From Deltaproteobacteria bacterium (GTDB lineage: Bacteria; UBA10199; SPLOWO2-01-44-7): 37,066 nucleotides of DNA. The stretch is taken from positions 1-37,066 of the forward strand of contig JAUSII010000008.1 in assembly GCA_030648035.1 (NCBI GenBank). Direction: 5' to 3'. The notes under the pieces are model-generated. The model searched no databases. It saw only the letters and a program-made list of their open reading frames with translations, and had not been told where the DNA came from. A program made the translations under genes and the position numbers. Shown in pieces: positions 1 to 37,066 of the stretch (position 1 is the stretch's first letter; each line of letters opens with the position of its first letter).

Positions 1-134
1 GTCTGCGCAGGCCCGCCACTCCCCTCGGGGGATTTTAAACTTGGCGGGCCGAGGAAGCGAAGTGCTGATTTTGGGGGCCTCCCCAAAATCTATAACGTCT
101 TTTTTAGCCAACACGCGGGAGCTTTTGCCGGTGT
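1..134. repeat. Nested palindromic element, copy 1 (left end outside window)
   Basis: The first ~100 bases match, in reverse complement, the interior of the element at 12126-12285: a GGCCCGCC-type stem around a CCCCTCGGGG core (about 11-50), then a second hairpin of the form ATTTTGGG...CCCAAAAT (about 68-89). In the other copy the second stem reads CTTGGGG/CCCCAAG, so both arms changed together and pairing is kept. The right end carries AGCTTTTG (120-127) followed by CCGGTGTCT, as in the other family members. The left end lies outside the window. It sits just upstream of typA and has no coding potential that I can see. Confidence 0.75.
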
Positions 135-214
135 CTGTTCCCTATAAGATTAATTTTCTTTTTAGAATTTTGTTTGTGTTTGCTCTACAATAATGCTTTA
201 AGCGGCAACCCTTT

Positions 215-2035
215 ATGAAAGAGATGCTAAACAACCCGAAGATACGCAATATCGCGATCATTGCCCACGTCGATCATGGCAAGACGACGCTTGTCGATTT
301 TATGCTGCGCCAGAGCGGCCTGTTTCGTGACAACCAGAACACTGGTGACCGGATGATGGATAGCATGGATCTGGAGCGTGAACGCGGTATCACTATTGCC
401 TCCAAAAACTGCTCTGTCCAGTGGAAGGGGATCAAAATTAACATTATCGATACTCCGGGCCACGCCGATTTTGGTGGCGAGGTGGAGCGTGGTTTGAAAA
501 TGGTGGATGGCGCCATTCTGCTGGTTGATTCCTCTGAAGGTCCTTTGCCCCAGACCCGTTTTGTTTTGAAAAAGGCCCTCGAAGCCCATCTCAAAATTAT
601 TGTCTTGATCAATAAAATCGATCGCAAAGATGCCAGACCCGAAGAAGTTTTGAATGAAATTTTTGATCTCTTCATCGATCTTGGGGCGGATGACAAACAG
701 ATCGATTTTCCGGTTCTCTATGCCATTGGCCGGGAGGGGATTTCGCAGAATACCCTAGAGGAAAAAGGGACCGATCTGGCCCCGCTGTTTGATAAAATTG
801 TGGAGGCTTTTCCCGGGCCCTCTTTTGATCCTGCAGAGCCGTTCCAGATGCTGGTTTCCAATCTCTCCTATTCCGATTATATGGGCCGCCTTGCGGTTGG
901 AAGAATTTTTCACGGCAGTGTCCATAATAATGAAAATCTGGTCTGCATCGGACACGAGGGAATCCCGAAACCGTTGAAGGTGACCAAACTGCAATCGTTT
1001 CAGGGAATCAAAGTGGCGGAGATTGAGGCGGCGGAGCCCGGCGAGATCATCATCCTCTCCGGCATCGAAGATGTGGAAATTGGTGATACCGTTTGTGCCC
1101 AGAGTGCGCCCAAGGCCTTGAAGAGAATTGTTGTCGATGAGCCGACTGTTTTCATGCAGTTTCTTGTCAACAATTCCCCTTTTGTGGGGCAGGAGGGGGA
1201 ATATGTACAGTCACGCAAGATTCTGGAGCGGCTTCATAAAGAGACTCTCCATAACGTCGCCCTTAGGCTGGAGACCGATGCGAAATCGGAAGGATTCATT
1301 GTCAAGGGGCGCGGCGAGTTTCAGATGGCCATCCTGGTTGAGACAATGCGTCGGGAAGGTTTCGAGCTTTGCGTCGGCAGGCCCCAGATTATCTTCAAAG
1401 AAAAAGACGGCAAAAAAACAGAACCGATAGAACATCTTTTCATCGATTGCGGCGAGGAATTTACCGGTGTCGTCACTGCCAAGCTCGCCGCTCGCAAAGG
1501 GCGGATGCTCAACCTTGTCAATCATGGCACAGGTCGTGTGCGGTTGGAATTTTCGGTTCCCGCGCGTGGCTTGATTGGTTATCGGACCGAATTTTTGACC
1601 GATACCAAAGGGACCGGCATCATGAATTCCTACCTGCTGGGATATGAAGAATATCGCGGCGATATTATCAATCGCGTTACCGGATCGCTTGTTTGCGACA
1701 GGCAGGGCGAGACGGTTTCCTACGGATTGTTTCATCTGGAACCGCGCGGCACACTGTTTGTTGGCCCGGGCTTGCGCGTGTATGAGGGGATGATCGTCGG
1801 TGAACACAACCGCGACAACGATCTCAATATCAACCCCTGCAAAGAGAAAAAACTCTCCAACATGCGTGCCGCAGGCAAAGATGAAAACATCATTTTAACG
1901 CCGCCGGCGCCGATGACGCTGGAAAAATCAATCGATTTTATTCGTAATGATGAACTGGTCGAGATCACTCCAAAGAGTATCCGCCTCAGAAAAACTCTCC
2001 TCTCCGCCATGCAGAGACACACCACCAACCGATAG
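215..2035 (+). CDS. typA: Ribosome-associated GTPase TypA/BipA
   Basis: Translational GTPase of the TypA/BipA family, which binds the 70S ribosome and supports ribosome assembly and stress or low-temperature growth. The 606-residue length is normal for the family. The G domain shows G1 AHVDHGKT (17-24), switch I with RGIT near 58-60, G3 DTPGH (79-83) and G4 NKID (133-136), followed by EF-G-like domains II, III and V and the TypA-specific C-terminus (PARGLIGYR region about 450). ATG 224 nine bases downstream is an alternative start; neither has a convincing Shine-Dalgarno. The gene follows a palindromic repeat and is 38 bp ahead of a histidine kinase gene on the same strand. Confidence 0.97.
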   Translation: MKEMLNNPKIRNIAIIAHVDHGKTTLVDFMLRQSGLFRDNQNTGDRMMDSMDLERERGITIASKNCSVQWKGIKINIIDTPGHADFGGEVERGLKMVDGAILLVDSSEGPLPQTRFVLKKALEAHLKIIVLINKIDRKDARPEEVLNEIFDLFIDLGADDKQIDFPVLYAIGREGISQNTLEEKGTDLAPLFDKIVEAFPGPSFDPAEPFQMLVSNLSYSDYMGRLAVGRIFHGSVHNNENLVCIGHEGIPKPLKVTKLQSFQGIKVAEIEAAEPGEIIILSGIEDVEIGDTVCAQSAPKALKRIVVDEPTVFMQFLVNNSPFVGQEGEYVQSRKILERLHKETLHNVALRLETDAKSEGFIVKGRGEFQMAILVETMRREGFELCVGRPQIIFKEKDGKKTEPIEHLFIDCGEEFTGVVTAKLAARKGRMLNLVNHGTGRVRLEFSVPARGLIGYRTEFLTDTKGTGIMNSYLLGYEEYRGDIINRVTGSLVCDRQGETVSYGLFHLEPRGTLFVGPGLRVYEGMIVGEHNRDNDLNINPCKEKKLSNMRAAGKDENIILTPPAPMTLEKSIDFIRNDELVEITPKSIRLRKTLLSAMQRHTTNR

Positions 2036-2073
2036 TTGCAGGAATACAAAAAAAATGGGATAACCCCCGACTC

Positions 2074-3711
2074 ATGTTTTCAAAAATCGCCAGTTGGCTC
2101 GTAAATTCTCTGTTCACGGGCGGAAAAATTCGCTGGAAGACGGTGGCGGCTTTTTTTCTCGTTTTTGTCGGCCCGTTCGCGTTATTGGCCGTCTTCAGTT
2201 ACATCAACATCTATAAAAATTTGACTGGATATACACTCGCCCGAAGAACTTCTGTCGCCTATCTGGCCGCAACCACACTGGAAGGAAGGCTCAACCAGCT
2301 CAAGGAAGTGGGGGTGACCGTCTCCAAACGCGGTTCTCTTCCAATCCTGATGGAGCAAAAAAAATGGGGAGAGGCGGTCAAAAGCCTTGGGAATGTGATC
2401 CAGGAATTTCCCTTTGTGAAAGAGATCCTGCTTGCCGATCCCACGGGCAAACCGATGGCCGCCCTGGGGGGTTCCATAAACGCCATGGGTGAAACCATTT
2501 TGGTGCATCCTCAACCCTATATTTCTGAAATTTACCAATCTGTTGTCGCCGTCTCCATCCCGGTGCAAAAAATGGGGGGTGGCGGAACCGTGGGCGTTCT
2601 TGTTTTGCAGGTCGGTATCGATACACTCATCGACTGGGTAAGAGAGATGGAAGTGGGACAAATGGGCTTTGTCTATTTTATCGATAAAAAAGGGAATGCC
2701 ATCGTCAATCCAAATTATGCACCAGAAGCAAAAGTGGCCGATTATTCCAAGCTCCCGATTATACAGAAACTGCTTCAAAAAAATCGCGGTGTGGAATTGC
2801 TCTATCAGCCCACCACACAAGAGGAGAGGTTGGCCGCTTTCGAGCCGGTGCGGGGTCACGATTGGGGGGTGATGGTGCAAGAGCCCTCCACCACCGCCTT
2901 TGCAGAGCGCAATGCCAGTTTGCGGGCTATTATGATCGTTTATGTCCTGATTTTTGGTTTCACGATTCTGGTCCTCTCGTTTATTTTACGGGCGCTGGTG
3001 GAACACAAAAAGGCGGAAGAGATGCGGGAACAGTTGATCCATGTCATCACGCATGAACTTCGTTCTCCAGTGGCCACCGTAAAGGCGGCTATCAGCAATA
3101 TGAAAGACGGGATTGTTGGGCCGATGAATCCGAAGCAGATGGAGATGCTCAACATTGCCAATCGCAACATCGATCGTCTCACCAAAATTATCTCCGATCT
3201 TCTCGATATTGGCAGATTTGAGTCGGGCAAGGCAGAGATGCATTTGCAAAATGTCCCTTTGAAACCACTTGTGAAAGAGGTCACGGAAAATGTGAAGTTG
3301 GAGATGCAGAACCGCCAGATCGTTTTGAAAAATGGTTCCATGCCCGACGGGCTGTCTGTTTATGGCGATCCCGACATGATTCTGCAACTGCTAAACAATC
3401 TGATGGATAATGCCGTTCGTTTTGCCCGGAGTGAGGTGGTGGTGGATGTCCGGCCTTTGGGGAATGCGGTGCAAGTCGATGTGAAAGATGACGGGCCAGG
3501 CATCCCTAAGGCCAGAATGGGAGAGTTGTTCAACAAATTTGTGCAGGTCAACCGTCCCACCGGAGGGAGTCAATACAAGGGGACGGGTCTGGGGCTTGCC
3601 ATCTGCAAACAGATTCTAAAACTGCAGGGCGGTAAAATTTGGGTCCATAGTGAGGAGGGGAAGGGGACTACGTTTCACTTTACTCTGCCTGCGGCTGGGC
3701 AAGTCCGCTGA
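2074..3711 (+). CDS. Membrane-bound sensor histidine kinase with Cache-like periplasmic domain
   Basis: Two-component sensor kinase of 545 residues. A first membrane segment lies at about 23-45 and a second at about 284-308; the ~235 residues between them look like an extracytoplasmic Cache-type sensor. The cytoplasmic part has a HisKA domain with phospho-acceptor His327 in HELRSP, an N box (NNLMDNA, Asn446), a G1 box DDGPGIP (472-478) and a G2 box GTGLGLA (503-509), so the catalytic core looks complete. No HAMP domain is obvious and no response regulator gene is adjacent, so this is an orphan kinase of unknown signal. It may be co-transcribed with typA. Its last 32 bp overlap the 3' end of the convergent desaturase gene. 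Confidence 0.93.
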   Translation: MFSKIASWLVNSLFTGGKIRWKTVAAFFLVFVGPFALLAVFSYINIYKNLTGYTLARRTSVAYLAATTLEGRLNQLKEVGVTVSKRGSLPILMEQKKWGEAVKSLGNVIQEFPFVKEILLADPTGKPMAALGGSINAMGETILVHPQPYISEIYQSVVAVSIPVQKMGGGGTVGVLVLQVGIDTLIDWVREMEVGQMGFVYFIDKKGNAIVNPNYAPEAKVADYSKLPIIQKLLQKNRGVELLYQPTTQEERLAAFEPVRGHDWGVMVQEPSTTAFAERNASLRAIMIVYVLIFGFTILVLSFILRALVEHKKAEEMREQLIHVITHELRSPVATVKAAISNMKDGIVGPMNPKQMEMLNIANRNIDRLTKIISDLLDIGRFESGKAEMHLQNVPLKPLVKEVTENVKLEMQNRQIVLKNGSMPDGLSVYGDPDMILQLLNNLMDNAVRFARSEVVVDVRPLGNAVQVDVKDDGPGIPKARMGELFNKFVQVNRPTGGSQYKGTGLGLAICKQILKLQGGKIWVHSEEGKGTTFHFTLPAAGQVR

Positions 3712-4792
3712 CGGAATCTTTCAAAATGTTTCTCCACAGTTCCCGGGTTTGCAGAAATTCTCGTTTGGCCTTTTTCATTTCGGTGCGGAGTTCAGCCATT
3801 TTCACATATAACTTTTCCTGTTTGGTTTTCTGATACTCCTGCTTCATCACACAGAAACGAATATAGGCCTCCTCGCATTTGGTGCGGACCGCCAATAGGC
3901 GTTCCATGGGGATATTTGGACTCTTCCTTTTTAATCGCAACAATTCCATTTCGAGTCTGCTTTTGAGAATGCGCGGCTCCGGAGTGCGGCGAAGATTTTT
4001 TGTCTGACCGATCCAGGAGAGGGCGGTGATCATCCATTTGGAAGGATCCCAGTGCCAGGAACGGATTCCGTTGCGAAAGTCGGTGGGAAAGCTGTGATGA
4101 AAATTGTGGTATCCCTCGCCATAAGTAAGAAAGGAGAGAATCCAGCTGTCTCTGGAAGAATCTTTTTCGGAGTAGGGCTGACGGCCGATGAAATGACAGA
4201 AGGAGTTGATGGAAAAGGTGAGATGATGGTTCATCACCACTCTTGCGAATCCGGCCAGAAAAAAACCGCCCAGCCAATCACCCCAAAGAAAGGCGATGCC
4301 TGCTGGCAGAAAAAGACCGGTCACCACCGCCAGCGGGAGATAAAAACGATGCTGAAAACGGACCAGCGGATCTGCCAGAAGGTCGGGGACGTTTTCATAA
4401 TTCGGGACCTCATCTTCTTTATACAGAATCCATCCTATGTGCGCATGCCAGAAGCCTTTTGTGATGCTGTAAGGGTCGGGATCTTTGTCGACGAACTGAT
4501 GATGACGACGATGGTCCGAGCACCACTTGAGGGCCGAATTTTGAAACGTGATCGCGCCGAGGAGAAGCAGAACGAGCCTCACCGGCCAGGCCGCCTCATA
4601 ACTTTTGTGCGAAAGAAGGCGGTGATAACCGGCGGTGATCCCCAACCCGGAAAGCATGGCCAAGCTAAACGCCAAAATCCAGGTGGCCCAGTGAATCTCA
4701 TTAAACCAGATCAGGGAGCCGACACCGACAATGGCGACGACCGGTGACAGGGTGAGAAAGAGGGTGTTCATCCAATTGATTTTCTTTTTCAT
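3680..4792 (-). CDS. Acyl-CoA/acyl-lipid Delta9-type fatty acid desaturase
   Basis: Integral-membrane di-iron desaturase of the stearoyl-CoA/DesC family, which inserts a double bond into saturated acyl chains. The three histidine boxes are present: HRLLSH (57-62), HRRHH (94-98) and HNFHH (229-233), with hydrophobic segments between them. Residues after about 285 form a charged, Lys/Glu/Arg-rich, probably coiled-coil tail of some 85 residues that the core family does not need. The start codon overlaps the stop of the dihydrouridine synthase gene (ATGA), so the two are probably one operon. The 3' end overlaps the histidine kinase by 32 bp. Confidence 0.93.
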   Translation of the reverse strand: MKKKINWMNTLFLTLSPVVAIVGVGSLIWFNEIHWATWILAFSLAMLSGLGITAGYHRLLSHKSYEAAWPVRLVLLLLGAITFQNSALKWCSDHRRHHQFVDKDPDPYSITKGFWHAHIGWILYKEDEVPNYENVPDLLADPLVRFQHRFYLPLAVVTGLFLPAGIAFLWGDWLGGFFLAGFARVVMNHHLTFSINSFCHFIGRQPYSEKDSSRDSWILSFLTYGEGYHNFHHSFPTDFRNGIRSWHWDPSKWMITALSWIGQTKNLRRTPEPRILKSRLEMELLRLKRKSPNIPMERLLAVRTKCEEAYIRFCVMKQEYQKTKQEKLYVKMAELRTEMKKAKREFLQTRELWRNILKDSVSGLAQPQAE

Positions 4793-5883
4793 GAGGGTGT
4801 GATTTTATTCTCATATGAAGGGCCAGTGCAAGATAAAATATGCTGTAATTCTTCAAAGTTTTTGACCCGCACTGCGGCGGCGCGCAGGAGAGAGGCATCG
4901 GAGAAGTGCCGAAGGTAGGCGATGAGGTGTTTGTTGAGATGACGAAAACCTTTGTCTCCCCGACTTTGTTTGAAATAGATTGCGTGCTCCAATGCTGTTT
5001 TTATACGGACTTCCCGGCCGATATCAAACGGCATTTTGTTTTTAAAAACCCACGGATTGCCGATGGCGCTCCGGCCGATCAACACCCCATCGACACCGCT
5101 GTTTTCAATGGCGCGTCTCCCTTCTTCAAGCGTCTGCAGGTCACCATTGCCCATCACCAGAGTTGGCGTCTGATGAATTATTTTTGCGGCCCGGGCGATG
5201 GCATCCCAATCGGCGGCGCCAGAATACATCTGTTTCAATGTTCTGCCGTGGATCGAGATCAGTGCTGGTTGCTCGGTGAGCAATGTTTCCACCCAGTTTT
5301 CAATCACGACCGAATCGTATCCGATGCGTGTTTTGACCGACCAGGGGATTATTTTTTTTAAGACAGGATTTGCGATGCCGGTCCTTTTGAGATTCATACG
5401 GCCAACCACTTCGCACAGGTTTTGTGAAAGAGCCAATTTTTCCAAAGTCTGGCCGCCAGCCCAGTCTTGAATGCCTTGTCGCACCGCCCGGATGATTTCC
5501 AGCGCCAGGTCGGGAACCGTAATCAATTTGGCGCCGCAATTTCTTTTGACGACTGCCTTGGAGGGGCAACCCATATTGATGTCGACCCCGTCAAAGCCCA
5601 GCTCGCAGACGACATGCGTCGCTTTATAAAAATCGTCGGGGGTGGCGCCATAAATCTGCGCAACAATGGGGCGTTCGATTTCGCTGTATTCGAAATCCTG
5701 CAAAATTCTTTCCGGTGCATGGAAAAGTCCTTCAACGGTGGTGAATTCGGTGAAGACGACATCGGGTTTTCCGTGAAGCGCGGTGATATAACGATAGGCA
5801 AAGTCGGTTACGCCGTCCATGGGCGAAAGTGCCATGATCGGTTTCGAAAGCCGTTCCCAAAAACCCAAAAAAGTCTGGACCAT
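4789..5883 (-). CDS. tRNA-dihydrouridine synthase family protein
   Basis: FMN-dependent Dus enzyme that reduces uridine to dihydrouridine in tRNA. It has the N-terminal PMDGVTD motif, the catalytic segment NMGCPSK (catalytic Cys106 by homology), the HGRT motif in the TIM barrel, and GNGD and IGRSAIGNPW toward the phosphate-binding end. I chose ATG 5883 (MVQTFLGF, 364 aa). An in-frame start at 5988 would add 35 residues without family resemblance and run into the divergent maf gene. An insertion of roughly 40 residues (about 140-180) lies between the catalytic loop and the KTRIGYD strand. The exact Dus subfamily cannot be assigned by eye. Coupled to the desaturase by a 4 bp overlap. Confidence 0.9.
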   Translation of the reverse strand: MVQTFLGFWERLSKPIMALSPMDGVTDFAYRYITALHGKPDVVFTEFTTVEGLFHAPERILQDFEYSEIERPIVAQIYGATPDDFYKATHVVCELGFDGVDINMGCPSKAVVKRNCGAKLITVPDLALEIIRAVRQGIQDWAGGQTLEKLALSQNLCEVVGRMNLKRTGIANPVLKKIIPWSVKTRIGYDSVVIENWVETLLTEQPALISIHGRTLKQMYSGAADWDAIARAAKIIHQTPTLVMGNGDLQTLEEGRRAIENSGVDGVLIGRSAIGNPWVFKNKMPFDIGREVRIKTALEHAIYFKQSRGDKGFRHLNKHLIAYLRHFSDASLLRAAAVRVKNFEELQHILSCTGPSYENKITPS

Positions 5884-5926
5884 GCGGGGCTTATAGGGCA
5901 AAAGGGGTCCTGGAAACAATATTTTT

Positions 5927-6490
5927 ATGAAATTATATCTGGCTTCCACATCCCCCCGGCGCAAAGAATTGTTGACTACATTGGGCATCCCTTTTGAGGT
6001 GATCGCGCCGCATTACGAAGAAATCCTGCGCAACAAGCTGGCCAAAGAGGAGGCACTCTATTTTGCCGAACAGAAAGCCCTCTCGGTGGCCCAAGAATGT
6101 CCCGACGCTCTGGTGCTTTCCAGCGATACCCTCATTGATTGCGAGGGCGAAGTTTTTGGAAAACCGCGCAGTGAAAAAGAGGCGCGGCGGATGATTCTGC
6201 GGCTTTCGGAGAACACCCACGATGTTTTTACGGCAGTGGTGCTTTTAAATACCCGGACCGGAGAGATGCAAAAACATGTCGAACAGGTCGAAATTCTTTT
6301 TTATCCCCTGCACTACACACTGATGGATGAATATATTGAAAGCGGGGAGTGGGAGGGAAAAGCCGGTGCCTATGCGGTGCAGGGGATGGCCAAGTCTTTT
6401 GTCCGCCGCATGGTCGGTGATCTCAACGCGGTGATCGGTCTGCCGCTGGAACCGTTGAAAAAGTGGCTTCAGAGTGGAGATCTTGTATGA
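5927..6490 (+). CDS. maf: Maf-family nucleotide pyrophosphatase
   Basis: Maf/YhdE-YceF family house-cleaning enzyme that hydrolyses non-canonical or modified nucleoside triphosphates to monophosphates. At 187 residues it has the usual length and motifs: STSPRRKELL at the N-terminus (binding loop), SSDT with Asp67, GKPR near 78-81, TAV after the HDVF segment, and the GAYAVQG motif in the C-terminal third. The start at 5927 lies 43 bp from the divergent dus start. The stop overlaps the SulP start codon (ATGA at 6487-6490), indicating translational coupling. Confidence 0.93.
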   Translation: MKLYLASTSPRRKELLTTLGIPFEVIAPHYEEILRNKLAKEEALYFAEQKALSVAQECPDALVLSSDTLIDCEGEVFGKPRSEKEARRMILRLSENTHDVFTAVVLLNTRTGEMQKHVEQVEILFYPLHYTLMDEYIESGEWEGKAGAYAVQGMAKSFVRRMVGDLNAVIGLPLEPLKKWLQSGDLV

Positions 6491-8163
6491 AACAGCAACC
6501 CATTTTTTTTCCAAAAATTCTTTCCACTCTTCGCAACTATTCTTTAAGCACTTTTTGGGGGGATCTGTCGGGCGGCGTGATTGTGGGTATTGTGGCTCTC
6601 CCTTTGGCGATTGCCTTTGCCATTGCATCGGGTGTCACTCCGGAGAGGGGTTTGACCACGGCAATCATCGCCGGTCTGCTCATTTCTCTATTGGGCGGCT
6701 CGCGGGTGCAAATAGGCGGGCCGACCGGCGCTTTCGTCATCATCGTTTATAATATTGTGGAGCGCTACGGGATCGACGGGCTGATTGTGGCCACGATCAT
6801 GGCCGGTGTGATGCTGGTGCTGATGGGGGTCTTAAGGCTGGGAAGCATCATCAAGTTCATCCCGTATCCGATGACAGTCGGTTTCACCGCCGGTATTGCG
6901 GTGGTGATTTTTTCCTCACAGTTGAAAGATTTTTTTGGTTTCCAGATGGGAGCGCTTCCGGCCGATTTTGTTGAAAAATGGGGGAGTTATTTTCATGCGT
7001 TTCATACACTCGATGTCACCACGTTTGGTTTATCGGTGGCGTCTCTTCTTATTCTGGTCCTCTGGCCCAAAATCAGCCGAAAAATTCCGGGCTCGATCAT
7101 CGCGATTCTGTTTGTGACGGCGGTGGCCCAGTTTTTTCATATTCCTGTGGAAACGATCGGCTCGCGTTTTGGAGTTCTCCCCTCACACTTTTCGCTTCCG
7201 GTCTGGCCGCATGTCGGCTTGGCTGAATTAAAACTCCTTATCGGACCGGCCTTCACTATCGCCATGCTGGGCTCCATTGAATCTCTCTTGTCGGCCACTG
7301 TGGCGGACGGGATGATCGAGGGACGCACCCGCTCCAACACCGAGCTGATTGCGCAAGGGATCGCCAATATTGTGTCCCCGTTGTTTGGCGGTATTCCCGC
7401 GACGGGGGCGATTGCGCGCACGGCAACAAATGTCAAAAACGGCGGGCGCACACCGGTGGCGGGCATCATCCATGCGGCAGTGCTTCTGCTGATCGTCCTT
7501 GTTTTTGGGGCTTGGGTTCGCTTCATTCCAATGTGTGTGCTGTCTGCGATTTTGATCGTGGTCTCGTGGCACATGAGCGAGAGGCACGCCTTCAAGGCTC
7601 TTTTGAGAGCCCCCAAAATGGATGTGGTCGTTCTGCTGGCCACTTTTTTTCTCACCATTTTTGTCGATCTCACCGTGGCTGTCGAAATCGGTCTGCTCCT
7701 GTCGGTCTTTTTGTTCATGAAGCGGATGACCGATGTGACGAATGTTCGGCAGATCACTCTTGAGTTACAGAATGGAAAAGGGGAGACGGAACTGCGTGAC
7801 GAGGCGGACTCCACAAGCCGTCGGCAAATCCCTCCGGGCGTTGCCGTTTATGAAGCGGAAGGGGCGTTCTTTTTTGGTGTGGCGGAAATGTTGCGCGATA
7901 CGCTCGACATCGGCAAAAATCCTCCCAAGGTGATTTTGTTAAGAATGCGGCATGTGCTGGCGCTCGACGCGACCGGAATTCGGGCCCTGACCGATCTGCG
8001 GCGGACGTGCAAAAAAATGGGGACCCTGCTGATTCTGGCGGGTGTTCAGGCCCAACCTCTGCAGGCTCTGGAACGTTCCGGAGAATTGGAAAAATTCGGG
8101 CGTGAAAACGTCCTGAAAAATTTTGACCAAGCCCTCCGCCATGCGGGCGAGTGTGCGACTTAA
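6487..8163 (+). CDS. SulP-family anion permease with C-terminal STAS domain
   Basis: Inner-membrane SLC26/SulP transporter, 558 residues. The N-terminal two thirds is a run of hydrophobic helices with the family signature near GLLISLLGGSRVQIGGPTGAF. Residues about 450-555 form a cytoplasmic STAS domain including the ALDATGIRAL loop. Family members carry sulfate, bicarbonate or dicarboxylates, and the substrate cannot be told here; no sulfate assimilation or carbonic anhydrase gene is adjacent. I chose ATG 6487 because it has a GGAGA Shine-Dalgarno about 7 nt upstream and overlaps the maf stop. An earlier GTG at 6463 would only lengthen that overlap. Confidence 0.92.
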   Translation: MKQQPIFFPKILSTLRNYSLSTFWGDLSGGVIVGIVALPLAIAFAIASGVTPERGLTTAIIAGLLISLLGGSRVQIGGPTGAFVIIVYNIVERYGIDGLIVATIMAGVMLVLMGVLRLGSIIKFIPYPMTVGFTAGIAVVIFSSQLKDFFGFQMGALPADFVEKWGSYFHAFHTLDVTTFGLSVASLLILVLWPKISRKIPGSIIAILFVTAVAQFFHIPVETIGSRFGVLPSHFSLPVWPHVGLAELKLLIGPAFTIAMLGSIESLLSATVADGMIEGRTRSNTELIAQGIANIVSPLFGGIPATGAIARTATNVKNGGRTPVAGIIHAAVLLLIVLVFGAWVRFIPMCVLSAILIVVSWHMSERHAFKALLRAPKMDVVVLLATFFLTIFVDLTVAVEIGLLLSVFLFMKRMTDVTNVRQITLELQNGKGETELRDEADSTSRRQIPPGVAVYEAEGAFFFGVAEMLRDTLDIGKNPPKVILLRMRHVLALDATGIRALTDLRRTCKKMGTLLILAGVQAQPLQALERSGELEKFGRENVLKNFDQALRHAGECAT

Positions 8164-8168
8164 GCTCT

Positions 8169-8342
8169 TTAAGCCACTTTTTCTTTGTCGTGTTTCGTGA
8201 TGAATTTTTTAATGTCTTCGATGTGCTCCATCATCAATTTGGCTTTCTTGACGCCGAAGGTGAAGGGATAGCGATCCTCTTCGTTGTTCTTCAATGTTAG
8301 CACCGGGTTGCCCTTGTATTCCGACTCTTCTGCGATCGACAT
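8169..8342 (-). CDS. Conserved small protein, 57 aa
   Basis: Short gene translating to a protein that begins MSIAEESEYKGNPVL and continues with RYPFTFG near residues 24-30 and a charged helical C-terminus ending KEKVA. The ATG at 8342 is preceded by a strong AAAGGAG Shine-Dalgarno with 6 nt spacing. From memory, small proteins with YKGNPVLTLK and YPFxFGxxKAK recur in deltaproteobacterial genomes without an assigned function. No signal peptide, cysteines or membrane helix are visible, so it is probably a small cytosolic protein. It is transcribed divergently from the antiporter-hydrolase gene and convergently with sulP. Confidence 0.85.
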   Translation of the reverse strand: MSIAEESEYKGNPVLTLKNNEEDRYPFTFGVKKAKLMMEHIEDIKKFITKHDKEKVA

Positions 8343-8377
8343 AATGTCTCCTTTGTTTTGTTGGGGCGGGTCTATAC

Positions 8378-8406
8378 TTGATCCGCAATTTTAGCGCAAG
8401 TATACT
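8378..8406 (+). promoter_or_regulatory. Candidate sigma70-type promoter for the antiporter-hydrolase gene
   Basis: TTGATC (8378-8383) and TATACT (8401-8406) are separated by exactly 17 bases, matching 4/6 and 5/6 consensus positions. A start site near 8412 would place the dispersed repeat at 8418-8491 inside the 5' leader. A weaker opposite-strand pair (TTGCGC, 17 bases, TATAGA) overlaps it and could serve the small gene at 8169-8342. Confidence 0.5.
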
Positions 8407-8417
8407 CCTCGAGGTTT

Positions 8418-8491
8418 GTCATTGCGAGCGCAGCGAAGCAATCCCGGTGATCAGCGGGATTGCCACGGCCCCTTCGGGGCCTCGCAATGAC
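8418..8491. repeat. GTCATTGCGA-ended palindromic dispersed repeat, copy 1
   Basis: A 74 bp unit bounded by GTCATTGCGA and its reverse complement TCGCAATGAC. It contains inner inverted repeats AATCCCG/CGGGATT and GGCCCC/GGGGCC. A 72 bp near-identical copy lies at 25855-25926. Very similar repeats are common intergenic palindromes in many bacterial genomes (known from memory). This copy ends 12 bp before the ATG of the downstream gene. Confidence 0.9.
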
Positions 8492-8503
8492 ACCGACTCT
8501 CTT

Positions 8504-10954
8504 ATGGAAAGTTTAAATTTCATACAGGATCTGGCTGTCGTGATGCTCGTTGCCGGTCTGGTGACGCTCCTCTTTCGCCGTTTAAAACAGCCGGTGGTGC
8601 TGGGATATATCATCGCCGGTTTTATTTTGGGCCCCCATACCCCCCCATTTTCCCTTATAAAAAATGAGGAGAGTATCCATACCCTCTCGGACTTAGGGAT
8701 TATTTTTCTGATGTTCAGTCTTGGGCTCCACTTCAGCCTTCGCCGGATAAAACAGGTGGGATTGTCTTCCCTGATTGCCGCCGTGATCGAAATTATTTTC
8801 ATGGTTGTGATCGGATATGGTTTGGGGCGCTATTTTCAGTGGAGTGAAATTGATTCCATTTTTCTGGGGGCCATTCTTGCCATTTCGTCGACCACCATTA
8901 TCGTCAAGGTATTGCATGACATGGACCTGACCCGCGAAAAATTTGCCGAACTGATTTTTGGTATTCTCGTCATGGAAGATATTCTGGCGATAGCGCTCAT
9001 TGCCCTTTTGTCTTCCATCGCCCTGACCGGGACTCTTCAAATTGAGCCTGTGGTGGATACACTGGGCCGGTTGGGAATGTTTCTGACGGTCACCATGGTG
9101 CTGGGACTGTTGGGCGTTCCCTTTCTTCTGAAATATGTGGCCCGTTTTAAAAGCAACGAGACGCTGTTGATTATTGTTCTGGCGCTCTGTTTCGGTGTCT
9201 CTCTTCTGGCGATCAAGCTTGGTTTCAGCATGGCGCTCGGGGCTTTTTTGATCGGCGTTGTCATTGCTGAGGTCCGCACCATCGGCAAGATCGATCATCT
9301 GGTGGAGCCAATTCGGGATATGTTCAGCGCCATTTTTTTTGTGACAGTAGGGTTGATGATCGATCCGCAACTGCTGGCGCAATACATTGTTCCCATTACC
9401 GCCATTACGGTCGCGGTGATTGTGGGAAAAGTTTTGACCTGTTCTGTGGGCACTTTTGCGGCGGGGACCGATTTAAAAACTTCGATGCGCGTTGGCATGG
9501 GGCTGGCGCAGATCGGGGAATTTTCGTTCATCATTGCGGCGCTGGGGGATTCACTCGATGTCACGAGCCCGTTTTTGTATCCGATCGCGGTGACGGTTTC
9601 GGCAGTGACGACTCTCTGCACACCTTATCTCATTCGCAGTGCCGATCCGCTTGTCTCTTTGTTTGACCGGATCGCTCCCAAAGCATGGCTTAAAGGGATA
9701 GATCGTTATTCAAGATGGGTTCATTCCCTCTCGGAGAGGAACCGGCAAAATACTGCAAGACAAAAAATAATGGGACAAGTCTGGCATCTTCTTCTCGATC
9801 TGGTTTTGCTAACCGCCCTTTTCTTTGCAGCGGATTTTGTGGCCGAGCATGTAAATGTCTGGGGAGGAGATATCAATTTCTCGTGCTGGATCGCCGCGAT
9901 GGTTTTGTCTCTTCCGCTGTTGGTCTCGATTTTAAAAAAACTCAACATGTTGGGAGGATGGGCCGCGAGTCTGTCTGGATTGATTGTTCTGGGAGGATGG
10001 ATCCATATCATCAGCGCCACACTTTTTCCGAGCAGGGATATTGTGGTGGGTTCAGTGGTTGTGCTCGTGGGAATCACCGCCTTGTTGTGGAAACATTTTT
10101 CCAGAATCTATTCTCATGCGCAGAAATCTATCGAGACGACTATCAACCCGCAATATCATCAGATCAACAATGCCTTTTTGCATTTTGTGGAACAGGGGAA
10201 AGCGGGTGGTGTTCCGGTTATTTTTATCCACGGTTTTCCACTAGACCATACCATGTGGACACCGCAGTTAAAGGCTTTGCCGCCTTGGAGTTTTGGTGTG
10301 GCGTATGATGTGCGCGGGCTCGGGGAGAGTGAGATGGGTGTGGATCATTATACAATGGAGACGTATGCGGATGATCTGGTGGCGCTGATGGATTATTTGA
10401 AGTTGAAAAAATGTGTGATCTGCGGTTTGTCGATGGGAGGGTATATCGCTCTGCGCGCTGTGGAACGAAATCCTGAGCGGTTCATGGGCCTGGTTTTGTG
10501 TGACACCCGAAGTGAGGCCGACACATCTGAATCGCGAATCAAACGGGGGGAACAATTGAAACTGGTGCAGGAGAAAGGGGTCTCTGCCTTTGTGAAAGAA
10601 TTTGCAAAATTATTTTATGATCCCAAAACACTCAGTAGTAATCCCAAACTGCCGGAGAGAATTTTGAAGCAGATGGAGGCCAGTTCTCCGAAAGGAATAG
10701 AGGGCGGTATTTTGGCACTCGCAGTGCGCAGTGATACCACCGAAGGATTATCCAAAATAAAAATACCGACACTCATTCTGGTGGGAGAGCACGATGCGCT
10801 GACACCGGTTGCCAATGCCAAATCACTGCACCAGAAAATAGCGGGCTCCGAACTCCATATTATTTCCGACGCCGGTCATTTGAGCAATCTTGAAAATTCG
10901 AAAGAGTTTAACCAACATCTTGTGGCATTTCTGGAGAAACATTTTCATGCATAA
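8504..10954 (+). CDS. Kef/NhaP-type cation:proton antiporter fused to an alpha/beta hydrolase
   Basis: Fusion protein of 816 residues. Residues about 1-400 are a Na_H_Exchanger-type membrane domain (CPA2/KefB-like), with SSTTIIVKVL, a GAFLIGVVIAE-type helix and AQIGEFSFIIAALG. Residues about 420-540 add more hydrophobic segments in place of the usual TrkA-N/TrkA-C domain. Residues about 550-816 are an alpha/beta hydrolase with the oxyanion segment HGFPLDHTMW, nucleophile elbow GLSMGG (Ser643), Asp764 in GEHD and His792 in DAGH, so the catalytic triad looks intact. By topology the hydrolase probably faces the cytoplasm, but this is inference. I chose ATG 8504; any upstream reading frame would run through the dispersed repeat. 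No clear Shine-Dalgarno precedes it. Overlaps the MFS gene by 8 bp. Confidence 0.88.
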   Translation: MESLNFIQDLAVVMLVAGLVTLLFRRLKQPVVLGYIIAGFILGPHTPPFSLIKNEESIHTLSDLGIIFLMFSLGLHFSLRRIKQVGLSSLIAAVIEIIFMVVIGYGLGRYFQWSEIDSIFLGAILAISSTTIIVKVLHDMDLTREKFAELIFGILVMEDILAIALIALLSSIALTGTLQIEPVVDTLGRLGMFLTVTMVLGLLGVPFLLKYVARFKSNETLLIIVLALCFGVSLLAIKLGFSMALGAFLIGVVIAEVRTIGKIDHLVEPIRDMFSAIFFVTVGLMIDPQLLAQYIVPITAITVAVIVGKVLTCSVGTFAAGTDLKTSMRVGMGLAQIGEFSFIIAALGDSLDVTSPFLYPIAVTVSAVTTLCTPYLIRSADPLVSLFDRIAPKAWLKGIDRYSRWVHSLSERNRQNTARQKIMGQVWHLLLDLVLLTALFFAADFVAEHVNVWGGDINFSCWIAAMVLSLPLLVSILKKLNMLGGWAASLSGLIVLGGWIHIISATLFPSRDIVVGSVVVLVGITALLWKHFSRIYSHAQKSIETTINPQYHQINNAFLHFVEQGKAGGVPVIFIHGFPLDHTMWTPQLKALPPWSFGVAYDVRGLGESEMGVDHYTMETYADDLVALMDYLKLKKCVICGLSMGGYIALRAVERNPERFMGLVLCDTRSEADTSESRIKRGEQLKLVQEKGVSAFVKEFAKLFYDPKTLSSNPKLPERILKQMEASSPKGIEGGILALAVRSDTTEGLSKIKIPTLILVGEHDALTPVANAKSLHQKIAGSELHIISDAGHLSNLENSKEFNQHLVAFLEKHFHA

Positions 10955-12107
10955 AAATTCCCTGGTCACCATTTTTCTCGTTGTCTTTATCGATCTTGTC
11001 GGCTTCGGAATGATCATCCCGATTTTGCCCTACTATGCCAAATCATTCGGCGCTTCGGCGACACTGCTCGGTGTTCTGATGATGTGCTATTCCGGCATGC
11101 AGTTTTTTTTCTCGCCGATGTGGGGCCGCCTCTCGGACCGCATCGGAAGACGCCCGGTTCTGTTGACCTGCATTCTGGGGATTGCCGGCTCGATGGTTTT
11201 GCTGGGATTTGCAACATCGCTGTTCTGGCTTTTTGCCGCGCGACTGTTGGCCGGTCTCTTCGGCGCCAATATTTCAGCCGCCACCGCCTATATTGCCGAT
11301 GTTACCACCCCGGAAAACAGGGCGAAGGGGATGGGGATGATCGGCGCCGCGTTTGGTCTGGGGTTTCTTTTCGGGCCTGCCATTGGCGGGTTCTTGTCCC
11401 GTTTCGGTTTCGGGGCTGTCGCTTTTGCCGTGGCGGGGCTGGCCTTTTTCAATTTCTTGTTTGGCCTTTTTTTGTTGAAGGAGCCGTCATTGTCGACAGC
11501 CGTGCGTGCAGAGCATCGTCACCATTTCGACAAAAAAAAATGGCTCTCCATTTTGTCCGACCCCAAAACGGGGACTCCCATTATCCTGTTTTTTCTGGTG
11601 ACGATCGGGTTTGCGCAGATGGAGACCACGTTCGCCCTGTTTTTGCTCGCCCGTTTTGGTCTCGATGCCCAGCATGCCGGTTATCTGTTGGCGGGGATGG
11701 CGGTGATCATGGTGCTGGTGCAGGGTGGCGGCATCGGGCGGCTCGTCAAAAAATTCGGTGAAACAAAACTGGTCTGGATCGGAACCTCTTTGATGGCGCT
11801 CGGCTTGACCGCGGCCAGTTTCAGTTTTCATCTCTCCTTTTTTGTGGCGGCGATGTTGATTCTGGCGCTCGGATACAGCATGACGAATCCCTCGCTCTCG
11901 AGTCTCGCCTCACGCGGGGCCGCAGGCGGCGCACAGGGGGCAACAATGGGAGTCTATCAATCAGCCGGCTCTCTCTCGCGCGTATTAGGTCCGCTGTTGG
12001 CAGGAATTCTTTTCGATCATCTCGGAATACAGGCTCCATTCTGGATGGCCTCCCTGTTTTTCATCGCCGCCTTGCTGATGTCCGTCGCGAAGAATCGTAT
12101 GGAATAA
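10947..12107 (+). CDS. MFS transporter, TetA-like DHA1 drug:proton antiporter family
   Basis: Major facilitator with 12 predicted helices and 386 residues. The first helix (VVFIDLVGFGMIIPILPYYA) and the motif A loop GRLSDRIGRRP are typical of the TetA/DHA1 12-TMS multidrug and tetracycline exporters. The sequence is not close enough by eye to name a drug. The start at 10947 overlaps the antiporter-hydrolase stop by 8 bp and has GGAG about 11 nt upstream; an earlier in-frame start at 10890 would lie inside the hydrolase gene. Followed by two palindromic elements. Confidence 0.9.
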   Translation: MHKNSLVTIFLVVFIDLVGFGMIIPILPYYAKSFGASATLLGVLMMCYSGMQFFFSPMWGRLSDRIGRRPVLLTCILGIAGSMVLLGFATSLFWLFAARLLAGLFGANISAATAYIADVTTPENRAKGMGMIGAAFGLGFLFGPAIGGFLSRFGFGAVAFAVAGLAFFNFLFGLFLLKEPSLSTAVRAEHRHHFDKKKWLSILSDPKTGTPIILFFLVTIGFAQMETTFALFLLARFGLDAQHAGYLLAGMAVIMVLVQGGGIGRLVKKFGETKLVWIGTSLMALGLTAASFSFHLSFFVAAMLILALGYSMTNPSLSSLASRGAAGGAQGATMGVYQSAGSLSRVLGPLLAGILFDHLGIQAPFWMASLFFIAALLMSVAKNRME

Positions 12108-12125
12108 TTCTCGTATGAGCATCGA

Positions 12126-12285
12126 CAAAAGCTGGGAGCGGAAAATATGATGCGCAACTCCCCACTACGCTTGGGGAGGCCCCCAAGCTCCGTTAGTTCC
12201 TCGGCCCGCCAAGTATAAAATCCCCCGAGGGGATTGGCGGGCCTGCGCAGTCGTTGCGCACCATATTTTCCGCTCCCAGCTTTTG
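12126..12285. repeat. Nested palindromic element, copy 2 (complete)
   Basis: Outer inverted arms of 33 bp (12126-12158 and 12253-12285) differ at one base. Inside are a hairpin GCTTGGGG-AGGC-CCCCAAGC (12169-12188) and a two-tier hairpin: GGCCCGCCA (12203-12211) with TGGCGGGCC (12235-12243), enclosing ATCCCC/GGGGAT (12220-12234). The interior is the reverse complement of bases 1-100. The ends carry AGCTTTTG facing outward. It follows the MFS stop by 18 bp and is followed by GCACGCG and a T7 run at 12294-12300, so it may also help end transcription. Confidence 0.9.
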
Positions 12286-12332
12286 AGCACGCGTTTTTTT
12301 GAACTATAAATTTTTAATTCGAAGTGTATGGC

Positions 12333-12507
12333 CAAAAGCTGAAAGTGGGCGGGAGAAAAAAGAGGTATGAGGCGGCCTGTCGGAGGCAATTTTACAAACG
12401 GGATATAAAGCCAAAATTGCCGAGACCGGAGCACCCATTTTGGGTCCGTCCCAAAATGAGGTACGTCCCCGAATACCCTTTTTTCTCCCGCCCACTTTCA
12501 GCTTTTG
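12333..12507. repeat. Nested palindromic element, copy 3 (different arms and interior)
   Basis: Outer inverted arms of 29 bp match perfectly (12333-12361 and 12479-12507) and end in the same AGCTTTTG as the neighbouring element, but the rest of the arm differs. Inside are GGCAATTTT (12385-12393) pairing with AAAATTGCC (12413-12421), and CATTTTGGG (12436-12444) pairing with CCCAAAATG (12450-12458). The element ends 52 bp before the ATG of the next gene. With copy 2 it fills most of the 452 bp gene-free stretch 12108-12559; I saw no coding sequence there. Confidence 0.88.
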
Positions 12508-12559
12508 ACGGTGTCTTTTTAAAAAGCAACTTTTCTGGGGGAGTGACGATAAGGGTTCC

Positions 12560-13639
12560 ATGATTTCTTTTATTCCGGTGGCCGAAAATATTGGGGCTTT
12601 TTCTGTGGCACGCGCCCAGGTTGCGGCTGTTGCGCAATTGCCCGATCAAGATTCTGCACTTTATTCAAGGGGGTCTATCGATCATAGCGACCTTTTTTTG
12701 TCTTTGGGTGCCGGGGCTCTGTCTCTGGGGCTTGGGTCTTATGGGTTGATTAAGTCCTGTCGATTTGTCCGTCGCAAAATAAATATCGGTGGAATTCTGC
12801 AGATGGGTGCAGATGTTCGCAATTGCAGAATGAAACTGATGGCGTTTGAAGATCCTTTGGAAGTTCTGCAAATAGCCTCTCTCAATTCCAAACGCGGCAA
12901 TACAGAAAAATTGTATCAGCAGACAAAAAATCAGCTGGCATGGTTGCGAGAAGCGGTTTTCACAATGAGATGGCAACAGTTTTTTATCACCAATCCGGAT
13001 GCCCCCATCAAACTCAAACTTGCCAGAGAGGGTGGATCGGACAAAACAATAAGGCCGAGAGAGTTTTTGAAATCGTTCGATAAAAATTTTACAGAGGTGC
13101 AACAGGGATGGCAAAAACTTGTGGAGGCCAGTTCCATGGCCGCAATGCCGCCGCAGGAAGCCTTTTCTGAAGAGAGGCTCTATGCGATGCGGGCGCAATT
13201 AAGACAATGCGGGGCTTCTGTGACATATGTTGCCCTGCATCCGCTTTATGAAAACCCCCATTTGACGTGGGGTGTTCTGGAGACACTTCGTCAGAGTGAT
13301 CCGGTGATGTATCTCGATCTGGTGAAAACGTATCGCGATGATGAAAATATATGGTTCACCAATGTCAGCCTCATCGGAATCTGGATCGACCGTATCGGAA
13401 AAATTGTGGCGCGTGTCGACCGGTTGAAGGCCCGGGGGATAACAGAAACAAAATGGGTTGAGGCGCTGGCAGAGGTAGAACAGCATATCCTTGGGTTTCG
13501 CGCCGTGCTTGCGAAGAGCAATGATATCGATTCTCTTTTTATTCAGGCCGAGCGGGTGGTGATTGCCTACCGGACTCTCCTCCGTTTGAAAAAAACAGGC
13601 CCCAAACAGCAAACAACTTTTTTTGAAGTCTGCCGATAA
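12560..13639 (+). CDS. Unknown membrane-anchored helical protein, paralogue of the gene at 16003
   Basis: A 359-residue protein of no family that I recognise. One strong hydrophobic segment lies at about 46-66 (LFLSLGAGALSLGLGSYGLI), followed by a basic CRFVRRK stretch and then a mainly helical, charged region of nearly 300 residues. It shares an ordered set of matches with the protein at 16003-17544: LYQQTKNQL (118-126), a GW pair (183-184), HPLY (227-230) and DPVMYLDLV (247-255), with similar spacing. The positive-inside rule suggests that the helical part is cytoplasmic. Possible Shine-Dalgarno AAGGG at 12551-12555. The last ~57 bp recur as a degenerate copy at 15917-15975. Confidence 0.75.
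   Translation: MISFIPVAENIGAFSVARAQVAAVAQLPDQDSALYSRGSIDHSDLFLSLGAGALSLGLGSYGLIKSCRFVRRKINIGGILQMGADVRNCRMKLMAFEDPLEVLQIASLNSKRGNTEKLYQQTKNQLAWLREAVFTMRWQQFFITNPDAPIKLKLAREGGSDKTIRPREFLKSFDKNFTEVQQGWQKLVEASSMAAMPPQEAFSEERLYAMRAQLRQCGASVTYVALHPLYENPHLTWGVLETLRQSDPVMYLDLVKTYRDDENIWFTNVSLIGIWIDRIGKIVARVDRLKARGITETKWVEALAEVEQHILGFRAVLAKSNDIDSLFIQAERVVIAYRTLLRLKKTGPKQQTTFFEVCR
13583..13639 (+). repeat. Direct repeat, copy A (intact 3' end of the gene at 12560)
   Basis: CGTTTGAAAAAAA followed by AGGCCCCAAACAGCAA and CAACTTT, ending in CGATAA, is repeated at 15917-15975 with scattered differences and one extra A. Here it encodes the C-terminal residues RLKKTGPKQQ and onward. The two copies bracket the middle gene of the unknown cluster. 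Confidence 0.8.
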
Positions 13640-13686
13640 TAGTAATGAGACTTGGTGAAGGGTGAAAATCCGAACCATGTCAAAGA

Positions 13687-13742
13687 CTTCATCCAGAAAG
13701 AGTCGGTAATAGTGCCGACACCTTTCACAAAATTGGATGAAG
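13687..13742. repeat. Nested hairpin
   Basis: CTTCATCCA (13687-13695) pairs perfectly with TGGATGAAG (13734-13742), enclosing GTCGG/CCGAC (13702-13719). The outer-arm plus inner-hairpin layout resembles the larger palindromes upstream, but the sequence is unrelated. No T-run follows, so a terminator role is not supported. Confidence 0.55.
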
Positions 13743-13750
13743 AACCTGTA

Positions 13751-13892
13751 AGTAACTGGTCAGAATGGATTCATAATGTCGCAATTCCCTCTCCCCTTGT
13801 GGGAGAGGGTTAGGGAGAGGGGTTAAATGACAGCCCCCTATCCTCCTCCCATCAAGGGAAGGGGTGGACTTCATATTCACTGACCAATTACT
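13751..13892. mobile_element. MITE-like element with 13 bp terminal inverted repeats
   Basis: AGTAACTGGTCAG (13751-13763) and CTGACCAATTACT (13880-13892) are inverted copies with one mismatch, 142 bp end to end. The interior holds CCCTCTCCC (13787-13795) pairing with GGGAGAGGG (13801-13809) and then TTAGGGAGAGGGG, a motif that I know as a recurrent intergenic repeat in many proteobacterial genomes. No transposase is encoded. It lies directly before the start of the chimeric gene. Confidence 0.65.
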
Positions 13893-13907
13893 GCCGATAA
13901 GACTAAT

Positions 13908-15923
13908 ATGGCGGGCGATATTCTTTTGATACCCGGTTTTCTCTCTGCACAATGGTGTGGTCCTGTTGCTGCGTTGGATGCCTGTGATGTATTGGCCGCC
14001 GTTTCCGCCTTGGAAACGGTGGAAGTTGCTGACGTGAAGAGTTCGACGGCTGCGGAAATTTTGCTGGCAAGGGCCAGAAGATTTTTGGACAAACCGATTA
14101 TTCCGGTCTGGATGCTGCCCAATCAGGGCCGGTCAATATCGGCCTTTGCCCCGATGGCGCAAACCGATGGCATCGTTGCAGGCCGTGTTTCCAATCTGGT
14201 TGCCGGTGCTTTGATGATGGCTGGAGGCAGAAATGATGGGAAATGTGGGGACTCTTCCCCGCGTGTGAAGAATGCGACATTGGAAAAAGCACTGGAGACG
14301 CATGGGGGAAGTCGGGCCAAAAATCGAGTCCCTTATAATGGAATTAGGGCCAATGACTCCTCGTATCCTGATAAAGGAATTGTTGGTGGAAATGAAAATG
14401 ACGATGGAATGTTTCATCATTCTATAAAAAATAGAGGTGGAGCCTATCTTGGAATCGGATCATCTCAAAATTACAAGCTTGCAGCCCATGCAAGATCTGA
14501 ACTTGTATTCATGATTGATGTGGGTGAGAATGTTTATCTTTCGCATGTTGTTATGAAAGGTTTATTCCTCATTAGTAATTCAACTGAAGATTTACAACAG
14601 AACTACGATCACCTGAAAGGTGGCAACAAGAGTGACTTAGTTTTGAGAATCAAAGCCGTTCTGTCTGAAGAAGAATTTTCTCAAATTTCTGCTTTCATTA
14701 AAAGTGACGAGGACGTTGGCCATAAACCCCTTTCTCAAGATGAATTTTCACACCTTAGATATTTGTTCCAGAATAATAGAATCATTCCTGTCAGATCAAA
14801 CCTGGATAATTCTCAAACATTTGCTCAAATAAGAACAGCTGTATCTGAGGCTGGATTAAAAATTGCAGTTGTCTATCTTACAAATGTCACAGAGCATGGG
14901 GATAGTTCTGATGTAAAAATAGATTATGATGTTTTTCGTAAAATGTTTGCTGACGATATTTTTAGTGATGATGGTATAGTTCTAAGAACTTCAATCAGAA
15001 CACCTCATGGATGTGCGTCTGGCCTTTTCGGTTACCAAGTAATAAATCAACAAAATCATAGAAGGCTGATCTCGCAAGCCGACACCATGATGGATTACAA
15101 TATGACATTCGTTGAAGCTGTATCGCGTCAATACCAAACAGATAATCCAACTGCTTCACGTTCAGAACCCTTTAAGATTACTCAGGCTGATATTCCACAA
15201 ACATCAGTATCAAGTGAAGATATCAAAAATAAAATACTAGATTTTGCTCGGTATGCAGAAAAAGCTACTTCAGATCCAAAAGACAAGCGTAGTTACCATG
15301 ACTACATGGTTTTTGCTTTGGGGAAACTAAAGAGTGTTGATTCCGCTTCGTATGATGGATTTGTATCAAATTATGTAAATTTACAACATCCATTGATTGC
15401 GGCATGTTATCTTGATCAGATTGCTGGCTCAGAAAATCAAAATTTAGGAAAAATCATTGGCAGGTTGCTAGATTTAAATGAAATCAACTCCATTACAGAT
15501 AAAGATTCTAGGGATTCTCTCACCTTCAGTTTATCTAAACTTGGAAGAGGTGACACTACTCAAGCAATGATCGATTATATGATCCAGTACCCCCAAGACC
15601 GTGGCCACATATTAGTGGGCATTTCAATAAACCCAGCGGCCATGGACAGTCGCAGAATTTGCTTAGTTATTGATGCTATTATTGGTCAATTGCCAAACCG
15701 TACAAATAGAGATGATATTGGATGGAGAATGACAGCGACAGAAACCTTAAAAAAAATAGTTAACGGCCAAGATCAAGCCGTCTATTGGAAATTAATTTCA
15801 CTTAGAAAGATGTTCGAAGAATTACAACCGATGAATTATCAATACAATCTTAGAGAGTTGGATGCCACCATAAGAGCATGTAATCCAGGAAAAAATCCAG
15901 ATGGAGGACGGAATTGCGTTTGA
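13908..15923 (+). CDS. Unknown chimeric protein with LIC_10091-like domain
   Basis: A 671-residue protein in two compositional parts. Residues about 1-140 are GC-rich like the neighbours, alanine/valine-rich and without recognised domain. From about nucleotide 14330 the DNA becomes clearly AT-rich. Residues about 175-370 resemble what I remember as the LIC_10091 type (predicted methyltransferase-like, function untested): GAYLGIGSSQNY (178-189), FMIDVG, the FSHLRYLFQNNRIIPV segment, VVYLTNV and VLRTSIRTPHG. The remaining ~250 residues look helical and possibly repeat-like. The stop lies inside the degenerate copy of the upstream gene's 3' end. Start ATG 13908 has no strong Shine-Dalgarno; a later start within the GC-rich part is possible. 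No membrane helix is clear. Confidence 0.7.
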   Translation: MAGDILLIPGFLSAQWCGPVAALDACDVLAAVSALETVEVADVKSSTAAEILLARARRFLDKPIIPVWMLPNQGRSISAFAPMAQTDGIVAGRVSNLVAGALMMAGGRNDGKCGDSSPRVKNATLEKALETHGGSRAKNRVPYNGIRANDSSYPDKGIVGGNENDDGMFHHSIKNRGGAYLGIGSSQNYKLAAHARSELVFMIDVGENVYLSHVVMKGLFLISNSTEDLQQNYDHLKGGNKSDLVLRIKAVLSEEEFSQISAFIKSDEDVGHKPLSQDEFSHLRYLFQNNRIIPVRSNLDNSQTFAQIRTAVSEAGLKIAVVYLTNVTEHGDSSDVKIDYDVFRKMFADDIFSDDGIVLRTSIRTPHGCASGLFGYQVINQQNHRRLISQADTMMDYNMTFVEAVSRQYQTDNPTASRSEPFKITQADIPQTSVSSEDIKNKILDFARYAEKATSDPKDKRSYHDYMVFALGKLKSVDSASYDGFVSNYVNLQHPLIAACYLDQIAGSENQNLGKIIGRLLDLNEINSITDKDSRDSLTFSLSKLGRGDTTQAMIDYMIQYPQDRGHILVGISINPAAMDSRRICLVIDAIIGQLPNRTNRDDIGWRMTATETLKKIVNGQDQAVYWKLISLRKMFEELQPMNYQYNLRELDATIRACNPGKNPDGGRNCV

Positions 15924-15975
15924 AAAAAAATAGGCCCCAAACAGCAAGCAACTTTATTTAGAGATGGACGATAAA
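15917..15975 (+). pseudogene. Direct repeat, copy B: relic of a 3' end like that of the gene at 12560
   Basis: Aligned to 13583-13639 it keeps CGTTTGAAAAAAA, AGGCCCCAAACAGCAA and CAACTTT, but an extra A shifts the old reading frame and stop codons follow. The chimeric gene's stop TGA (15921-15923) is inside it. This suggests that a second copy of the 12560-type gene once ended here and was replaced or recombined. Confidence 0.65.
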
Positions 15976-16002
15976 GGTTATAGACTTACACTGGAGGATA
16001 AA

Positions 16003-17544
16003 ATGTTGAACGGAATAGGAAATATGGGCATGGCGGGCATGGTGGCCCAAACAAATTTGGTAACGGCGCAAACAACTGTGGCCACCAATTTGGCTCCGGA
16101 TGTTTTTGCAGGCGTTGTTTCAAATGCGGGTGCCGATGTGTTACGCGCGCATGCGCGTGACGTGCGCCTTCCCCGTTTTGCTTCTGCCGCGGTGGCGGTC
16201 GCCATATTGACAAGGGCAAAAGAGGCTTTCGCTTTGCCCTATGACCCGATCGAAGGGGCCGATCTTTTTCGGCAAATAGGCTCTCCGATTGTTCTTGCAG
16301 GATCGCTTGTCGCGCTTGGAGGAGTGATTGCCTTGATCGGAAGTTCCCGGGTGAGTCTTCAAAATATATGGCGTGAACAAATAAAAAGTTATGAGGAAGA
16401 ATTGGACGCGGCTTTGCAGATGATGAAAATATTTGAAGGGGAGGAATTTGGAACGAGGTTTTCCGAGATGGGCAAAAAAACGGGTAAAACATTGGACCTT
16501 TATAATCAGACCTACGACCAAATCGTCAGACTCTATCTCGGTCTGGAGGGGGCCAAGATTCAGATCCAAGAAGCCAAAAAAATGCTGGAAGAGGCCCGTT
16601 TTTGGAATGTGCGTCCTTTGGACAGGACCATCCGGCATCTGGAAAGTTCCTATGCGTTGCGTGTGGGGTTGTCCCAAAAACTGCCCCCGGCGTTTCGTTC
16701 TTTTAACGGAGCGACCCGCATGGAAAGTGTGGATGAGTTTTTGGATAAATTGTATGCCTCATTTGAAGAGGCAAGAGCGGGATGGGAGCGTCTGCATTCG
16801 TCCGTCGAAAAAGCCAGCGAGGATCCGAGTGTTCTTTTTCCCGATACCGTTTTTAGCCAATGGAATGAATGTTTGGCGAGTGCAGGGCTTCCCGACAAAT
16901 GGATCAATGATCATCCGTTATTTTATGATCGTGCGCATATTTTGAAAAGGTTGGGACATCTGCGGTTTAAGGATCCGGTCAGTTATGCAGATACCGTGGA
17001 ACAATATCAGAAGAAAGAGGGAGAAATTCAGATCCGAGTCGATGCTCTTGTCCAGGCTATAAAAGAAGTGGAGACGAATAAGAAAAAGGCCGATGCAATA
17101 GACATCAGCGATCCACTTGCCGAGTTGCCGGAAGACGATGAACTCTGTGTGACAGAACGCCGAGGCCAAGAGTTGATGGCTCAAGTGGATGAGTTGGGAA
17201 TGGCGGGGATAGATGCGGAAGCTTTATTGGCAAAAGCCATAGAAGCGGATGAAATTTATTATCGCCTTCACATCCTCAATATGCATATGCGAGAAGGGTT
17301 GGAAGCCGTCCCTTTCACTCTCCCCGGGCAGGATACATATTATAATAATGTGGCGGCGGGGATTCGCTCTGAAGAGACAGAAGCTGGAAAATTTTTGGCG
17401 CAAGCGCGTGCACATCTGGAGAAAGCCAAAAGAGCATTTTCAGAGGAGAAAAATCTTTTGGCCTATAGGGAAGAGCAGGCTTTTTTGGAAGCCTGCAGGA
17501 TGGCTCTAAGTTCGGCAAGGGATAAAATCGCCGCGGCGGTTTAA
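16003..17544 (+). CDS. Unknown membrane-anchored coiled-coil protein, paralogue of the gene at 12560
   Basis: A 513-residue protein without recognised family. The N-terminal ~90 residues are small and hydrophobic-rich, a clear membrane segment spans about 92-113 (GSPIVLAGSLVALGGVIALIG), and the rest is charged and helical with probable coiled coils. LYNQTYDQI (166-174), a GW pair (260-261), HPLF (304-307) and DPVSYADTV (324-332) match the same ordered motifs in the 12560 protein; a C-terminal extension of about 150 residues is extra. I chose ATG 16003 because GGAGG (15993-15997) sits 5 nt upstream; an ATG at 15964 lacks one. The stop overlaps the A-run of the terminator serving the opposite strand. 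General layout recalls EzrA-like or TPM-type membrane scaffolds, but that is only a guess. Confidence 0.77.
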   Translation: MLNGIGNMGMAGMVAQTNLVTAQTTVATNLAPDVFAGVVSNAGADVLRAHARDVRLPRFASAAVAVAILTRAKEAFALPYDPIEGADLFRQIGSPIVLAGSLVALGGVIALIGSSRVSLQNIWREQIKSYEEELDAALQMMKIFEGEEFGTRFSEMGKKTGKTLDLYNQTYDQIVRLYLGLEGAKIQIQEAKKMLEEARFWNVRPLDRTIRHLESSYALRVGLSQKLPPAFRSFNGATRMESVDEFLDKLYASFEEARAGWERLHSSVEKASEDPSVLFPDTVFSQWNECLASAGLPDKWINDHPLFYDRAHILKRLGHLRFKDPVSYADTVEQYQKKEGEIQIRVDALVQAIKEVETNKKKADAIDISDPLAELPEDDELCVTERRGQELMAQVDELGMAGIDAEALLAKAIEADEIYYRLHILNMHMREGLEAVPFTLPGQDTYYNNVAAGIRSEETEAGKFLAQARAHLEKAKRAFSEEKNLLAYREEQAFLEACRMALSSARDKIAAAV

Positions 17545-17576
17545 AAAAAACCGCTCCGTTTTTGAGGCGGAGCGGT
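17543..17576 (-). terminator. Rho-independent terminator of the DUF378 gene
   Basis: Perfect 9 bp stem ACCGCTCCG (17550-17558) with CGGAGCGGT (17568-17576) and a 9 nt loop. On the minus strand it is followed by a run of eight T (17543-17550 read as A on the plus strand). It lies 24 bp past the DUF378 stop. On the plus strand the following T content is weak, but it may also slow transcripts coming from 16003. Confidence 0.85.
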
Positions 17577-17600
17577 CTTCCAGTTCCGTTTAGAATTCGT

Positions 17601-17816
17601 TTAGCATTTCTTGCAACCGGGACATCCTTTGAAAAATTTGATCAGCCCCATCAACCCCGCAAGGCCTATCAAAATATAGACACCGCGTGTGGCGTGCGTC
17701 ATGTCCCCCAGAAAATGAGAGATCACATTGTGATGAAAGGCCATCAGTCCCCAGTTGAGTGCACCGATAACCAATAATGCGCAGACTACTTTGCATGCGA
17801 TACATGGTTTTTCCAT
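17601..17816 (-). CDS. DUF378 family small membrane protein
   Basis: A 71-residue protein with two hydrophobic helices and the family pattern LLVIGALNWGLMAF and GVYILIGLAGLMGL, typical of DUF378 (YuzA-like) inner-membrane proteins of unknown function. Unusual extras are paired cysteines at both ends: CIAC near the N-terminus and a terminal GCPGCKKC, which could bind metal or form disulfides (inference). ATG 17816 is preceded by AAAGGGGGG. It is 67 bp downstream of tpx on the same strand and ends at a strong terminator. Confidence 0.9.
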   Translation of the reverse strand: MEKPCIACKVVCALLVIGALNWGLMAFHHNVISHFLGDMTHATRGVYILIGLAGLMGLIKFFKGCPGCKKC

Positions 17817-17883
17817 ATGTCCCCCCTTTATTTGGAGAGCAAATTAACATAAATGGAGAATGAGCCCAACCCTAAAATGAAGG

Positions 17884-18384
17884 TTACTGCAACGCCTTCA
17901 AAGCATTGTCGTAGTTCGGTTCCTGGCCAATCTCTGGAACCTGTTCGGTGTAAATTACTTTGCCCGTTTCATCCAGCACCACCACCGCGCGTGAAAAAAA
18001 GCCGGTCAGAGGGCCATCTGTGATGGTGACCCCATAATTTTTGCCGAAAGAGGTGTCACGAAAATCCGAGGCCGCGGTGACTTTCTCGATCCCTTCAGCG
18101 CCGCAAAAACGTTTGAAGGCGAAGGGGAGATCTTTGGAGACGCAGAGGACCACCGTGTTGTTCAACCCCGCGGCGCGCTCATTAAACTTGCGGACCGAGA
18201 TGGCGCAGACAGGTGTATCGACGCTCGGAAAAATATTGAGCACCACTTTTTTGCCGGTGAAATCTTTGAGCGTGATGTCGGAGAGATCGCTTTTGGTCAG
18301 TTTAAAATCGGGAGCTTTGCTTCCTGTTTCCGGCAGGTTTCCGATCGTGTGGATGGTGGTTCCCTTCAGTGTGATTTGCGCCAT
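17884..18384 (-). CDS. tpx: Thiol peroxidase Tpx
   Basis: Atypical 2-Cys peroxiredoxin that reduces hydrogen and alkyl peroxides using thioredoxin. The protein has 166 residues, with peroxidatic Cys60 in SVDTPVC and resolving Cys94 in the KRFCGAEG helix, the classical Tpx pair. I chose ATG 18384 (MAQITLKG) because AAAGGAG lies 9 nt upstream and the family N-terminus begins here; the longer frame from 18435 adds 17 residues without resemblance. Divergent from the symporter gene, with 50 bp between starts. Confidence 0.95.
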   Translation of the reverse strand: MAQITLKGTTIHTIGNLPETGSKAPDFKLTKSDLSDITLKDFTGKKVVLNIFPSVDTPVCAISVRKFNERAAGLNNTVVLCVSKDLPFAFKRFCGAEGIEKVTAASDFRDTSFGKNYGVTITDGPLTGFFSRAVVVLDETGKVIYTEQVPEIGQEPNYDNALKALQ

Positions 18385-18434
18385 AAATTTTTTCTCCTTT
18401 CGCGAAACCGTATAGCAAGTTATAACAATGCGCA

Positions 18435-19790
18435 ATGGGGCACTGGATTGTCACTCTTGAAAATATTTTGGGCAAGATGAGTGATTGGGTCTGGGGCCCG
18501 CCGCTCTTGATTCTCCTCGTTGGAACCCATCTTTTTTTGACGATTCGTCTCCGTTTCATCCAGCGTTATTTATGGAAAGCCATTAAAATTTCTTTCAGCC
18601 GCGAATCCGAAGGGGCAGGGGATGTGAGCCAGTTTGGCGCTCTGACCACCGCCCTTGCGGCGACGATTGGCACCGGAAATATTGTCGGTGTGGCCACGGC
18701 AGTTTCCAGCGGGGGTCCGGGAGCGGTTTTGTGGATGTGGCTCACGGGCGTTTTTGGAATCGCCACGAAATATGCCGAGGCTCTCCTCTCCGTCAAATAC
18801 CGGATCACCACTGCCGATGGGACCATGGCCGGTGGGCCGATGTATGTTCTGGAGCGGGGTATGAAACAAAAATGGCTGGGAGTCGTCTTTGCTTTTCTCA
18901 CCGCTGTTGCCGCTTTTGGCATCGGCAATATGGTGCAGGCCAATTCCATTTCGTCATTGGTTTATGAAACGTTTCAAATTTCGCCGTGGATTACGGGGGC
19001 CATCATGACCGTGCTGACCGCGGTTGTGATTCTGGGCGGCATCAAATCCATCGCGCGCGTGTGTGAAGGGTTGATCCCCTTCATGGCGATATTTTATGTT
19101 CTCGGTTGTGCGATCATTCTGGCAATGCACTGGGAACAACTCCCGGCGACGGTTGTTCTCATCTGCAAAAGTGCCTTCACCGGTCAGGCGGCGATGGGGG
19201 GATTTCTTGGAGCCGGTGTGAGAGAGGCGATGCGTTTTGGTGTGGCCCGCGGACTTTTTTCGAACGAGTCGGGTTTGGGGAGTGCGCCAATTGTAGCCGC
19301 CGCGGCCAAGACAAAAAATCCGGTGCGTCAGGCGCTGGTCTCTTCGACCGGCACATTCTGGGACACGGTGGTGGTCTGTGCGATGACCGGTCTGGTGGTG
19401 GTTGCCGCTGGCGATTGGACAGAAGGTGTGAAGGGAGCCGCACTGACGAAGTCGGCTTTCAGCCATATCCCCTATGTGGGCCCCACCGTGCTGATTGTGG
19501 GTCTTTTGACTTTTGTATTTTCAACCATACTCGGTTGGTCTTATTACGGCGAAAAAGCGGCGGAATATCTGTTCGGTTCCAGAATTATTTTTCCCTATCG
19601 AATGCTGTGGGTTGGGGCCGTATTCGTCGGTTCTGTGGCGACATTACCAATGGTCTGGTCCTTTGCCGATATCGCCAATGGCCTGATGGCCATCCCCAAC
19701 CTCATCTCACTGCTTGCTCTCAATGGCGTCATTGTTGCCGTCACACGTGAATATCTGTGGGACGGCAACCTGAACAAAGCCTCCAACTGA
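18435..19790 (+). CDS. Alanine/glycine:cation symporter (AGCS) family protein
   Basis: Sodium/alanine symporter of the AGCS family, 451 residues and about ten hydrophobic helices. The early WGPPLLILLVGTHLFLTIRL segment, the ALAATIGTGNIVGVATA motif and the SNESGLGSAP loop are family hallmarks. It imports alanine or glycine with sodium; exact substrate not determinable. Start ATG 18435 lacks a clear Shine-Dalgarno, and ATG 18477 is an alternative that would still leave a complete transporter. It converges with the OmpA-like gene with only 3 bp between stops. Confidence 0.93.
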   Translation: MGHWIVTLENILGKMSDWVWGPPLLILLVGTHLFLTIRLRFIQRYLWKAIKISFSRESEGAGDVSQFGALTTALAATIGTGNIVGVATAVSSGGPGAVLWMWLTGVFGIATKYAEALLSVKYRITTADGTMAGGPMYVLERGMKQKWLGVVFAFLTAVAAFGIGNMVQANSISSLVYETFQISPWITGAIMTVLTAVVILGGIKSIARVCEGLIPFMAIFYVLGCAIILAMHWEQLPATVVLICKSAFTGQAAMGGFLGAGVREAMRFGVARGLFSNESGLGSAPIVAAAAKTKNPVRQALVSSTGTFWDTVVVCAMTGLVVVAAGDWTEGVKGAALTKSAFSHIPYVGPTVLIVGLLTFVFSTILGWSYYGEKAAEYLFGSRIIFPYRMLWVGAVFVGSVATLPMVWSFADIANGLMAIPNLISLLALNGVIVAVTREYLWDGNLNKASN

Positions 19791-19793
19791 AAA

Positions 19794-20402
19794 TCACTGG
19801 ATGTGAATTTCAATGCGCCGGTTCTGCTCACGTCCCTCCGGATTATCAGAGCCATCGGGATTGGTATTCGGGGCCACCGGTTCAGATTCCCCCTTACCAA
19901 CCGATTTCATTCTATCCCCATTGACACCCTGGCTGATGAAATACTTCATCACTGCATCTGCTCTTCTGTCCGACAGGACCTGATTGTATGCGTCGGTCCC
20001 TTTGCCATCCGTATGACCGACAATGGTGATGTCGACATTTTTGTATGACTTCAGCTCGGCAACATCCTTTTGCACAATAGGGAGAGATTCGGCGCGAATG
20101 TTGTATTTGTCGAAATCGAAACGGATACCCCTTAAGACAATGACCCTCACTTTCTTTGGTCCCAGCCCATACCAGCGCTGGTGTTTGTCATTGTAACGGT
20201 CGTATTGCCACTCCACCGGATTTTGTATTTCGGTTAGCTCATACCATCTTCCGCATGGGACTCCGCCTTTATAACCGTCCTTGCAGGCATCCGGATTCGG
20301 GCTTTCCGGAATCGTCATTTCAGCTCTGCCGAAACTGTCGGGCAACGCACCCACAAGCAGAATGGCCAACGCTGCAACCATAAATATTTTTTTCTTCTCC
20401 AT
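19794..20402 (-). CDS. OmpA-family outer membrane/peptidoglycan-binding protein
   Basis: Exported protein of 202 residues. The N-terminus MEKKKIFMVAALAILLVGAL is a signal peptide. The middle contains CxxxxxGGVPCGRWYEL, whose two cysteines may form a disulfide. The C-terminal ~110 residues are an OmpA domain with FDFDKYNIRAES, VGHTDGKGTDAYNQVLSDRRA (peptidoglycan-contact Asp) and NRRIEIHI (Arg). There is no beta-barrel, so it is probably a periplasmic or surface-linked peptidoglycan binder. Start at 20402 (not 20474) because the signal peptide begins here. Confidence 0.9.
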   Translation of the reverse strand: MEKKKIFMVAALAILLVGALPDSFGRAEMTIPESPNPDACKDGYKGGVPCGRWYELTEIQNPVEWQYDRYNDKHQRWYGLGPKKVRVIVLRGIRFDFDKYNIRAESLPIVQKDVAELKSYKNVDITIVGHTDGKGTDAYNQVLSDRRADAVMKYFISQGVNGDRMKSVGKGESEPVAPNTNPDGSDNPEGREQNRRIEIHIQ

Positions 20403-20612
20403 GGTGACACCCCCTGTTTTTTGAACTGCAAGTAAACTGGTGATAATTGTCAACCTCCCCATCTCATTGAGCAAGATGTTAAATTTTGACGTTTTTGAAA
20501 TTTTAAAGAAAAAAAAGCCAGTTTTTAAAGGGTTAAAAAGCGAACTCTATAAAATGGTTTGAAGGCGCAAATAGTCATTATCAGACAGGCTTTTTTGTTT
20601 TTGCAGTCATTC

Positions 20613-20627
20613 CGAGGAAACTCCTCG
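20613..20627. other. Small perfect hairpin upstream of the EF-G gene
   Basis: CGAGGA-AAC-TCCTCG forms a 6 bp perfect stem with a 3 nt loop in the 296 bp region between the divergent OmpA-like and EF-G genes. The rest of that region (20403-20698) is AT-rich and shows no ORF; it must hold both promoters. Confidence 0.4.
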
Positions 20628-20642
20628 ACTTTTCAAACTTTT

Positions 20643-20670
20643 TTGGCTAAATGGGCCCTCCTTTTATAAA
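20643..20670 (+). promoter_or_regulatory. Candidate promoter of the EF-G gene
   Basis: TTGGCT (20643-20648) and TATAAA (20665-20670) are 16 bases apart (4/6 and 5/6 consensus). A start near 20678 would give a short leader carrying the AAGGAG Shine-Dalgarno at 20684-20689, 9 nt from the ATG. Confidence 0.4.
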
Positions 20671-20698
20671 ATAACAACTTTCGAAGGAGTAACAGGTT

Positions 20699-22795
20699 AT
20701 GACAGACATCACCAAAGTCAGGAATATAGGCATCTCCGCCCACATCGATTCGGGCAAAACCACGCTTTCCGAGCGCATTCTTTTTTACACCAAGAAAATC
20801 CACAAGATTGAAGAGGTGAAGGGCAAATCGGGGGTCGGTGCCACCATGGATTTCATGGATCTCGAGAGAGAAAAGGGGATCACCATCCAGTCGGCCGCCA
20901 CCTATTGCGAGTGGAAAAATTATGTCATCAATTTGATCGATACTCCGGGCCACGTCGATTTCACAATCGAGGTGGAGCGGGCCCTTCGCGTTTTGGACGG
21001 TGCCGTGCTGGTGCTTTGCGCCGTCGCGGGTGTGCAGAGCCAGTCGATCACGGTCGATCGCCAGATGACCCGCTATCATGTTCCTCGCATCGCTTTCGTC
21101 AACAAAATGGACCGCGCCGGTGCCAACCCGATTCGGGTGATGGAACAATTGCGCGACAAGCTGGGCCACAATGCCCATATGATTACGCTCCCGATCGGTG
21201 CCGAAGATAAATTTCGCGGAATCATCGATCTGATCGAGATGAAGGCCTGGTATTTCGACGGCGACAATGGTGAGAACATTCGCATTGAAGAGATTCCGGC
21301 AGAATTTTTGGAGCAGGCCAAAGAATATCGCCACAATCTGGTGGCGGCGCTCGGAGATTTTGATGACGATGTCGCCCATCTTTATCTGGAAGACAAAGAA
21401 GTTCCTGCAGATCAATTGCAGAAGGCCGTTCGCAAAGCGACATTGACGCTCAAATTTATTCCGGTCGTTTGCGGTTCCGCTTTCAAAAATAAAGGGGTTC
21501 AGCTTCTGCTCGATGCGGTGACCTATTATCTTCCCAATCCCAAAGAATCAATCAATGAAGCGCATGATCAAGATAAAAACGAGGAGAAGGTTATTCTGGA
21601 ATCGGTTGCTGAAAAACCCTTTGTGGGACTCGCCTTCAAACTTGAAGATGGCCGCTTCGGTCAGCTGACCTACATGCGCATTTATCAGGGGCATGTGTCG
21701 AAGGGGGATTTCATCGTCAACTCCACCAATCAGAGAAAAGTGAAAATCCCCAGACTCGTGCGCATGCACGCAGATGAAATGCACGATATCACCACGACAC
21801 AGGCAGGCGATATTGTGGCCTTGTTCGGCGTCGATTGCGCTTCTGGAGATACCTTCACCGATGGAACTGTTCACTACACCATGACTTCAATGCACGTTCC
21901 CGACGCGGTGATTTCGTTGGCGGTCTCCCCCAAAGACAAGACGACTTCCGCCAACTTTTCAAAAGCGTTAAACCGTTTCTCCAGAGAAGATCCGACCTTC
22001 CGGGTGCATCGCGACGAAGAGAGTGCACAAACCATCATTTCCGGAATGGGCGAGCTCCATCTTGAAATTTATATCGAACGCATGAAGCGGGAGTATGCCT
22101 GCGAGGTGAATGCGGGTAAGCCGCAGGTGGCCTTCCGCGAAACGATCACGCAAAAGGTTCCATTTGTTTATCAGCACAAAAAGCAGACCGGTGGTTCGGG
22201 ACAATACGCCAAAATTGCCGGCTATTTTGAACCTCTGCCGGCCGATTCTGTCGAGCTTTATGAGTTTGTGGATGAAGTGGTCGGGGGGAAAATTCCACGC
22301 GAATTTATTCCCTCCTGTGACAAGGGTTTTCAGACCCAGCTTAAGAAAGGTCTTTTGATTGGGGCTCCGGTTGTGAGATTCCGCGCGGTTGTGGATGACG
22401 GTGCCTATCATGCGGTCGATTCTTCCGACATGGCTTTCCAGGTCTGCGCGCAGACCGCTGTGCGTGAGTTTTATCAGCAGTGCAAGCCGGTGATTCTGGA
22501 ACCGATCATGCGTCTGCAGACACAAGCACCCGAAGAATTTCAGGGGTCGGTAGTGGGGCAGATCAACCAACGTCGGGGGATCATCATGAGCACGGCGACC
22601 ACCAACAAATATGTGCAGGTGGATGCAGAAGTGCCTCTCTCTGAAATGTTTGGTTACTCCACCGACTTGCGCAGTGCGACCCAGGGAAAAGGGGAATTCC
22701 AGATGGAATTTTTGAAATATTCCCCTGTTCCGCGCAATGTGCAGGAAGAACTGGTGAAACTCTATCAGGAGAAGAGGGCGGCCGAAAACAAGTAG
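20699..22795 (+). CDS. fusA: Elongation factor G, mitochondrial/spdEFG1-like type
   Basis: Ribosomal translocase GTPase, 698 residues, full length. G1 is AHIDSGKT (14-21), with Ser where most bacterial EF-G have Ala; the following [22 protein letters not shown] segment, DTPGH (81-85) and NKMD (135-138) match, from memory, the mitochondrial EFG1/spdEFG1 lineage, which handles translocation while a separate spdEFG2 handles recycling. Domains II-V follow and end with the usual GKGEFQMEF stretch. The gene is outside any str operon: no rpsL, rpsG or tuf is adjacent. AAGGAG lies 9 nt before the ATG. Eleven bp separate it from the downstream channel gene. Confidence 0.95.
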
Positions 22796-22806
22796 CCCAA
22801 CTATAA

Positions 22807-23481
22807 ATGTTCAAACGGCGTTTTCATTTTTTGTTTGTAGCACTCTTGTTTTTGTATCTGCTTCACCCATTGTCGAGCAGTGAGTGGCTGGGCATGGGAC
22901 TGCTGGATGTCTCTTTCACTCTTGTTCTTTTGACAGCTCTCTTCGCCGTCAGTCGCAAGAAACATATCACCATCACAGCCATTCTTTTAGGGGGATGCGG
23001 GCAGGTTCTTACACTGACCCCCTATTTTTTTTATTCCAAACCGGTTGTGCTCACAGCGCTCGGCATTGATATTCTCTTTCTGGTCTATACGGCGAGTGTG
23101 ATTCTTTTTCATATCGTGCGAGACCGGATGGTCACTGCGGACACCATTTTTGGTTCTTTGAGTGTCTATCTCCTCATCGGTTTTATCTGGGCCCTGATAT
23201 TTTCCTTCATTGAAGTGGCGCAGAATGGATCTTTTATTTTCAGTCCGAATCTGGTGCACCAACTTGCAGGGCAGAAGGGCAAACATATTTTTGCAGAACT
23301 TTATTATCTCATCTACTACAGCTTCACCACCCTCACGACTCTGGGTTACGGGGATATTGTCCCCGGCTCTGCATGGGCCCGCGTATTTTCCGCTCTGGAG
23401 GCGATCACCGGTCAGCTTTATCTTGTGGTGTTGGTCAGTCGACTGGTCGGGATGCACAGCAACCAGCGCAACAACGCTTAA
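22807..23481 (+). CDS. Two-pore-helix potassium channel-like protein
   Basis: A 224-residue membrane protein with several N-terminal helices and a C-terminal Ion_trans_2 pore. The selectivity filter TTLGYGD (177-183) is the potassium channel signature, flanked by a pore helix (YYLIYYSFTTL) and a final inner helix. No RCK/TrkA-N regulatory domain follows. It begins 11 bp after the EF-G stop without an obvious Shine-Dalgarno and probably rides on that transcript. Its last 4 bp overlap the convergent hemolysin III gene. Confidence 0.87.
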   Translation: MFKRRFHFLFVALLFLYLLHPLSSSEWLGMGLLDVSFTLVLLTALFAVSRKKHITITAILLGGCGQVLTLTPYFFYSKPVVLTALGIDILFLVYTASVILFHIVRDRMVTADTIFGSLSVYLLIGFIWALIFSFIEVAQNGSFIFSPNLVHQLAGQKGKHIFAELYYLIYYSFTTLTTLGYGDIVPGSAWARVFSALEAITGQLYLVVLVSRLVGMHSNQRNNA

Positions 23482-24194
23482 TAAGGAAGCAGAAAAAAAT
23501 ACATCACACAAAAATGGGTGGCGGCACCGGTCAAAACGCAGAGGTGCCAGATTTCATGAAAGCCGAACTTGCCCGGAAAGGGATTCGGTTTTTCCAGATA
23601 ATAGAGGACCGCTCCTCCGGTGTAAGCCAGACCCCCAATGGCAAGCAGGAGATCGGCCTTCCAGTTGATCATCTGATAGGCCGGATAAAAAACCGTTACT
23701 CCGACCCACCCCATGCCCAGATAGAGTCCGGTGGTGAACCATTTTGGAATATTGGGAAAAAAACCCTTGATGAGAATGCCGATGATGGAAAGGGTCCAGA
23801 GGACCACCAGAACAACGCGTCCACTCAACGTGTCTCTCAAAAGAATGGTGCAAAAGGGGGTTGCGCTTCCGGCGATCATCAGAAAAATGGCGAAATAATC
23901 AAGTTGGCGGAGCGTGTGCTCCGTTTTGGGTGAGCCGTTGATGCCGTGATGGAGTGCACTCAAAGTGAACAGCGAGATCAAACCAAATCCATAGACCGCA
24001 AACCCCAGAAAATGCCACGGCTTATGCATCGCCCAGGCTTGGTAGAGCAAAAGGGTGACACCAATGACAGCCAGCACCGCGCCGATGCCCGACGAGCATG
24101 TGTTGAACACCTCGTCGGTGACATGAGTGCTTCCATCTTTGCTTAAACGCCTGACCGATTCCATAATTATCTGGGAAAATAACAAATTTATCAT
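23478..24194 (-). CDS. Hemolysin III family (PAQR/YqfA-like) membrane protein
   Basis: Seven-helix HlyIII/PAQR protein, 238 residues. The family residues are present: an EVFNTCSSGIG opening, SALHHG after the second helix, an Asp in LRQLDYFAIFLMIAGS, and FHEIWHLCVLTGAATH at the last helix, where the histidines would form the metal site. Function in bacteria is poorly defined; a haemolytic role should not be assumed. An ATG at 24164 is an alternative start giving 228 residues; neither start has a strong Shine-Dalgarno. Confidence 0.92.
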   Translation of the reverse strand: MINLLFSQIIMESVRRLSKDGSTHVTDEVFNTCSSGIGAVLAVIGVTLLLYQAWAMHKPWHFLGFAVYGFGLISLFTLSALHHGINGSPKTEHTLRQLDYFAIFLMIAGSATPFCTILLRDTLSGRVVLVVLWTLSIIGILIKGFFPNIPKWFTTGLYLGMGWVGVTVFYPAYQMINWKADLLLAIGGLAYTGGAVLYYLEKPNPFPGKFGFHEIWHLCVLTGAATHFCVMYFFLLPY

Positions 24195-24230
24195 TCTCTT
24201 GGCAAGTGGTTATACGGTAAAGTGTCCTAC

Positions 24231-24923
24231 ATGAAAAAGAAATTTTATATTGCCTTGGTTCTCGCCGGAATTTTTTCGGGGTGCGGGTTTGGCACCAGCG
24301 GGCCGCAGGTGCTCTCCACCGATCCTCTCAATGGAGCGTCCGCCGTGGCTCTCAATAAAACGGTCACGGCCACTTTCGGTTCCACCATGGATGCGGCAAC
24401 CATTACCAGCACGACTTTTACTCTCGTGGGTGATAGCGCTGTCGCAGGAACGGTCAGCCTCGATTCGACCCAAAAAATTGCCTCCTTCGATCCCACCAGC
24501 GATCTTACCGCCAATATTGAGTTTACCGGGACGATCACCAACGGGGCCACGGATACCGACGGCAATACGACGGATAGCAATTATGTCTGGACCTTTTCTA
24601 CAGGGTCAACGGCGGCCCCGACTGTCTCTTCCACTGATCCGGCCAGTGCTGCCACCGGTGTTCTTTTGAGCAAGGTGATCACGGCCACGTTCAGCACGGC
24701 GATGAATCCTGCAACACTCACCACCACCACCTTCACCATCAGCGGAGTGAGTGGAACGGTGACAGTCGATTCTACAAACAAGATTGCCAGCTTTACTCCC
24801 CTCACGGCACTACTCCCCAGCACCACCTTCAACGCAACAATTACGACGGGAGCACAGGACAGCAACGCCAATCCCCTGACCAGCAATTACACCTGGAGTT
24901 TCACCACAGGAACGGGAACCTGA
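24231..24923 (+). CDS. Lipoprotein with two Ig-like (Big_5/SbsA-type) repeats
   Basis: Secreted protein of 230 residues. After MKKKFYIALVLAGIFSGC a cysteine at 18 fits a lipoprotein signal, although the -3 residue is Phe rather than Leu. Two tandem repeats follow, each starting VLSTDP/VSSTDP, then ATFGSTMDAATI/ATFSTAMNPATL and ending YVWTFSTG/YTWSFTTG; this is the Big_5 (SbsA Ig-like) pattern seen in surface proteins. Very Thr/Ser-rich. GTG 24222 is an alternative start. The stop codon overlaps the next ATG (TGATG), so the next gene is probably translated by coupling. Confidence 0.85.
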   Translation: MKKKFYIALVLAGIFSGCGFGTSGPQVLSTDPLNGASAVALNKTVTATFGSTMDAATITSTTFTLVGDSAVAGTVSLDSTQKIASFDPTSDLTANIEFTGTITNGATDTDGNTTDSNYVWTFSTGSTAAPTVSSTDPASAATGVLLSKVITATFSTAMNPATLTTTTFTISGVSGTVTVDSTNKIASFTPLTALLPSTTFNATITTGAQDSNANPLTSNYTWSFTTGTGT

Positions 24924-25870
24924 TGAACAAAGCCAAACGATTTATCGTGGGTGCGTATGTCTCTTCCATCAGCCTGCGCGGGTGGAATGAAAAAGATGAG
25001 ACTCTGTTTTTTCAATCTTTGAGAGAGCGCCCCTCCATTGGCGGTCTGGAACATGCCTTTTACGGAACTCTGCATCGTTACGACGATGACTGGTTTCTAA
25101 AAAATATCGACCCCACCTGGGATTTTGTTTTTACCTGTCTTCCCGGCACCACCGAGACACTCAAAACAGAACCGGCCATCGGTCTGGCCTCCAATGATCC
25201 GGTTGCGCAAGGGGTGAGTCTCGAATTTATTTCAGCCGCAAACAAGGCTGTCAAAAAACTAAATGCACATCTTGGAAGAAAAGCGGTACTCGCTGTGCAG
25301 GTCCATTCCGCACCGGCGGTGAATGCCTCCAAAGAGGCTTTTGCAAAAGCGCTCACTACAATCTGTGGATGGGATTGGGACGGCGCCAAAGTTTTAGTGG
25401 AGCATTGTGATGCCTTTAGAAAAGATGGCACCCATGCGAAAGGTTTTTTGACTCTCGAAGAGGAAATCTGGGCGATCCAGCAAATACGGAAAGAAAATTT
25501 GAAGACGCCGCTCGGGGCCATGCTCAACTGGGGGCGCTCGGTGGTGGAGGGGCGCGATCCCAGTCATGTGTTGCAACATATTGAAACATTGCAAAAAGAA
25601 AAGTTGCTGAACGGTTTTATTTTTTCCGGCACAACGTCTGCCTATGCCGACAAACACACCCCGGCGCCGACACCCTTAAAGGGTGAGCTTCTGGCACAAG
25701 ATTCGCTGATGACGGAGGAACAGATAGAAAAAACACTTCAGATGTTGAAATTCAACCCATTGGATTATATAGGTTTTAAGATCATGCCCCATCCCATCCC
25801 GCTGGATTGCCGTGACAGCCTTCCGTATATCGACCGGATGATCCAACTTTTATTGTCATTGCGAGCGTAG
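24923..25870 (+). CDS. DUF4862 family protein, TIM-barrel-like
   Basis: A 315-residue soluble protein matching, from memory, DUF4862: opening IVGAYVSS, GLEHAFYGTLHRYDDDW, FTCLPGTTETL, GLASNDP, VLAVQVHSAP, GWDWDGAKVLVEHCD and LNWGRSVVEGR. The pattern of conserved His/Glu/Asp at strand ends suggests a xylose-isomerase-like barrel with a metal or sugar-phosphate site; no reaction is established. The family is best known from Actinobacteria, so presence here may reflect transfer (inference). The last codons and stop (25868-25870) lie inside a dispersed repeat, so the native C-terminus has been rewritten by a few residues. Confidence 0.78.
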   Translation: MNKAKRFIVGAYVSSISLRGWNEKDETLFFQSLRERPSIGGLEHAFYGTLHRYDDDWFLKNIDPTWDFVFTCLPGTTETLKTEPAIGLASNDPVAQGVSLEFISAANKAVKKLNAHLGRKAVLAVQVHSAPAVNASKEAFAKALTTICGWDWDGAKVLVEHCDAFRKDGTHAKGFLTLEEEIWAIQQIRKENLKTPLGAMLNWGRSVVEGRDPSHVLQHIETLQKEKLLNGFIFSGTTSAYADKHTPAPTPLKGELLAQDSLMTEEQIEKTLQMLKFNPLDYIGFKIMPHPIPLDCRDSLPYIDRMIQLLLSLRA

Positions 25871-25926
25871 CGAAGCAATCCCGATGATCAACGGGATTGC
25901 CACGGCCCTTTGGGCCTCGCAATGAC
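25855..25926. repeat. GTCATTGCGA-ended palindromic dispersed repeat, copy 2
   Basis: A 72 bp copy of the unit at 8418-8491, bounded by GTCATTGCGA and TCGCAATGAC, with small differences in the inner arms. It lies between two convergent genes, supplies the stop codon of the DUF4862 gene, and ends 10 bp before the stop of the opposing P-type ATPase gene. Confidence 0.9.
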
Positions 25927-25935
25927 ACTTCAACA

Positions 25936-27774
25936 TCAAAAATCGATGAGAGTTTTTGGGGACCAGGCGGCGCGAAGCGCGTTGGCAATGGCTAGCACAT
26001 CGATCACCTCTTGTGCCACCGCTCCCGCGACAGGCGTGAGCAGGCCCGCCATGGCCAGAGCCATGCCCAGAACACTCAATGCCATTCCTCCAATCGCACT
26101 TTGCAGCGCTATCCGTTTCATTCTCCGGCTGATGTGAAAAAATTCATCCACTTTTTCAAGAGAGCTCTCCATAATCACGGCCCCTGCGGCTTTGGTGGTG
26201 ATGTCACTGTTCTGCCCCAACGCCACGCCGACGGTGGCGGTCATGAGAGCCGGGGCGTCGTTGAAGCCGTCTCCGATAAAAAGTGTTTTTGCCTTTTCGG
26301 TCTCCTTCCTTACGATCATTACTTTTTCTTCGGGGCTCTGCGAGGCGTGGATTTCTTTGATCCCGACCAGATCAGCCAGATAGCGGACTTCTATTTCGCG
26401 GTCGCCGGAGACGAGCATGATTTTGTTGAAACGATGCTTGCTGCTCAAATGCCCCACGAAAGGTTTGCTCTCGGTGCGCGGGCCGTCGTGAAACCGGTAG
26501 GTGGCGGCATAAACTCCGTTGATGGCGATGACGCATTCCAGACCGGGGAGAATCTCCGGAAGATTTTTTTCATCCGTTGGGGTCTGCTTTAACAATCGGT
26601 TGCGGCTGGTGATCAGAATATTTTTTCCATCGACAATGCCGCGCAATCCCTGGCCCGGCGGTTCGCTGATCTCTTCAGCCTGTGTCAGGTGGACGCCGGT
26701 TGAGGAGGCGGCTTTCAAAATGGCTGTGGAGAGGGGATGTTTGGAATATTGTTCCAGACTGGCGGCGAGTTTCAGAATTTCTTCCCGCTGGAAATTTTTG
26801 GCGATTATTTCTCCGGTCAGTTTGGGAATGCCGTAAGTCAGCGTTCCGGTTTTGTCGAAGATGATGGTGCCGCAGTCGTCCATCTGTTCCAGCACCGACG
26901 GATCTTTGATGATGATGCCTCTTTTTGCTGCGAGTGAAATGGAACCGATGATGGCAATGGGGATGGCCAAAAGAAGAGGGCAGGGTGTTGCCACAACAAT
27001 CACAGCCAGAAAGCGAATGGGGTCGCCGGTTCCAATCCAGGCGGCTGCCGCCAAAAGTAACGCCAGCGGTGCATACCAGGCACCGAGTGTGTCGGCCAGA
27101 CGCCGAATGCGTGGCCTGTTTTCTTCCGCGTGTTGCATGACCTCCATGATTTGTGCGTAACGGGAATCTTTGGGAAGACGGGTGGCCCGAATGGTCAGCG
27201 CCTTGTCGCCGTTGATCGCACCCGACAACACCATCGACCCGTGCGATTTGGAAATCGAGAAGGGTTCACCGGTCAGATAGGCTTCGTCCATGATGCCGTG
27301 GCCTTCAATGACGATGCCGTCGACTGGAGTCACTTCGTGCGGGTAGATCACCAGAATATCGCCGATGGCAATTTCGGAGAGCGGCACATCTGTCATGCTT
27401 CCACTTGTTTTTTTATGCGCCATGTTTGGAATACGTTTGGAAAGGGCCTGCAAAACCGACGAGGCACTGCGCACGGCATAATTTTCAAGCGATTCTCCAC
27501 CGGAGAGCATCAGCACAACAATGGTCCCGGCCAGATATTCTCCCAACAACACAGAGGCAATGATGGAAATGCCGGCCAACAGATCGGAGCCGAATTGTTT
27601 TTTGAATGCTTTTTTGGTCAGTGCGAAAACAAGGGGGATGCCGCCCAAAAACAGGGCTGCTAAAAGGGGGGCATTATAAAAGAGGGTTGCAGAATCGAGT
27701 GCATATTTCAAAACGAGATGTGAAACGATCGCAAGCAGTGCGATCAGGGCGATACTATTTTCTTTGGTGAGCAC
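25936..27774 (-). CDS. Heavy-metal-translocating P-type ATPase (P1B), TPC motif
   Basis: P1B-type metal exporter, 612 residues. It has the phosphatase motif TGE (168-170), the transmembrane metal site TPCP (263-266), the phosphorylation motif DKTGTLT (Asp307) and the GDGFNDAP hinge. It lacks an N-terminal HMA domain, but a separate secreted HMA protein is encoded just upstream. A TPC rather than CPC, SPC or CPH motif points to the loosely defined P1B-5-like group; the metal cannot be read from sequence. Starts with GTG (27774), with GAGG about 6-8 nt before it. Transcribed 26 bp after the HMA gene, behind cydAB. Confidence 0.92.
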   Translation of the reverse strand: MLTKENSIALIALLAIVSHLVLKYALDSATLFYNAPLLAALFLGGIPLVFALTKKAFKKQFGSDLLAGISIIASVLLGEYLAGTIVVLMLSGGESLENYAVRSASSVLQALSKRIPNMAHKKTSGSMTDVPLSEIAIGDILVIYPHEVTPVDGIVIEGHGIMDEAYLTGEPFSISKSHGSMVLSGAINGDKALTIRATRLPKDSRYAQIMEVMQHAEENRPRIRRLADTLGAWYAPLALLLAAAAWIGTGDPIRFLAVIVVATPCPLLLAIPIAIIGSISLAAKRGIIIKDPSVLEQMDDCGTIIFDKTGTLTYGIPKLTGEIIAKNFQREEILKLAASLEQYSKHPLSTAILKAASSTGVHLTQAEEISEPPGQGLRGIVDGKNILITSRNRLLKQTPTDEKNLPEILPGLECVIAINGVYAATYRFHDGPRTESKPFVGHLSSKHRFNKIMLVSGDREIEVRYLADLVGIKEIHASQSPEEKVMIVRKETEKAKTLFIGDGFNDAPALMTATVGVALGQNSDITTKAAGAVIMESSLEKVDEFFHISRRMKRIALQSAIGGMALSVLGMALAMAGLLTPVAGAVAQEVIDVLAIANALRAAWSPKTLIDF

Positions 27775-27800
27775 GAATACCTCGGCCTGATTGCAGCGTT

Positions 27801-28067
27801 TTATAAACTGACTTGAAAACCCGTTTTATTTGCTTCTGCAATAATCTGTTCTGTGGTGACTGAACCGCCATAGGTACAAACCGCTTTTTCTTCTTTGAGA
27901 AAGACTTGCAGTTCGCTACAAAGGCCAGAGAGTTGTTTCTTTAATTTTTTAACACAACTCTCGCAGGTCATTCCTTCCACTTTTAGGGATACAGTTTTTG
28001 TATCTGCGGCATAAACAGAGGTGGCACACAGCAACAACACAGTGCAGATAATATTTTGCAATTTCAT
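27801..28067 (-). CDS. Secreted heavy-metal-associated (HMA, MerP-like) protein
   Basis: An 88-residue protein with a signal peptide (1-20, cleavage likely after SVYA) and one HMA domain carrying the metal-binding GMTCESC (Cys35, Cys38). It resembles periplasmic MerP-type chaperones. The start codon overlaps the cydB stop (ATGA), and the ATPase gene follows by 26 bp, so it probably hands metal to or from that ATPase, which itself lacks an HMA domain. Confidence 0.9.
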   Translation of the reverse strand: MKLQNIICTVLLLCATSVYAADTKTVSLKVEGMTCESCVKKLKKQLSGLCSELQVFLKEEKAVCTYGGSVTTEQIIAEANKTGFQVSL

Positions 28068-29086
28068 GTAGTCTCCTTTGATGGTGGACGTTTACCTTTA
28101 AACAGATAAAAAAGAAAACCCAAAGAGGGAAGTAGCAGAATAGAGCCAAAGACCAAACCAAAAAACATGGCCTTCAAAACGGTGTCGGGAGATTTGGCAT
28201 TTGCAAGTGTGATGGCGGGAGGAATGAGCACCGGATATTGTGCCACGGCCCAACCCAGAGTGACGGCAATTACCGCTAGCGGAGAAAAAAGGACCGCCGC
28301 GGTGAAATGTTTTTTCCACAAAGCTAAGAGAGAAGCGATGCCGGCCAAAATCGAGAGCAAAACAAAAATGGGGGAGCTCTCTGCAAAACCTTTCCATAAA
28401 ATCGGCGCATCGGTGGCGATAATGAAAAGTCCCACCATCGCCAAAATGCCCATCCACAAACCCATGATCATCGCGCGACCGCGCCACAAACGAATCAGTT
28501 CTGGATCGTTCGCCATATACGCCTCTCGCGCGAGATAAACCGCCGAGAGATAGGCCGAGACGCCGACAAAAAAGAAGGCGGAGTAGATGGAGAAGGGGGA
28601 GATCCAGTCGGTAAAATAATTGCCGGAATAACTGCCATCTTGCGCGAGCAACAAATGTCCGGAAGCGACCGCTCCAAAAGCTGCCCCCAGAAAAAAGGGT
28701 GTGGCGGTGGAGGCCAACGAAAAGATGGCACCCCAAAAAGCCTGTTGTTTGATGAGGCCCGCCGCATAGGAGCGAAATGCAAAACCGACGCCGCGAAAAA
28801 TAATACCGACCAGTGCCAGTAGCAGTGGCACCCAGAGGGCGCGCGAAACACCGGCAAAAGCCGGCGGGAAGGCACTGAACAAAATCACCAGAATAAAAAT
28901 AAGCCAGACGTGATTGGCCTCCCACACAGGGCCGATGGCGCGATAGAGGTGCTCCCGTTCTTTTTCAGACGATTGAAAGACGGTGCCAAATTCCCACACG
29001 CCGACGCCAAAATCGGCGCCACCCAGAATGGCGTAGAGAATAATGCCTGCAACCAGAACAGCGGCGAGTAAAAGTTCAAGCGTCAT
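28064..29086 (-). CDS. cydB: Cytochrome bd-type quinol oxidase subunit II
   Basis: Membrane subunit of the cytochrome bd oxidase, which reduces oxygen to water with quinol electrons. The protein has 340 residues, with the typical start and GGADFGVGVWEFG segment, the GPVWEANHVWLIFILV helix and repeated hydrophobic helices to the end. It overlaps the cydA stop by 11 bp and the downstream HMA gene start by 4 bp. No CydX-like small subunit and no cydCD genes are visible nearby. Confidence 0.96.
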   Translation of the reverse strand: MTLELLLAAVLVAGIILYAILGGADFGVGVWEFGTVFQSSEKEREHLYRAIGPVWEANHVWLIFILVILFSAFPPAFAGVSRALWVPLLLALVGIIFRGVGFAFRSYAAGLIKQQAFWGAIFSLASTATPFFLGAAFGAVASGHLLLAQDGSYSGNYFTDWISPFSIYSAFFFVGVSAYLSAVYLAREAYMANDPELIRLWRGRAMIMGLWMGILAMVGLFIIATDAPILWKGFAESSPIFVLLSILAGIASLLALWKKHFTAAVLFSPLAVIAVTLGWAVAQYPVLIPPAITLANAKSPDTVLKAMFFGLVFGSILLLPSLGFLFYLFKGKRPPSKETT

Positions 29087-30389
29087 AAATATTTTTTGGC
29101 AACGGCTGTTTGGCTAAAAGTCTTAAAACAAACGTACCGCCGATAATTAAAACAAGATAAATAAAAATTGTTGCCAGAAAAACCCATTGGATGCCGGGGG
29201 CCGTGGTAACGGCATCGGCCGTTTTCATAATGTTGTAGACGATCCATGGCTGGCGGCCGACTTCTGTCACCGTCCAACCGCATTCCAACGCCAGTACTGC
29301 CGCCGCGCCGGAAATGCTGACAGCGGATAAAAAGAGCCGGCTCTTTGGAAATTCTTTTTTGCGCAAAAAGGAAATGCAAGCCCAGAGAGACAAGAACAGC
29401 AGTGCACTACCGATGGCTACCATTATCTGAAATGCCAAATGTACAATCGTTACCGGTGGGCGATTTTCTTTGGGGACATCGTTCAGTCCCATCACTCTGG
29501 CGTCCGTTTTTCCATAGACGAGCCACGATAGGCCTCCGGGGATTTCAAGAGCATATCGGGTGGTGCCGGTGTTTGTATCGGGCCAGCCGCCGATGCGCAG
29601 AGGGGCGTGCGTTTGTGTTACAAATTGTCCTTCAAAGGCGGCCAATTTGATCGGCTGATTTTTGCCGACCGCTTCACCCGACATGTCCCCCGTTACAAAT
29701 TGCAACGGTGTGGCAATCAATCCCATCCATAAGGCCAGGCTCAATGCCCGTTTGTGATAGAGGGTTCTGTTTCCTTTAAGCCATGCCACAGCGTAAACCG
29801 AAGCAACTAAAAACCCTGTCACCATGTAAGCCGCCACAATCATGTGCAACGTTTCGGCCGGTGTTGCCGGGTTGAGCATGGCGGCAATCGGATCGACTTC
29901 GGTTACAATTCCGTCCACCATCTTGAAACCGGTGGGGGTGTTCATCCATGCATTGGCGGTCACCACAAACCAGGCGGAGCTGACTCCGGCGATGGCAATC
30001 GGCACAGAGGTCCACCAATGGGCGCGGGGCGACAGGCGATCCCAGGAATAGAGATAGATGCCTGCAAAGATGGCCTCGATAAAAAAGGCAAAGCCCTCGA
30101 GCGTGAAGGGGAGGCCGATAACGCCTCCGAAAGTTCCCATGAATTTGGGCCACAATAGGCCCAGTTCAAAAGAGAGGACCGTTCCCGAAACGGCCCCGAT
30201 GGCAAACAAAACGGCAAAAGCTTTGGACCATCGCTTGGCCAATGTTTTCCAGACGTCGTCATTATTTTTGAGCGAGAAATATTCCGCGAGTGACATGAGG
30301 AGCGGCAATCCGATCCCCAAACAGGAAAAAATAATATGAAAACCCAAAGTAAAGGCCATCTGCATGCGTGCGATGAAAAGGGGTGTCAT
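29076..30389 (-). CDS. cydA: Cytochrome bd-type quinol oxidase subunit I
   Basis: Haem-bearing subunit, 437 residues. By alignment to E. coli the haem ligands are His18 (b595 site), His182 and Met323 (b558). The quinol loop begins at GDMSGEAVGKNQPIK (about 234-247) and is short, as in the cyanide-insensitive CIO/short-Q-loop group, so sensitivity to cyanide may differ from the E. coli enzyme (inference). The ATG at 30389 has no visible Shine-Dalgarno and the gap to the upstream gene is only 56 bp. A CRP/FNR-like palindrome lies in that gap. Confidence 0.96.
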   Translation of the reverse strand: MTPLFIARMQMAFTLGFHIIFSCLGIGLPLLMSLAEYFSLKNNDDVWKTLAKRWSKAFAVLFAIGAVSGTVLSFELGLLWPKFMGTFGGVIGLPFTLEGFAFFIEAIFAGIYLYSWDRLSPRAHWWTSVPIAIAGVSSAWFVVTANAWMNTPTGFKMVDGIVTEVDPIAAMLNPATPAETLHMIVAAYMVTGFLVASVYAVAWLKGNRTLYHKRALSLALWMGLIATPLQFVTGDMSGEAVGKNQPIKLAAFEGQFVTQTHAPLRIGGWPDTNTGTTRYALEIPGGLSWLVYGKTDARVMGLNDVPKENRPPVTIVHLAFQIMVAIGSALLFLSLWACISFLRKKEFPKSRLFLSAVSISGAAAVLALECGWTVTEVGRQPWIVYNIMKTADAVTTAPGIQWVFLATIFIYLVLIIGGTFVLRLLAKQPLPKNIYDA

Positions 30390-30428
30390 GGGTGAGCGAG
30401 AATGAATTATTTTTAAAAAATGTCCACC

Positions 30429-30440
30429 TGATTTGTATCA
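30429..30440. promoter_or_regulatory. Candidate CRP/FNR-family operator upstream of cydA
   Basis: TGAT-TTGT-ATCA is a perfect 4+4 inverted repeat flanked symmetrically by C and C. It matches the inner eight positions of the FNR consensus (TTGAT-N4-ATCAA), and one half is a perfect CRP half-site (TCACA). It is centred about 46 bp upstream of the cydA ATG. Confidence 0.35.
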
Positions 30441-30445
30441 CAGGT

Positions 30446-30841
30446 CTAGCGTCGGGCTTCCAACGCGACTTTAAGTTTTTCGGAATCGATGAGCGAGGGG
30501 TCTTTGATCCAGGTTCGGCTGGAACCGGTAAAATAATAATCGAGAAAAACAATCTGGGCCCCCTCCACCGTTTTTTCGAGGTGGACAATAATCCAGCTTT
30601 TGGGATTAGTTCCTGAAGGGTCGTTCAAATCCGGGTCTTGAAAGGCGGTCACCGGATAATCTTTGAAAGCCCACTTGGCAAATTTGAAGAGGCGTTTTTG
30701 TTCGACGGCATTTTTGAAAAGTTCCAACATCTGTTGGGGAGATTTATTCTCGAAGGGGGTGAGGCAGTCGGGTGTGGTTTGTATGACATTGTTGGGGAGC
30801 AGGGTACTGTCGCAGATCAATTTTTTGACGCCCTCAACCAT
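30446..30841 (-). CDS. Hypothetical protein, 131 aa
   Basis: Unrecognised small protein. Starting at ATG 30841 (MVEGVKKLICDST) it reads as a mixed alpha/beta soluble domain with KRLFKFAKWAFKDYPV, SWIIVHLEKT and IVFLDYYFTG segments. There is no signal peptide or membrane helix. The longer frame to 30967 overlaps the divergent gene and looks unrelated. It is first in the minus-strand series that continues with cydA 56 bp later; whether they share a transcript is open. Confidence 0.65.
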   Translation of the reverse strand: MVEGVKKLICDSTLLPNNVIQTTPDCLTPFENKSPQQMLELFKNAVEQKRLFKFAKWAFKDYPVTAFQDPDLNDPSGTNPKSWIIVHLEKTVEGAQIVFLDYYFTGSSRTWIKDPSLIDSEKLKVALEARR

Positions 30842-30927
30842 GGCGGCAGACCCTATAATGGATTGCCGGTAACTCAAAGCAACATTTTTTGAGATCCTCC
30901 GATAACATGTCAGGAGGCAGACAAACC

Positions 30928-32280
30928 ATGATTTTTGTTTTGCCGGGGATGATACCGTCGGTGGCAACGCCTACATTGGAGACTATTCGTGAGGGTTGCC
31001 GTGGCATGGTCAATAGTTGGACTGCCGGACCCGAAGCCTTGGCGGGTATTGTCGATGAACTGGCCATCCGTCAAAGTGTGGGTGAAGCACGTCTGCTGTC
31101 GGCTTATCAAAACTCTTCCTCCTGGGTTTGTGAAGCGGTTCGAAGAATCGGTTTTCATCCAAACATTTTTTTTGGGAATCTGGATCTTTTGGCGCGCTCT
31201 CCCATGGGTGCCGAACGTCTGGCGCAATCTTTTGAATTTCACCCCATTCGTTTTGTAGAAGCCGTGGTTAGTTTGAAAACCAAAACGGATTCCTTTCTGG
31301 ATCATCTCCGGCCCGATGGATTCCCGGATGTCGGCGCTCTTATGAATGCGGGAGGATATTATCTTTTCTTTTGTCCGATGGAGGTGGCTGACTTTAACAG
31401 TATGCGGGGGTATATCCGCGTGTCGGGACTTCAACCAGACAGCTACGATCTGCTTTACCTTGATGGGGCGCATGTCTCTCCATCTCATTTGGGAAGGTGG
31501 TTTTCACCGGACGAAGTGGGCAAAAGAGCTCACGGGAATAAAAAAAAATTAGACATTCGCTTTGGTGATTCCATGTATGAGTGGAGTCGGGGAACTACCT
31601 TTCTTCCTCACGACCCCTATAAATATTATCCGTTTGAAGAAAAAAAATCTGATAGTCGTGATGTTTTAAGAGAACAGATGGGTCTTAAAAAAAGAGATGT
31701 GATTCTTGTCCATTGCCCCTCTTCGGAGGAGATGGAGATTGTTATCCAGGCCGCTGGCAGATTGAAACGGGGAATATTTAATAGTGCAACCCGCCCGTTG
31801 GTGATTCTGGGTTTGAGGATGGGTGATGCAAATTTGTGGGAAACGTTGACCAGGAGAACCGGTCTGCGTGTTCTCTCCAGAGAAAGTCTGGAGGAGCCTC
31901 TCTCCGAGATCGGTCAGCAGGATATTCTTGTTCTGAACACCGCAGGGGAGATGAACCGCTTTATGGCCGTAGCCGATGTTGCCATTGTGGGCCACGATCG
32001 CAATCTTTTTGAAGCGGCCTGGCAGGGTGTCCCCTCCCTCTTTTTTGACGGAAGTTGGGAAAAAAATAGTACAGCAAGAATGATTTTGGAAAAAGAGGGC
32101 GGAGCCAGAGTGGTGGATGCCGCCAGACTCGATCGGCAAATAAAAAATATTTTACAGGAGCCGGAACATATGCGCTTGGGAGCGGCAAGAGCCGTTGCAA
32201 AATTAAAAAATGAAATTCTGCCCGCCGCAGGTCTTTATGATGCCCTGCGACTGGCAGGTCTTGTGTTGAATAGAAAATGA
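30928..32280 (+). CDS. GT-B glycosyltransferase, divergent Kdo-transferase (GT30) C-terminal domain
   Basis: A 450-residue protein. The C-terminal half matches the nucleotide-sugar half of WaaA/KdtA: VILVHCPSSEEMEIVIQAA aligns with the STHPGEEE strand-loop, DILVLNTAGEMNRFMAVADVAIVG with the DTMGEL...ADVAFVG stretch, and GHDRNLFEAAWQGVP (Asn359, Glu362) with GGHNPLEPA. The N-terminal half lacks the usual WaaA start, its membrane segment and clear acceptor residues, and looks helical. It is therefore a Kdo-transferase relative with changed acceptor specificity or lost activity. I chose ATG 30928 because AGGAGG (30912-30917) lies 10 nt upstream; in-frame ATG 30907 and TTG 30889 lack one. It overlaps the next gene by ATGA. 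Confidence 0.72.
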   Translation: MIFVLPGMIPSVATPTLETIREGCRGMVNSWTAGPEALAGIVDELAIRQSVGEARLLSAYQNSSSWVCEAVRRIGFHPNIFFGNLDLLARSPMGAERLAQSFEFHPIRFVEAVVSLKTKTDSFLDHLRPDGFPDVGALMNAGGYYLFFCPMEVADFNSMRGYIRVSGLQPDSYDLLYLDGAHVSPSHLGRWFSPDEVGKRAHGNKKKLDIRFGDSMYEWSRGTTFLPHDPYKYYPFEEKKSDSRDVLREQMGLKKRDVILVHCPSSEEMEIVIQAAGRLKRGIFNSATRPLVILGLRMGDANLWETLTRRTGLRVLSRESLEEPLSEIGQQDILVLNTAGEMNRFMAVADVAIVGHDRNLFEAAWQGVPSLFFDGSWEKNSTARMILEKEGGARVVDAARLDRQIKNILQEPEHMRLGAARAVAKLKNEILPAAGLYDALRLAGLVLNRK

Positions 32281-33746
32281 TACCCACTTTTTTACAAGGC
32301 CCTTTGGTGACAGGAACGTTCCCCAGTTTGGGAGTTGCCCAACATTCTGATCCCCATGTGATAAGCGGGGGAGAGAGTTCCGCCGATCTCTATCTTCCTT
32401 GGGTGGAAGATGAATTTTCAAAACTCCTCAAGGGGGGTGCGGGCGCATTTCCCCCCTCTATTCTCGATTTTTGGCGGCACATGAGCGAGGCGCTCCCCGC
32501 AAAATCCCGTTTGAAGCCTCTCCCATTATTGATGCACCTTCGGCGTCTTCATGGTGCCAAAGCGACGGGATTGAAGGCCAACCCCTCCTGGTTTTTGTGG
32601 CATCCGGCCGCCTTGATCGAAGAGGGGGTTTTCCAATCTAAAAGGGCAGAGATTAGAGACAAAGAAATTTTGCAGAAGAGGGTGATGCTGTTTTTGGGTG
32701 AAGAGCCCTCTGCCATTGGGTTTCGCACTCTTGTTGCCGATATTTTAAAAGAGGAAGTCGAAGATTGTTCCGAGAGTTTAAAAGTGGCGTTGGTGAGTAA
32801 TTGCCAAAATATGTCCGAGCGCCAGGCCGACCTTCTTCTTCGGGCCTTGTCTTCAACGGAGATGAAAAAGGGGGAGAGCCCTCTTCGTTTTTGGAGAAGA
32901 GTCCATACCCAATATGAATTGGAGCGCAAGCCGGATATCCTCACAATGGAATATCAAGTCCGGCTTGCGCCGGAAATGGGCGTTGCACAAAAATATCTTG
33001 TTGGTGCCTGGAGCCTGTTTCGGGAGGCCTTCCAACAAAGTGTAAAAGAGCACCCCAATGCGGCCTATGACATTCGCGTGAATACTCTTTCCCTATTGGG
33101 CCTTGCAAGAGACCCCAGCCTTTTTAATGCCATGTTGAACGACTTTGAACGCGATCCGACTAAAAATTCAAAGCAGACGGCCGCGATACGCACACGACTG
33201 GCGAGGCCCATCAATAGCCATACAGGCAAGTTGGCCATGACATGGCCCCAATTTCTTTCATTGGCCAGAAAGGTGGAAAAAGGGATTCAGGAGGAGCAGA
33301 GAAAACATCCGGCAACAAAAATGACGCGAGCCGAATTTCGTGAGCGCATGATCAAAGCCGCAGGGGTGAATGAGAATACTCTCCATTATTGGTTGCGGGA
33401 ATGGAAACATGATGGAAAGCCCATGGGTGACTGGATTGCCATCCGGGATAGATATCCGGCAATAAGTATGCACCCAAAACAGATTACCCGCAAAAGATGT
33501 GAAATTTTGCTGGAAAATTTTGCAAAACTGGATCTCTGGATTGATGACAGAAACAAAAGAAATGCCTGGGCCGAAGATGAAGATCCAATCCCCTTTATTC
33601 TCGGCAGAATTGAAGATATTTTACCGCCAAACTTGAAACATTTGAGGAAGGCCATGTCGGCCGTGGTGGGTGAAGGTTATGACATAGAGCCATTCATTTT
33701 TTATTTGAAAAAATGGAATATTCCGAAAGAGCGATACTCTGTTTGA
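32277..33746 (+). CDS. Hypothetical protein coupled to the GT30-like gene
   Basis: A 489-residue protein of no family that I recognise. It is mostly helical, with many short leucine- and arginine-rich helices and no membrane segment; the extreme N-terminus (FLQGPLVTGTFPSLG) is not a convincing signal peptide. Around residues 350-380, TRAEFRERMIKAAGVNENTLHYWLREW has the shape of a helix-turn-helix or a small winged domain, but the evidence is only the pattern. The start overlaps the glycosyltransferase stop by 4 bp, so the two are made together and may form a complex. No terminator is visible after it. Confidence 0.7.
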   Translation: MIPTFLQGPLVTGTFPSLGVAQHSDPHVISGGESSADLYLPWVEDEFSKLLKGGAGAFPPSILDFWRHMSEALPAKSRLKPLPLLMHLRRLHGAKATGLKANPSWFLWHPAALIEEGVFQSKRAEIRDKEILQKRVMLFLGEEPSAIGFRTLVADILKEEVEDCSESLKVALVSNCQNMSERQADLLLRALSSTEMKKGESPLRFWRRVHTQYELERKPDILTMEYQVRLAPEMGVAQKYLVGAWSLFREAFQQSVKEHPNAAYDIRVNTLSLLGLARDPSLFNAMLNDFERDPTKNSKQTAAIRTRLARPINSHTGKLAMTWPQFLSLARKVEKGIQEEQRKHPATKMTRAEFRERMIKAAGVNENTLHYWLREWKHDGKPMGDWIAIRDRYPAISMHPKQITRKRCEILLENFAKLDLWIDDRNKRNAWAEDEDPIPFILGRIEDILPPNLKHLRKAMSAVVGEGYDIEPFIFYLKKWNIPKERYSV

Positions 33747-33783
33747 GTTCAAAATCCATTCTTGTCATTTTAATCCACTCTGG

Positions 33784-33799
33784 TAGGGGATTTCCCCTA
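33784..33799 (+). promoter_or_regulatory. Hairpin covering the Shine-Dalgarno of the radical SAM gene
   Basis: TAGGGG-ATTT-CCCCTA is a perfect 6 bp stem. Its 5' arm contains the only Shine-Dalgarno-like sequence (AGGGGA, 33785-33790) and its last base is the A of the start codon, so folding would hide the ribosome site. Confidence 0.45.
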
Positions 33800-35235
33800 T
33801 GAAAAAAACACTTCTTCTAAATCCCCCTTCTTTTGACAATTTTGATGGAGGCGCTGGTGCGCGCTGGCCCTCCACGCGCGAGACTTTTTCATTCTGGTAT
33901 CCGATCTGGCTCGCCTATCCGGCCGGGTTGATTACGGGAAGCCGCCTGCTCGATGCACCGCCGGCGGGACTCGGATTTAAAGAGACATTGGAAATTGCCA
34001 AAAGCTACGACATGGTCGCCATTTTCACCTCTTCGGCCGGTTATCACCAGGATTTGAAATTGGCGCGGATGATGAGAGATCAGAACCCCAATCAGATGAT
34101 GGTTTTTGTCGGACCGCATGCCGATGTGCTCGCCGACAAAATTTTGAAAGAGGTCCCCTGGATCGATTGCGTGGTGCGCAAAGAGATGGACTATACCCTT
34201 TTGGAGTTGGCCCAAGATCACGCCTTTAAAGATATTCTGGGGCTTTCATGGCGGGAGAAATCGGGAAGTGTGGTGCATAATGAAGCCCGTCCACTGATGA
34301 AAGATCTCGATCCTCTCCCTTTTGTGACCGATGTCTACAAAAGAGATCTCGATATTTACAAATACAATCTCCCCTATGCCGCCTATCCTTACGTTTCCAT
34401 TTTTACGACGAGAGGGTGTCCGGCTCTCTGCACTTTTTGCCTCTGGCCCCAGACGATGGCAGGGCACCTGTGGCGCAAACGTTCCGCCGAAAATGTCGTG
34501 GCAGAAATGTTGCACATTCGCAAAATTTTCCCCGAGGTGAAAGAGACGGTGATTGACGACGACACTTTCACCATCGACACGAAGCGGGTGATAGAGGTCT
34601 GTGCCAAAATGAAGCCGCACAATTTCACCTGGATGTGCAACGCCAGAACCACCGCCAGTTGGGAATCGCTGAAAGCAATGAAAGAGGCTGGTTGCAGACG
34701 GGTCGATGTCGGTTTTGAATCGGCAGACGACCAGATTTTGAAGAACATCAAAAAAGGTTCGACGGTCGAAACCGCCCGCAATTTTGTGAAGATGTGCAAA
34801 GAACTCGATATGGCGATCCACGGCGATTTTATTGTGGGGCTCCCGGGCGAGACGCGCGAGACGATCAAAAAAACGGTGAAGTTTGCAAAAGAACTCGATC
34901 TCGAAACAATCCAGGTCTCTATTGCACAGCCGCTGGTCGGAACAGAAATGTATAACGAGGCCAAAGCCAACGGAAGTTTGATTGAAGAAATTTCATCGGA
35001 AGACGGTTTTCAGGAAGCCGCCATGAACTACGGCCCCGGATTGCCGCGCGAAGAGATTTTCAGGGCGGTCGAGAATTTCTACAGCAGTTACTACTATCGC
35101 CCCAAAGTTGTTTGGCGTTTTGTGCGGAAGGCCATGACGAGCCGCGAAGAGATGAAACGCCTCTATCTGGAAGCCAAGGGTTTTTTCACCTGGAAATCCC
35201 AGCGCAAAAAATCGTTCGCCAAGATGTCTATTTGA
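33799..35235 (+). CDS. B12-binding-type radical SAM protein, HpnJ-like
   Basis: A 478-residue protein resembling HpnJ, the radical SAM enzyme associated with hopanoid side-chain (cyclitol ether) formation. It has the opening TLLLNPPSFDNFDGGAG, SFWYPIWLAYPA and DAPPA, a cobalamin-binding-like N-terminal domain, the radical SAM cluster motif CxxxCxxC (Cys207, 211, 214), LWPQT after it, DDDTFT, and FIVGLPGETRETI. No other hopanoid gene (hpnH, hpnI, hpnK, shc) is in the window, so the substrate could be another lipid. The ribosome site lies in a hairpin. The 3' end overlaps the convergent gene by 8 bp. Confidence 0.82.
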   Translation: MKKTLLLNPPSFDNFDGGAGARWPSTRETFSFWYPIWLAYPAGLITGSRLLDAPPAGLGFKETLEIAKSYDMVAIFTSSAGYHQDLKLARMMRDQNPNQMMVFVGPHADVLADKILKEVPWIDCVVRKEMDYTLLELAQDHAFKDILGLSWREKSGSVVHNEARPLMKDLDPLPFVTDVYKRDLDIYKYNLPYAAYPYVSIFTTRGCPALCTFCLWPQTMAGHLWRKRSAENVVAEMLHIRKIFPEVKETVIDDDTFTIDTKRVIEVCAKMKPHNFTWMCNARTTASWESLKAMKEAGCRRVDVGFESADDQILKNIKKGSTVETARNFVKMCKELDMAIHGDFIVGLPGETRETIKKTVKFAKELDLETIQVSIAQPLVGTEMYNEAKANGSLIEEISSEDGFQEAAMNYGPGLPREEIFRAVENFYSSYYYRPKVVWRFVRKAMTSREEMKRLYLEAKGFFTWKSQRKKSFAKMSI

Positions 35236-35719
35236 TCGACCCCCAGATTTTGTCAGCCCCCTTGGCGCTCGGTTTTTCTGTGGTATTAAAAACCAATTTT
35301 CCGTCTTTATTATAAACAAGCACCACGGTCTCTTTTTTCTTCACACCCAATTTCTCCCGCAACTGTCCCTTTGGATCAATCAGCAGAATGGGCTCTTTGC
35401 CCGGCTCATACTCCTCTTTCATTCTTTTCAGCGCTGTTTTTTTGAACATGCTCGGGGACATGTCCTCAAGTAAAATCAATTTTCCTTTTCCTGATTTCTT
35501 CCCGCTCAAATATTTTTCCCACCCTTCCTGCGCTTTTTGGTTGCGCATAATGGGAGCGGTGACGACGAAGACAGCCCCTTCTGCGAGAACATCTTTTTTG
35601 GTGAATGTTTTATTCGCCGGATCTTTAAGTGAAAAATCGGGAAGCATTTGCTGAAAGGCGAAAAGTTCGACGGGACAAACCAGAAAAAGAACCGCAATCC
35701 ATCTTGAGATAGATAACAT
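35228..35719 (-). CDS. Secreted thioredoxin-fold-like protein without CxxC
   Basis: A 163-residue protein with a signal peptide (about 1-21, ending ELFAF). The mature part has a redoxin-like opening (LPDFSLKDPANKTFTKKDVL), a beta strand VFVVTAP where peroxiredoxins carry the catalytic Cys, ILLIDPKGQLREKLGVKK, and TVVLVYNKDGKLVF. No CxxC or other Cys remains in the mature protein, so it is a redox-inactive relative, similar in layout to YtfJ/DUF4174 proteins. A strong AAAGGAGG precedes ATG 35719. It lies 29 bp after the flavoprotein gene on the same strand. Confidence 0.75.
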   Translation of the reverse strand: MLSISRWIAVLFLVCPVELFAFQQMLPDFSLKDPANKTFTKKDVLAEGAVFVVTAPIMRNQKAQEGWEKYLSGKKSGKGKLILLEDMSPSMFKKTALKRMKEEYEPGKEPILLIDPKGQLREKLGVKKKETVVLVYNKDGKLVFNTTEKPSAKGADKIWGSIK

Positions 35720-35748
35720 GAGACCTCCTTTAATCGTTTATGATTTTT

Positions 35749-36951
35749 TTAGTATGGCACAGAATCGTGAAAAGCTCCAAGCGCTTCTGCGGCGGCAAAG
35801 GCGGAGGCCCAGGCCCATTGAAAGTTGAAGCCGCCCAGATCCCCCGTCACGTCGACCACTTCACCGATAAAATAGAGCCCCGCGCAAATTTTTGACTCCA
35901 TTGTCTTGGAGGAGAGCTGATCTGTGGAGACGCCGCCTGCGGTAACCTCCGCTTTTGCATAGCCATCCAGAGCCGCAGGATGGATAGGATAATGCTGGAG
36001 CCTTTCCCCAAAATCTTCCAAACGTCCCATGGCGATTTCATTCAAAGGCCTTTCCATATCGGGTTCCATTGCGAGTGCTTCGGCCAGACGTGCCGGAATC
36101 CATTGCGAAAGAATATTTTTCATAAGTGCCCTGCCACCCTCCACTTTTTTTTGTTTCAACAGAGCGGGGAGGTCATGCCCCGGAAAAAAATTGATCCAGA
36201 GTGGATCGCCTGCCCGCCAATGGAGTGTGATGCGCAAAATCACCGGCCCCGAAAGTCCGTTGTGTGTGAAGAGAAGATCGTCTGCTTCCGTAATCGTTTG
36301 CGTGCTGACGGTGGCGGGGCAGGCCAATCCGGCCAGCTCTCCCCAGCGTTTGCGATCCGCATCCGACCAGAGCAGGGGCGTCAATGCCGGTTGAGTTGGG
36401 ATGATCTCATGTCCAAACGATCGGGCAATTTGATATCCCAAATCGGTGGCGCCCAGATTTTTATAAGAGAGCCCGCCGGTGGCAATCACCAGATTTTTTG
36501 TGGAGATTGTTTCACCTATGGTCGTTACATAAAAAATATCCTCTTTTTTCTCCACACTCTTTACGGTCACGCCATAGTTGATGCGCACGCCGGTCTTCTC
36601 GCATTCCTTCAGAAGCATTCCCACAATCTCTTTGGAGGAGGTGTTGCAGAAAAGCTGGCCCCGATGTTTTTCGTGGTAGGCAATGTCGTGCTGTTCCATC
36701 AGAGCGATAAAATCGGAAGGGGTGTAGCGAGCCAGTGCCGATTTGCAGAAATGGGGATTTTGCGACGTGAAATTGGAAGGATCGACTTTCAGATTGGTGA
36801 AGTTGCATCGTCCGCCGCCGGAGATGAGAATTTTCAGTCCCGGGCGGGGTTGTTTTTCCATCACCAGCACTTTGCATCCGCGCTCTGCCGCCTGAAAAGC
36901 GCAGAACAGACCTGCCGCTCCGGCACCGATGATGAGAATTTCTTCACTCAT
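35749..36951 (-). CDS. HI0933/YhiN-family FAD-dependent oxidoreductase
   Basis: Flavoprotein of 400 residues. The dinucleotide-binding GAGAAG (9-14), the GGGRCNFTN signature (about 45-53), VIATGGLSYKNLGATDLGY, GLSGPVILR and the closing GGFNFQWAWASAFAAAEAL are all hallmarks of the HI0933/YhiN family (BaiN-like). Members are predicted reductases; the physiological substrate is not established. The start at 36951 has no clear Shine-Dalgarno and lies 33 bp after the end of another minus-strand reading frame. Confidence 0.93.
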   Translation of the reverse strand: MSEEILIIGAGAAGLFCAFQAAERGCKVLVMEKQPRPGLKILISGGGRCNFTNLKVDPSNFTSQNPHFCKSALARYTPSDFIALMEQHDIAYHEKHRGQLFCNTSSKEIVGMLLKECEKTGVRINYGVTVKSVEKKEDIFYVTTIGETISTKNLVIATGGLSYKNLGATDLGYQIARSFGHEIIPTQPALTPLLWSDADRKRWGELAGLACPATVSTQTITEADDLLFTHNGLSGPVILRITLHWRAGDPLWINFFPGHDLPALLKQKKVEGGRALMKNILSQWIPARLAEALAMEPDMERPLNEIAMGRLEDFGERLQHYPIHPAALDGYAKAEVTAGGVSTDQLSSKTMESKICAGLYFIGEVVDVTGDLGGFNFQWAWASAFAAAEALGAFHDSVPY

Positions 36952-36984
36952 GGTGCCGGGGCTTAGCAGTTTTTAATTCCCTTA

Positions 36985-37065
36985 TCAAACACCTTTCTTA
37001 TGCGATTTATCGGGCGACCAGGGGCAACAGTCTTTTTCTTTCACCTGCCCCTGCTGTTCCTTCTT
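36985..37065 (-). CDS. Possible C-terminal end of a gene running out of the window
   Basis: An open minus-strand frame runs from the window edge to TGA at 36985-36987. It encodes 26 residues, Lys/Gln/Glu-rich with DCCPWSPDKS near the middle. The Cys-Cys-Pro-Trp motif and the 33 bp gap to the flavoprotein start suggest a real gene tail, but the piece is too short to identify. Confidence 0.35.
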   Translation of the reverse strand, partial: KKEQQGQVKEKDCCPWSPDKSHKKGV

Positions 37066-37066
37066 T

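Follow-up and report, generated by a model that had tools for sequence, protein, structure and literature searches.

A dispersed family of gene-less palindromic modules with a conserved three-way-junction fold, so far seen in one bacterial phylum

In this study we show that two neighbouring nested palindromes in a 37,066-bp contig from a Deltaproteobacteria bacterium (the window) belong to a dispersed, multi-copy family of gene-less modules, in which a three-way-junction fold on one strand is maintained through compensatory change. The window is contig 101 of the source genome (G000), a 2.39-Mb draft in 135 contigs, and C numbers below denote contigs. The modules are about 150-260 bp long, and a long outer stem closes a three-way junction with two hairpins, H1 and H2. 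In the canonical reading, with H1 first, an outer stem of about 30-45 bp leads to a short stem interrupted by a GNA/GA internal loop, then to H1 (9-bp stem; loop of roughly 20 nt with a conserved CANNCGGGAT), H2 (with a GGG/CCC tip) and the closing arm.

An inverted-repeat search of the window confirmed both palindromes, module A (160 bp, 12126-12285) and module B (175 bp, 12333-12507). The outer arms of A (12126-12158 and 12253-12285) have the 33 nt of the original prediction and are 97% complementary, while those of B (12333-12362 and 12478-12507) measure 30 nt instead of the predicted 29 and are 100% complementary. Folded as single DNA, on the strand tested, A reaches -64.6 kcal/mol (z = -12.5) and B -60.0 kcal/mol (z = -12.3), values equalled by none of 200 shuffles. 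B is canonical on the plus strand, where the core model places its H1 at 12385-12421 (GGCAATTTT / AAAATTGCC, loop ACAAACGGGATATAAAGCC) and its H2 at 12436-12458 (CATTTTGGG-TCCGT-CCCAAAATG). A is canonical on the minus strand, with H2 at 12169-12188 (GCTTGGGG/CCCCAAGC, from the fold and the core model) and H1 at 12203-12243 (loop containing CGGGGGATTTTATA, from inverted repeats and the fold), so that the window pair is inverted. A core model built without A and run on the window identified B with 104.5 bits (E 3.6e-25), and by this model its membership of the family is certain. The same model matched A weakly (E 1.2e-3); A on its minus strand has in common with B the H1-H2 order, the GGGAT loop motif and the GGG/CCC hairpin, and the weak match and the same order of parts tentatively suggest that A follows the plan of B.

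The interior of A is 88% identical to window positions 3-86, which makes positions 1-137 (plus strand) a third module, of S type with the A interior, cut by the contig start and ending in AGCTTTTGCCGGTGTCT; the core model matched positions 1-104 weakly (E 2.4e-4). A partial copy had been proposed at 120-137: it is real, but it is the end of this truncated module, of which near-identical copies occur in C43, C61, C104, C106, C115 and C127. The proposal that arms and interiors otherwise differ holds for the outer arms; for the interiors it holds only in part, given the 88% identity and the H1-H2 plan of A and B. The motif AGCTTTTG occurs nine times in the window against 2.2 expected (0 of 100 shuffles), and a motif search places it together with ACGGTGTCT at the outer end of B (12500-12516, plus strand). 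Downstream, positions 13908-15923 encode a 671-aa protein with a DUF7790 match, and a neighbouring 359-aa frame (12560-13639) had no Pfam match.

A palindromic linker can connect two modules, as it does in the window, and the resulting composite has terminal repeats AGACACCGACAAAA...TTTTGTCGGTGTCT. The order A, linker, B recurs with this linker in many places of the source genome, and the AT-rich linker of the window (12286-12332) recurs in composites of C17, C22, C88, C102 and C124. Complete composites with these terminal repeats, bounded by AGCTTTTG plus ACGGTGTCT and the inverse, lie at C61:5865-6250, C90:12654-13089 and C106:37169-37444. Pairs are mostly arranged H2-H1|H1-H2, with one same-orientation pair in C106. 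Several contigs of the draft end within modules, as would be expected if the repeats break assembly. In the left half of one composite (C106:37169-37310) the family end GACACCGACAAAAGCT is combined with a CCCCCCTTTTTCAAAGGGGGG hairpin as interior. Small extra palindromes are inserted in the H2 loop of two modules of another genome, G005 (L369:1537-1738 and L357:160-270; GGCTTGGC..GCCAAGC and GCAAATTC..GAATTTGC), and a similar-looking one lies within a module core at C26:29567-29796, giving palindromes nested in palindromes.

Sequence like A was found at about 19 places of the source genome and sequence like B at more than 30, and a covariance model of the inner core, built from 17 cores, detected at least 55 copies there; the element family of the original prediction is indeed dispersed and multi-copy. 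For the phylum, 46 genomes were searched, an identical set whether chosen by class or by phylum; the model matched 12 of them, with 53 copies in G002 and nine in G040, and none of 339 genomes outside the phylum. A scan of about 85,000 species with a degenerate H1 motif returned 16 stretches, and viral contigs gave no hit. The core model confirmed the stretches from MGRG and JAHFSU (Deltaproteobacteria bacterium RIFCSPHIGHO2_01_FULL_43_49 and nzgw604) and from SBBF (labelled Nitrospira sp. Bin_29_2_1); the others were weak or partial, those from other phyla scoring short or weak matches at best and L162 none. At the sensitivity used, the family thus seems so far to be confined to one phylum, which to judge by names may be GTDB UBA10199. 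No Rfam family reached its gathering score, and the weak matches, for example MIR6457 with 39 bits against a cut-off of 140, fall far below threshold.

Conservation extends beyond the ends alone to the inner core, a point absent from the original prediction. Among 103 distinct cores, both-sided change was seen in 28 of 29 pairs; in the core stems it accounts for 683 cells, one-sided change for about 28, and shuffles gave a mean of 157 both-sided cells (0 of 500). Shifting the partner by one column lowered the paired cells from 92.7% to 40-48%. These 103 cores were aligned by fitting to the model, and the MAFFT alignment A1 leads to the same result. The outer arms covary too when 20 G002 copies are aligned over their full length, whole modules having 1053 Watson-Crick pairs, 28 G.T, 8 A.C and 46 other combinations. 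The core fold is kept by compensatory change across 11 genera, between which the ends differ. Unpaired loops recur in the arms, GA/GA 28 times and G/GGTA 17 times over the set and most clearly in G002, whereas TC/TC is absent among the listed arm loops.

Isolated arm mismatches, read on the canonical strand, comprise 47 G.T against 15 A.C and 31 G.A against 4 C.T, counts that come from related copies and are not independent. The excess of G.T over A.C and of G.A over C.T implies that the canonical single strand matters, not any palindrome. Within the core, G.T makes up 1.8% of the pair cells, below the other mismatches, part of which trace back to two columns unlikely to be true pairs; the tRNAs of G003 (same genus) have 4.6% G.T and zero other mismatches. 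The orientations of neighbouring genes, taken from a simple open-reading-frame caller, are about even (29/29/28/21). Together the G.T counts and the random gene orientation favour, rather than prove, a folded single-stranded DNA, and on the G.T counts alone a folded RNA intermediate is possible.

Within a copy the two outer arms agree with each other, down to shared changes of length, but they differ from those of other copies. Arms of the 21 B copies of the source genome differ on average by 1.3 edits within a copy and by 6.5 between copies; 11 copies have identical arms, and in 17 of the 21 both arms have the same length (lengths 23, 24, 28 and 29 occur). Such matched length changes are hard to obtain by one-at-a-time mutation, which suggests that one arm serves as the template for its partner. 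Homogenised inverted-repeat arms, including multi-base changes, and maintained hairpins are known outcomes of template switching (PMC8604942, PMC8794818). Two B copies (C124:35863-36030 and C26:13735-13909) have clearly unlike arms of different types, as if recombined between copies. The conserved mismatched loops in the G002 arms would be erased by unrestricted arm copying, hence selection must act there as well.

Occupied and empty sites in close relatives, by which the original prediction could be checked, were found in G005 and G003, two species of the same genus. At five G005 loci (L221, L225, L228, L233 and L234) a module is present, and the corresponding G003 flanks abut or lie about 0-70 bp apart; the core model found no module at these five G003 places. 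The inserts consist of the palindrome alone, in G005 typically from AAGGANCCTCTGAAAAA to its inverse, and show no clear target duplication, the flanks being only 70-80% identical. Judged by this presence and absence, modules appear to have moved to new places, with precise loss in G003 possible site by site. The AAGGANCCTCTGAAAAA ends are common to G002, G004 and G005. In L349, L355, L379 and L380 the same repeat encloses GTCATTCC/GTCATCC-type palindromes, which replace the three-way-junction core; conserved ends with replaceable interiors, as had been proposed, are therefore supported. At L378:450-530 (G005:C168) a 69-bp perfect terminal-repeat hairpin with only part of a module right arm represents a deletion derivative. 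In the linker of mutL, G005 (L230:1476-1581) and G003 (L273:14129-14242) have modules of different subtypes at the same place, with the frame open in both, which recalls REPs and RPEs in genes.

Searches for a gene that might move the modules covered Y1 transposases, reverse transcriptase and genes between paired ends. The original prediction had called for a search for a transposase gene flanked by the same ends; our searches with the end motifs gave no gene enclosed by a pair of ends, and their best candidates lie within coding genes, i.e. are chance matches. A pair spaced by 2.2 kb in G040, considered as an autonomous element, consists of two independent modules with ordinary genes between them. 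Solo end motifs in C26, C92, C118, C10 and C18 are likewise chance, being located in long open stretches that hold no module, and so is the end-like match noted at a Y1 gene of G002:C13, which falls inside that gene. RVT_1 is absent from the carriers G002 (53 copies), G003, G004 and G012, so the distribution of reverse transcriptase does not follow that of the elements. In G003:C58 (L092) a small GIY-YIG-like open frame, read by eye, lies directly upstream of a module.

BOX elements are also modular, and we know of no bacterial MITE or Rickettsia palindromic element with the three-way-junction fold described here. With the bacterial MITEs (Correia, BOX, RUP, ERIC) and the Rickettsia palindromic elements the modules have in common that they are gene-less, intergenic and stably folded, with terminal inverted repeats; they are short, non-coding, multi-copy and apparently mobile, and some lie in frame inside genes, like RPEs (PMC10969869). 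We class them as MITE-like, although one usual feature, a parent transposon with the same ends, was not found, and the five occupied sites, with flanks only 70-80% identical, showed no clear target duplication; unlike in MITEs and RPEs, their arms diverge concertedly. Integron attC sites are recognised as folded single strands, their stems being variable in sequence and conserved in structure, as the modules may be too; by eye, no attC core sites (RYYYAAC/GTTRRRY) were noticed. The ends of IS200/IS605 elements resemble the modules in the same way (PMC8266576), although the modules have no TnpA association. Palindromes maintained by template switching resemble the modules in their homogenised arms, but they are local, whereas the modules form a dispersed family with a shared core.

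On this evidence we lean, with somewhat better than even confidence, towards a non-autonomous, gene-less mobile element, putatively recognised as a folded single strand by a protein acting in trans and with its arms matched by template copying. The protein supplied in trans might meet such an element as single-stranded DNA, for example on the lagging strand, and recognise it by its H1 loop, its internal G.A loops and its H2 tip. Insertion would be mostly between genes and without clear target duplication. Hairpin template switching, or self-templated synthesis during movement, could keep the arms complementary by copying one from the other, and arm sequences and lengths might then drift freely between copies. 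A bolder version takes the three-way-junction folded strand itself as the replicating unit of a structure-defined mobile DNA, which would move with the help of neither Y1 nor reverse transcriptase nor any recognisable transposon partner; in each round one arm would be the template for rebuilding its partner, leaving ends and arms free to vary while the fold persists. This we consider unlikely.

Other explanations have to be weighed against the mobile element recognised as a folded strand. An ordinary DDE transposon could mobilise the modules as its MITEs by binding double-stranded terminal repeats, the inner fold being an incidental passenger. Terminal repeats common to the copies (in the case of AAGGANCCTCTGAAAAA to three genomes) and able to enclose unrelated interiors are what it would lead one to expect; however, a core fold conserved over 11 genera with compensatory change and strand-specific loops, while the ends differ between genera, speaks against it, as do the lack of a clear target duplication at the five sites and of a gene with these ends in the end-motif searches, and we hold it to be rather improbable. 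A conserved structured RNA, regulatory or involved in processing and spread by duplication, would account for covariation as strong as in known RNAs, for the conserved loops and for the arm excess of G.T over A.C. It is hard to reconcile with the few G.T pairs relative to tRNAs and to the other mismatches, the even gene orientations, the absence of an Rfam family at gathering score, the occurrence in only 12 of 46 phylum genomes and the absence from the same sites of a congener, which leaves it a slightly smaller chance still.

Movement by Y1 transposases, proposed originally by analogy with REP/BIME elements, would make the modules REP/REPIN-type elements. REPs are single hairpins of 20-40 bp tagged GTAG or CGTC (PMC3733652). 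Like the REPINs or BIMEs mobilised with RAYT (TnpA-REP), the modules are small foldable palindromes, dispersed in 50 or more mostly intergenic copies and often paired in inverted orientation, and compensatory stem changes have been reported for REPINs too (PMC3116915, PMC3733652); CAGGTAGCC, present in many G002 arms, contains GTAG, and Y1 genes are common in the phylum. However, the modules have 150-260 bp, a three-way junction and the ends CAAAAGCT/AGCTTTTG, and in the source genome no GTAG adjoins the stem of A or B. Y1_Tnp is absent from the source genome (55 copies) and from G040 (nine copies); Y1 genes occur in 38 of the 46 phylum genomes regardless of modules, with 10 each in the module-free G025 and G044, and at 20 Y1 loci of G001-G005, which belong to the taxonomic family of the source genome, the nearest 1.5 kb or so contain no module. 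As neither the tag nor a RAYT association was found, we do not class the modules as REP or REPIN, and movement by Y1 seems very improbable. Passive palindromes without a mobile unit of their own, arising from template switching during replication or by nesting in hairpin loops, would explain homogenised arms and maintained hairpins, and the extra palindromes in the H2 loops of L369 and L357 fit this origin. A shared core in more than 50 dispersed copies and inserts missing from sister sites are left unexplained by it, and we regard it as the least probable of these accounts.

In conclusion, the family characterized here is unlabelled in Rfam, numbers roughly 200 elements over the genomes searched, so far in one phylum, and has a structure-conservation signal that is very strong for non-coding DNA. 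With length changes matched in both arms, the modules offer a natural test of how long palindromes stay perfect. They also bear on whether bacteria mobilise folded single strands by systems beyond Y1 transposases and integrons.
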